Part shown: piece after piece, positions 1 to 64,000 of the stretch
Numbering within the stretch: position 1 is the first letter of the stretch
Layout: each line of letters starts with the position of its first letter
Origin: Rhizophagus irregularis
Lineage: Eukaryota > Glomeromycota > Glomeromycetes > Glomerales > Glomeraceae
Assembly: GCF_026210795.1 (NCBI RefSeq)
Contig: NC_089442.1
Coordinates: 3,872,501-3,936,500 of the forward strand
DNA length: 64,000 nt
Direction of reading: 5' to 3'
Position numbers and translations under genes: made by a program
The notes under the pieces: model-generated
What the model was told of the DNA's origin: nothing
The model's database searches: none
What the model saw: only the letters and a program-made list of their open reading frames with translations

Positions 1-357
1 TTGGCTAACCTATTAGTTTAATAGTTACCAATAGGGTATATGCCCGATTTTTTAGCTTTCGACCTGTGTGATGTATTTTTATTTTTATATTTTACTTAAT
101 TTCTCACCAAGTATTAATCCTAAAAATGCGATTTTACTACCATTAGATTCACCTTGTTAAGACGATTCCAATGAGATATATTTCATCCTTTTCTGATTAC
201 TAAATCAAAAGTTAGCAAACTGCCTGATTGGTGACGGTATTTGGCGAAAATGCCAATTAGTCACCAATTAGTCACCAACCAGTTACCAATTAGCTACCTG
301 ATTGGTGACCGATTGGTGACTAATTGATGCCTGATTTTTCACTTTTTGACCTGTAAA
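1..357. repeat. Foldback repeat fragments (GGTCACCAATCA family)
   Basis: Two incomplete copies of a foldback repeat. One ends near 72 with a TTCGACCTGTGTG-type terminus and is cut by the window edge. The second lies at about 216-355 and is made of iterated, alternating-orientation CACCAATYA / TGATTGGTG words ending in TGATTTTTCACTTTTTGACCTG. The best-preserved copy is at 13629-13761, where both termini are present as inverted repeats. No coding potential was seen. This is probably a non-autonomous DNA element. Confidence 0.6.
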
Positions 358-1179
358 ACCTAACATTAGTAGATAGGTCAAGTTGTTCAAAAATGTAATC
401 TGATCAAAAATTCTTGCCCAACATCTCATTTATAGATTGAGATAATGCATAATTTATAAGCTGAATGTGATGTTTAAGGTCTTATTAGCAGATTTACTAT
501 AATAACATATAATAATGCCAGTAATAATAACTACTCTTTATTAAAAATTAGGACTTTTAATATTGTTAGTGTTACCTAATACTGAGTTTTTTGTAACCAC
601 TATCTCAACAACAGAGAATCAATTCATGTAAATCCTAATTCAAGATGTTGTTTAATTCAAGTGTGTGCAGTTGGAACAGGTATTAATAATCAATCTGCAA
701 GAACCACTTACATTAGTCATTGCCCACAAATTCTAGGTATCTAACTGGAATATATATTTTTACAATTGAGCCTACAGAGAATGCAGATTGCAGAGTATAA
801 TTTACTGGTTAATACTATATAATTATATTAATTTTATGCAATACTACAAAACTCTATAGTATAGTAACAAAATATAGTGTTTTAATTATTTTATGGTTTG
901 TGCAGAGTTTACTTCTTCATAATTGAATTTAAATCATCTGAAATTTGACCACCAATATTACAGTATAATTAATATTTATAAATCTGTAAAAAAAATTTTC
1001 AAGTATTTCAAGAACAGTATTTTTGGATATATTCTTGGATATTTTAATATTTGTTATACTGTATAATGTGATATTTATGTATTTGAAAATTTGAGATGTA
1101 TACTCAGCAAAAAATACTGTCAAATCAAATCATGCTATACTGAACTCAGCTGACACTATACTAAACTCAGCTAGGCTTT
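358..1179. other. AT-rich stretch without recognisable gene
   Basis: No open frame longer than about 65 codons and no splice-bounded exon pattern that I could support. The sequence is AT-rich with scattered short repeats. Confidence 0.5.
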
Positions 1180-1650
1180 TCATTTCGCCGAAACCCATCT
1201 TATTGAATGGATATTTCGTCGAATGGATATTTTGCCGAATGATCATTTCAATGTTTCACTGAATAATTATTTATTCCATTTGGTTATTTTATTGTTTTAT
1301 ACTAAAATAGTCATAAAGAATTTTTTCTAGAAAAATTAAATTTATCTCGTATTAATCTTTTTTTAACTTACTTTTTCGTGAATAAATGTTTTCAGGATTA
1401 TAAAATTATTTATTGCTTAGCAATTAATATCAGTTACTTGAATGTTAAAGTGATAATATCCTGGAAAAAAAAAAAGAAATCTAAAAATAATTTATTTCAT
1501 TACGCGATGAATATTTTTCATAAAATGTTAATCGCTACCATCTTCGGCGAAATGGGCTATTCAGTGAAATGGATTCGATAAAATGCACTTTCGGCGAAAC
1601 ATTCTTTCGACGAAATGGCTTCGGTGAAATGGATTTCAGAGAAATGTACC
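1180..1650. repeat. TTTCGCCGAATGG foldback element, copy 1
   Basis: The left arm (about 1180-1260) iterates degenerate ATTTCGCCGAATGG words. The right arm (about 1535-1645) carries the complement, as in CATCTTCGGCGAAATGG and CTTCGGTGAAATGG. The core at 1395-1471 is closely similar to 2213-2283 in the second copy, so the two are related elements rather than chance low complexity. The small frame inside it (1378-1581) looks incidental. Confidence 0.6.
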
Positions 1651-2021
1651 ATAACCTATTTTCACAATAAATAGTATTAAATATTAAAAAAGAAAAAAAA
1701 TTATTAACTATTCAGTTATTAGAGTTTAATCAAATTATAGTACAATATAGATGATTTTTAACTGGTAAGTTGACTGTTAGTGAATTTTTTTTGACAAATT
1801 TCTTAACACAGATACTAAAATGTTAACAGTCAGCGGTCATGTCATTTGACTTGCTTTTTACTATATAAAATTTTATTTATGAATAATTATAATTATAAAC
1901 AGTTCTAATATAACATGAAATTTTTTCATAAACTAAGCATTTATATCTAAGAATTATTTTGAAATCAGCTCATCTGTATAGAGTTTTTTACCTTGTCACG
2001 TAAAACCATTTCTATATTTGT

Positions 2022-2424
2022 TTACACCGAATCGAAGGGACGTTTCGCCGAAGGGACATTTCACCGAATGGACATTTCACCGTAAGTAAGTTTCGCTGAA
2101 GCCATTTTACCGAATGGACACTTCGCCGAATGGATATTTTGTCAAATGAACATTTCGCCGAAAAATTATTTATTCTTTATTTGATGATTTTTATTAAATT
2201 TATCTTGTTGTTTATGGATTATAAAGTTATTTAGCAATTAATATCAGTTACTTGAAAGTTGAAGTGATAATATCCTGGAAAAAATATCTCTAGAAATGAT
2301 ATCATTTTCGGTAAAATGGAATTCAGAGGAATGGACGATTCAGTGAAATGGATTCGGACGAAATATCCCTTCGGTGAAACGTCCCTTCGGCGAAATGGCT
2401 TCTGCGAAGCGTAATGGATTGTAA
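2022..2424. repeat. TTTCGCCGAATGG foldback element, copy 2
   Basis: The left arm at 2022-2165 contains about seven degenerate TTTCGCCGAATGG words. The right arm at about 2300-2424 contains the inverse, TCGGCGAAATGG-like. The core is shared with the copy at 1180-1650. The frame at 2231-2428 on the minus strand is made entirely of this repeat and is not treated as a gene. Confidence 0.65.
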
Positions 2425-3251
2425 CCATTTCAAGTTAATGTCAGCCCAGATTTAGCCAAAATTTAAGTACTTTGAGTCGTTAGGTTTTTTTGTTGGATTT
2501 AAAAAAAAAAAATTGCTAAAAATCTTTTTGTACCTTGTACCTTTTTATTTATAACAGCTTAAAAACACTATTATAGAGCTTGAATGTTGAGAGAAAAGGA
2601 ATTAAAGGAATGTGAACTTATTTTAAGAGAATGAGAAGCAAAAATTTGTGTAATTGAATTAATTGAATTATCTAATCTTGAAAACGGAACGTGAATTAAA
2701 TCAAAATTAATGTTTAATTATTAAGCTTAGAATACTATAAAATTAATAATTCAATCAGTTCTAATTAAATTAGCAGTGTAAGAAAATAAGAAAGACTACA
2801 ATATAAAGTATTATTTTATAAACATAACAATATACATTATACAGTATAATAAAATAAAAAGGATGTAAATAAACATAATAAAAATAAATTTAAATTAAGC
2901 TGTTGAGTATAAGAAAATACAACCGAGTATAATATCGTCATACTATACTCAGCAAGACCTTTTTCCGGGAGTTTATTTTTATCAAAAATATAATTTATAT
3001 AACTTTCCATACACCAAATGGTTTCTTGCTTTTCTCAAATTAATAAATATTATTTATTTAATAGAAATCATTATGAAAAATAATTTAGGAATAAAAAATT
3101 AAAATAAAAAATTAAATAACTGAAAATAATTAATGGCTATTATAATATTAATTAATATAAATAAAAGAATTGATAAATTAAGTGTACGATTATGCCCTAG
3201 AGTTAAATGCGTGGAGCTCAACAATAATTACGGATAGTATCTTAGGCCCTA
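2425..3251. other. AT-rich stretch without recognisable gene
   Basis: Very AT-rich sequence with no supportable exon. It lies 3' of the micro-exon gene on the minus strand and may hold its 3' UTR. Confidence 0.4.
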
Positions 3252-4355
3252 TTAGAGAATAATTGAATTATGTTCTTGGTGGTTGTTATTTTCGCGAAGC
3301 TGAAGCTGGGATATAGGCTATTTTCCCTCATGTTCGATACTTACGACGTCCTGTTTGTTATTAAAAAATAAATAAAAATTAATATTTTCAAAAAAAAAGT
3401 GTGGTTAATAAATGCCACTGCGTTAATGAATTAATGAATATACTTACGCTGCAGCCTATTTATTAAATAAAAATTAACAATTAGCAGTTAATATCTTTCA
3501 AAAATAAGTGTAAACATAATAATAAAGATACAAACTATTTATTATTTAAAGTAAAAAGGAAAATTAACGATTAGTATTCTCAAAAACATGCTGTATATCA
3601 ATAATAAAGATAGCGAAGATACTTACCACCTATTTAAAATAAAATAAAAAATTATTCAGTTAGCAGTGAGTGTTTTTCAAAAACAAGCGCTACCATAATA
3701 ATAACGGTTATGAAGATACTTACATACTGTTTGTTATTTAAGCGATAGAAGAAAAATTGCATTTATTAATATTTTTTAAGAACAATAACATTGTATATAA
3801 TAATAATGATAACACTTACCTTCTATTATTTATTTAAAATAAAAGAGAAGATAAAAAAGTTAATATTTTTTTAAAAAACAATAACATCGATAATGTCAAC
3901 ACTTACCCGCGCCTATTTATATACATATATATATATTAAAAAAAGAGGGTTAAATTTAAATATTTTAAAAACATAATACAGTAATAACTGTTATGAAGCC
4001 GATACTTACAGCCTATTTATTTTTTTAAGTAAAATTTATTAGTTAGTATTTAAAAAAATAGGTACCATAAAATAACTACAACAATGAATACTTACAGTCT
4101 ATGTATTATTTAAAATTAAGTAAAAGGAAAATTAAAGTTTGATATTTTCAGTTAACAATGATTCGCGAACTTTTAAGGTTTGATAATAGTAATACTTACA
4201 ATCACCTATTTATTAATTAAGATGAAATAAAAAGGTAACATTTAATTATTTTAATAATCATAATGAAGTTACTTACAGTCTTTTTCAGCAACTGGTAACG
4301 CTAAAGCGGCAACAGAGAAGATAATCAAAAAGAGAAGGAAGATATTGAATTTCAT
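3252..4355 (-). CDS. Putative secreted micro-exon peptide gene (12 exons, about 49-62 aa)
   Basis: Unrecognised gene. Exon 1 (4355-4277) encodes MKFNIFLLFLIIFSVAALA then LPVAEKD, a classic cleavable signal peptide, and ends at a GTAAGT donor. Ten micro-exons follow, each between a T/A-rich ..TAG or CAG acceptor and a donor: 4205-4200, 4098-4096, 4012-4010, 3912-3907, 3822-3820, 3726-3724, 3629-3627, 3534-3532, 3455-3448, 3350-3345 (lengths 6,3,3,6,3,3,3,3,8,6). A last exon at 3317-3252 ends in TAA. All donors are GTAAGT except the one after 3532 (GTATCT). Joined, the frame is open throughout and adds CDYCCAEVCVCCSDV, giving 62 aa. The last 27-nt intron is suspiciously short; if it is retained, translation stops at 3318 after DVVSIEHEGK, giving 49 aa. 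The introns resemble one another, so the locus grew by tandem duplication of micro-exon plus intron units. A secreted effector-like peptide is my inference; transcripts are needed for proof. Confidence 0.55.
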
Positions 4356-4476
4356 TATGTCTTTTGGTAGGTTCACTTTTTTCTTATAGAGAAATTTCTT
4401 GATTTTTTCAAATCGTTAGTTAACCTAGTTTAATAATAAAATTTTTTTTTTGAAAAAGTGTTGTAACTCGAACGCG

Positions 4477-4484
4477 TATTTATA
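4477..4484 (-). promoter_or_regulatory. TATA-like box upstream of the micro-exon gene
   Basis: TATAAATA on the minus strand, about 120 bp upstream of the signal-peptide ATG at 4355, at a sensible distance for a core promoter with a short 5' UTR. In DNA this AT-rich the match alone is weak evidence. Confidence 0.3.
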
Positions 4485-4599
4485 TTATATTACGGGAGGT
4501 CATTATTAAATCACTTGACTAATTATATATATAATAAAGAACAAATAATTTAACTAGATAATGTAATTTTATATAATAAAGGGATAGATAATTTGAAGT

Positions 4600-5290
4600 C
4601 TAAAAACTCTAAAAAAAATAGAGAAATCATTATCATAACTCATAAGCTACACTTAGTGCGATGGGTTATAACATCCTAAATTTCACTTGATGACATTGGG
4701 ATTCAAATCATTTCATCGACAAACGTTTATAATAAACTGTAATTTTTAATTTTTAAATTAAATATTTTTTTTTTTTTAAAAAAAAAGTAATTTATTATAT
4801 CTTTCGTACAAAAATAATTAATATTGTTCTAATTTAGCAATTATAATCAATTTTTTTTATTGCAAAATGATGTGATTGTTGGTGAGATTAACCAGACCTT
4901 TTTACCGAAAATTATCTCAAAACTTACTGACAATGATTTTCCTGATAAGATTTCGACCATTTCACCGACAGGGTTTGGTGGGTTATTTCATCGACAAATA
5001 CTTTTAATTTTTATTACTCAATATATTATTTCCTAATATAATAATCACTAAATACAAAAATTTGATGTTAATGTATTATGAATAATTTCATATCATATAA
5101 ACACTAAATGTATGCCATTTAAAATAATTTATGGGTACGAAACTACGAATAAAAAAGAAAAAATATATATTAATAATTGTAACTATTATTAGAGCTTACC
5201 TTCAAATTACAGTACAATATAAAATTCGGTGAAATAATTTTAGGTGAAATGAACTTTGAGAAGGTGCGCATTCAAGTTTACTACACCAAT
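4600..5290. repeat. Possible third, diverged foldback with ATTTCATCGACA words
   Basis: Words such as ATTTCATCGACAAA (4710, 4984), CATTTCACCGACAG (about 4960) and, inverted, TCGGTGAAATAA and AGGTGAAATGAA (5225-5250) recall the TTTCGCCGAA foldbacks at 1180 and 2022. Too diverged to draw boundaries. No gene seen. Confidence 0.3.
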
Positions 5291-5527
5291 GGCAAAGTTT
5301 ATTGGTGTTGGCAGGCAATCCCCATTGTAAATTCATCCTTGAAAACTAATAGTCATTTCCATGGCAACTCAGATCAGGTAAAGGTGATATATGCTTACCA
5401 TTTGGGTTTATAGGAATTAAGAGATAGGGCCTTTTAGGTATAACTTCTTGCAAAATAAGAGTTTCTGATGATTAATATATATACTATAATCAGTGTTATC
5501 TATATCTGCCATTCAGTGATTCTTCAC

Positions 5528-5655
5528 GAACTAACCTAGACCTAACTAATACTAATCCTACCTTAATATAAATCTAATACTAATATTAACCTAATAATAA
5601 CCCTAATCCTAACCCTAACCATAATTCTAACCCTAACTCTAACCCTAATAATAAA
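5528..5655 (+). repeat. Interstitial telomere-like (CCCTAA) tract
   Basis: A run of degenerate CCTAAT, CCCTAA and TCTAAC hexamers, with the cleanest stretch at about 5601-5650 (CCCTAATCCTAACCCTAACC followed by further imperfect units). TTAGGG/CCCTAA is the common fungal and animal telomere repeat. Sequence continues for tens of kb on both sides, so this is internal rather than a chromosome end. Confidence 0.6.
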
Positions 5656-6297
5656 CTTTAATTTCTATGTCTGATTTAAATTTTAATTACGGAAATTATA
5701 AAGATTTTATCAAACGGTTTAAAAGAAATGATAAATGGATTATATTTTATAAAAAAAATATAGCTTTTTTGTAAGTTTTGAGAAATTATGACTTTATATT
5801 AATTTATTGAAATTTAAATTTAAAATCTTTTCTTTTAGCTTTTAGTTAAACATTGTAGTGCCTGAAGTTTTTTAGCTTCTAAAATGAAAGATATAATGTA
5901 TCATTTTTAAAGAATTTAACCTTCCTACAATCCCTACAGTAAGTATAACATTAAAAGAAAGCAAAATCTGGAAATAGAAGGAAAGCATGGCTGTGAAAAT
6001 TTGTTATAAAAATTTATTTAAAAAAATTAATAATTCTACATATGTCTAGGATACTGCAACTCCTAAAAGGAAAAAAGCATTTATCAAAGATTCAGATTGC
6101 ATACACAATAAGTATTTGTGAAAGACTATTAAACTCACAGAATTTACATATGTAGGTTACCAAATCAGTCATAAAACCCATTTTGATGAAGAATTTGGTA
6201 AGCATTAGAAATTTGAATAAATAGTAATGGTAAAAAACTAATTTTAGTGCAATATATATAATTTGTAGTTATTCCAGTGTACTCTTAAAGTATTCTT
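5656..6297. other. Region without recognisable gene
   Basis: AT-rich, no supportable exons. It separates the telomere-like tract from the small frame at 6298-6447. Confidence 0.4.
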
Positions 6298-6447
6298 CTA
6301 AATGGACCATGAATATGAGCACCATATTTCTGGTGTTTCATTATCATGCTTATGTCTTAAAAGGGCTAATGATTTTCCTATTCTTTCATATAATTCATCA
6401 TGATCAAGTGAACAAAGCTTAAAGTAGGCATTACTATCTAAATCCAT
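6298..6447 (-). CDS. Short open frame of 49 codons, hypothetical
   Basis: Not recognised. An ATG frame on the minus strand starting MDLDSNAYFKLCSLDHDELY and ending ..PEIWCSYSWSI before TAG. Its acidic, Trp- and His-containing composition is unlike the Lys/Ile/Asn/Phe shadows of AT-rich noncoding DNA, and codon use looks like the neighbouring real exons. It could be a small protein, the first exon of a longer gene, or a relic. It lies about 360 bp downstream of the stop of the 606-aa gene on the same strand. Confidence 0.3.
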   Translation of the reverse strand: MDLDSNAYFKLCSLDHDELYERIGKSLALLRHKHDNETPEIWCSYSWSI

Positions 6448-6806
6448 CTTTTACAAGTTGTTTGTTAACGAATTATAGTGAATTTAGCACTTTATAGTGA
6501 ATTAAACAATTTATAGCTATTTAGTTGGTTATATATCAACTTATTATAGAAAATGGAGAAAAATCACACAGTGATCATCAGTTTTACGTGACCTTTGCCG
6601 TGTACAAACCGCGGCTCACTTGATTAAAAAATCACTAACCCAATATGGGCAAACTAATTGTAAAATAATTCTGTTAAATGATTGTATTACAATGTATTGC
6701 GCAATATTTTCCGATGCATATGCATATTTAGAAAGGCTCAAAGATTACATTAATATATATACACAAGTTAATCATATAAGCGAAACGTCTTATTATTCCA
6801 TACACG

Positions 6807-9355
6807 CTAATCCTTATATATATCTTTTAAAATACGTATCCGCCTTACACGTTGTTCACAATCTGCATATTGTTTAAGGATGACAGATGTGCGCCCTTTT
6901 CTATGTAATCTTGATGCTTTTACTGCCAAGTCATTCCGAATAGTTTCAATATGATTGAGTGTTAACTATATAAGGGAAAAAATTAATTAACAAAAAGTAT
7001 CTTTCCAGACAAATGAAATCGGTATGCCTAACTGTCATAAAGTAGCGGTGAAATAGAAGACAAACCTCAATTCGTAACAATGTTACGACTAATTTCTCAA
7101 TCATGAGTAATTGTGCATTTGATTGTGGTAACTTTGTTTTTTTAAGTAAGCCTAGCCTCCACAAACCTCTCGATTTCCAATCCATGGCATAGACGTTATA
7201 AAAAAAGCCTAACAAGTAATATAAATTTGAATAGATGATCCAACAATTGATGATGTGCTTTTCCTGAAAATCTTACCATACGAGTGGACTCCAATTGTAT
7301 ATAATTGTTTGAAATCTGTACACTCCACTCCATTATTATCGATTGCTTCGTGCAATAATACGTCGCGCATTGCAACCATCAAATCAATCTTATCGCTCAA
7401 CTTCTTTGATTTACAGGCCTCTGGCAATCCCCCAGATCGTAACCCAATAACCATTTCAAATCCGTCACATGTAACCCTAAAGTCGCATTTTTGTCCTATC
7501 AGAGACCTGTCTGTTGGTTTCTTCGTTGAATTTGTAATGAATGCAGATGCAATACTTTGTATCTCTCCTCTAAAAAATCATGTCAAAATATTTTATTATT
7601 AACAAATAGAATATAGTTTGGTGAAACCGGGAATTTCAATATCCTTACTCATCGTATATAAACTTCTGGTGATACGTCAGGATGCCTTTAGTTATCATGT
7701 TCGTAAAATTATTGGAGAACATAGCCTCTGGGATCGAGGTTTGTAATCTTTCCAGATTATAAGCGCTTCCATATAGTAAACATCAAAAGTTAATTAAATG
7801 TTATCTAACATGAAATAGAGATGATGAACTTACTAGGCTTGGATTAGTCTTCGTATAGAGTTGATCTTTGAATTTCCCTTCAATCAAGCAAATAGTGGTG
7901 GACATGAAAATTAAAGTTCAGAAATTTAAAGTCATGATAGTAATAAAATCGATGTCATACCTCAATTGTACATTTTTCTATCGCTGTGATTAGATCATCT
8001 GGCTTCTTTCTTATTACCTTAATGAATTCACAAGTCAGCCAATCATCAAACAAGTAAAATGAAGATGTGAGCGCTTGTTACCTCTTGGATTTTATCAAAT
8101 AAGTCGTACAACGTTTCTTCTTGAGATCGCCGTTTTGCTTCATTACTAGTGGTAGTATTATTTCCTCTACTGCTGTTATTAGTCCCTTCCGGCTTATTAT
8201 TGACTTCTTTTATATTTTTAAATTCCACTGTTTTGCTAAAATCATTTTTCATTTCTGACCATTCATTGTCGGTAAACAGTTTCTTGACTTCTGTATCTTC
8301 CCCAGATAAATCAAGTATTCCAAAAAATGCAGGACTGGCAAATAAACATTGAGATGTGTGATGTTAGAAAAAATTTTGCAATCGGGTTACTAAAATAAAT
8401 GCTCACTATAGGTAAGCCTTTGATTTTGGAATTGTTAATCTATAGTTCTCCAAAACTTGAGAGACGTTTTTCCCTGTCGAGAGAATCCACGCATTAAATA
8501 GAGAACTTTCAACTTGTACAGCTTCCGGTTGAGAAATTTCTTCAGTTTCACTCTATTTGAAATAACAAAAAGAGTCAGCCCTCCAAAGCATGTTTGATCT
8601 AACGACCAGTAAGATCTAATTAGCCAATAAAGTATGTAAAAAGAAGATATGTTTTACCTCTTCAATCGAGAAATTCATAGCCTTGACATCTGAAATTTCA
8701 TCATCATAGTCATATACTTCTTCGTCTTCGTGATCTTTGAACTTGTAAGTTGTAAGAGATAAGTTAGAATAAGTGGTGTTGATAGCATATTACGGTGCAC
8801 CATAAAAAGCAATATGGATTAAGTACAAACCGGTTCAGATGGTACATCTTCTTCAAGGCGAATTCGTTTTTCACTAGACGATGAGGCTACTTCATTATCT
8901 TCTCCTATTCTTTTTTTGTCCGATGTGTTTCGCAAGAATTCAGAAAATTTACGTTCTGAGAATACTGTTGAATCGAGTATCCGAATTCTCTCGGCAATCT
9001 GCTTGTCAAGGTGCCGTTGATAGAATTCATTATATAAATCCTCACATTTTTTTCTTACTTCAGAACCTTCAAAGGTATTGCAAATGTCAAGAAGATCCTT
9101 GCAAAATACAGTTATACAACCCGGAAATTTTTTAATAGTATTCTGTGCAATACGCTTTAGAGACGTTTGCCAATCGCAGTAGACAGTGGACCATGGTAAA
9201 ATTATTTCATCGGTTTTCAGACGAAAGCCTAAATAATGTTTTAACTGCCAGAATCGCGCTTCTACCATCTTAAAGTAAACGTAAGTATTTGTTTCATTAT
9301 TTGCTTTAAAATCTAAGTATGTTTTAGTTCTAAGTACTGCAGTCATAATTCGCAA
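6807..9355 (-). CDS. Ten-exon lineage-specific protein, 606 aa, function unknown
   Basis: Exons on the minus strand: 9355-8831, 8741-8658, 8552-8407, 8334-8082, 8017-7961, 7877-7834, 7765-7649, 7569-7277, 7208-7066, 6965-6807. Lengths total 1821 nt, exactly 607 codons, and all phases agree. The N-terminal 175 residues are Tyr/Phe/Trp-rich (VYFKMVEARFWQLKHYLGF) followed by a charged, probably helical stretch (KKCEDLYNEFYQRHLDKQ). The middle is acidic and low-complexity (FKDHEDEEVYDYDDEIS; SSRGNNTTTSNEAKR). The C-terminal third is the most structured: QKCDFRVTCDGFEMVIGLRS, IGVHSYG, then YAMDWKSRGLWRLGLLKK and a Leu-rich helix. I recall this C-terminal pattern from a large family of uncharacterised Rhizophagus proteins, but cannot verify it here. 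No catalytic motif was seen. A second start at 9346 is possible. Short AATTCGC repeats sit right at the start codon. Confidence 0.7.
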
Positions 9356-9370
9356 TTCGCAATTCGCTTG
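9347..9370. repeat. AATTCGC tandem repeat at a gene start
   Basis: Three head-to-tail copies of AATTCGC lie at and just upstream of the start codon of the minus-strand 606-aa gene. Further upstream (about 9423-9448) is a short GATCTGAAT/CATCTGA repeat. They may be promoter repeats; no function can be assigned. Confidence 0.4.
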
Positions 9371-9544
9371 AAATTCCGTAACAGGTAACGCGTTTTTCGC
9401 GAGCTGACGCGATTTTGTATGATCATCTGAATGATCTGAATCATCTGATAGGTCATGTTACACCGATTTTATTGAAAAATAGACAATTTCATTAATTTCA
9501 TTGTTGGTTGTTAAAAATAATGAGGGTACAACTATGCTGAAGTT

Positions 9545-9813
9545 CGAGGACTTCCCTTGATATATTTATTAAGGAGACGCCTTACTTCATGTCTGCTCCA
9601 GGCAATTGGCGGTGAAGTTATGAGTTGCTTGGCGACTAACAACTGTCCGTGACTGCTCCAGGCAATTGGCGGCGGCAGTTGATCTGCTGACTTTGCTGAA
9701 GTTTCTCGTGTCTGCTCCAGGCAATTGGCGGCGAGGACTTCCCTTGATATATTTATTAAGGAGACGCCTTGCTTCATGTCTGCTCCAGGCAATTGGCGGT
9801 GAAGTTATGAGTT
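9545..9813. repeat. 82-bp direct repeat with four copies of a 20-mer
   Basis: The 82-bp segment at 9545-9626 recurs at 9732-9813 with one visible difference. Within and between them the 20-mer CTGCTCCAGGCAATTGGCGG occurs four times (9593, 9653, 9712, 9780; spacing 60, 59 and 68 bp), each containing the palindrome CAATTG. The segment is clearly more GC-rich than its surroundings. On the minus strand it is open (9532-9792) with PPIAWS repeated, but this follows from the DNA repeat. It lies about 180 bp upstream of the 606-aa gene. Confidence 0.7.
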
Positions 9814-9959
9814 AGTAGATATTCAAGTTATTTCTTGATGGTCACCAGCCTCATTGATCATTCAATAGCACAAACGGCGTTAAAATTTCGAAATCCTACT
9901 TTATTATTAAGATAAAAAAGCCAGCTAAGTGATAATACATAATGAAATAAGCGAAATAA

Positions 9960-10255
9960 TGATGCTATCAAAGAGGGAGGGAGTACGCGGATCCTAGGCC
10001 ATTTAATGCGAGTCCTAGGCATCAAGTTATTTCTTTGCTCTCTCCCGATTTTGAAAAATATCTATAACTAATTTGTTCCTATCGTTATTAACTACAAGAT
10101 TCTCACCCATACTCTTTTTCTACAATAGATCTCCGTAATAAATCATTCCACCCATATTTACAGAATTTCCGTCTATCTATATCACCCCACCCAGAGGCGG
10201 GAAGATCGATTAACATCGTGATGACACGCTTCAAGAATCTACCCGAGCAATAAAC
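9960..10255 (+). pseudogene. Possible coding relic ending at about 10252
   Basis: A frame open from about 10095 to a TAA at about 10252 reads DLRNKSFHPYLQNFRLSIS then PHPEAGRSINIVMTRFKNLP, with a composition richer in Pro, Arg and His than local noise. No start codon and no recognised domain; a TTTACAG acceptor-like site lies inside it. Upstream, the short word CCTAGGC repeats. Probably an exon fragment of a lost gene. Confidence 0.25.
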
Positions 10256-10306
10256 CAACTTACTTTATTATTACTTTACGGAATATACGTTTGATCGTTA
10301 ATATCA

Positions 10307-10528
10307 ATGATTTTAATAATAGTAAGTTTGATTGGTTTGAATTTTTCGCTTAACTTGCGCAATGTGGATAAAAACAAGACATCACCTATTTATAAAGTTT
10401 ACAGGATTGGTCTTGGAATACACTTTGGGGAAAATTACGTTAATATGAATGCATCACAAAAATCTGATCAACAGCTTCTCCTTAATTTAACAATAAAAAA
10501 TTTAACGCTATTCATAATCCATATGTAA
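10307..10528 (+). CDS. Hypothetical 73-aa frame with hydrophobic N-terminus
   Basis: Starts MILIIVSLIGLNFSLN, which could be a signal peptide or anchor, followed by a polar stretch with three N-x-S/T sequons. No recognised family. It is isolated in repeat-rich DNA and may be chance. Confidence 0.2.
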   Translation: MILIIVSLIGLNFSLNLRNVDKNKTSPIYKVYRIGLGIHFGENYVNMNASQKSDQQLLLNLTIKNLTLFIIHM

Positions 10529-10773
10529 AGATAATCAGGGGCTATACATAATTTTGAGAATGTGCAAGAAAGTTTGAGAATAAATTATTTTGCACAATTA
10601 CTTGTTCTCATGATATTAAATTACTATAATATTACTGCACATGTATTTATCAAGCTACAATAAAACTTGTTCGAAAAATAATAATATCAACTTGTTTCAC
10701 ACAATTCCACAATCCATTCCATGCAAAAAAAAATTATAAAATGTCTGGTAAATTTGCACTATTGTTTTATTGA

Positions 10774-10944
10774 TCAAATTATCCAAGAACATTCACATCG
10801 CTTATATATTTCTTCCACCACCTTCTTACACCTTTTGCAATACGGATGTGAGTGATGATTGCACTCCTCACAAACCTTACATCCATGCTTCCATCCTCTA
10901 AATATATACCATTTTTCAATATAGTTCTGCCCTCCCTTGATCTG
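10774..10944 (-). CDS. Cys/His-rich zinc-finger-like exon or relic
   Basis: This frame has no ATG but is open for 56 codons and preceded by acceptor-like CAG signals. It reads WKHGCKVCEECNHHSHPYC then KRCKKVVEEIYKRCECSW before TGA. The regular CxxC..C.HH.H..C..C spacing looks like a metal-binding finger and is unlikely by chance in AT-rich DNA. A longer ATG frame on the same strand (10779-11072) overlaps it in another register and is probably the shadow. The family is not identified. Confidence 0.35.
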   Translation of the reverse strand, partial: QIKGGQNYIEKWYIFRGWKHGCKVCEECNHHSHPYCKRCKKVVEEIYKRCECSWII

Positions 10945-11099
10945 TCAATCTGTGGGAGATGACTTACCTTAATAGCTTTTCCCAATAGTATATCTATTGG
11001 TTTTCTTTTTTTCAAATGTATATGAGGAAAAAAAAATAATAAATTTTTCATGTAAGCTGAAATGAGTAACATGCTATATTATATGATAAATCATGAAGA

Positions 11100-12680
11100 T
11101 TCTTCACACTTCCAGCTAATAGAAGTAGAATCTATTGGCTAATCATATAATATATGTATAATTTCCAACTAATAGATACAGGATTTATTGGCTAATAAAG
11201 AGTAGATCTACTGATATATAATCAATCAATCTGCAAGGTAAGAAAGATAATTCACAAAAGAATCTATATTCCATAATTTTAACCATGAATAGAAAGACTG
11301 GCAAGAATTTCTCTGATATTATACTGCACATATCAGATGATTAGCCCATATGACCAGTCTATACTACAATTGCAAACTTGAGTTTATTGCTTGATATTCC
11401 ATTTCATTTTTATACCATTCACTATGTAATTCATAATTTCCATATTTTCCATCACAAATAGGGTATAGTGAGCTTTATAGCTGAACAGATACAAAATTAT
11501 AATTATCAGTTTTCTAAAACTATTTAGGAATTTCAGGTATGTAAAATGCTCTAAAACAGATTTGATAATTAATTTTAAATCAGTTTTGACTTTGAAGGTA
11601 ATAGGCTTAAAATCAGAGATTTAAGGTTTTTTTTGATATTTTTATTTTATTTTATCTATTTTATATTATTTCTAAAAGAGGAATGAACATCATCTGTTAC
11701 ATTAACAACATGTATAGTCTATGTTACTATCAGCTATTCTATTCAGGTAAGTAAAACTACATTTCTTATTTCACAAAAGTAAAATCCCATCCTTTGATCA
11801 AAGATTTATGATGTTCTTTAAGAATACTTCAGGAACTTCAAATTTACCTTTTAATCTCATCTCATTTTTGGTAAATAATGCATTAGTTTGCCAAATACTA
11901 CTACAATCTTCACATTATTATAAAATTAGAGTTAACCATAATGTACTTATAATTCTATCAAATTGATAGATCACCATATGGTGGTTGGTAGTTCCACTCC
12001 TACTATTATAACTCCAAAAGGCTATTTAAGTACCAAAATACTATAGGATCTTTATAAACCATTTGGTAACAGTTTTTCATCACATTCTGAACAAATTATG
12101 CATCAAAGTAATAGTTTCAACTTGAGTCAGTGACCATTTATAAGACTCATCTAGAGATCCTGGGCAAAACCGAAATATTTAGTCATTTGACTAAACTGAA
12201 ATAGTTTAGACATTTAAAATTAAAAGACGAAATGCCAAAATTCAATATTCTATAGTATTTCCATAGATTTTTTATAGATTTCCATGGATTTTTAATTATA
12301 ATAATTACTTATAAAAAAAAAATAAATAAATTTATATTAAAATATAATATTTTTTAAAGAAATTTATAAAACTATTATATGTATAATATAATTTCATATA
12401 TTTTTATAATAAAACTATAATTTTATATAATTAAAATTTAAACTTAAAAATTATTACTATATAGTTTAGTCAATGATGAAACCGAAACTAGTTGGTGACG
12501 AAACTGAAATTTTTGGCAAAAAGAGTTTAGCCAGATATCATTAGATTCATCATACCAGTTTACTAATGATCACATTTATTATCTTACCATCAATAAGTAT
12601 AGTGTTTTTAACAGATTAATTTGATCAAATTAATAATACAGTATAACTTAAATTAATCATAAAAAAAAAATATTTTTGTA
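11100..12680. other. Gene-free AT-rich region
   Basis: No supportable exon on either strand. Some weak internal symmetry (TTTAGTCATTTGACTAAACTG near 12180, TTTGGCAAAAAGAG near 12510) suggests eroded repeats. Confidence 0.45.
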
Positions 12681-12754
12681 AATATCTTATAATCTAGTAG
12701 TCCAATTAAAGCTTTGCAACTTAATTTGATAGATTAGATGACCTACACTGGTCA

Positions 12755-13033
12755 AAAACCAATATATCGGGTAGCAAATATGTATCAGATATGTACCCGA
12801 TATGTGTAGTATTAATGCAGAAAATCGGGTACCCGATATGTGTAAGATATATGCAAAATATATATATGTATACATATCGAATACCTAGATATGTATATAT
12901 ATGTATATGATATGTAGACGATATATATATTTACACATATCTTACACATATCGAGACCCGATTTTCTGCATTAATACTACACATATCGGAGACATATCTG
13001 ATACATATCTCGCTACCCGATATATTCGGTTTT
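12755..13033. repeat. Long foldback (hairpin) element
   Basis: The left arm, about 12755-12870, is matched by an inverted right arm, about 12930-13033. Words such as ATATATCGGGTAGC, CAGAAAATCGGG and CCGATATGTGTAGTATTAATG recur in inverse order on the right with few changes. The loop is an AT-rich TATATGTATACATAT tract. The two frames drawn through it on opposite strands (12687-12875 and 12901-13098) mirror each other and are not genes. Probably a foldback MITE. Confidence 0.75.
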
Positions 13034-13177
13034 CGATTCAAAATCATACTAGGTTGATTAAAATATTCGGCGTCAAAAATATCAAATTCATAACCTGACA
13101 TAAATCAGGTTAGCTAGTGCTAATCAGTACCTGACCTGACCTATTAACTTGACATATATTCAAATCAAATAAATAAA

Positions 13178-13527
13178 AAAATGCTAAAACTAATAGTTTT
13201 AGCATTTATATATATAAAATCAAAAAAAAAAAAATACCAGAACTAATGATTCTGACATTTTTACATGTAAAATCAAAAAAAAATGCCAAAACTAATAGTT
13301 TCAGTATTTTTATATATTTAATTAAAAAGAAAAACACTGTAACTAATAATTCTGGCATTTTTACATGTAAAATTAAAAAAAATGCCAAAATTATTAGTTT
13401 TAGCATTTTTGCATGTAAAATTAAAAAGAAAACCACTAAAACTAATAGTTTTAGTATTTTATATATATAAACAAAGAGTAAAATACCAGAATTATTAATG
13501 ATTCTGGCATTTTTATATATAAAATTG
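13178..13527. repeat. Tandem array of about 57-bp hairpin units
   Basis: About six tandem units, each with a small perfect or near-perfect hairpin of the form AATGCTAAAACTAATAGTTTTAGCATT separated by TTTACATGTAAAAT-like spacers and an A-rich run. Alternate units carry a variant arm (CAGAA..TTCTG). The open frames on both strands here are products of the array. Confidence 0.75.
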
Positions 13528-13628
13528 AAAAAAAAATCATTTTTTTTTTAATTAAAAATATTGAACCTAATATTTTTTCAAAAAAAATAGTTTTTTTAAT
13601 TAAAAATGTCAAGTTCAACATTTTTTGT

Positions 13629-13761
13629 CACAGGTCAAAAAGTGAAAAATCAGGCATCAATCAGGCACCAATCAGGCACCAATCGGTCACCAATCAGTCA
13701 CCAATCAGCTACCTGATTGGTGACCGATTGGTGCCTGATTTTTCACTTTTCGACCTGTGTG
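13629..13761. repeat. Foldback MITE, GGTCACCAATCA family, full copy
   Basis: Bounded by inverted termini CACAGGTCAAAAAGTG / CACTTTTCGACCTGTG. Internally it is almost nothing but alternating CAGGCACCAAT and ATTGGTGCCTGA words, so the whole 133 bp can fold on itself. Related fragments are at 1-72 and about 216-355. It directly abuts the MITE at 13763. Confidence 0.7.
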
Positions 13762-13762
13762 T

Positions 13763-14007
13763 TAAGGTTGCTTGCCGAAACCTAGGGGCTTAGGGTAGCA
13801 TGGCGTTTCGCCGAAAAGCAAAATTCTGCCGAAACTATATTAAAGTTATATTAAAAAACTGGCGAAACTTTGGAGAAAGGCAAAACTGCCGAAACTTATT
13901 ATAAATGCCGAAACTGCCGAAACTCTGCCAAAACTATAATAAATCTATAGTAAAATTTTGATGAAACTAATCGTAGGATTTTGAAGAGGTTTAGACAAGC
14001 AACCTTA
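13763..14007. mobile_element. MITE with TAAGGTTGCTTG terminal inverted repeats, copy 1
   Basis: A 245-bp element beginning TAAGGTTGCTTGCCGAAAC and ending CAAGCAACCTTA, with short internal GCCGAAACT words. A second copy at 17524-17767 aligns end to end. The TA at each end fits duplication of a TA target, as in Tc1/mariner-type insertion. Non-coding. Confidence 0.8.
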
Positions 14008-14129
14008 CTGTGTGTATAATTAATAAAAAAAAATATTACAAAACGTTTTTTTACTTGAAATATTTAATAATAAAATTTTGGGTAATCAAGTTATTTGAGT
14101 TACCTGAAGTGATCTGTATATATGTCACC

Positions 14130-14300
14130 TAAATTATTTTGGGCTGCCATAATTATAAGTAAAATCCCAAATTCAATTATAGCATTCCAAATTATTTTGG
14201 CACTTTATATAGTAAATTATATATAAACTAAATGAATTACAGTATCTCATATTATAATTATGACATCCTAAAATAATTTGGGCAGCATGTATATTGTATA
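14130..14300. repeat. Inverted repeat around AATTTGGGCAGC
   Basis: CCTAAATTATTTTGGGCTGCC near 14130 is inverted as CCTAAAATAATTTGGGCAGC near 14270, with related inverted words in between. An eroded foldback. No gene. Confidence 0.45.
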
Positions 14301-14917
14301 GTAATCCAAATACTTTCAGGTCAAATGGGTCAGGTTGGATCAAAATGATTTACCTAACCTAACCTAATCTGAAAAAAAATTTCAGTTCAGGTTAATCAAG
14401 TAACTTGATCTAATCTGACCTGTGCAGAGCTTTAAGTCCAATTTTAATAAACTTTTTTTTATTGTAATCAGCTTTAATATAAAACAAAAAAAAATTATTA
14501 AAATCTAATTACTAGATTACAAGATAATATTTTTTAGATTTAATTCAAACCAAATCAGATTTAGATTAGATTACTAAAATCCTAATCTGATCTGAATTTT
14601 TAAAAGCATTAGGTAGGTATTATTTTAGCTTCCCTTATGGGTACAGAATTTTTAATACAGTTGGTAGTTACGTATACAGTAATATTTTTATAATCTGTTG
14701 GCTATACAGATTAAACTTGTGTCTTATTAATTAGTCAGATCAATAGAAAATGTAATCATCTTAAGTCATTACATTAGGGATGCCAATTCCAGATTTTTCT
14801 AATATATTTATTATAACTTCTAATAAAAGGTATGCCAAAAATCAGCTGATTTAAAAGAAGATAAAAAAAGTCAAGCTTTAAATTAGATTTATACTATATA
14901 TATTAGGATAAATCTAA

Positions 14918-15233
14918 TTGTAACAGCCTGTTACGCGTCTTATTTGTAACAACCCCCAATTTTATCCAATTAAAATTTAAGATCAGACGTAATGTAAACA
15001 AAAACAAAAGATCAGTTGTGTAACTAAGATAAAAGAATTTTTTAAAAAATTTCAAGAAACTGCTTATAACTTAAAATTTTGTCTATGAAACTGTCTTAAG
15101 TACATTAAGTAAAAGTTTTCCAAATTAAATTTTGCATATAAAAATTTTATTTATGAAACACATATTAAATTTATTATTAAAAAAAAATAAAAAAAAAATG
15201 TTACAAATAAGATATATAACAGGCTGTTACAAA
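14918..15233. mobile_element. Foldback element with TTGTAACAGCCTGTTAC termini
   Basis: The left end TTGTAACAGCCTGTTACGCG plus TCTTATTTGTAAC (14918-14951) is inverted at the right end (15200-15233). The interior is AT-rich and non-coding. Target duplication is not clear. Confidence 0.6.
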
Positions 15234-15304
15234 TACATTTTTTCTATATATTATATAACATTTATATATTTATATTTTTAAATTAAATTTATATATATAT
15301 TATA

Positions 15305-15784
15305 CACTACCCTACAAAAAGTATTCGGATCTTATAAATTTTACTTAGTAAAACATAGTAAAATTGATGATTTTCAGGTTGCACAAAAGTTTACGAATTT
15401 TCAGTAAATCTGCCTGAAATTTTTTTTATTATGAAGCTGATCAATTGTAGTTTTAAAGTATTGAAACAAAAAAAGAAGTTTTTTTTTAACATAAAAAAAT
15501 GTTCTCATTGTAAAATATAGGTAACAATTTTTATATGTTTTTTGCGTTTTTACATATAAAATTATTCTGTCTATTACTTTATAGACTAACATTTTTTTGC
15601 ATTTTAAAGATAAAATATTTCTGATTATATTTTTAAAAACTATGATTGATTGGCTTTCAAATAAAAAAATTTTGGATGGGTTTTACTGAAAATTTGCAAA
15701 TTTTCATGCAACTGAAAATCATCAATTTTACTATGTTTTACTAAGTAAAATTTATAAAATCTGAATACTTTTTGTAGGGTAGTG
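15305..15784. mobile_element. Mariner-type MITE with about 75-bp inverted repeats
   Basis: The ends are CACTACCCTACAAAAAGTAT and its inverse, with pairing extending about 75 bp inward (to GATTTTCAG), flanked on both sides by TA (15303-15304 and 15785-15786). The CACT..-type end plus TA duplication is typical of Tc1/mariner derivatives. The interior has only a noise frame (15401-15592, minus). A diverged piece of the same arm lies near 40415-40500. Confidence 0.8.
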
Positions 15785-15817
15785 TATAACATTTATATAT
15801 TTAAATATAAATATAAG

Positions 15818-16574
15818 TAGGGTTCCAATCAGTACATACAATTAAGTTTTAATTTGAGCCATACCAAAACTAAAACTGAATTTCAATATTAGCAATTAGT
15901 AATTTACCAAATTTTTGATATCAGTAAACTGTATAACTAAAATCGACCAGTAATTACTAATTATTTGGTATCACGTGATTTTTTATAATTAAAAATGGTT
16001 ATAATAAATCGTGTATCGAGCCAAAATTCGTGTATCGAAAAGCAAAAAAAATCGTGTATCGAGCGGGGTTCGTGTATCGAGCGATATCGAAATCGCGGGA
16101 TGCTGGATAAATCGCTTATTCGGCATTTTGAGGCAAAATAATAAGCCCAATACTACAAAGGTAGCTTGTTATGTGGGAATCAAATTTGATCGGTTGATGC
16201 TTGGGAAACCCATGCAGGTACGGATCGACCGTCAAACTTGATTTACCCAATATAACAGTTTTCGTGCTGAATAACTATTAATTACTGATACTGATTTATC
16301 AAAATTTACTACTTCTTAATATATTTATATTTATAAGAACTATATTAAAAAATAAAAACTATATATATATATATAAACTAACAGTTGACCAATAAAAAGT
16401 CAGATTGGTAAATTAGTTCAAGAAATAATAAAACTAATACTAAAAACTGAAATTACTAAATTGATTGATAAATTACTAAAGTGTTAGGTTGGTAATTTTT
16501 AATATAATTACTAACTAAAAAACTGAAAACTGATCAATTCAGTTCAGTAATTACCAAAACTGATTAGAACCCTA
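15818..16574. mobile_element. Foldback element with foreign-looking core
   Basis: The outer ends AGGGTTCCAATCAGT (15819) and ACTGATTAGAACCCT (to 16573) are inverted, and the arms are filled with TAGTAATTACC / GGTAATTACTA words. The centre, 16011-16260, is markedly more GC-rich and carries four CGTGTATCGA words in 75 bp, then a 76-codon frame (MYRAKIRVSKSKKNRVSSG...). The core may be captured host sequence or a nested insertion. No family is recognised for the frame. Confidence 0.5.
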
Positions 16575-16621
16575 AATATAAGTAATTTAATTATTTTTAT
16601 ATATAATTATTATAATGTAAT

Positions 16622-16918
16622 TATCTTGACTTCTAGTAATCCAGTTTTAATAAACTTTTTTTAATTTATAGCTCTCATTTAATTCTACAAATTTAGCTTT
16701 ACAAAATAAAAAAAAAGTTTGTTCAAATTAAATTACTAGAAGCCAAAATAATTGTATTTATATTATAATTATTATAATACGATTATCTTGACTTTTAGTG
16801 ATCTAATTTTAATAAACTTTTTTTTTAATTTATAGTTTTCATTTAGTTTTACAAATCTAACTTTACAAGATAAAAAAAAAGTTTGTTTAAATTGAATCAC
16901 TAGAAGCTAAAATAATTA
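16622..16918. repeat. Two tandem hairpin units of about 165 bp
   Basis: The segments at about 16622-16755 and 16786-16918 are similar along their lengths, and each folds on itself (TTGACTTCTAGTAATCCAG.. against ..AAATTACTAGAAGCCAA). A weaker relative is near 14430-14530. Confidence 0.6.
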
Positions 16919-16945
16919 TATAATACTAATTATTATATATAATAT

Positions 16946-17142
16946 AGGATCCTGTTTACTTATAAAATAGATCACTCCCATCCCCAAGTCTAAGGTAAAA
17001 ATCATATATAAATTCTTTGCAAATCTTACTATAAAAGGAAATTTTATGTTACATTGTTATGATTTTTTCCTTTTTAATTAATTAACCAATAGAATTTTAA
17101 AAAAAAGGTAAGGTAAAAACTATTAGTAGGCCTATTTATGTC
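16946..17142 (-). mobile_element. AGGACCCTGCTTACTT MITE, truncated copy
   Basis: Starts AGGATCCTGTTTACTTATAA and matches the reverse complement of the complete element at 25980-26205 almost continuously up to CTATTAGTA, then stops about 50 bp short of the other terminus. Confidence 0.7.
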
Positions 17143-17159
17143 TGGCCGATCAGGATTTT

Positions 17160-17520
17160 TGGTTGGATTTAATTTGGTTTGGTTGGCCTAACTTTTTTGT
17201 ACAACACAAACTAAACTCAAACTTTTGACTCTACTTTTTTTTAGAGTTATTAGTTCGAAATTAAAAAAATAACTGTAATGCAAGTACTATTATATAATGA
17301 TAACTAGTAATCTCTGTGTTTCTTATCACACGTATTTCTTCTTTTCATGTACAGTCAAACCTTTATATAACGATATGTCAGGACATATATGAAATTTTTA
17401 GAAAATATCGTTATATCAAAGTTATATTGATATTTATATGTTCTCATATATAGTAGGAAAATAAAATTTTATCAGTATAACAAGTTTTTAATAGTATATC
17501 GGTATATCGAATATCGGTAT
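17160..17520. other. AT-rich stretch without recognisable gene
   Basis: No exon supported. Short TATCGGTATATC repeats near 17500 surround the insertion point of the next MITE. Confidence 0.4.
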
Positions 17521-17523
17521 ATC

Positions 17524-17767
17524 TAAGGTTGCTTGCCGAAACCTAGAGGTTTAGGCAAGATAGCGTTTCGCCAAAAAGCGAAATTCTGCTGAAACTATAT
17601 TAAAATTATATTAAAAAACTGGCAAAACTTTGGAGAAAGGCGAAACTGCCAAAACTTATTATAAATGCTAAAACTGCCAAAACTCTGCCGAAACTATAAT
17701 AAATCTATAGTAAAATTTTGATAAAACTAATCGTAGGATTTTGAAGAGGTTTAGACAAGCAACCTTA
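17524..17767. mobile_element. MITE with TAAGGTTGCTTG terminal inverted repeats, copy 2
   Basis: A 244-bp element, same ends and order as 13763-14007, with scattered substitutions (many C to T or G to A in the CCGAAACT words). It interrupts a GGTATATC repeat, and TA flanks both ends. Confidence 0.8.
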
Positions 17768-17875
17768 GGTATATCGAAGTTAGACTGTATTTTCTTATTA
17801 ATTTTAGTTTCTTTACATTTGCAAAATAGCTACTCAACAAATAAGCAAAAATATTAAATACTACAGGCCTATAAC

Positions 17876-19252
17876 AGGACCCCGCTTACTTCTAATAGAG
17901 GTCTCCGAAAATATAAGGTAAAATTTATATTAAAAAAAAATTTTAGGTCTCTTAATAGATAAAGGTAAAATTATATATATGACAAATAAAGGTCTCCGGA
18001 TATGTAAGGTAAAGTTAAAATAGGTTTCCGGTTTTATAAGGTAAAATCAAATATAAGTTTACAAATGTTTCAGTAAATAATAAGGTAAAATTGTATATAA
18101 AATTTAATATTTACCTTATATATACTAATTTGAAATATTGTACAACAATTATTACAATATTTGGTAATATACGTTTTATAATTTTTTCTCAAAATAAAAA
18201 ATTTATTCTCTTCTTTATACTTGTAAAAACCATTTTATATTTTTAATTTTATTTGCATTAGCACTATCTTTTTGAAAATTATTACAAAAATTAGCTTTTA
18301 AAATATAAAAATTCGTACAGCAATTAGCAACTTCAGAATTTAATTTCAGTACTTTGGTTAAATCAAATCATATTTTACTATCTAAGAAAGTTGTTTAGTA
18401 AGGTCGAACTACTTATATTTGAATTTTTATAGCAGTTGGAGTAATATTTATTGCATACGAGCATTTTTTTATTTTAATATTAACTTGAAATTTACGTTTT
18501 TTGTTTATTAAATTCGGAGCGTAATTTGGGCATTTTAGTCAAATGAAATCACCTTTTTAAGCTTAAGTAATATTGTTCGGCGAGATCGAAACTACCTGAA
18601 TATTAATTTTCATAAGAATCAGTTTAATATTTACGGAATACGAGCAATTTTTGCACTTTTAATTTTTTTTATTTTCCCGATCAGTGATTATAGGGCGTAA
18701 TTTGGGCACTTTGGTCAAATGAAATCACTTTTTCATGCTTAAGTAAAGTTGTTCGGCAAGGTCGAAAATATTTAGATAAATATTTTCATAGCAGTTGGAT
18801 TAATACTTATGGGGTACGAGCATTTTTTCATAATAATACCAATTACAAATTTATTTTTTTTAAAAAAAAATTAATTAGATTTTTTTAAAGAAAGTAAGTG
18901 AATAATAGTTTCGAAGTAAAGTTAAAGATGTGTGTCTTTAAGATTTTTTTTATTGTATTTTTGTAATTCAAAGTACTTTTTTTACTAATAAAAGTTATTT
19001 ATCTTTAAAGAATAAGAATTAAACTTAGTAAAAATAAAAAATTTTTAAAATTTATTGTAATGATTATAAAATATTTTGTTTATTTAATATTTAAAAAAAT
19101 TTAGGTCTCTGAAAATCTAAGGTAAAATTTAATATAATTTTAAAAGGTTACTATATATATATGGTAAAATTATGAGATAAGAAAGGTTGGTAAAATTACT
19201 AGTAAATCTGAAATTTTGCCCGGAGACCTTTATTAGAAGTAAGCGGGGTCCT
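17876..19252. mobile_element. 1.38-kb non-autonomous transposon with 8-bp target duplication
   Basis: The ends are AGGACCCCGCTTACTTCTAA and its inverse (to 19252), pairing for about 30 bp (through AGGTCTCCG). The element is flanked by an exact 8-bp direct repeat, CCTATAAC, at 17868-17875 and 19253-19260. Subterminal regions repeat AGGTCTCCGNNNATAAGGTA every 30-45 bp. The middle holds three tandem units of about 180 bp (18352-18850) around GGTCAAATGAAATCAC and TACGAGCATTTTTT. No transposase. An 8-bp duplication fits hAT-like families, among others. Confidence 0.8.
18352..18850 (+). repeat. Three tandem units of about 180 bp inside the transposon
   Basis: Starts at about 18352, 18532 and 18711. 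Each has a GTCAAATGAAATCAC..TTAAGTAA.. TTGTTCGGCGAG-like start and ends with TACGAGCATTTTTT and GTAATTTGGGCA. They sit symmetrically in the middle of the 17876-19252 element. Confidence 0.65.
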
Positions 19253-19282
19253 CCTATAACTTCAAAACCTTCACACCTTATA

Positions 19283-20480
19283 ATTAGTAAACCTGGCATG
19301 TCAACTATTTTACCGGTAAATCTACCAGTTCCAACAAACTTGTCACGTCCACCAGTTACTCAACACCTGCCAGTTTTTCAAAGACAAAGTACTTACTGTT
19401 AAGCAAATCCATTTCAGTATCCTGTAAATGACAATGTTAATAATTTTGAACCTTTCAAATATGATTCTTTTCAATATGATATACCTTATAATTACATGTT
19501 GAAATCTAATATTCAATCAGGATTTAATCAAGTTACTTTTAAAAATGTAACGGTTAGTATAGAAATAAATAACGAATTATTGGGCTAATAAAAAATAATA
19601 ATATCATAGAAATTAATTTATTGTTAATTTATTTAGAATGCTGAAAATAAAAGAGATCAAAAAGAGCAAAAAGCTGTTGCCATTAATGAAAATCAGATCA
19701 TGGGTAAGGGTGAAAGGAAGCGAAAAGCTGCTGATGACAATGTTGAAAGGTGGAGTAATGAAGAAATGAGTCAATTGTTAAATTATTTAGAGGAAAATTA
19801 TACCAGTATCAACAAGCACAGGTTGAAATGCTAAAAATCGGCACAAAAAATGGCACAAAAAGCAGTAGCTATTCTTGGCTATTCTTGGCTGTTTTTGGCT
19901 ATTTGCGAATTAACCTATACTATTTGTAAATAGTTTATACAAATTTGCGAATAGTTTATGCAATTCGCACCATTTTTTTGCTTATTTTTGGTCATTTGAC
20001 GTGTGAAGGTAAAAAATCAGGATTTTATAATACTCAATACTGTTTCTTCTAAAGTTCTAAAATTAAAATCTGCAGAAAGCATTAAAGGAAGATTGCGTAG
20101 ACTATTAGATAAGTATGAAAAAGTGAAATAAGAAAATAACAAAACTGGTTCTGGAACAATTAAATGGAAGTTATTAGAGAAAATGGAAAGAATTTTTAGA
20201 TGTCAGAAAAATGTGTCCCCCTCATTTGTATCTAATATATCTACAGATTATTTTAGTGAAGAAGAAAAAGAAAAAGAAATAAAGACTGATGATAAAAAAG
20301 AAAATAAAAAAGCGATAAAGAAGACAAAAATAATATAGAAGTATTAGTTGAAATGATGGGTAATATAAGCCAGTCAAAAGTCCAAATTTCTAAACAAAGA
20401 TTAAAAATAGAGCAAGAAAAAATGGAGCGTGATCATAAATTCCAAATGGAAAAGTTAGAAGTAGAAAAAAAAAAATGGGA
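19283..20480 (+). pseudogene. Decayed Myb/SANT-like protein of a PIF/Harbinger element
   Basis: Coding fragments on the plus strand read ERKRKAADDNVERWSNEEM then SQLLNYLEENY (19705-19805), a SANT/trihelix-type start. After a gap they continue SAESIKGRLRRLLDKYEKVK (about 20075-20130) and TGSGTIKWKLLEKMERIF, then a Lys/Glu-rich coiled tail (KQRLKIEQEKMERDHKFQME) at 20353-20480. PIF/Harbinger elements typically carry such a Myb-like partner gene next to a DDE nuclease, and the nuclease relic is just downstream in the opposite orientation. The frame is broken by stops (for example after EKVK), and a repeat-like block at 19830-20010 (TATTCTTGGC, GCGAATAGTTTATGC) splits it. Confidence 0.6.
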
Positions 20481-20680
20481 GTATTTCATTTATTCAACCA
20501 TTATTATTATGTTTGTTTATAAGACAATTATTATCACTCCTATTATTTACAATTATCAAGTTGTTTCAATTGAAGTTCTAATTTTTTCTTACTTCATGTA
20601 ACATTCTTGATTGCTCTCGCTCATAATAAGAGTTTATAATTTGAAATTTTTTATTTTGTAATAATATAAAATTACATGAT

Positions 20681-21065
20681 TTAAGACAAAGCAAATAATT
20701 TTTTCATAATCCAATCTCTTTTTGATTCTCCAGCTCTTTTTAATTCTTCTTCATTATAATCATTACTATAAAATTATCATCATCTTCATTCCATATATTA
20801 CCAAGTAATTCTAAGTAATTATGTAAAATAATTGCACAATCAATTAAATTAACTGCAGTTAAAATTTTTTTTACAGCTATTTCTTTTATTCCTGTAAATC
20901 TATTCTTTAATTTACCAAATGAATGCTCAACTACAATATGATGAGATGAAAAAATTTAATTCAATATTTTTTGTTTACTCTTAAGTTTATTATAAGGTTT
21001 TATAAGAAATGGAAATAAAGGATATGCACTATCACCAATTAAAAAATCATTTTCTTTAATTACCC
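20681..21065 (-). pseudogene. PIF/Harbinger transposase, C-terminal part
   Basis: The minus strand reads VIKENDFLIGDSAYPLFPF, then after an in-frame TAA (20958-20956) IFSSHHIVVEHSFGKLKNRF, VNLIDCAIILHNYLELL and, after a frameshift near 20765, a terminal WIMKKLFALS. GDSAYPL (third acidic region) and the SSHR.VVEH.FG.LK.RF block are hallmarks of Harbinger/HARBI1-type nucleases. It joins the N-terminal part at 24950-25717; the gap is an inserted second transposon. Confidence 0.75.
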
Positions 21066-21789
21066 TATAAAAAATTTTTTATGAAAGTATTCCGAATTTT
21101 ATCTGGTTTTTTTTTATTTTAAAAATATTCCAAATTTTACTATTATGATTCCACTCTAAAAAATGATCATTTTTCAGAATAATACTTTATGTTATTACCC
21201 AGAAACACACAAATTTTACTCAGTAAATTTTATGAATTTAAACGGAATATTATCAGATGATTTACACAGATATTATCTGAAAATATTCAGTAAATTTTAT
21301 TGAATGCAATCAAGATACAACTTCAATTATATTTGCAGGATATTATCTGAAAGCGTCCATGAATGTGAACTATGTAGTTTTCAATAATATGTTAAATAAT
21401 TGATATATTAATAGGACCCTCTATATTAATAAGGTTCTTTATCATTATTTCTAACTTTCTTACAAATGTTATGTGTAACTTTTGTTATTTTGGTTATTTT
21501 TTTTGAATTTGCACATTATTCATTCTAGTTAACCTTCTTTTCCTTTCTTGCAAAGGTAATTGGGTATCATTGACTTCTATTTAGTAAGAACAATGATTCA
21601 GAAATATATGTAGATAAAATAGCAATATCAGTATGTGGAAATGATTCAGAAATTGATGTACCATACTATGGTCCAGTGCAAAAAGATTCGTACACTAAAA
21701 AAATGGTAATAAAAAATTTTTTTATTAAGTGAACTTTATTTTTTTATGTAAATCTTATCAGTACATATTTGAAAATATTATAATATTAT

Positions 21790-23190
21790 TGTTACATTAA
21801 ATCATACATCATCATCAGTATCACTATAATCATCTGATTCTTCACCAATTAAATTTGCATTTTCATCAGCCTCGAAATATGCCTTAGTATTTTTAAGCAT
21901 TTTTCTCCACAATCTGGATATAACCTTTGAATTAATTTTATTTTTAAATGCGTCCAGAAGAGTGTTTTGAATTGATAATAAGTTTGGATGCAATCCCGAC
22001 CTTGCAACTCACCTTTTACAACTGCCCAAACACCTTCAATTGGCTGGAGTTTGCATGATATGGTGGCGTATAAAAAACTTCATGGCCATATTGTTTTGCT
22101 ATTTTAACACATGTAAATGATACCTTTTCCTTATGCATCTGAACCAGTTCCAATAGTTCAGGTTTTCATAATTCATTAGAAAAAGAAATATTGCGAGCAG
22201 TTAGCCACTCCACTATTTCTTGTTTTTTTGTGCTTAAAGTTGGAATATTTTCAACCCGACGTTTATGATAACTTGCCCCATCCATGTGGATATTTACCAA
22301 TCCGTATTTTTCATGGAGTGTTTCACACAGTGTCGAAAAAAAATCTTCAAAAATTTCTGCATTAAAATTTCCATAGTAATCCATCTGATTCAGAATAATA
22401 TTGGCATCTTTAACAACATCGGGAACATCATTCCATTCTTCAGCATTGCTTCTTTTCGTCCTCAGTTTCCTGGTGGTTTAATTCTTGGATTCCAAATATG
22501 AACAGAGTTTAGAACCAGTTCACCATGTAATTTGTTACTGAACCCATTTCAGAATACAATAATCGCTTCAAAAATTACTACCAGTGGACCATACCCAAGT
22601 GATAAAACAACCCCTTAATGAGGAACCCATATATTGCATGAAATATGATGTAAATGGCAATATGATTTATCAAGGAAAACTTCTGGATGATGTGGAACAT
22701 CATTTTGGCCTTTCAAATTGGCAAAATGAAACCTGAGATAGCGATAACAGAATGCAACATTATTTGGTGACTCATAAAGAATATTTCTTCGCTCTCTTTG
22801 GCCATAATAATAGCCCAAATGAAGTACCTAAAGCAACTTCCACTTAAAAAATGTATATCCATTTTTAGAAAGAAACTGACATAGAATACTTGCTTTGCAG
22901 TTTTGTTGAAATTCAAAATTTTTGTATGCAAAAGTTCTGAAACATCATCATCAGTTTGAAATTTAGGCCATCCAAGTGTTTTATGTGATGTAAATGTACC
23001 GTTATTGTGTTTATTCCAGTCTGCCACAACATACCCAACTGTACTTTCTGCAACATCCAGTGCCTCAGCAACTCACTTGTGTAATGTGGACTTCAGATGG
23101 CTTTCTTCTGAAAAGTTAACCTTAGAGAGATAATTATATGCATTTATTATCATTAATTTTTCATTGTCTGTTAGTGGTACGCCACTTCGT
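21790..23190 (-). pseudogene. Tc1/mariner (IS630-like) transposase relic
   Basis: Fragments in order on the minus strand: a helix-turn-helix-like start with EALDVAESTVGYVV and DWNKHNNGTFTSHKTLGWPK; FLDKSYCHLHH, matching the first catalytic Asp block; VNIHMDGASYHKR, the second Asp block; FYTPPYHANSSQLKVFG, the third block (PPYH..N.IE-like); and an acidic tail EADENANLIGEESDDYSDTD. Reading frames shift and several stops interrupt it, so it is inactive. The DDE block order supports Tc1/mariner rather than Harbinger. Confidence 0.65.
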
Positions 23191-23559
23191 TTTGAGAAAG
23201 AAGGAAGCATTGTATAATAAAAATTTTTTAAGCAGCAGATTCAGATGGTTATATTCTAACAAACGTGTGAATTTCAGACTAATATGTTTAGTTATACAGG
23301 ATTTCTCCTTGGCATAAATCCTTTCCTTTTTTAGTGAGGTACGAATCTTTTTGCACGGGATCATACCACATGTTACCAATTGGATACTAGCAAAGTATTT
23401 TCATCTATTTTTGGAGATATTGGTATATCAGGTGATTGTGATTCAGAAATTAGAGTAGGTAGTGATGCCACTTTCTCGAGTTTTTTATTAGATGGTGTGA
23501 TATTTTTGTAATTAAAAGGTAGGTTAATGCTTGGATAAAAGCTTCTTAATTTTTTTTAA

Positions 23560-24450
23560 ATAGTTTCAGCTTAGAAAACTTACTAGATTTCGCTTATTGA
23601 CCAAAATTAAGATACCAAAACCTACAAAAGAGAAATAAACAATATTATACTAATGTTTTTTATTAAAGTTTCAGACTTTTTTCAAAAATTTACCTGAGAT
23701 TCAGAATTAAAATTTGACTAGATTCCTATAAAATAAAAATAAAGAAATGTTACAGTAGTACAATATTCTTTTAAATTAGTTTTTGAAAGATTCCAAACAC
23801 TTACTATGATTCCAGCATTTTGAAATCAGAACTGGCCATCTATAAATAAGAAAAAATGAACTTTCAGTAACAGTTCGTTAAAAACCAACTGAATTCTGCA
23901 TCCAAAGAGCTGAAAAGTTGTCTAAAAGTTAAAAAACATGTTGGCAATTATTTCATTAATAGAATTAATTCAAAGGAAAAATATCCACTCATCGAATTTT
24001 TCACATGTCCAGATACTCTAAAGAATACAAAAGAAAAAAATGAAATGTTCATTAGTAGCCATTTTGTTAAAATACTTTACTAATGCCTAAACTCCAGAGA
24101 CCCGAAAGAGCCACTAAAAAAAAGAAAAAGAAATGAACTGTTAGTACCATTCATTAACATAAATGAATTATAAAAAAAAACAGGAAAATAGCTCACCAGA
24201 TTCTTACGCGTCCAAAGACTCTTCCTACCATTTAAAAGATTAATGGTTCCACGCCAAATTTCCATGTATTCAAGGCCAGCCCATTAAAAAAAAAAAGATG
24301 AAACATTAATAAAACATTTTGTTAAATAAATAATTAAAAAGAAAAAAGACAAACTGTTAGTGAAGTTTGTTGAAATAAAAAAATTTTGAAAAACTTATCA
24401 AAGTTTCGTGTTCAAGAAGACTGAAAAAATGGCCTAAAAAGTTTCATTTA
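23560..24450 (-). repeat. Array of about eight short exon-like modules
   Basis: Read on the minus strand, T-rich ..TAG acceptor-like sites are followed by 30-50 nt modules and then GTAAGT, GTAAAT, GTAAAG or GTGAGC donor-like sites. Examples start after the TAGs near 24108, 23853, 23728 and 23620. Modules share words such as CTTTGGA, TCTGGA, TTTCAAAAT and GAATCT and are spaced roughly 90-130 bp. They form the 5' part of the Tc1/mariner-like insert. They may be true spliced mini-exons or simply a tandem repeat; no long frame could be assembled. Confidence 0.4.
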
Positions 24451-24469
24451 AGATTTTTTTTCCAACAGA

Positions 24470-24600
24470 AAGTATGAGATGGGTAAGGGAAAAGAAAGAT
24501 GAAGAAAAGGGAATGGTAAGAAAAGGATAAAAGAAGAGGAAAGACAAAAAAAAGGACAAAGGGAAGGGAAAGAAATATGAAAGAGAGTTTAAAAAAGTTA
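24470..24600 (+). repeat. Polypurine tract
   Basis: About 130 bases almost exclusively A and G on the plus strand, rich in GGGAAAAG and GAAGAGGAAAG words, with strong strand asymmetry. It lies between the exon-like array and the outer end of the Tc1/mariner-like element. Confidence 0.6.
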
Positions 24601-24945
24601 AAAAAAAGTGTAAATTGATTGATTTAGGAGTCTAATTGCTGATCATTACCATTGAATATAGGATATTTATCATTGATAAAGAAGGTTACATTTTATTGAA
24701 ATATATTGTTGTTAATAAAAATATTTTAAATAATCAGAATATAATTGGAACATTTTCAATTTGAATACAAAATTGGAATATCTTCAAAAATTTTTCAGAG
24801 TATTTCCTAATACTTTTTATCATATTAAAATTTCTAAATTTTAACTTGAAATATAATCGGAATGTTATCAGTATAATCAGAGTATTTTCAATAAATTTGG
24901 GAAAAAATTGGAGTGTATCTGACAAAATTTTTTATAGGTTTAAAG

Positions 24946-25717
24946 ATGATCTATTTGAATAAAAATGTGAGTGCTGATATACTTTGGCATTATGAACACT
25001 ACCAGGCTAACCAACATTATAATCTAAAAAAATATCTCTATGATCAATAATACCCTGACAATGCAAAGCATATCTTTTCTTTCTTGTAAAATAAACTTCC
25101 TTATCCTTTGTTGAAGCATTTTGTAAAATGAAATGGGATCCATCTATTGATCCAATAATATCTTCAATACCTCCAATTGTTTTAAATTCTTCATGTACAA
25201 ATTTTCTAACTTGACTATTTGGCTATTTAATATAACTTGTTTTATGAAAAATAATAGCTTTCATAACTCGTTTGCAAAATAGAATTACAGTTCCTTCTGC
25301 TATTCTAAAATTAGAACAAATTGAAAATATATCATTTCTTGACCCTAATCTTCTTATAAATACTGCAAATTGAAGTTCTACAAATAATTGTTGTTTTGAA
25401 TTATTACTTTGAAAAACTGAATGGTTTTTAATTAAATTAACCAATAATTTAAAATTTTCTGGAAGTATTCTTAAAATTTTTTTAAACCTAATATTATCAT
25501 AAGCTGGTAAAATATCATTATACCAATGTTTTGATTTAACTATACTATTATACGTATGAGTTTCCAAGTAACATTCTTCATTTAAAGCTAATAAGCCAAA
25601 AATAAAAAGTTCATTATTGTCTTTTTCATCTTCAGAATCTGTAACTTCAATTAGTTTTAACGTTTTTTTAATTAATTGACTTTCTATTATTTGTTGTAAT
25701 TCTTTTTTACCAAACAT
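24946..25717 (-). pseudogene. PIF/Harbinger transposase, N-terminal part
   Basis: A 164-codon frame (25717-25223) starts MFGKKELQQIIESQLIKKTL and contains FAVFIRRLGSRNDIFSICSN and FRIAEGTVILFCKRVMKAI, the helical N-terminal region of Harbinger nucleases. After a TAG at 25225-25223 the same frame goes on with VRKFVHEEF, IIGSIDGSHFILQNA (first catalytic Asp) and RYALHCQGIIDHRDIFLDYN; a second TAG at 25009-25007 falls before PGSVHNAKVY (second Asp region normally PGS.HD). It then runs into the inserted element at 24936. Confidence 0.75.
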
Positions 25718-25859
25718 ATAAAAATGTTTTTTAACAAATAACGTATGTTCAAATTAAAAACCAACTTAAATCTGTTCAATTTGGATTGAATTTTTATTGG
25801 TAAAATTTAGGTAATACAAATATGACATCAAACTTAACTGACCAGATATGAACAAGCCT

Positions 25860-25906
25860 AGTAAAGGGCTAATTTTCTATGGTATTTATAAGTAAGCGGG
25901 ATTCTA
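25860..25906. mobile_element. Solo terminus of the AGGACCC element family
   Basis: TAGTAAAGGGCTAATTTTCT through TTATAAGTAAGCGGGATTCT matches the terminal 45-50 bp of the element at 25980-26205 in inverse orientation. The rest of that copy is not visible next to it. Confidence 0.55.
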
Positions 25907-25979
25907 TATAATATATAATATTTAATAAGAATAATTTTTTTAGCCAATCAGATTTCAATCAGATAAGATAGGGGTTAAG

Positions 25980-26205
25980 AGGACCCTGCTTACTTATAAT
26001 AAAGGTCACTGTAGAAAATTGGCCCTTTACTAATAGTTTTTACCTTACTTTTTTCTTAAATTCTATTGGTTAATTAGCTAAAAAGGAAAAAAATCATAAT
26101 AATGTAACATAAAATTTCCTTTTATAGTAGGATCTGCAAAGAATTTTATATATGATTTTTACTTTAGGACTGGGGGTGACCTATCTTATAAGTAAGCAGG
26201 GTCCT
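25980..26205. mobile_element. AGGACCCTGCTTACTT MITE, complete copy
   Basis: A 226-bp element with inverted ends AGGACCCTGCTTACTTATAA / TTATAAGTAAGCAGGGTCCT. Flanks are GGGTTAAG (25972-25979) and AGGTTAAG (26206-26213), a 7 of 8 match consistent with an 8-bp target duplication. The interior matches 16946-17142. No coding content. Confidence 0.8.
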
Positions 26206-26260
26206 AGGTTAAGGTTATTAATTAAGAGAAATTAACTGATTTCTAGTATACTTCTAATTG

Positions 26261-26512
26261 CTATGATTTATGTCTAATTTCTTTTTTATATTTTTTGTAT
26301 AAATTAGAATGAATCTTATCTGTCAAAATACTTGGTAAACCAGTTAGTTTGGTATACCAATTCAGATATTTAGGAGTTAATATTTTATCAATCTTAGTTA
26401 TATTATCTATATTATCTTTTTCTAAAATTGCAAATCCAGTTTTCTTTTTAAATTCTAAGAATCTGATTTTTTTATTAAAGTTTATTACATAATCATTGAT
26501 TGGTGTTTAGTA
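26261..26512 (-). pseudogene. Coding relic of about 83 codons, possibly from a retroelement
   Basis: A frame on the minus strand open to TAG at 26263-26261 and without a usable ATG. It reads NKKIRFLEFKKKTGFAILEK, then ILTPKYLNWYTKLTGLPSI and DKIHSNLYKKYKKEI. Its balanced Leu/Tyr/Trp/Pro content suggests a real protein ancestor. It resembles, from memory only, C-terminal pieces of fungal retroelement proteins; family unproven. Confidence 0.3.
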
Positions 26513-26519
26513 TTTTTAG

Positions 26520-27779
26520 AAATTTCTAAATCCACCAGATTATTCTTTTATTTAGCTGACTTACTATTGGCTGTTTCTTTTAATATTAACTGTACAGTTT
26601 ATTCAGTAAAAAAAATGGAGTAAAAGTATGGAAAATATATAATAATTAAATAAACTACAAATTGTTTTCAATATCAAAGTTCTCAAGGTTGTTCTTATTG
26701 ATTTTTCAAATAACAAATAGCTTTTTATATTTAGTTAAAGACATATATATTTGTAAGGCTTAAAATATTTCCATTTTGCTAATATACTCTAAACTTTTTA
26801 CTGCTATTTCTATATATTATACAAGGATCTTTTCTATATTCACATTTTTATAGAGAACATAAAAAGATATATCTTTACTGTTAAATATCAGTTTATAATA
26901 AAATTATTTTATAAATATAATGATTATTAAAACTTTTATATATTAATAAAAAACTACTAACAATATTATGATTAATACAAAAATCCAGAAAATCTAATTG
27001 GTTTTTGCAGTTCAAATGCAGATCAACTTGCCATTTTGCTATTGGATAATAGAGATCATAAAGAAATAATATAACTTTTTACATTAATATCTTTTTGTAT
27101 TTTCTAATATTATAATGATAATATGGGTTATACTGAAGGATTTTTTTGTAATTTGTCAAAGCATTAACTATGAGACTTTGATAGTACATTGATAGGTTAA
27201 AATGGGTTACTTCAAGCAAACTATCTATATACTCATACCTATATAGCTTTATGTAATCAATAGTTATATATATATAGAATACTTATACATGGATTGTTTA
27301 AGATGATGAGTAGTTTATTGGCTTTTTAAATAGTTTAGTTTAGGATTATTATTTGTCTTTATTTTTGTACATTTGTAACTTATATTACTTTTGCTTTAAT
27401 AAATACACAATGTATTTTTTTTTTTAAAAAAAATAATGTATTAAGTAAAAAAAATTTTTTATTTTTAACAATATATATCATAAAATTGGCAATAAAACAT
27501 TACAAATTGGACAAGTATAATTAAAAATAGGCATTGATCAATTTTTTATTTATAAAAGAAACAAAAGAACTTTTAAAAAATTATTTGATGTTTTCTTTAA
27601 TTTGTATAGTAAAATTTGATTATTTAATTTTTATATGATTTTTTTTTGATATTTATTTATTTAGTTATAAAAAAAAAACTTGTATAATTAATTTTTAATG
27701 TTCACAGTTCATTATTGTAGTAAAATATTTTAAACTTACTTTAAATTATTAGAATACTGTATTTTCATTATTAGAATAA
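26520..27779. other. Gene-free AT-rich region
   Basis: No exon supported on either strand. Long A/T runs near 27420, 27640 and 27670. Confidence 0.45.
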
Positions 27780-27809
27780 TTTAAGAAAGGAACCGTATTA
27801 TCTGTTATA

Positions 27810-28050
27810 GTATAATTTAAAAACAATTAAAAAAATAAGATATATTCTTTATATTTCCTTTTTTTTTATCTTTAAAAAGGTAAGTAAAATATTATAACAA
27901 TTACCTTATAAATTTAATAAAATTACTTATTAGTGAATTTAAATACAATCAAAAAAAAATGATATATTCTTTATATTTTCCTTTTCTTTAATCTTTAAAA
28001 AGCAAGTAAAATATTGTAACATTTACTCAAAATTATTTATTAGCGAAAAG
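27810..28050 (+). repeat. Two tandem units of about 120 bp
   Basis: GATATATTCTTTATATTTCC..CTTTAAAAAGGTAAGTAAAATATT..AACAATTACC at about 27838 recurs with few changes at about 27960, so the segment is duplicated in tandem. No coding content. Confidence 0.6.
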
Positions 28051-28059
28051 GAAATTTGA

Positions 28060-29931
28060 ATTTGTATAAATTACTAAATATATTTTCTAAGGTGTAACAA
28101 ACGGGAATAAGGGAAATCTAATTTTAGGAAAAAAAAAATAACCAGTATACTAAAATCCGGATCTTTTTAAAGAATTTTAAACCAAACTAACTCATTAACA
28201 GTTAAGCTAATGATAAAAATATAATATTAGAAACACAAAAAATGCCACCAACTTTAACGCGTTTCACGGTTATTCCATAATAATTTTATTAATCAATTTA
28301 GGAAAAGAGGAAAATTTCATGAAAAAAAAAAGGTTTACAAATAGAAAACCAGATATGATGATTTGGGTATACAAAATGTAGGATTGTAAAATGGAGATGA
28401 TCATTTATTTTAATTTACCAACTATAGAAAAATCATACGTATATTTGAATTAGGAAAAAATAGTATGGTCTGGGGAAATCCATTTTCATTGTACCATTTA
28501 AAAAATGCAAAATTAAATCTTTACTGCATAATTTTGAACATGATTAAATAATAATTTTTTTTTAAAAAAAAAAAAATGAGAAAATAAACGCGTAATACTT
28601 GAAAAAATGTTGAATTACCGTAACTCGAATATGAAAAGCGTAATTATTTAATAAAAAAAAAACGAGAAATTCCTGACAGAACAGAAAGAATAATAAAGAG
28701 AATAAAGAGGGCGTTATGAACATTGTTATTTTTGTGGAAGTATAATGACGCCCACAAATCTTTTGTACTAATAATGGGTAAATATCGAGAAAATTCTTTT
28801 CCAAATGTAGTCGAATAAATGATGCAATTTAAACTTGTGATATCATTTATTAATTTTTTCCTTTTCGAAAGTCAAATTTGAATAACATGTTTTTAGTTAA
28901 TTAAAAAATATTTCTTTAATGATTGGTTTTATGATCATTTTTTTTTAATATTTTTTTTTTTTTTTTTTGAAGAGAAAAATATAAACACACAAATAAATAT
29001 AAAATATTTTAAACTATGTAAAATTAATGTAATGTAACATTTAGGAGTTTACACGCTTTTAAACAAACATGACAATAAAGGGAAAAAGAATTCGCCAAGA
29101 AAATTCAAAGTATAAAGAAAGGTATTTTTTTCTTAAAGTTGTGTAACTACATGTATGATTAAAAGGATTAAATTGGTTGTGAAATCCTTAAAAGGTAATA
29201 AAAAAAAATTCCATTTATGTTATTTACGTTGCAAACGTAGGTTGCAAACAAATAATATTTAATTGGCATTGGAATTGAATTGACTAAATTTTAAAAAAAA
29301 AAAATTTCAAGTTGAAAAAGTTTCGGATAACTATTTGTCAATGAGAAAGGGGCTGATGTTTTGAAAAAAAGATATTAAATTGGAAATCAGGTAATGAATT
29401 ATTTCGAATTGGAATTAATTTGATCTTTTTCTTTTACATTTCAAGTTTTCACAACTTTTTGGGATCAGGACTCACAACATAATGCATCTAACCAATCCTC
29501 TTATGTTGTCCAAATTATCAATGAATATAAATTAAATTCCTTTTGTTATGTAAAGTAAATCAAAAATAGTAAACATTAAATTTATTAAATTTTGAACTAA
29601 AGTAATCTTAGTTTAAATAAATAAATGAATAATTGACCACAAAGTGAAAATCATAGGATGGCTTGGGTTTAAATTTTGTGTAATGTTTAAGGAGTAAGTT
29701 TGAATGTAACACGTATCAGTTAATTTATATTTTTAGTTTAAAATTATTTTTTATTTTGTTTCATTGTAAATAATAATAATGAATTATATTATATTGAAAA
29801 AATTTCGTTATAAATTCTCCACTTTTTTTCCTACTTCCCATCTCAAAAATATCTCAATTCCTCTGAAATATTTTACGATATCTTTTTACAATATAATTTT
29901 TTTTTTACGAAATTTAATAATATAACACAAT
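28060..29931. other. Intergenic region upstream of the transporter gene
   Basis: No supportable gene. The minus frame at 28562-28804 is Phe/Leu-rich and probably noise. The last few hundred bases before 29932 (CT-rich TTTTTTCCTACTTCCC and CTCAATTCCTCTG) are the probable promoter and leader of the transporter. Confidence 0.4.
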
Positions 29932-30831
29932 ATGTCATCTCTTGAAGACGGAAAAATTGGTGAACAAAAATATACTCCACCAAAAATCGCCAATCCCGCT
30001 CCACTTGGTATATATATTAATTTTTTAAAAAATATTAATCCTTAATTTTTCTAATCTTAATTTCTCATTTGTTATAAATAAATAGGTTTATGTGGTTTCG
30101 CTTTGACAACATTTGTATTATCGATTCATAATGCTGGATCTCCAAATGTACAGTCTGCAGATATTGTAACAGGATTGGCCTTCTTTTATGGTGGTTTGGC
30201 ACAATTATTAGCAGGAATGTGGGAATTTAAAACTGGAAATACCTTTGGTGCTACTGCCTTTTCTTCTTATGGTGCTTTTTGGCTCTCCTTTGGTGCCATT
30301 CTCACTATTAAACCCGCTGGCCCCGTTGATCCTATTGCTTCTGCTCATGCTGGTAAGTAACTTTTTTTAAGATTTCACATATGAATTTGAAAGGTTTAAT
30401 ATTATTATATTTTTCTAATAAAATTCGTTTACATTTTTTAAAACTAATTTTTAGTCGGAATATTTTTATTGGGATGGACAATTTGTAAGTATTTAAATAT
30501 TGTTTGAAATTCAACTCATTTCATTTCTTTTTTATTAAAATTTTTCCTTCTTTTTCTTTTAGTTACTTTCATCTTATTTTTGGCAACATTCCGATCAAGT
30601 GTGGGAATTATGTCATTGTTCTTTTTCTTAACAATGACTTTCCTCTTACTTACATTAGGAAAATTCTTCCAACTTGATCAAACTCCAGTAAATGGAATAA
30701 CAAAAGCTGGCGGTGTATTTGGTGTGATCACTGCTTTGATCGCTTGGTATAATGCTTTAGCCGGTTTACTTACCCCTGAAACTTCTTATTTCACTTTACC
30801 CACTATTAGTTTAAATCGTAAAAATAATTAG
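29932..30831 (+). CDS. ATO: GPR1/FUN34/YaaH-family acetate (or ammonium) transporter
   Basis: Four exons: 29932-30007, 30086-30352, 30455-30484, 30563-30831, all phases agreeing. The protein of about 213 aa starts [19 protein letters not shown] and carries the family signature [14 protein letters not shown] at residues 22-35. Six hydrophobic segments follow (for example [76 protein letters not shown]), and the [17 protein letters not shown] stretch is typical. Yeast Ato2/Ady2 and bacterial SatP transport acetate/succinate with protons; related proteins have been linked to ammonium export. Plasma membrane location is inferred. In an obligate symbiont either acetate or ammonium handling would be plausible; the substrate cannot be read from sequence. 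Confidence 0.9.
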
Positions 30832-33233
30832 AATAATATGAATAATATATAAAGAAAAGAAAAAAAAAATTAATAATGTAATATTATGTAATAATAATTT
30901 TTTTTTCGTAATGATCGTAATGATGAAATGTGAATAATTTTTTCTTTTTTTTTTCTTTGTGTAAGCAGTAAAATTTTTTTTAGGTTTTTTGGTACTGCTG
31001 TTGTATCTCATTGTGCTATTTTTATGGTTTTTTTTTTTATATAATACTTTATATAATATATTATTAATGTATAACACATACGCATATAAATTTATATCTC
31101 AATCAAATAAATTAGGAAATGAGTTTTTTTTTTAATATTCGGTAAAAAAACATTTTTATTTTATTTATTTTATTTTATTTTGAAACAACAATCATACAAT
31201 TATACATTTAACATTTAACAATAATCATAACAATCGATTATGCACAAATAAAATTATTGCGCACATTAAAATAAATTTTTTTTTTATAACCCAAAAAAAA
31301 AACTTTAAAAGGGAAAATCATAGTTATTTTTTTTTAAGCGGTAAAAAAAAAAATTTTTTTGTTTGTTTCATCGTTAGAAAGTTCTTTGTTTCTATTGTGA
31401 ACCTTAAAAAAATTATTTAAAACCCGTAAAAACCCTGCGAATGATTTACTTTTTTGATTTTTACCTTTGAAGAAAAAAAATATTGCGCCGATAAAAATTT
31501 TTTTCTCTTCTTCTAATTTTAGAATTTTATAACTTTTTATGGTTAAAATATTTTTATTTTCATTCAATTCATTAGTAATTACCTAATAAAGAATTTGATG
31601 ACAAGAGAAAATATTTTGAGTAAAAAGTAATTTAAATTTTATGCATCTTTTTTTTTGGTCTTAAAAATTTTTTTTTGGGGGTTTTGAATAAAAAAAATAT
31701 TATCTAAATTATTGTTTGCGAAATTTGCACAACATTTTTTTTTTTTAAAAAAATTTATTAATAATGTAATACGAAGGACGGCTCTATGGTAAAAAGGTAA
31801 ATAGGAATGAAAAAAATAATATAACTCTCCTTTAATGGGTATTAATTTTTTGCAAAACATTGAAAAAAACATTGAAAACATTGAAAACATTGAAAAACAA
31901 TAGGTATTTTTTTTTTACCCCTTTAAAAAAAACAAAATATAATAAATGATTTTTTTTTTAAAAAAAAAAAATTATGCAATACATTAACGAATTATTTCTT
32001 TGTATAACAAAAAAATGAAATAATAAAATAATAAAAACGTTTTTTACAAAATTTTCCCAAGGTCACGATGTACAATTCGATGTTGTTTGGTTCAAATGGT
32101 TCAAATGGTTCAAATTGTTTTTTTGAATACTAATCTTTATTCGGTTATTTCTGTTTCCCTATAAACAAAAAAAAACCACACGTAAATTTATTAACTAATA
32201 ATATTTTTCACTTTTTTTTTTTTTGTCTTTTTGTCTTTTTGTCTTTATTTTTTGTCTTTTTTTGTCTTTTTTTTTGTCTTTTTATCCAAGCCGATCATCC
32301 GATCTTCAATGATCATTTTTTTAACCAACCATCTTTCAATCTTTTTATGAAATATATGATACCATACCTATTTTTGAAAGTTTAACTTATATTATACATC
32401 AATAACAAATAACAAATATTTCGTATCATGTTTTGAAAATCCATTTTTTTATTGAGGTGAAAAAGTTTAACGATGAATGTTAATGGTTCAGAATTGATTT
32501 ATTGAAAATTTCTGTTTTGATTATTATGATTATCATTTTTTTTTTCTTATTATTATTATATATAATATTTTAGTATTAGAGTATTAATAAATCTCGTTTA
32601 TAATAATAATAATAATAATAATCTTTTAATCAATTCAATTTTATCTATAATGAGAAATCAATATTTTAAGGAACCTAGTTTAGAAACCAATTGTTCATTT
32701 TTGGAGATCATTTTTTTTTCTTTATCGACAAAAATTAATTAAATTTATTGGTATCAATTTTTCAAGTAAAATTACTTATTAAAGTAAATTCGACTTCTAT
32801 TATCAATTTTGCCATTAACAACGTCAATAGTACCAGTAATATTATATGATTAAAAATTAATTTTTTTTACTAATAAATTAATTAATTATACTACAATTAT
32901 ATATACGTATAATAAATATTTCTTGATGTAAGATGTCAATATATTATAATATTAAAAGTTTTGAATTATTATATTTCGTAAAACATGCAAGTATTTATCA
33001 TTATTTGCAAAAGAAAAAAAAAAAAATAACTAGAAAAAGAAAGTAAATTCTCACTAAATTCAATCATCTATAAATATCTTAGATCTTTTTAGTAATAACT
33101 TTTATAATACATCAAATTTTTTAAATGATATATAATAATGAATTTAATGAATTAAAAAATAATGATGCAAAAAAAATAAAATAAAATAAAATAAAATAAA
33201 ATAAATAAATAACAATTTAAAAATACAAAAAAA
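30832..33233. other. Intergenic, simple-sequence rich
   Basis: Convergent gap between the transporter and RGP1. It contains microsatellites: CATTGAAAA repeats (31857-31898), a T-rich GTCTTTTT repeat (32215-32283), AAT repeats (32603-32622) and an AAAAT repeat (33176-33208). Minus frames at 30811-31890 are Lys/Asn/Phe-rich noise. No gene seen. Confidence 0.5.
32215..32283 (+). repeat. GTCTTTTT microsatellite
   Basis: Seven or so imperfect tandem copies of GTCTTTTT with variable T-run length, purely pyrimidine-plus-G on the plus strand. Confidence 0.7.
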
Positions 33234-36053
33234 TTATGTTACACGAAAAACATGATTAGAAGGAAATATACGTGCTGAAGTATATGATGTTGGATAAACT
33301 TTTATAGGAACAGAGCAGTCAAATGTTTCAACATTTATATTATCAATGGCTTGATAATATTGATGCCGTTCATCTGCATTAAGTGGCATTAAGGGTGATT
33401 GACCTTTGGGTCCAGTGATGAATTCTAATCTTAAACACCACTGAAGTTTTACTAAAAAAAAATAATCATTATGAATTAATATAAATTATAAAATATTAAT
33501 TGACAATAAAACTGATAAATTAATTAGTTTTAGTTACCGCCGGTCGTTTGAAAGTCCGGTGTACCACTTGTAGGTATTGATATTGCAAAACCAATACGTC
33601 CTGCATTAAGACAAAATTCATGATGCTCTCCATGAATTTTCCGTGTCACTCGAGCAATTTGTTGTTGTGGACGATTCGCGATAGATGGTTCAACAATTTC
33701 ACTACTTTCTAACGTTATTGATACCTACCAAAAGATCCTGCTTATTAAATACAAATAATTAAAGAAAAAAAAAAAACTTATTATTTGATAATTAATACCT
33801 GATAACTGGGTATAACGGCATCATTAAAATTTATAGTTCCTGTAACGATATCTCCAAGTCGATAAGAAGTTTTTAAAAGACATAATTGCGCCACACGTTG
33901 ATTATTTTTACAAATATCAAAATTCGCTAAAAAAAAAAAAAATTAAATTCAATAAATTATATATTTTTAATTCAATGGAATTAAGAACAGCAATATAATT
34001 ACTATTCGAATATCAATAATTATATGATAAAACAGTACCACGGGCACATTAAATTTTTTTAAAAAAAAAAATTGATAAAAATTTAAAAATTTTTTTTTTT
34101 ATTGTACCTTTACGCATATTTTTTGATAAAATTGTTGCCGTATTTGCTACAGAATTTTCTTCTTTTTCTACGAAAACATATGTATCACTATCTTTTCCAT
34201 CATCATTTTCATCAGTAATTGATGATATCTCATATTCAGAGCTTTGAACCAATTTTTCCAAGTAATCCAAAAATTCTTCCTTCTTATTATCTATACATTT
34301 ATTAATAAAAAATAAAAATACAAATTAATACAGAAATTTTAAATTAGAACAAAAATATTACAAAATTATAAAAACCTCTTTTCTTTGTCGGTTTCGGCTT
34401 TGGAGCTTCTTCTTTACATGTTATGATGGCTTCATCTTTATAAATTACTACAGGATTCATCAAGTCATATATAGGTCGTGAACCATCATCTAAATGTAAA
34501 ATTTTATATAATTAATAAAAATACTCATATACTCGTGTTTTTATTTAAGGGCATATATATATATATAATACCTGAAACGTAGTTAAATACGCGAAAAGGC
34601 ATCTGTACTACATTTGATTGATGATTCATCCCTCCTCGATGAGTTCCAATTATTAAGTAATATAAAAATCGAATAGCTTTACCCCTATGTGATGGTGGTA
34701 AATCATTGGGTAATCTAGTCTCATATGTATCTAATAATAAATTGATAATATCATATTAACCTCTAACATTATTAAATTGCAATAATAAGAAAGAGTTATT
34801 TACATGTTCGTAATTCACCAGGTGCCAAATGTAAATCACAAAATAAAATTGAAGGAGGAGTCGAAAATACCGGTATCGATTTACTATCTAAATAAATAAA
34901 TAAAATGAATAAAATAAAAAACAAATAATACAATATATATATATATTTTTATTTAATTTACCTGCACGTTCTTGTAGGTCAGCTAAACTTGAATGACTTA
35001 AAGTACTAGTGGAAAAAATTCCCAAAGTTCCACCACCAACAGCACCTCCAGCTCCAGTCCCACTGGCTGGTCGATACATTGTTTTTGTTTTCAATGGCTC
35101 AAATTCGATAGATTTTACTAACGAATTATCTATTATAAAATGTCCTACTATTTGAACAAAACCCCATAACAATGTTTCATATTTTTGACTGAGAGAAGGT
35201 GAAGAACTGCATCGTGTTGCTGAGGAAGATCTTCTACTAGAACTATGTTTTTTATAATCAGTTAACGGTTCACTCCAAGTATTACTTCCTCTTTCGGAAT
35301 GTCCAATACCATAAAAATCTACCGAACTTCTTGGAGTTGTTGATTCAGATGTATCTAAATCACTAATAGAAATATTATCGATAACACCTGCTTGTTGTAA
35401 ATCAATCAATCCACCATCATCATCCGTTTCCTCATCCGTAATATGTACAGGTTCAGAGGTTAAAGTAGACTTGTCTTAAAAATATATGATTGCGTAAATT
35501 ACAAAATTTATATAAATAAAAAGTAATCAAAAATATAACATAAAATACCATCGATTTTCTCTACATGTTCTAAATCGTGTTCCTCCGTATGTCCTGGATG
35601 TGATTGTGATGACGAATTTTGAACGGTCGATTGGGGAATTGAGGAAGGCTGAGAATCACCACTACTTCCAGCTAGCAGTGAAAAAGTCGAAGAAGCAATA
35701 GAAGTCAACGATGCCGACCTCTTTACAAGATTACGAAATCCAAACATTCCAGAATCACCTAAATCTCCTGCAAGACTATTATGAATGGACGGATTTTCGA
35801 CAATAGCAGACAAAGGATTTCCATTTGGTATATGTTTTATCGAAGGTTTTTTTCCGTGTGACTTTGATTCACTTACAGTTCTTACATGGTTCAAATATCC
35901 GTTTTTGGTTGAAGTGACTTGCGATTTATCTTCTGAGGAAAGATTATCTACATTAGAAGGCTGACAACTAAAAGTAATCTCACAACGAAATTTCTCTCCA
36001 GCAAAGAATACTGCGTTCTGAGGTATTTTTGCGGTTACGATTACAGCTGACAT
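33234..36053 (-). CDS. RGP1: RGP1-like subunit of the Ric1-Rgp1 GEF for Rab6/Ypt6
   Basis: Nine exons on the minus strand: 36053-35549, 35474-34962, 34887-34804, 34730-34572, 34489-34376, 34290-34108, 33926-33799, 33724-33538, 33451-33234. They total 2091 nt (696 aa) with consistent phases. The N-terminus AVFFAGEKFRCEITF is the arrestin-like start of Rgp1 proteins. The first 300 residues are otherwise Ser-rich and low-complexity. The conserved core includes LLWGFVQIVGHFIIDNSLV, FCDLHLAPGE, YYLIIGTHRGGMNHQS, FDICKNNQRVAQLCLLKTSY and RLGDIVTGTINF, with a C-terminal YPTSYTSARIFPSNHVFRVT. With Ric1, Rgp1 activates Ypt6 for endosome-to-Golgi recycling. It is divergently arranged with the AFI1-like gene (455 bp between starts). 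Confidence 0.85.
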
Positions 36054-36508
36054 TTCTTTTCGCGATCTATGATATATTCTACCTAATTAATTTTTGTAAA
36101 ATAATTTATGCTTTTGTATTTTTCGTTTTGTATCATTTAAAACCTCCATCAGTTTTTTTGAATTAGTTCTTCATTAGTTGATAATATTATGCTCGAGGGG
36201 GTTAAAAGTTTTTTTTGAATTGTGTCTCAAGCCACCAGATGATTTTTAATGATCTACGATGGAAAATTCCTTTTTTCCTATAGCATATGTATCGAATAAT
36301 TTGGTAATACATTTTTAAAATTTTTAATTTTCCTTTTGTAAATGTATTTTACAATTTTTTTTTTTACATTCTTTTTTTTCTCTTTCAATTGTTCATTTTT
36401 TGATAATTAATTAATTATATATTGAGATTTAATTAATCAAAAAAAGCAAATAATATAATTCTAATAATTAATATAAAAAAAAAATTGATAACTAAAAAAG
36501 AAAAAAAA
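36054..36508. promoter_or_regulatory. Shared divergent promoter of RGP1 and the AFI1-like gene
   Basis: 455 bp between opposite start codons. It includes a T-tract followed by a CTTTTTTTTCTCTTTCAATT pyrimidine stretch and the palindrome TAATTAATTA near 36403. No specific factor site is assigned. Confidence 0.4.
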
Positions 36509-39418
36509 ATGCCTTATCCATTGGGTACTCATGTTACGCATATACTGTTGGCAGAATTCGATATTGATAGAGGGTCTTCGTTAGCACATCAATATCCTGA
36601 AGCTACCGGTACAGATGAAGGGTAAATAATTGGTTAAAATTCTTTCTTAAATTTAATGATTTATAATTTTTAATATAATCAATTTTGATAAATATGTTAT
36701 AGTTTATTAGCAGAGTTAATGTTACCGGATGGTGCACATTTACGTACTGAAGATTGGACGATATTCTTTTTAAATCAAAAGATTCCTGATCCTGATAAAA
36801 TATCAACGGATAATAATGATAATGAAACACCTTTATTGTATGCGTTAAATTTAGTTAGAACTAAACATGATAAAGGAGCCAGAAGGTGAATTATTTTTTT
36901 TATTTTATTTTAAAAATTTTTAAATTTTATTTTAAATTAAAAAAAGTATTAATTTATTAGAGGTGCTATTGTAAAAGCTATGGCTATTTGTACAAGACAT
37001 CAATATTTGCATATTTATAAGGTAAATTAATATTTTGAATTCTTCTTTAAAAAATTTTATTTATTTATTTATTTATTTAATTATCTTCTCATAAATTGTC
37101 TTTCTAAAAATTGTTCCCTCTAAAAATATTTAGCCAGTTTTATTATTAGCATTGGATAAATATTTTCAAGATCCATCAGTAAAATGTTTAGCATCGTTAT
37201 ATGAAGCAGTAAATTCTATGGATGTAACATATATGCCTAAATTCTCAGCACATGAAAAAGCTATACTGCGTGCTTCAGAGAATAAAGATATGTTTGAAGA
37301 AAAGTTTACCGCTTATGAAAATAGTAAGAAACAACAAGAGATGTCAGCTCAATTATTAAAAGATGATAGTTCAGGAAAAGGATTAGGAATAAATAATAAT
37401 AGTGATGGTGGTGATGGTGGAACGGATAATTCTAGTGAAGAAGTAAATTTTAAAAAGGCATCTTACCAAGATTTAATGCCAAATTTGAGTAAAAATAAGG
37501 ATAGACATTTTTATGAAACTAAAGTTGTATATAGTGGAATAAAATTGCCAATCCGTGTGCCATTAACTGTTAATCCAGAAGAAGTTGGTGACGTAAGTAT
37601 TTTTTTTTTCTTTTTAATTGAGGAAGAAAAAGAATTTGAAAAGAAAAAATTCAAAAAAGAAAGAAATAATTTTCTTTTTTTCTTTTTATTATAGTTTTCT
37701 TTAATTAAGTTGATTACAACGTTCTCACCATCATCACCACATCCATTCAATCATGCATTTCATCCACATTTGGATTCAAGTGGTAATCAAACGCAACCAA
37801 TAATTTTATTATTGAATGCGTTATTAACTCAAAAACGTATAATATTTTTGGGTCATGGACATCCTTCAGGAGATGTAGCGAATTATGTATTATCAGCTTG
37901 TGCTATGGGAAGTGGTAGTGGTGGTGTATTAAGAGGATTTTCGGAACGTGCATTTCCATATACTAACTTGACAAATGTTGAAGATTTATTAAAAGTGTAA
38001 GTTGAGGAGTGCTATTTATATTATCGGAAATTTTTTTTTTAAAAAAAAGTTCTTAACCATAATTAACTCAAATTTCCTTTTATCATTTTAATTAGTCCCG
38101 GATTTATTGCAGGAGTAACAAATAGAATTTTTGAGGATCATAGTTCATGGTGGGATGTGTTGTGTAACATTGATACAGGAAAGATTACAGTTAGCAAAGA
38201 TATTGCAACACCTTCATATGGTACAAAACCTGATGAAAGACCAGAAGAAGGTACAAGATCTCCATCTGCAACTAAAACAGAATCATGGGGAAGAGAAAAA
38301 TGGGATACAACTGATAATGAATTTATGGCTGAGGTTAGTAATTATGAAGGTTATTAATACAATTTTTTAAATTGGGAAATATGCTAAATTGATTTTTATT
38401 AATTGAGTAGGTGATGCATGCAATTCAACATCATTATGGGGAAACTACCATAAGAGGAAAATTTCAAGACTATGTACAGAGATTTGTTAGATTAACAGCT
38501 TTGTATGAAATCGAAACTTTTGGATCAACAAAAATTGGAATGATGCCAGAAAACACAGATCATGGGAATATATTAGGCACTGGATTAGCATTTCAAGATG
38601 AAAATTTAAAATTACGTGAAGTAGCTGCTAATGTGAATAGAATTGAAGGTTGGAGACAAACTATTTCATATAAATATTATCAGTTGGTAAGTGAAATTAC
38701 CTTTTAAAATTTTTTTATTAAAGAAATTAAATTTTTAATATTTTTTTCTCTTGTAATTTTATTTTATAGGACTTTCAAAATTATTTAAAATATAGAAGTA
38801 TCAAAGCTATAGATGTTTATCATCAGGTAGCTAAATTAAAAAATCTTAGAAATATGCCAGAAGAGGAAGTTGAATGTTTATATAAAGCTTTGGTTGATAA
38901 TGTTGTGACTGACGAACAAATAATTGAGGTATTTAAATGTTTTTTTATATTAAAATTATTATAAGTTAATATATGTAATATTAATATTTCTTAATTTTAA
39001 TAGTTTTTGTCATATTTACCACAAAACCAAGGAGGTTTATTTCCAATTGGGTTAGGATTATTTTATCCACTTAAAACTGTTAGAAATTATACAATAGAAT
39101 TGTTTAATAGAATCAATGATCATACAGTAAGTATAATATTTTATTATGTTTTCAATTATATCAAAAATTTTAATTATTTATTTTTATAATTTATTTTAGA
39201 CTGGAAGTAAATTTATACAGAGTTTAAATTTATTCCAAAAACATGCTTATGAAAGGCAATTATCTGATCAAAGAGAAAAAGAACAAAAACATAAGTTAGT
39301 GTTACAAGATCATGAACAATTACAAGATGAAAATAATGAAAATAATAGTAATAATAGTGATAATTATAATGATGATTCTAATGAAAGTGATATTGGTGTA
39401 GCTATTACTACTAATTAA
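36509..39418 (+). CDS. AFI1: AFI1-like DENN/SPA-domain trafficking regulator, 710 aa
   Basis: Ten exons: 36509-36621, 36703-36885, 36961-37021, 37134-37592, 37695-37996, 38096-38333, 38411-38686, 38770-38928, 39004-39126, 39200-39418; 2133 nt with consistent phases. The start [20 protein letters not shown] and QYP.. [18 protein letters not shown] match the Arf3-docking N-terminus of Afi1. [20 protein letters not shown] and [20 protein letters not shown] are DENN-type core blocks. [40 protein letters not shown] and [19 protein letters not shown] correspond to the C-terminal polarity-axis (SPA) region. The tail is Asn/Asp-rich. In yeast Afi1 recruits Arf3/Arf6-type GTPase to sites of polarised growth. 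DENN proteins can act as Rab GEFs; the exact GTPase here is unknown. Confidence 0.85.
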
Positions 39419-40976
39419 TTAATTAATTAATTAATTGTTATTTTGAATGTAAATATATTTAATTTTAATTAAGTGAATCAATTTTTTTTTTTTATTATTT
39501 TTAATATGGTAAGTAAGAATAATTTGATGCGTATTAAAGATCCTTTAAATTTGAATCAACTAATTGTATTATAGAGAATTTAATTTTTGTTTAGTTTTTC
39601 TTATAGATTATTGTTATATTTTTATCATTTATTTTATTTGTATATTTTATATTTTTTATTAACATATATGTTTTTAGTTATTTAGAAAAAAAAAATTAAT
39701 TAATATCCATAATATTATATTACATTAATAAGGAATAAACAAATATTTGTTTAAAATGTGATACTTACATATTTGAATTTTGATAATATGTATTTATAAA
39801 TAGTGATTAATAAGATTTAAAAATGCGCAAATATAGCAAATATATAAAATATGTGAATTTACAATCCATTAATACTATAATGTAAAATTACTAGGTTTAC
39901 AATCTATACAGAAATTATTAATCAAGCTGGTTTGAACATTTTATTTGTAAATTGTAATATAATCCATCCATATTTTATAAACTTCAATATCTTTAGACTT
40001 TAATTCTAATTTTCATAATTATAATGAAATTCTTCTATACCAAAATTTCAATATTTAATTCCAATATAGAAGTTGGTATTACTTCATTTCTTACATCAAA
40101 TATTTTATTCATTTATTAAAAAAAAAATAGTCTTCAAAAAATGAATAAATGGAGTAATTTAAATGCATTTATATGCAAAGTTTTGCATTACTATTATCCA
40201 TTTGTTTGGAACAATCCAACATGGAATTCAAGTATTGCTATCATCTATTATTTTACATCTATTTTATTATTTTGATATCAAATATCTGGTGATTTATAGT
40301 AATTTTATATAATTAATATTAAAATTAGTACTTTGTTTTTTATAGTATTAAAAATAGAGTGAATTTATTTCTAATCTAAAGTAAAATCTAATAGACTAAT
40401 ACATACCTTTACAATAATTTATTAGTAAAATATGGTAAAATTATTGATTTTTGAACTATAACAAAAGTTTATAAATTTTCAATGAAATTTTGCTATTTTT
40501 TAATTCTTATTTATTTATTACTAATTATAAGTAATAAATTCTTTATATTTTTATTTGTTTACAATAAAAAATTTTTATTTTGTAAATTTTTATTTTTTTT
40601 ATCTATAAATATAATAAATATAAATGGTTTTGAAAACTTTTTTTCTTTTTTTTTGTTAAATCACGTGACATATTAATTCCGGCCAGAATTAAATGATCGG
40701 CATAAAATTGCCTTTTTGGATAAATGTATATAGATAAAAAATTGGGAGCATATTATAGTGATCGTCACCTTACCAGAATTAGGGTAGAATTTTAGGCAGA
40801 ATTAGAAATGTCATGAACTTCGCCCATTAATGCTAGTGCACCTGCGGTGAGATGCTCAAAAAACTGGTGCTACAGTAGTTGAATATCAGATTTTTATTGT
40901 GGCTCCCAGCCAGTCATATTTAATTTCAATTTTTTTTTTTGATTATCAAAAAAATTTTTTTCTCCTAAACTCTATA
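39419..40976. other. Intergenic with an old mariner-arm remnant
   Basis: Starts with a TTAATTAA tandem tract just after the AFI1-like stop. At about 40415-40500 a stretch (TTAGTAAAATATGGTAAAAT.., ..ACAAAAGTTTATAAATTTTC) resembles the inner arm of the MITE at 15305-15784 at roughly three of four bases. The plus frame 40482-40676 is Phe/Leu/Ile noise. No gene seen. Confidence 0.45.
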
Positions 40977-42540
40977 ATGAACTTTTCAATAATATGTCGA
41001 ACAAAGCAAAGTGTTAACTTTTTTCAAACGTATGTTTATTTGTTTCTTTTAGTTAAAGTTTAATAAAAAGAAACTTTCTTTTATTTATTTTTTTTTTTCA
41101 AATAGCGCAAGATTACAATATTCAAACATATTAACTAAAAAGGTGGATATCATATATGTAATTCAAAATCAAATTTAAAATTATTATTCCTTACCTTTTT
41201 TTTTAATAATGTAACTTTTTTTTTATTAAAGTTTTCATCAAAAGTTAATAATGTCAGGTTATATAGAAGCCATGGTTTATTTACACAAAAAAAAACCTCT
41301 TCATATAGTGGAACATCAAATTTTAATAAAATAAATTTATATCAGTCGTTTACGATAAATAAATTGTGTCGAAGTATAACGACACAATATGATACAGATG
41401 AAGTAGAAGTATTATCACCAACTTTACCACAAGAAGTTATTACTGAAGATACCGATTCAGCAGCCAACTTCACGAATATAGTGCAGCCAGCAACATCGGA
41501 TGGTATAATGGAAACAGCATTAAAAATTGGGGACTTTAAAGCAATGGGACTTGTTAACTTTACACCAGTCGGACTTGTTGAGGAATTTTTTGAAATTTTA
41601 CATATTACAACAGGATTACCTTGGTGGGGTACAATTACATTGGCAACAATAATTTTACGTTTAGCACTTTTTCCATTAATAATAAAAAGTCAATTAAATA
41701 TTGCTAAATTAACAAAAATTCAACCAAAATCTCAAAAAATAATGGACCAAATTACAAAAGCGAGGGAAGAAGGGGATCAACAAACGCTTATGATTAAATC
41801 TGTAGAATTAAAACAATTATTTTTGGATAATGATTTAAATATGTTTTCATCTTCTTTACTTCCATTAGTTCAAATGCCTATTTTTATAAGTTTTTTTATT
41901 GCTTTAAGGAAAATGGCTGAATTACCTGTGCCTGGTTTGGAACATGGTGGCATTTTATGGTTTAAAGATTTATCTGTTCCCGATCCACAAATAATTTTAC
42001 CTTTTCTTGTTAGTGGCGGTTTCATCGCAATGTTGGAGGTAAAAATATTTAATTAAAATTCAAATTTTTTTTTTATTTGGTTATTATTTTTATCCTAATT
42101 TAAAATTATTTTTAGTTTGGTGTAGATACAAACTTAAAGAATACTCAGGCAGTGGGCTTAAAATGGTTTTTTCGTATTATCAGCGTAACTTCAATTTTTT
42201 TCACCATGCAATTACCTTCAGTATGTATCCGAGTATTTTATATTTTTCTGTGAGAAATTTAATAATAATTTATTAAATTTATTTTTTTTATTATGTTAAA
42301 TTACAGGCAATACTTTATCACTTTTTTTGCACAAATTTAATTTCTTTTACACAATCTCTACTTCTAAAAAATAATAAAGTCCGAAGTTGTTTTGGATTAC
42401 CAGCTATTGTAAGGCCAACTATTGTAAGTCCTAATATAAACGAATCAGTGAAAAAGAAATCATTAATGAAACAATGGAAAGAATGGAATACGGCAGCCTC
42501 GGCTGATAATAACAAACACAAAAATAAAAAACGTAAATGA
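40977..42540 (+). CDS. OXA1: Mitochondrial inner-membrane insertase OXA1, 411 aa
   Basis: Five exons: 40977-41029, 41106-41142, 41232-42038, 42116-42220, 42307-42540 (1236 nt, phases agree). The first two exons give a presequence-like N-terminus MNFSIICRTKQSVNFFQ then TARLQYSNILTKK, rich in Arg, Lys, Ser and Asn with no acidic residues. The YidC/Oxa1 domain begins near VEEFFEILHITTGLPWWGTI, with LATIILRLALFPLIIKSQL, a long matrix-facing helical loop (KIQPKSQKIMDQITKAREEG), then LLPLVQMPIFISFFIALRKM and GGILWFKDLSVPDPQIILPF. The C-terminus is a strongly basic tail (NNKHKNKKRK), as expected for the ribosome-binding matrix tail of Oxa1. It inserts mitochondrially made and conservatively sorted proteins into the inner membrane. 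Donors of introns 1 and 2 (GTATGT, GTGGAT) are weaker than usual. Confidence 0.9.
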
Positions 42541-42906
42541 TTGCTATGAATTGATTTTGGAAAATACTTAATCTAAGGTGAATATTAAAAATTTTTTTTT
42601 TTTCCCTTAAATAAGATTATTTTAAGTGAATGTAGTTGAAAATATTTATTATCGCTCTAGTGTTGCCCTATATCATAATTTCAATTGATAATAGAGTGTC
42701 AAAATTGAGCGTATACCAAAAATTTATGAGCAGAGATTTATTGATAATTTTTAGATATATAATAAGTTATCTGATATTGATTGGTCATTACATTATTAAT
42801 ATTTTATTAAAAATATTTTACGTTTATTATTAGGAAATTAAATAATTCATACCGAGAAAAACGCTGATTGATATTTAAGACCAATAAAAAAAGATTATAA
42901 TCTAGA

Positions 42907-43396
42907 TTAAATTATATTAAGCTTTTTTAACGATACTTCAAAAGAAATCATACAAAGTAAACCAATATAAATTAACATGAAATAAAACCAAATAGTGAAG
43001 GATTCAAGCCCATATTCCATCCTCCAGAATAAATCAGCATGTTTATTCTGAATTAACAACATAATAATCAGAATAATATAAAATGTATGTAGGACAGGTT
43101 TAGGAAAATCACATAATTCTAAAAGGAATAAGTGTACAATAGAAGTATGTGTTGGAGAGAAATATAGAAACAAATCTATTTTAATATTAATTCGCGTATC
43201 AGTTATGAAAAGAATGTTAGATTAACTGTTATATCGATATAACTTTAAAAAAAAAGACATACAATACATGGAGTAATTTACCGTATGTCCAATCCTCGCA
43301 GCGATTCCAATAATACGAAGCCAAATAAAAGATCCAAATAATAACAAATATTGGTGCATAAAATAGAAAAATCAAGGAGTCAAATGGCACTTCCAT
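42907..43396 (-). CDS. 127-aa multi-pass membrane protein, unknown
   Basis: Two exons on the minus strand: 43396-43282 and 43175-42907 (384 nt, phase 1 junction). It starts MEVPFDSLIFLFYAPIFVII and has about four hydrophobic segments: FLFYAPIFVIIWIFYLASYY; a middle pair around FLLELCDFPKPVLHTFYIIL and IIMLLIQ; and a last one, FYFMLIYIGLLCMISFEV. KHADLFWRMEYGLESFTIW lies between. It ends SLKKLNII. Family not recognised. It converges on OXA1 with 366 bp between stops. The spliced frame and coherent topology support a real gene. Confidence 0.6.
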
Positions 43397-43945
43397 AATA
43401 GATTTCTATATGATAAAAAAACGAATTAAAAATAATTAGATAGTTAGATTAAAAAAAGAAAGAAAATCTTAGTTTCTCATATTTACAAATTCATTTAATA
43501 AATTCATTACGATAATTTTAAAAGTTCATTTTTAAGATAAAAATAATCATCATGACTTAAATGTTTTCCTTATTATAATTTTTTTTTTTTGATTATCATT
43601 TATCAGCAAAATAAAATTTAGTCACGTGAATTGCATCGCTCATTATTCGGAACTATAATTCACAACTTGTCAATTGTCATATCATATATATACACATATA
43701 TATATATCCATAATTTGTATAATTTGTGTAAATTTTACTTAAATTGATAAAGATTTAATTTAAATTTGGATAAAAAATGTTGATATATGATATATTCTGA
43801 TCTAACAAAATTCCATGGAATTTTGTTTAATAAATTCAGTTGAACCATGATTACTTTCTAAATATTCGTTCTAAGAATAAATCTAAGAAATAACATAAAA
43901 CTACTGTACAAAGCATACAATTTAACTACATAGTGAACATACTTA
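43397..43945. other. Intergenic, no gene seen
   Basis: AT-rich with a TATATATACACATATATATAT tract near 43685. Likely 5' sequence of the 127-aa gene and 3' sequence of the next minus-strand gene. Confidence 0.4.
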
Positions 43946-44416
43946 TTAATTACGATAAGGTCTACAATCAAACTTTACTACAACTTGTGACCAATTCTCG
44001 GAAGAAGAATTATTCATTTTCCATTTAAGAGAATTTAAATTAGAACTTCTCTCTACAGTCACAGTTCTGAAGGTGCTTCCACGGTTAATTGCTTCTTTAA
44101 ACGCATAAAGCCGTCGATTGTCTAATGAGTGCATCGTGCCGTCTGGTAAAATACAAACTCTCATAATTGGAATATTTTCCGGTGATAATGTTCCGTTCAC
44201 AAGTCCAGTGATAGTGTTCTCAACAGTTTTGCCATCTTTAAAGAAAGGCTTGACACAGCATTGAGAATAGAGAAGCTGTCGTGGGTCTACTTGTAATAAC
44301 TTAATTATAAAGTATTTAAGAATTTAAGAATATCACTATTAAACTTTTTTCTTTTTTACACGTTAAGTTAATGACAAAAAAAAAAAATAATCATAAACTA
44401 AGAGGCTCACCGCCAT
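43946..44416 (-). CDS. 119-aa protein with ParB-like DNRRL motif
   Basis: Two exons on the minus strand: 44416-44411, which codes only Met-Ala before a GTGAGC donor, and 44299-43946. The reading is LLQVDPRQLLYSQCCVKPFF, KDGKTVENTITGLVNG, IPIMRVCILPDGTMHSLDNR then RLYAFKEAI, and a C-terminal VVVKFDCRPYRN. The layout (xVxPRxxxYSQ, FxDGxxxxxTIxxL, IPxxRV, DNRRLxAFKEA) recalls ParB/sulfiredoxin-like folds, where a GNRR/DNRR loop follows a short strand pair. Function unknown. The assignment to that fold is inference from the motif only. The tiny first exon should be confirmed by cDNA; without it, the in-frame Met at 44200 would truncate the protein. Confidence 0.6.
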
Positions 44417-45390
44417 AGAGAAATATGATGCTTAAAATTTATTAACCGGAAGCATATTCTTTAAATATGATTAAGAATTTATTATTTGTCGTACCCAATG
44501 CATAAATTTGCAAAACAAAAAATTATAACATGGGATAATACGCGGATGATCATATGGCAAATTTGTAATCATCCTCTTCGTTCAAGTTGCTTCATTTAAA
44601 GGAACAATATCACCTTATTAATGTAAGTCAATTTATTTAAGGTTAGGGGAGTGTTATCTTAACTCCGAAAAAGATTCTTTCTGAGAAAATTTTATATTGT
44701 TTACACTTAATATTATTTACAAATCTTTCTAAAAGAACCATTAGTTATCAGGTATCACCAAATTGTTTACATATTTGGAAACTATTAATTTCCTATATCA
44801 GCATAATTATCTTATTAGGCTTATATTTTTGATCCTTCCTCAATGAACGGATTTGTTCGGATAAGAGGTTCTTTATAAATTATGTGATCATGTGGCACAA
44901 TTTGCTAAGTTTTATGTTAGCTAAGTTTTATGGCCCATTCTTGAAATCGTCATATACATATTTCTATATTTGATAAATAAGTAAATTTAAAATAAATTTT
45001 TTGTATAATATTTGTTATGTTATTAATATCTTAATCAATCAGAACACTCATCGGGCGCCCGGGCCAAGGAGGGACCGACTGTAATTATATTATTAAAAAA
45101 AAACATAATAATCAGTATTTGATATAATTGATAACCGAGTTTTTTTTATAATTCGGTTTATCAAAATTTTTTTCTCTTTATATTTCTTATGTTTTTATTC
45201 TGTTATAAAATTATTGAATAAAAACGTACATATAATTTTAATACCATGATTTTTAATCATTTCGATCCAATATTAAGTTAATGATCTTATTGCGAATAAC
45301 TTGTACGGATGTTTACTGTTCCTTTTTCAATGACGTAATCAATTAATATATAATAATCATTCAACAAACTGTTTTATCAAAACGAACAAA
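44417..45390. other. Intergenic with a short GC-rich island
   Basis: No exon supported. At 45044-45079 there is an abrupt GC-rich patch (CATCGGGCGCCCGGGCCAAG then GAGGGACCGACTG) in DNA that is otherwise overwhelmingly A/T. It sits about 310 bp upstream of the start of the next plus-strand gene. Confidence 0.45.
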
Positions 45391-46237
45391 ATGTCTGATA
45401 AAGAAGAACAAGGAAGTGCTAAAAAAGTTGAAAAAAGAAATTAATAAAAAAGAAGATGGTAGCGAAGGCATTGGTGATAAGAAAAGGGTATATTTTTATG
45501 CTGTAAATAACATGACGATTTCCGTATCATAGTAAACATATTAAACAAAATTGTATCTTAGATACAGTGGGACTAATGGACTATTGGACTATTGGACTTT
45601 GTTCATTCCAGATCCAAATTTTTATTGGACTATTGGACCTATGATTAATTCCTGTTGTCACTTTATACTATTGTTAATTATTTGAAATAATGAGATATAA
45701 TGATTTAATTTTGAAGATTAGAAGAATCAAAATGAAAAAAAACATACAACTAATTATTTAAATTATTAAGCATGAAATAAAATTGTTGGATTATTAAGAG
45801 CTATAAGAACTCAATTGGACTTGGAGTGGACTATCTCCAATTAGTCCATGTCCAATAGTCCAAATTTTTTAATTGGACCTTGTCCAATTCCATCATTGCT
45901 TAGATATAATTAGGAAGAATGCTATGAAGTATTATGGTTACCTAGAAGCTTTCATCGCGTTATTTGGAATTTTGTCCATGTTATATTATACAGTTACTGT
46001 AAAAAGCGTATGTATAGTACAGTAAATATGTAAATGGTTGTCATCTCACTCACATAAGATGAGAACAACATCCTTGTTTTTTAGGATATCGAAATGATGA
46101 ACGGTGAACTCAAAGACAGAATCGATACTGTAAAAGGAATGGTTAACTTAGTTGACAGCAAAATTGGTCTTCTCGACAACAAAATCGAATTACTCGGATT
46201 TAAGTTTGATGTTATCTATACTCGAAAAGAAAATTGA
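45391..46237 (+). pseudogene. Small membrane/coiled-coil protein gene with one-base frameshift
   Basis: Three exons: 45391-45487, 45918-46007, 46085-46237. From the ATG the frame reads MSDKEEQGSAKKVEKRN and stops at 45442-45444. One base fewer in the A6 run at 45431-45436 would keep the frame open through EDGSEGIGDKKR and into exon 2. Exon 2 carries a membrane segment (YLEAFIALFGILSMLYYTV) and exon 3 an amphipathic coiled coil (MNGELKDRIDTVKGMVNLVD, SKIGLLDNKIELLGFKFDVI). About 112 aa if intact. The family is unknown; an N-out or N-in tail anchor with coiled coil is all that can be said. Either a recent disabling insertion or a homopolymer sequencing error. An alternative ATG at 45453 gives a shorter intact frame only with a different exon 2 acceptor (45913). 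Intron 1 carries a MITE. Confidence 0.5.
45565..45898. mobile_element. hAT-type MITE in an intron, 8-bp target duplication
   Basis: A 334-bp insert starting CAGTGGGACTAATGGACTAT and ending with its imperfect inverse (..TTGTCCAATTCCATCATTG), with GGACTATTGGAC words at the left and GTCCAATAGTCC at the right. It is flanked by an exact CTTAGATA at 45557-45564 and 45899-45906. CA.TG ends plus an 8-bp duplication are typical of hAT elements. It sits entirely inside intron 1 of the small membrane-protein gene, just upstream of the 3' splice site. Confidence 0.75.
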
Positions 46238-47459
46238 AGTTCTTATAGTATGTACATTGGTTTTCTTTATCCCTATAATTGCTTTCTTTTTTAACTTAGC
46301 AGACTCATATTTTAATTACAATTGATATTATAATGAAATTTAACTAATTTGTTTATCTTTTGAATGATTAAAAAAACTTTATAATGAGTATAATAATATA
46401 ATAAAATGCTCAGAAGATAGCTGATGTTTTTTACACCCTATCCTTTGCAATAATCAGGCGTGATGTTTCTACGTTAATATATATGAATTTTTTTTGATTT
46501 TTTTTGAACGATGATCCTTTATTCCCTTCTTCCTTTCAGACTCTTCATCCGAGCATGCTACTTGCTACCCTATCTTTCAGCAAACTATAACCTAAAATCT
46601 TTGGCATTAATATCCAAGACCTTCTTAGTAAACTCGATAGAATAGGTAGCATCACTGCTTTAGAAATTTCTCCGAGACTAAATAGAAGAAAGTACCAGTC
46701 ATGCCCTGTCGTGACAATTTCAGAGATAATTGAAATGATCTTGTTTTCACTTCCTCGTGTAATGTATAAAACTTATATAATAATCGAGTATTGTGCGTAA
46801 TACCTAATTATTTTAATAAAATCGGTAGAAAATGGGAGTTCTTTTTTGTAGAGTAATGTGCATGGCCGGTATTTAATAACTGCGGATCATACACGAGTAA
46901 ATGAATTAGTTATTATTCGCTTTGCTAAAATCCTGACAAGCGGTGCTATTAAATCTTGGAAAACAAAAATTTGTTGTTCGCTTAGAAGTTGTTAACTTAA
47001 AGTTTATTGATGTATAATCTATAACTATGAAAATTGTTTCTTCAAGTGATCTATAGATTATTTTTTTTGTTATTCCAACTACAAATTATTCATATGCATC
47101 GTATAGCGATAGTTTTTGGCGAATGGGTCATCGAAAATTTATTAATCGTTGTAATATTAACTATCGTGACATCTTAAAACTTTATTGCGTCTTACGTGAT
47201 TAGGTCCAAATTAAATCTTAGTTTTAATACATTTAATGAGTTTATATTAAATATTAAGAACAAAGAAAGATTCAAATAGAAGAGTAATACTGCTATTTTA
47301 ATGTTACATATATTAATAAAATAGTGATCTCGAAATGATATAACCATTTAACTTTACATATTGTATAATTAACTAACAAGTAACAACAATACAAATTTTT
47401 GAAAAAAAAAACTCCCACTTGGTGGAAAAAAAAGATAAAACAACAAATTATATTATTGT
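46238..47459. other. Intergenic with two weak coding relics
   Basis: A plus frame open at about 46593-46800 reads INIQDLLSKLDRIGSITALE then ISPRLNRRKYQSC, and another at about 47058-47204 reads YSDSFWRMGHRKFINRCNIN. Neither has a usable start or a recognised domain. They may be fragments of decayed genes. Otherwise AT-rich. Confidence 0.3.
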
Positions 47460-47717
47460 TCATCTGTCATCTGTCCATGAAGTATACTTGTTAAGCAATT
47501 TTGCGGCTTTACTAGTTGTTGGAAGATCCGTCGGGGAGTCTATGGCTCTTTCGAAGGTATCCTTTCTTCGATTCATGACCCTTTCCACGGCCACTTTCGC
47601 AGCAGAGTTCGGTTTAGAGGCATTATCAACTCAAGATACGGTATTTATAAGCCGGCGGTCATTTTCAGTTAAGCGATTATTGTTATTATTGTTATTATTG
47701 TTTATATTTGTAGACAT
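47460..47717 (-). pseudogene. Decayed Asn-rich small protein gene
   Basis: The minus strand from an ATG at 47717 reads MSTNI, an eight-residue Asn run, then RLTENDRRLINTVS and a TGA at 47633-47631. The same frame continues VDNASKPNSAAKVAVERVMN, RRKDTFERAIDSPTDLPTTS and KAAKLLNKYTSWTDDR to a second stop at 47460. The downstream part has ordinary protein composition, so this looks like a gene with one premature stop, or two exons with an intron I cannot place. The plus frame over the same DNA (47419-47727) is read as its shadow. Family not recognised. Confidence 0.4.
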
Positions 47718-47719
47718 AA

Positions 47720-48258
47720 TGAATTAATTGATTTACGTTAAGAGTGAATTGAGAGAAAGTTATTTTATCAATAATTATATTTAAATAAAATTCAAAGTTT
47801 TTATTTCAAAATGACAAAAGTCCAATTAGTTATACATTCACAAATGGCTTGCCATATTTATTTTTCACTTAGGCTTTATCAAAATGTCTTGCTATATTTA
47901 GTTTTATTGGAGAATGTTTACTTAATCTTTCTCAAATAGCCTACTATATTTAGTTTTATTAAGAGAAAAAAAATCTTGTATCCATTCGTGTATACACTAA
48001 TGAGATCATTCTTAATAAGAATTGAATTATTTGAAATTGACTAATTGCTAATTTAGTGACTGTCGAGATAATCGCCTGATCAATCAAGAAACTGAAGATG
48101 TTACAAAATGGTGATTCTTTTTAAATTTTCTTTCTTTATTGTATCACACAATACAAAAACAATAAGATGTATGAAGTAAAAAAAAAATATTTGAGTACAA
48201 GATAATAAATATGTTTCAAAATTATAACAACAAAATATAAACAATGCGTGTACATCGT
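47720..48258. other. Intergenic 3' of hexokinase
   Basis: Short repeats of TTGCTATATTTAGTTTTATT (near 47850-47960, three diverged copies) precede the hexokinase 3' end. No gene seen. Confidence 0.4.
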
Positions 48259-49884
48259 TTAAGCGGATAACATAGCAGCCAAAGCTACATAAACAAAGAA
48301 AAGATTTCCATAATTAGTTAAAAAAAAACAAACATTTGTATAAATAAGATGAGTAATTAATTACCAGCTCCAACACCAGAACCATCGGGTGCTAAATCAA
48401 GTTCAATTTTATCAGCATTTGGACCAAGGCATTCTTTAAGAGCTCTTTTAATACGCTCCTTAAAAGAAGGATAAAATAAAAATAAAGAGCCATCAATGCC
48501 AATATTGCAGCCAGATTCTGGTACATTGCACTGAGATATAACAGCAGATAAAGCAGCAGCAGATAATCTAGCAGCACGTAATCCGACTAATTGACAAACT
48601 CTCTTTACAATTTGACGATCTGTTAGTGTTGTGGAGGGTAAGTTTAATGATTCTTCCAAGATCCGTTTTGTTTTTTCAAGTGTATTGGTATCATCCGCTT
48701 CTATAGTTGACATATATTCTGTCTCAAAATAATATTGATTATTAAGATCTTTCGAAGAGAAACCATCAAAAAGTAATGTTCTATCAATAAGATTTAATAA
48801 AACATTTCTTGCTATCTCTCCAAGATACATTCCAGAGATAAACTTCTCCAAAGCTTGTTTCCGAGGATTATTTGATTTTCGATCAAGTTTATTATCAAAC
48901 ATAGTTAAAGGAAGCACTTTTCTCTATTAGAAAGAAAGTAAAAAAATTTTTTAACCGTTTATCACGTGAAAGAAATTAAAAGTAATTACGTAACATACCT
49001 CATTATCAAAAGCACCCCATTCAATGTTGATAACCATATGATCAGCATTCGAAGAAAAAGACTTCAATTTTTTTATATTTGAAATTTTCTCGAAATAAGC
49101 ACCATTTGTTCCAGTTCCAAGAATAACTCCAAGAAGAGTATTAGAATGTTTATAAGCATGAGCTAAAAGAGTCCCAACAGTATCGTTAACTAAAGCAGTT
49201 ACTTCGACAGGAACTACTTTACGGTTTAAAGAATCTTGTAACATAAATACGACATCTTTACCAACGGCACCGGAAGCGGTATAACCTTTTGTCCAATAGA
49301 TTAAATTTCCTTTATTGATAGCAGTTTGATCGACAGGGAATGAAAATGTAAATCCCAATTTTAATTTATCTTCCGCACTACTACTAATATTAAACTCAGA
49401 TAAAAATTTATCAACACAATCTGCTAAATAATCAAATAAGTGTCGTGCATCTCCATTTTTTAGCGAGTCTGATACTTTATATTTTTGTTGTCTTACAGAT
49501 ACTTTACCATCTCCTTCCAAATTTACTTGACACATTCGTAAATTTGTACCTCCAAGATCAAGTGCAAGAAATGTACCTACTTCTTTGCCAGTTGGGATTC
49601 CGGTAACTGTATATATAAATATTTAAAAAAGGTGTGAATCGGATGATAAAATAAAATTTTGAAAGAAATGTTTAATTACCATAACTGGGAACCATGGCAA
49701 CAGTTTGTCCATGTTTTTCAAGTCCTTTATTCATTTCATTACGAAAATGTTCAGAAATTTTTTTAAGTTTATCAGTGTTTATTTCAAATTCTTTTGTGAT
49801 TTCATCAATCGCAGATTTTTGCGATTCTGAACAATCATTAAATTCTTGAAGTTTATCAGTGAAAGTTAATGGAATTGGAGTCAT
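48259..49884 (-). CDS. HXK: Hexokinase, 465 aa
   Basis: Four exons on the minus strand: 49884-49680, 49606-48999, 48923-48365, 48284-48259 (1398 nt, phases agree; last exon codes eight residues). It phosphorylates glucose and other hexoses at C6 using ATP, the entry step of glycolysis in the cytosol. Motifs in order: FLALDLGGTNLRMCQV (phosphate-1 ATP loop, about residues 80-95), LGFTFSFPVDQ and NKGNLIYWTKGY (sugar-binding region), VTALVNDTVGTLLA (with catalytic Asp), LGVILGTGTNGAYFEK (phosphate-2), VINIEWGAFDNE (hexose-binding Glu), KFISGMYLGEIARNVL, and GIDGSLFLFYPSFKERIKRA plus LAPDGSGVGAAL (adenosine region). Length and motif order are those of a single-domain fungal hexokinase, not the 100-kDa duplicated animal type. 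One Rhizophagus peculiarity is not evident; all key residues appear present. Confidence 0.93.
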
Positions 49885-50096
49885 TTTTTTTTTTTAGGGA
49901 TTTTTCCCACAAATTTCAAACATTTAAAAGAATAAGCATTGCATTTATATAAATATAATGTTACACCATCATCATACTTTATTAATAGTCAGATCAAATT
50001 TAGACTAGATTTATAATCATAATGTTGATTACATATCGATTTTGAAATAAAATAAATTGTTGATTACATATATAGGTTTACATAATAATTATTGAA

Positions 50097-50387
50097 TTAC
50101 TCATTTTTTTTATTTTCAAGTTCCTTTAATTCTTTTTCAATTGCATTTTTAACTACATTCGCTTCTTGATGAGCATGTTTTTCTGCTCTATGATCTTGAA
50201 TACGTTCTTGACGAGCTATTTCTTCAGCTTTTTTTGCTTCTTCAACTGATGTATGAACTTCTGGTAGCGTGATTATAGCTTTATCGTTCTATTAAGTTTA
50301 GTGAAAAATTAATAAACAAGTTTAATAAATTATAAATAATGAATTACTTCTCTTTTTTTTACTTACGGTATTTTTCTTTGGATCCAT
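50097..50387 (-). CDS. 70-aa coiled-coil protein, unknown
   Basis: Two exons on the minus strand: 50387-50367 (MDPKKNT, donor GTAAGT) and 50288-50097. The product continues NDKAIITLPEVHTSVEEAKK and then an uninterrupted charged helix with His/Gln-rich heptads (ARQERIQDHRAEKHAHQEAN, NAIEKELKELENKKNE). Predicted soluble, helical, no signal peptide. The size and His-rich helix superficially recall mitochondrial ATPase-inhibitor peptides, but the conserved core of that family is not seen. It lies about 210 bp upstream of hexokinase on the same strand. Confidence 0.5.
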
Positions 50388-50623
50388 TTTTTTTCCTTTT
50401 TTTTGGTGGATAATTTTTTCTCTCCAACGTATATTTATATAACTTTCCATATAAATGTTCATGTCATCATTAAATCATTCAAACTTCAGCCCAAGTCCAT
50501 GATGAATCTATGTTATCATCGATCAGATGACATTGCCATTTATCATATAGGTAATTTACGTCATGACTGGTACTTCATAGTTTATAACTAAAGATCTACA
50601 TATAGTAGATAGTATATACTTAC

Positions 50624-50775
50624 TATATACTTATTGTATAGTATTTAGGCAATAACGTGCTGTTTTCGATTGAGGCCATTTGATTGGCTCAGATTGTGCC
50701 ACGAAGTGGTACAATATGACCGATCAAATGGTTGAGATCGAAAACAGCCTAAAGACCCTATACAATAAGTGTTTT
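50624..50775. repeat. Foldback element around GCTGTTTTCGAT
   Basis: CACTTATTGTATAG-like ends and inner arms GCTGTTTTCGATTGAGGCCA / TGGTTGAGATCGAAAACAGC pair across a short centre containing GTGCCACGAAGTGGTAC. Almost the whole 150 bp can form one hairpin. Locally GC-richer than its surroundings. Probably a small MITE between the coiled-coil gene and BRR2. Confidence 0.6.
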
Positions 50776-50779
50776 TATT

Positions 50780-51345
50780 ATATAGACTCTCACGATCACA
50801 CTATTAAATCAGTCACGAGTTAATTTATAGTCTATTTGTATAAAAATCTAATTTTATTAATTTTATGATGTATTTGTAATGATTTAAACAGTATTCATTT
50901 ATTATATATATCATCAATAAAGCTATTCAATAAATGTAAAAAAAATACAGTGTGATCCTATAAGGATATATAATAATGACAAATTATTCTATAATAAACA
51001 ATTTTGTTATCAGATGCGTATTTAACTTTTTAACAAAACTATCATTTTAACTTTATTATGGCTTTAAACAATTGTAACAATTAGCAAAAACAACAATTTT
51101 TGATTTCAGTTAAGTCGGCATCACTATTATAAATTCATTATTTTATTAGTACAGATAAATGTTGTTATTTCAGAAGATAAATTAAAATTTTGAAAAACTG
51201 TTTTAAATTTATTAATTTGAATAATAAAAAAAAATTTTTTTTTTAATGTTGATTAAGCGATATGTATATGAATGTAAATTTTCTAAATAATTAATACTAA
51301 TCGATCAAAAACCGAAAAATTTATAAATAACGCTAATTTTTTCAT
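50780..51345. other. 3' intergenic region of BRR2
   Basis: AT-rich, no gene seen. It probably contains the BRR2 3' UTR. Confidence 0.4.
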
Positions 51346-54300
51346 TTAAGTTTCCATTGCTTCATCTTCTTCTTCACTATCTTCTGCTCCTTCTTGTGCT
51401 TTGATTGGTAAATCAAATTCTTGATCACATCCTGAATAAGAATCTGACATAAAGAATAATTTTAATGAATGTTCACCAGCTTCTGATGGACATGTGAAAT
51501 CTAGTTTTACACTAAGAGATTTGTTTAAAGTAACACGTTTAATGCCAAGTAATGAATTCTTTTCCGTGTCACCAATAACAATCCACCATCCTTCATCTTT
51601 TTTATGAGGGAAAAATGGAGCAATTACCGGTCCTACAACTTCATCATCTTCTTCATCAACTTCACGAATAAGTTTCACATCAAGAGCACCTTGAGAACCT
51701 GCAACAAGTTCATCTTCGTCCCTTATACCAAACTTGACATCGATACTGGGATATCGATTAACATAGCGAGCAACTTCATATAATTGTCGTCCATCCATTT
51801 GAAGTATCTCATTTCGTTCATCGTCTTCGAGTTCCATAATGCCAAAAACATTATCAATTTCTCTTTCTTCACAGCGTTTAATAACATCTGCCATGAAATA
51901 AGGTATTTGTTTTAATGGTGATTCACTATCCCATAGAGCCTGAACACACATCTGTGCTAATTCCATAGAAGCTAATGCAGGTTTTAACCATCCACTGGAA
52001 CTTATTACGTCAACTATTGATTGAATCAAAGGAATAACTTTACCCAACACAGCTGTTTGATCAGATTGCAAATCTGGTGGTAATTGTGTTCTTGAAAAAT
52101 GAGCTTGTAGTAAAATATTAGTTTTAATATGCGGAGAATTAAATTTCGGATTTCCAAGTTTAACTGGTAGTCGGTCATATATCTTTTTAAGAACGGTATC
52201 TTCATGATGACGAACAGGAATAGATTCAAATTCAGCCGCTGACGATAAGATTTCTAAAAGCCCCTTGAGTTTGGTCTTTTCATTCAAACTCATACTAAAC
52301 ATCTCAACGGTAGTGTAACTAACATTATAATATGCAGCAATCATGCCTAAATTAAGTGGTGTTACGTCTAGTTCGTCTTCTAAAGCAATACATTTTGAAG
52401 CTGATAGATCGTTGACAGTTGTTTCAACTAATTCGGATAAATGATCTGATAGATGCCTATGATCAGAGCCTTGCATACCATAATAATTCGGATTTTCTAC
52501 CATACGACGATATAAAAATGTCCAAGTTAGATAATCGACAGCATCTTGTTTATTCTCAATAGTTTTCGTGACAACTTCAGCATTGAAATGATCATGTAAG
52601 AAATGATCCAAATGTGACTCTACGGGTAATGCTTCGTATAAGAATTTTTTATAAAAGTCTTTTTTGATTGCTTGACACATCAATACACAGCGACCAGTAT
52701 CATCATGTTGTGGTCGACAAGCCCTACCCATCATTTGAAGAACATCAGTTATTGGATAATCAGCATATCTATGCTCTTTACCCTCAAAGAATTGAGTTCC
52801 CATGACAATAACCATATGACAACTCAAATTTATACCCCAGCATGTGTCACGTGAAGCTACTACAACTTGTATTGCTCCACTTTCAAATAATTCTTCTACA
52901 ATTCGTTTATCTTGTTTACTCAATGCTTCGTGATAAAAACCAACTCCATGTTGTAGAGTTTCAGCCAAAGCTTTATCATTTATTTGTTTCAAATGATCTT
53001 CAATATCACTCGCATGTGCATGAAGGAAACGATCCGTTGTTCCATCAGCTGCACAGAAAGTGAGTAAGTCTACGGCAGTAAGTCTACATTGCTTACGTGA
53101 TGGTACAAATACAATTGCTGGTCTATCGGACGAATAATTCGTAATGGCGACATATGTTGGTTTAGCCATAGCCATCATGAGTGAAGCAAAATGAGGAATG
53201 CTGTAACTCTGGATATGAATTTCTAATGGTACAGGACGAACACTAGGATGAAAATTAAAAATGGTATGAGGGGTAGAACCGATCCACTCTCCGAGGTCTT
53301 GAGCGTTGGCTAATGAGGTACTTAAACATACAATACGAATTGGATTCTTTGTTTGATGAGCAATATAACGCATTCTTGAAACAATAATTTCGTACGTTGG
53401 TCCAACGTCACTGCCAATCAGATGTAATTCATCTGCTATGAACAATGCTACGGTTTGAACGTTTTTACGTTGTTTCCATCGACGGGACATTACATCCCAT
53501 TGTGTTGGTGTAGCAAAAATAACATCACCACTTTCAAGTAAACGAAGGTCTGCACTTGTTTCACCGGTAAGTGCCACTATGTTTTTTCCACCTTGAATTT
53601 TACCAAATTTTTGTCTCCATTGTGCAACTTGAAGATCAACAACTTCTTGAAATGGCGCGATATATACACAGCGTCCGTGATTCGGAGTAGACCATAATCG
53701 AAGGAGTGCGAATTCAGCGCAAACAGTTTTACCGCTTCCTGTGGGAGCTCCAACAAAGACATTATCGTTCATGTTATATAAAGCATTGAATACCTGGGTT
53801 TGAATAGGGTTAAATTTATCAACCCATCCATTATATACAGCTTCATATTCACGATTGCGTAATGCTGATACAGGTAAAGGCTGCATATCAAGCAACTCTG
53901 TGTGTGGTGGATACTTTTTTGGAAGTATTAAATGTCTAAATGACATAGGTAATTTTGTTTCACAATGTAACCAACGATCCGAGATAATGGAAATAAAATA
54001 ATTTGGTGGAAGAGGCTCAAAAAGCGGTACAGTAAATGTTATAACATGATCCTCTTCAGCGTATTTTTGTTTGAGTATAAATGAATCGTGGTATAATATA
54101 ACTTCCCCGTCAACGTCTTCAACTACAACCCAAAAAGCTTCGGCCGTACCATGAACTTTTTCATCCCACATAAAATCGGGAGTAATTTTAAGTTCCACTC
54201 GTAGTAATGATCTAGTAATTGGTTGGACGTAAGTAACAAGCTCCAATTTTGGAAATTGATGAATAAATTTATGAATCAACTTTCCAACTTTAGGTATTCC

Positions 54301-57300
54301 AACAAGTTCACCAATCTCTTGTGGATTCAAGTCAAAGTATCTTTCCCAAGGAAAATCCTTCTTTTCTATTTTTTTAACTACTTCCATGGGCATTTGTTTA
54401 AATTGACGTAATGGTGACATCGAAAGCCACATACGCCTTTCTACCATTTTACAAAGATCTAAAGCCCTTCTAGATAATTGAGACCAACCTCGTTTAAGGC
54501 ATATTTCAAACATTGCTCGAAGGATTCTACTTGCTGACTGCGTAATATAAACCATATCAGAAACAAGAGCAAAACCGTCAAGCTTAAGTTGTGAAATGTA
54601 AGCTTGTAAAAGAACATTAATTTTGGAAGTTGGCTCTTCAATGCCTTCTTTTACAGGTATAGGTACACGTTCAAGTAATTTAGATAGTTCAAGTTTTTCC
54701 TCCTCACGAACAGGAATATACTTGAATTCATCAGAAAGTGCGAATACACGAAATAATTCAATATGACCCATCATAGGTTTCAAGTGCTGGTTATAAGTCG
54801 ACATTGAAGTGTGTGTAATATAAAAATGTGAAGCAATACGGCCCAATTCAGTAACCTGGAATCTACCAGTCTTTTTATCATACTTCATCAAATTAGATTT
54901 ATCCAACAACATGCCAGCTGAATGAATTAAGTCTACACGTTTTTGTTCAAGATACGGGTCTTCTTCCAAATAGTCTGTTGAAATACCATAAAGAGTAGGA
55001 TTACGTAACATACGAACATATAAATATGTATATCCTAACCACTGAACTGCTTCATCTCTGTTTCTTACAGTACCCAAAACTATTTCTGCATTCAAGTTGT
55101 CAGCCAATTTACTGACAAACTGACTTTCAATTGGTAATTGTTGATTAAGTAGAGATAAATAATATTGAAGCTCATTATGAGATGTTATAATTATGCCTTC
55201 ACCAAAGGTATCATATTGTGGACGACCAGCACGTCCTAACATTTGAAGTACATCCTGAGGACTTAATTCTACCCAACGACCTTTTTCAGGTGAGTATACC
55301 TGAGTCCCTTTAATAATGACTGTATGTGCAGGTAGATTGACACCCCAAGCTAATGTTGCCGTGGACACAAGAACTTGAATATGTCCGTCAGCAAACAAGT
55401 CCTCAACTGTGGTACGATCAGTACGTGACATTCCCGCATGATGTATAGCGAATCCGAAAGGTAACAACTCGTAAAGGTTTGGATCTTTTATACTTGGAAG
55501 CTCATCTTGTAAAACTTCCCTACTGGCTGAACTAGGATTAAGAAATAATCTAAGTGTATCTTTTTCTAATGCCATATCTTTAATCGTTTTTGCCGTTTTT
55601 GCAGTTTCTTTTCTTGAATGAACAAATATCAATACTTGATTCTTTCCAGCTTGTTCTACGACTTTTTGATAGGTAACTTCGTTCATAACTTGAAACCGTT
55701 TGATTGCTTTCTTTTCTGTGACACCAATAAATTCCTGTTTTAATGGACATGGACGAAATGAGCTGTCGAAATGGAACAAGCCTTTCTTTGGATCTACACG
55801 TAAAAATGTAGCTACATCGCCATAATTAGGAAGTGTAGCTGAAAGTCCCACTAATCTAATCATTTCTTGAGTTTGCTCCATGTGGCGAATAGTACGAGAT
55901 ACAATGCTTTCTATTACAGGACCTCGATCGTCATGAAGCAAATGTACTTCATCAATAATAATAAGCCTAACAAGATTTGTATAACTTCTATCGGTTGCTT
56001 TTCTTGTTATAACATCCCATTTTTCAGGTGTAGTGACTATAATCTGTGTTTCTGAAATTTGCTGTTTAGTGAGTTGACGGTCACCAGTTAATTCAGAAAC
56101 CTTAATACCGTATTGTTGTAATCGAGAAGAAAAGTTGCCAACCATCTCTTGTACAAGAGCCTTCATTGGAGCAATATATACGATCTTAAAGGCATCTGTA
56201 TCAATAATACCTGTTTCTTCATTACGATTTTTCTCCATCTCATTAAGAATACACAGCATGGCAACATTTGTTTTTCCTGAACCAGTTGGTGCACAGACTA
56301 ATAAATTTTCATCCTGTTCAAACGCAACTGGATAAATTTTACTTTGTATACGATTAAGGATTCTTGCACCTTTGAAGGCACCATGTACCCACGGAGGAAG
56401 CTCTTCAATTGATATGAGCCTTTCATTTTCTGCATGTGGTTTTGGTTTTGGTGCTGGGACATGAATTTCTTCATAACCCTTTTTGGTACTTTTAAATGAT
56501 CCCTCAGGCAATTTACATGTTTTATTTGACATTACATGGCCACCTTGAGTAAACATTAAAGATTCTAAGTCTATTACTGCTTTCGGTGTTGCCGTTGTAC
56601 CAGGAGGTAGCGTAGCTTTGACAGCAGCTGGTACCGGACCATGAGCCAAAGCAGGTTTATCATCAATTTCCATTGCATCCTCCACAACACCTTTACGTGC
56701 GGCACCTTCTCCACGACGGATTCTTTCTCCACCAAGATCCCTCAAAATCCATTCTAGTCCATGTTCACGCATTTCACGTTCAATATTTTGACGTTCCGCC
56801 CCATCGGTACCAGCTCTAGCTAGCTTAGTACACCATACAATTAACTCGCGATTACGTGTTAATATCTTTACAAGATCGAATTTGTCATATTCAAATAAAG
56901 CCATCAACTCATTTTCGCAATCTCGTGTATTTACGTCTGATGCAAGAATCTGCATAGTGCTTGAAGTTTTTTCTTGTGCTGTATGTGGATCTGAATAATA
57001 ATTAGCTACCAAACGTTGAAGCCAAAAGGCATCAATATCGTGTGGTGATATTTTTTGTTCTGTCTGTGCAGAGGTAATTTTTCTGGATTTCGATATTTCA
57101 GGTCCTAAAACTGTTTTAAACCCTTCGTTTTCTTCATCTGTGACAATCTCTTTGTCTTCATCATCCTCAACTTGCCCTACGCCCAACACTCCACTTGTCT
57201 CTGCTTCTACTCCTTCATCATCTTCCTCTTCTTCCCCTGATTCAACCTCATACGTTCCGTATTCATCTTCCTGTTCTTCCTCTTCATCAAAAACTACAGC

Positions 57301-58025
57301 AACACCTAATTCATCATCAATTTCTCCTGCAAGATCTCCCTCTTTATCGAGATCCATTGTCTCTCCTGTATGATAATCTGTTATTTTTTTACCTAGATTA
57401 ACCAACTGAGCAAACCGATCAGGTGCAATTGTACCGATGAAAGACTCAATTTCTCTTTTTTTATCAAAATCTTTAAGATTTTCATTCTTCAGTATTTTTA
57501 ATATATCATCTGCAGCACTACGAATGACATCTTGAGCCTGATCGCCAAGGTTTTGGTGAACAAATGCCAATATTAGTTCATATGTCTCCCGGGTTTCCTT
57601 TGTCCTTGGTCTATAAGATTGTTCATCGAAATATTCTGTTGCAGCTAGTACATTGGAATAACCATATGCTTTTTTTAATGCACTACAAAATTAATAAAAT
57701 ATTTAAAATTAGCTTTGTTAAGTTATCAAATCGTAAAGATCAAAATAAATGAACAGCAAAATAACCTTTCTTCTTTTCGACGTTTCTTCTTTTCTTCAAC
57801 CTCAGCAACATGTTTGGCTTTTTTCTTTTTCGCTTGTATATCATTTAAAGTACTCCTTTGAGCTCGGCTACCAAAATCTTTTGGGTTAATTTTGCCCCAT
57901 AACGACTCCGGCTCGCCGGAAGGTTCATGATCTCTTCTTGGTAATTCAGATCTATTGGCCTGAAGGACAAGATTTGAATTTGCAGTGTATTGATATTGAT
58001 TTCCCCTTGCAATTTGCTCAGCCAT
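51346..58025 (-). CDS. BRR2: U5 snRNP helicase Brr2 (SNRNP200), 2198 aa
   Basis: Two exons on the minus strand: 58025-57766 and 57682-51346, giving 2198 codons plus stop. This DExH RNA helicase unwinds U4/U6 snRNAs during spliceosome activation. The N-terminus has the [20 protein letters not shown] block typical of Brr2, a basic coiled stretch, then a long acidic region ([20 protein letters not shown]). Cassette 1: [14 protein letters not shown] at about residue 550, [62 protein letters not shown], followed by a Sec63 domain. Cassette 2: [20 protein letters not shown] at about 1397, [13 protein letters not shown], and degenerate helicase motifs ([23 protein letters not shown]), as expected for the inactive regulatory second cassette, then a second Sec63 domain and an acidic tail. 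Length is close to the yeast and human proteins. The start is 179 bp from the divergent CCT7 start. Confidence 0.96.
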
Positions 58026-58204
58026 TATTATGATGAATAAAACTTTTAGTTAACGTAAAGTCGACCAGCAAGAACCATATTTATAATGCTTTAAAGTGCG
58101 TGACCAAAATAGTAATGATCGGCTGATAAGTTTGTGGGTCACAGTTAGTTCAATCACGCTCTTTTTTTTTCGATCAGATTACGAAAAATTTTTACACTAT
58201 CATA
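58026..58204. promoter_or_regulatory. Divergent promoter of BRR2 and CCT7
   Basis: Only 179 bp separate the two start codons. It contains AGTGCGTGACC near 58095 and a CTCTTTTTTTTTCGATC pyrimidine stretch just upstream of CCT7. Both are constitutively needed genes, and a common bidirectional promoter is likely. Confidence 0.5.
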
Positions 58205-60712
<2,508 letters not shown>

Positions 60713-60758
60713 AAAAATTGAAAATTGTGTATTAGAGTAAATAAAGACAAATACTTCT

Positions 60759-62271
60759 TTATGTTTCCATTGTATCATTACTACTTTGACGGTCATTACA
60801 TACAACGCCCATACATTTAAACCCTTCCTCATTTCCAGCTAATAATAACAATAACAGTTTTTATAAACTTTTAATCAATGAAATGTTGATAATTGCAAAG
60901 TTAATAGTCAATATTATTCTTACCTTTCCACAAGCGAACTTTTCCGTCATCTCCTGCCGAAGACAAAATTGTGCCCGTTACATTCCATTTGACTTTCCAT
61001 ACCTGTAAAAGAATAAAATATTTAAACGAAAGCATTTTTAAGAATTCTATAGAAATTATAACACAATTACCTCTCTGTCATGATCGAGAAATTCTGCTAC
61101 TGCATCAACTTTAAACCCATCTTTATTACCTGTCAATTTATAAATTCTGACGCGAGTATCTTTTGAAGCTGTTGCAATAAGTTGATAACTCCTAATAGAG
61201 ATAATAATTAAAAAAAAAATGTTATACATAGAACAACTATATTGCTTTACAATTTATTCTATACCTTCCCATATTTGGAGCCCAATCTACATCATGTACT
61301 AAATCTTGATGTCCATCCAATATCTCACATGAACGCCATTTACTATTTTGATCACAACGGAATATCTTAAAAAGAAATAAAAAAAAATTGTAAACATGTT
61401 TTCTATAAACACGTAAATGATTCAACAAATAATTACTAACTTTGGCGCTATTTTCTTTCCCACAACCAACTACAATCATTGGAAATTGATAACGAGACGG
61501 ACACCATGAAAGACAATAACTTTCCTCCGCGTCTTTAAATGTAGATGGATTAGCATTTCTAGACGAATGCACATTTATTTCGTCCATTAAAGTCCATTGT
61601 GTCAAGTCGGATACTTCAAGAGCTTCATATATTCTAAGTACACCATCAGCAGCAATTGAAGCCTAACATTGTAACGAAAAACGAGTCTATGCTAATAAAC
61701 AATATAGAAACAGATATTATTAAATATAAAAATAACTTACTAATCTTAAGCCCATGAAATTTGGCGCGAATGCGATATCTTGAACAGAACCTTTAGCATC
61801 AATTAAACGCGCTTTTTCCATCCATCGTTTTCCACTATTTTTTGATTCTATAATAGAATTAAAAAAAATGATTAAACGATAAATTACATCTAATCATATA
61901 AATTGAAATTGAAAAATAACATTACCATGTTCTTGTTCTTCCCAGATACGAATAGATCGGTCAAAAGAACACGAAGCAATTACTTGACCAAACTCGGGGT
62001 GAGCCCAAGCAACTTTTAAAACGGAGCATTCATGTGCCTAAAATATTTATATTTTACATTAATAATATAGTTTAATAAGCTTTAGTACAGGATATAGATT
62101 GATAATTACCTTCCAAGAATCAACTTGTTCCCAAGTATTTGTTTCCTGGTTGAATTCCCATACTTTAAGTTTTTGATCAGAAGAACAAGTTACAAAGCGT
62201 TTTCCGTAAAAGTCATAGGCAACATCATGTATTAAATCTTCATGTAAACTATCAAAAGGTTGGACAGACAT
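60759..62271 (-). CDS. SEH1: Nucleoporin SEH1-like WD40 protein, 327 aa
   Basis: Eight exons on the minus strand: 62271-62110, 62037-61926, 61847-61741, 61662-61441, 61365-61265, 61191-61071, 61002-60924, 60838-60759 (984 nt, phases agree). A six-bladed WD40 propeller with [51 protein letters not shown] then [66 protein letters not shown], and [20 protein letters not shown] then KVRLWK. The [12 protein letters not shown] start and AHPEFGQV separate Seh1 from its close relative Sec13. Seh1 serves in the Y-complex of the nuclear pore and in the GATOR2/SEA complex of TORC1 signalling at the vacuole. Tail-to-tail with CCT7, so the 3' UTRs probably overlap. Confidence 0.92.
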
Positions 62272-62499
62272 TTTATAAATTTTTATCTCTGCATTATTAG
62301 AACAAACAATTGTTCACCAGTCGTCATTCATTTATCCTTGTTGCTTACACAAAGAACTCGTGGTCATTTTTATCAAAATATTTTGAGATGCAAATTTCGG
62401 AAAACTCCAAGGTTTTGAAACGGACCGATTACCGAACAATCAGGAATGGTTACATAACTTGCATTTAATGTTTTAGATCTTCTCCCAAACTTTAACAGA
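62272..62499. promoter_or_regulatory. Divergent promoter of SEH1 and the TMX2-like gene
   Basis: 228 bp between opposite starts. It contains CGTGGTC and CGGACCGATTACCG words, moderately GC-richer than intergenic average. No factor site is assigned. Confidence 0.4.
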
Positions 62500-63666
62500 A
62501 TGACACCAGTATCAGAACTATATCAAAGATTATTTTTTCCTCATTATATTATAAATTTTTTCTTTTGTTTGCCATATTTCATTATTCGTAATGTATCTAT
62601 ATTTAAAAACCATCTGGATTTATCTCTTGAGGTATTAACTAAAGCAAATACATTGAATCCTTTAATTAATAAAATATCTTATGAATAATATTTTTAACTT
62701 GATTAGCCACCAGAAACAAAAATATATTTAGCGATTGGAGCCCTTATTATATTAAAATTTAGAGCTTCAGCGAGCGCAGAAGAATGGATATCAATATCTT
62801 TTTCGTATTTGAAAATATTAAATATAATTATGTTTTATCTCTTTGGTAAAACATTATGGGCTGTTTTATATGCAATAGCGATGAGTGGTGAATATTTTTA
62901 TGCTTAAATGCTTTTTTTTTTACTTTTCCTTTCCTATTGTTCTGTAAAATAATCGTTTTGTATTTATAGTCCTCTTTGTAGTTTTGCCACAACCTCGGTA
63001 TCAAGGACCTTCAAAAATAATTGAATTGAGTGATCAAGATTTGTATGATATTAAACATAATAAATTTCACAAGCTTGAAGAAAACATTAAAAGTGAAAAA
63101 GGTAAAGGCAAACAGGTTGATCAATATTGGATAATATTTTTTTACACTACATGGAGTAAAACTTGCGAAGTTTTTGAGTATACTGTAGCAAAAGCTTCTA
63201 TGAAGTAAGTTGTCTCTTTATTACTTAATATTGTATAATGCAGAAACACGAGTAAATATTTTATTTATTTTTTTTTTTAAGATATACAACATCGAATGTT
63301 TATTTTGGTAAAATTGATTTGGATTTATATACAAATGTAGCTGAGGAATATGAGATTTCATTATCAGCCGCAAGTCTAGATTTACCTGCTTTAATTCTTC
63401 TAAAAAATGGCAAAGAAAATGGCAGATTACCCAAAAGAGGTAAGGATAATGAACAATTGGAACAAATAAAGAATCAAAGACTTAGAAATGTTAAAGAAAC
63501 ATGGGATCGGTTAGGATGGGATCGTAGTATGGTTTGTATTATAATTTCTCTTGCAAGAATAATACTTAAAATATACGTACCACAAATTAATTTTACTTTC
63601 AATTTGTTATAATAGAAATCTATTATTGAAACATTTAAGCTTGACACTTTAAACAAAACCGAGTAA
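62500..63666 (+). CDS. TMX2: TMX2-like thioredoxin-related transmembrane protein, 281 aa
   Basis: Five exons: 62500-62631, 62707-62884, 62970-63204, 63282-63531, 63616-63666 (846 nt, phases agree). The N-terminal half has hydrophobic segments around YIINFFFCLPYFIIRNVSIF, IYLAIGALIILKFRASASAE, LNIIMFYLFGKTLWAVLYAI and VLFVVLPQPRYQGPSKI; PQPRYQGPS is a family hallmark. A thioredoxin-like domain follows (YWIIFFYTTWSKTCEVFEYT, SNVYFGKIDLDLYTNVAEEY, DLPALILLKNGKENGRLPKR). The active-site position reads SKTC rather than CxxC, as in TMX2-type proteins (SxDC), so classic oxidoreductase activity is unlikely. An ER or ER-mitochondria-contact location is inferred from the family. The tail ends LNKTE, without an obvious KKxx retrieval motif. 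Confidence 0.88.
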
Positions 63667-63791
63667 ATCATATATTTAATGAACTATTTAAACTATTTAA
63701 TATATATATATTTTTTTTTTTTTAATAAAGCCTTAAATAGGCGTATATAATAATGACTACGCCAAAAAAAGTATCACGTTACGCACTTTAT

Positions 63792-64000
63792 TTATACAGT
63801 ACCATCATTGTCATTTTCGTTGCTGATTGCGGTTGTAGCAGGATCGTTATTATTAATTTCATGGTTATGATCAAAATTTGTGGCAATTATCTCCCATAAA
63901 CCAGTAGCAGCGTTAACGGAAGCACGAATCAAAAAAGGACAATCACAACGTTGCGAAGGACGATTCCGTATTGGTTTAATACCGGATTTTTTACTACTTG
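63792..64000 (-). CDS. FAR1-like DNA-binding domain protein (partial)
   Basis: The C-terminal part of a gene entering from beyond the window on the minus strand, ending at TAA 63794-63792. It reads IRNRPSQRCDCPFLIRASVN, AATGLWEIIATNFDHNHEIN, then an Asn/Asp-rich end. CxCPFxIRA...W.I...N.DHNHE is the second half of the FAR1/WRKY-GCM1-type zinc-binding domain, found in plant FAR1/FHY3, in MULE transposases and in many Rhizophagus proteins. As it ends soon after the domain, this may be a solo DNA-binding-domain protein rather than a full transposase; the missing upstream part would decide. Confidence 0.6.
   Translation of the reverse strand, partial: SSKKSGIKPIRNRPSQRCDCPFLIRASVNAATGLWEIIATNFDHNHEINNNDPATTAISNENDNDGTV

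Follow-up and report, generated by a model that had tools for sequence, protein, structure and literature searches.

A putative gene of tiny exons for a cysteine-rich peptide, and ladders of predicted 3-nt exons, in Rhizophagus irregularis

We found that a locus of Rhizophagus irregularis most probably constitutes a micro-exon gene for a small, Cys-rich and probably secreted peptide, a reading that rests on sequence comparison and to which we assign a probability of roughly 0.9. The locus lies in the window, by which we mean the whole analysed stretch of 64,000 nt (G000:C14:3872501-3936500, in a genome of 146.7 Mb in 32 contigs). Beyond this gene, it is likely that one-codon exons are a general construction principle in R. 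irregularis: long ladders with a total of well over a thousand 3-nt exons, belonging to two or more unrelated protein families, would each encode a protein segment residue by residue, duplication of units and skipping of exons would vary secreted peptides and kinase linkers at single-residue resolution, and the exons would have been missed since gene finders and read mappers hardly see exons of 3 nt. If true, ladders with dozens of 3-nt exons would put intron recognition by the spliceosome to an extreme test, stepwise intron-defined splicing would be able to build a protein codon by codon, and the public annotation of a model mycorrhizal fungus would lack, or give wrongly, a set of secreted peptides and kinase N-termini. 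A search of the open-access literature by title and start of abstract, with subscription journals mostly outside its scope, returned no description of 3-nt exon ladders.

Results

The initial annotation had described, on the minus strand, a signal-peptide-like exon followed by ten exons of 3 to 8 nt, and all of these were recovered where it had placed them (Table 1). As it had also reported, nine of the ten micro-exons carry a GTAAGT donor, the odd one out being TTT, followed by GTATCT. Exon 1 encodes a hydrophobic N-terminus that by inspection resembles a signal peptide and is similar in six genes, namely, the window gene and five paralogues. The introns measure, in order, 71, 101, 83, 97, 84, 93, 94, 92, 76 and 97 nt. 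When the exons are joined, the frame stays open and gives CDYCCAEVCVCCSDV, the whole joined product being MKFNIFLLFLIIFSVAALALPVAEKDCDYCCAEVCVCCSDV followed by an end set by the choice of last exon. The claim that this product is open and Cys-rich stood. The place of micro-exon 10 is taken in the paralogue models by GCTGC (C6), GCTGCGAT.. (C29) and two GCT exons (C21).

The density of splice-site pairs sets the locus apart. The pattern [CT]AG-N(1-12)-GTAAGT occurs at 10 sites (one nested in another) in the 1.1-kb ladder region and at 6 sites elsewhere in the 64-kb window, both strands counted. Markov resampling of the window, repeated 60 times, gave 1, 2 or 3 such sites in the densest 1.1 kb, and the contrast of 10 sites with at most 3 rules out a chance origin of the window ladder. 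Genome-wide, AWTAGGCTGTAAGTA occurs eight times, each time inside a ladder of the peptide family (8/8), and its reversed control pattern occurs once. Elsewhere in the window, positions 51346-57570 of the minus strand form one unbroken frame of 2,074 codons, which we take to resemble a Brr2-type splicing helicase.

Table 1. Coordinates and properties of the predicted exons, peptide genes and ladder loci (plain positions are those of the window)
Feature	Position	Strand	Length	Remarks
Exon 1	4355-4277	-	79 nt	encodes MKFNIFLLFLIIFSVAALALPVAEKD and first base of next codon; ends in phase 1
Micro-exon 2 GTGATT	4200..4205	-	6 nt	
Micro-exon 3 ACT	4096..4098	-	3 nt	
Micro-exon 4 GCT	4010..4012	-	3 nt	gives Cys codon split T|GC
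Micro-exon 5 GCGCGG	3907..3912	-	6 nt	
Micro-exon 6 AAG	3820..3822	-	3 nt	
Micro-exon 7 TAT	3724..3726	-	3 nt	acceptor CAG
Micro-exon 8 GTG	3627..3629	-	3 nt	
Micro-exon 9 TTT	3532..3534	-	3 nt	weaker donor GTATCT
Micro-exon 10 GCTGCAGC	3448..3455	-	8 nt	codes C-terminal Cys-Cys; phase 1 to phase 0
Micro-exon 11 GACGTC	3345..3350	-	6 nt	GTAAGT donor
Alternative terminal exon	3318..3350	-		reads through GTAAGT of GACGTC to stop TAG; DVVSIEHEGK*
Last exon fitting the initial annotation	3252..3299	-		LRENNNHQEHNSIIL*; doubtful
Segment 89-93% identical to C3 locus	2801..3317	-		breakpoint ~3317; query ended at 2801
Window peptide gene				3n internal exons 8/9 (GACGTC left out); Cys in ladder part (exon-1 frame) 6; tail CDYCCAEVCVCC
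C5 peptide gene (L009)				3n 6/6 up to break (interrupting sequence at L009:2368-3294 and beyond); Cys 3
C6 peptide gene (L010)				3n 12/14; Cys 6; tail RDCPVKCCWVGGYCVCC
C29 peptide gene (L014)				3n 9/9; Cys 6; tail RGCCFCVGGRSCLAICC
C32 peptide gene (L015)				3n 7/7; Cys 4; tail DGCCWCVGFVTC
C21 peptide gene (L016)				3n 16/16; Cys 6; tail WCDGCLGCKGNCAICC
1-nt exon A	L035:8572		1 nt	between ladder and kinase exon; also in L034, L036-L039 and the C16 and C21 ladders
3-nt ladder loci	L018/L031, L019/L029, L032/L025, L034-L042, L044, L020, L021			

The 3' end of the window copy is less clear. The last exon proposed in the initial annotation was not supported: it sits inside a segment, with its breakpoint near 3317, that also occurs at an unrelated C3 locus, in which our ladder scan found no ladder. 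Possible in-frame ends include the TAG at 3318 (DVVSIEHEGK), the interval 3299-3252 (DV-LRENNNHQEHNSIIL) and an exon that begins at 3248 (DV-GLRYYP). It may be that the window gene is itself a truncated family member.

Searching the genome with the window DNA returned 18 matches, the window included, and five paralogous ladders were identified, on C5, C6, C29, C32 and C21, the C5 and C6 paralogues of exon 1 having been found by protein comparison. Across the six genes, 58 of the 61 internal exons, counted in the full gene models, are multiples of 3 in length, a count that is not blind, since the paralogue models were hand-drawn from AG and GT sites with the frame in view. The two C6 exons off a multiple of 3 measure 5 and 20 nt. 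Micro-exons of 3 nt are the commonest, exons of 6, 9 and 12 nt also occur, and the introns span about 70 to 165 nt. Some models needed weak acceptors (AAAAAG and AAATAAG in L014 and L016, AATAAAG in L010), and those of L014 to L016 needed weak donors (GTAACT, GTACGT, GTAAGG and GTATGT). Between the window and C5 genes, the first six introns are 87 to 94% identical and five of the six contain gaps of 1 to 24 bases, while the length differences among seven exons compared are only 0 or 3.

In the ladder parts of the six genes, the frame of exon 1 holds 31 Cys residues in total, compared with 0 and 6 in the other two frames. The six joined tails (56 exons of 3n length) contain no stop, against 3.8 expected when the exon order is shuffled, and only 3 of 2000 shuffles were as stop-poor as the real order; in this test, the L014 and L015 lists ended in a piece of the terminal exon and the L010 list stopped before the last exons, so that they differ from the models used for the length counts. 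In C21, a stop formed across the last join directly follows the tail. The five complete models predict products of 47 to 77 aa without visible repeats. In the C6 peptide (L010:1291-1129, minus strand), the Cys tail is followed by KTKR and DFVEVDGIFYEKNYVSA, a possible dibasic processing site.

Not every copy is intact. In the C5 copy, the ladder breaks off behind the sixth micro-exon, where sequence unlike the other ladders, harboring a 308-codon frame, interrupts it. Two C11 copies (L011 and L012), in which by eye no start exon was seen and several donors are lost, were left out of every count as decayed; their loss of donors is the decay expected once constraint is gone.

Public protein records gave an independent view of the C6 gene. 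The C6 model of 16 exons, fixed before the protein search, is identical over 68/68 aa to NCBI RIR_jg32637.t1, the sole match of the search, filed under Rhizophagus irregularis DAOM 181602 = DAOM 197198, and this public model carries the residues of all fourteen internal exons. Together with the 3n lengths and Cys tails of the paralogues, this agreement makes a Cys-rich, signal-peptide-bearing micro-exon product, as originally suggested, the best reading. A profile search with all six genes returned six proteins, comprising R. irregularis records and one JGI protein. Among them, RIR_jg26108.t1 includes the C29 stretch VGGRSCLAICCDQK, which our model can produce only from five or more micro-exons in a row; the public protein differs from our model in starting further upstream without the signal peptide start, in omitting two micro-exons, a hint of alternative splicing, and in its end. 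RhiirA1_470119, RhiirC2_781697 and 20438_t:CDS:2 match the window, C32 and C21 genes over the first two to three exons, RhiirA1_470119 being identical to the window gene over exons 1 and 2, and then leave the ladder, reading into an intron. The JGI protein seems to run into intron 1 of a gene resembling those of C29 and C32. No intronless or retro-copied C6 peptide was recognised among its four genome matches, each of which covered only the first-exon or the last-exon end.

A pattern search also led to loci with up to dozens of successive intervals of exactly 3 nt. We modelled 15 ladder loci with a splice-site model that has no term for frame or exon length and whose weights were trained on sites beside 3-nt exons. 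Among the 499 exons modelled, 460 measured 3 nt, the smallest ladder having 4 three-nt exons (C23) and the largest 60 (C21). In L035 and L036, the ladder lies between exons encoding MGQCIGK... and a protein-kinase domain, and the models stay open over their full 429 and 433 aa; that of L035 matches PF07714 (PK_Tyr_Ser-Thr) at E=4.1e-42 over residues 99-348. Among the matches listed, a kinase lies downstream of the ladder at 13 or more of the 15 loci, the match of L041 lying about 6 kb beyond the fetched stretch, and none of those listed lying downstream of C23a and C28a.

An in-frame join that runs from the ladder through a 1-nt exon A into the kinase exon, reading E/D-F-G-(K/Q/R)-S, was obtained at 8 of the 15 loci, the 1-nt exon being needed to reach the kinase frame. 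The count stops at eight because at the other seven loci the kinase-exon pattern hit the wrong place (C5a and L044) or found no 1-nt exon (L042) or no kinase exon (C23a, C28a, L040 and L041). Searching the genome with the kinase N-terminus, a query that held two extra Gly at exon joins, gave 151 matches (150 scored candidates). Most of those listed begin past the ladder, near residue 70; some begin earlier, at residues 41-67, several of these with stops, and no intronless or retro-copied N-terminus was recognised among those listed. In a search of 5.8 billion proteins, the L035 linker gave two candidates, none at E<=1, so that the kinase linkers are without outside support.

The modelled introns share their signals. 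GTAAGT is the donor in 452 of 514, under a model that favours GTAAGT, and a branch-point-like CTAAY or TTAAC lies 11 to 60 bases before the acceptor in 364 of the 488 ladder introns of at least 75 nt, compared with a mean of 142.5 when letters were shuffled. In four kinase genes compared, the donor of a kinase-domain intron is GTATGA or GTATAT. The strong ladder donors would fit the need for strength where a donor has no helpful exon bases beside it. Among 173 non-redundant units, the splice sites are conserved and the exon bases carry 0.1 to 0.5 bit, a profile that speaks weakly for the reading, as the model that selected the units had itself been trained on such splice sites.

We then compared stop codons in the real and shuffled exon orders. 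The joins of the kinase ladders lie in phase 1, where only 1 of 441 joins formed a stop, against 17.4 expected with the exon order shuffled; the minimum over 2000 shuffles was 6, none (0/2000) being as low as the real order. In phase 2, by contrast, there were 72 stops against 55.7 expected. Phase 0 is also stop-poor (3 of 469 exons), and the argument therefore rests on the contrast with the shuffled order and not on the low count. Leaving out L035 and L036, where the frame was first seen, gave 1 stop in 372 joins. Shuffling takes exons as exchangeable, and block duplication lowers the number of independent joins, which is partly corrected by counting each ordered exon pair once: 1 stop in 242, against 5.6% expected. 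The single phase-1 stop lies in C21a, whose model has several long or odd-length exons resembling misparses. In all these counts, an overlooked intron was assumed in long NNN-GT..AG-NNN exons (60-130 nt), each of which thereby contributed two exons of 3 nt, and the joins excluded every other exon whose length differed from 3 nt.

Spacing in the whole genome points the same way. TAG-NNN-GTAAGTTATTTATTTA occurs at 1,649 sites, TAG-N(4-12)-GTAAGTTATTTATTTA at 23 and TAG-N(1-2)-GTAAGTTATTTATTTA at 7, with 2 at a spacing of 4 bases alone; the spacing is thus exactly 3 in 1,649 of the 1,679 sites with spacing 1-12. Several clusters, among the first 100 listed of the 1,649 sites, lie directly upstream of kinase matches, for instance C2:1347447-1355375 before C2:1355749. 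Satellite DNA as the sole explanation was ruled out, mainly by the stop test and the spacing counts.

Discussion

In the mechanism that we propose, the introns are short, their donor being GTAAGT in almost all cases and their acceptor TAG or CAG, and splicing would most likely proceed stepwise, by intron definition: exon 1 would be spliced to the tiny exon nearest to it, and the joined product would use the next donor. With such stepwise joining, a 3-nt exon would never be recognised as an exon. Since nearly every exon length is a multiple of 3, with most exons in phase 1, the skipping, gain or loss of an exon would change single residues and keep the frame intact. Ladders would grow and shrink by duplication of an intron-plus-exon unit of about 100 bp, a process to which near-identical neighbouring units point in the kinase ladder L036 and which for the peptide genes we infer. 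The mature product is probably a short peptide whose Cys residues, six at most, probably form disulfide bonds; it would act outside the fungus and make an effector candidate. In the kinase genes, the same device would write an N-terminal linker, one codon per exon.

The ladders could instead be non-coding, that is, intronic tandem repeats with splice-like sites used in recursive or nested splicing, whose 3-nt pieces are absent from the mRNA. The near-identity of some adjacent units in L036 is minisatellite-like, the kinase linker has no database protein, and public models need not rest on reads, because TopHat-type short-read mappers can hardly show exons of 3 nt. For one published DAOM-181602 annotation, AUGUSTUS was given intron hints from RNA-Seq reads that TopHat had aligned (PMC6123716). 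However, a non-coding repeat does not account for codons that avoid stops after joining in phase 1 and not in phase 2, for the exons of 6, 9 and 12 nt in the peptide family, for the 1-nt exon that the kinase frame requires, or for a C6 peptide that is annotated exactly, and we regard this explanation as very improbable. Somewhat less improbable, though still unlikely, is that exon skipping dominates, exon 1 being mostly joined to the last exon and the micro-exons being rarely used inserts. Exons of 3 nt are frame-neutral and the public C29 model lacks two of them, but the public C6 model includes the residues of all its internal exons, and the micro-exons hold most of the Cys pattern.

A stronger competitor, which we consider possible although not favoured, concerns the window copy alone: it could be a relic, a former micro-exon gene truncated at about 3317, with functional members elsewhere (C6, C29 and C21). 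The sequence beyond 3317 is common to an unrelated locus, the C5 copy is broken, and the C11 copies are decayed. On the other side, all ten introns up to GACGTC keep their GT/AG ends and the frame, several of the possible ends yield an in-frame stop, and the public RhiirA1 protein keeps the first two exons unchanged. A micro-exon gene for a probably secreted Cys-rich peptide is the preferred reading of the window locus.

The architecture recalls the micro-exon genes (MEGs) of schistosomes, whose products are secreted and carry an N-terminal signal peptide, and whose long chains of very short exons, mostly multiples of three, are hard for automatic annotation (PMC10526429). The R. irregularis peptide genes share the chain of short exons mostly of 3n length, and several of their public models likewise leave the ladder. 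MEG exons, however, measure 6 to 81 bp (3 to 81 in the abstract), mostly 15 bp, with 10 to 20 per gene and introns of about 0.1 to 5 kb (PMC10526429), whereas 3 nt is the commonest size in R. irregularis and the introns of the window gene measure 71 to 101 nt. The searches with the C6 peptide (1 protein) and the six-gene profile (6 proteins) returned no homology to MEG proteins, which short divergent peptides could escape, and the resemblance appears to be one of architecture.

The SP7-like effectors of the same fungus also have a signal peptide and paralogues scattered over chromosomes, together with hydrophilic repeats, a conserved intron and, in several cases, an NLS; the text of that source does not use the word microexon (PMC11333574). 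In contrast, the ladder peptides are Cys-rich and show no imperfect hydrophilic repeats with conserved islands, and, having no repeat, they have no intron before a first repeat. Membership in the SP7-like family was ruled out by the lack of repeats and by the Cys-rich products of 47 to 77 aa. The bicycle genes of aphids are effector candidates with many small exons, but they are insect genes and their exons are larger than the R. irregularis micro-exons. They are cited for their exon-intron structure in PMC11333574.

Very small exons are known elsewhere. A single-nucleotide exon keeps the frame of Fusarium CYP621A (PMC12940212), another is described in Arabidopsis (PMC4674806), and plant microexons are tiny and missed by annotation (PMC8831610). 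The 1-nt exon A before the kinase exon, needed for the frame, resembles the first two, which according to their abstracts are single cases and not ladders; nor does the accessible text of PMC8831610 describe plant microexons as ladders. Another array with a multi-exon-like appearance was seen on C3 and C12 (L022:1447-2429 and L023:1563-2671, minus strand), with intervals of about 21 to 30 nt between AG and GTGAGT or GTAAGT.
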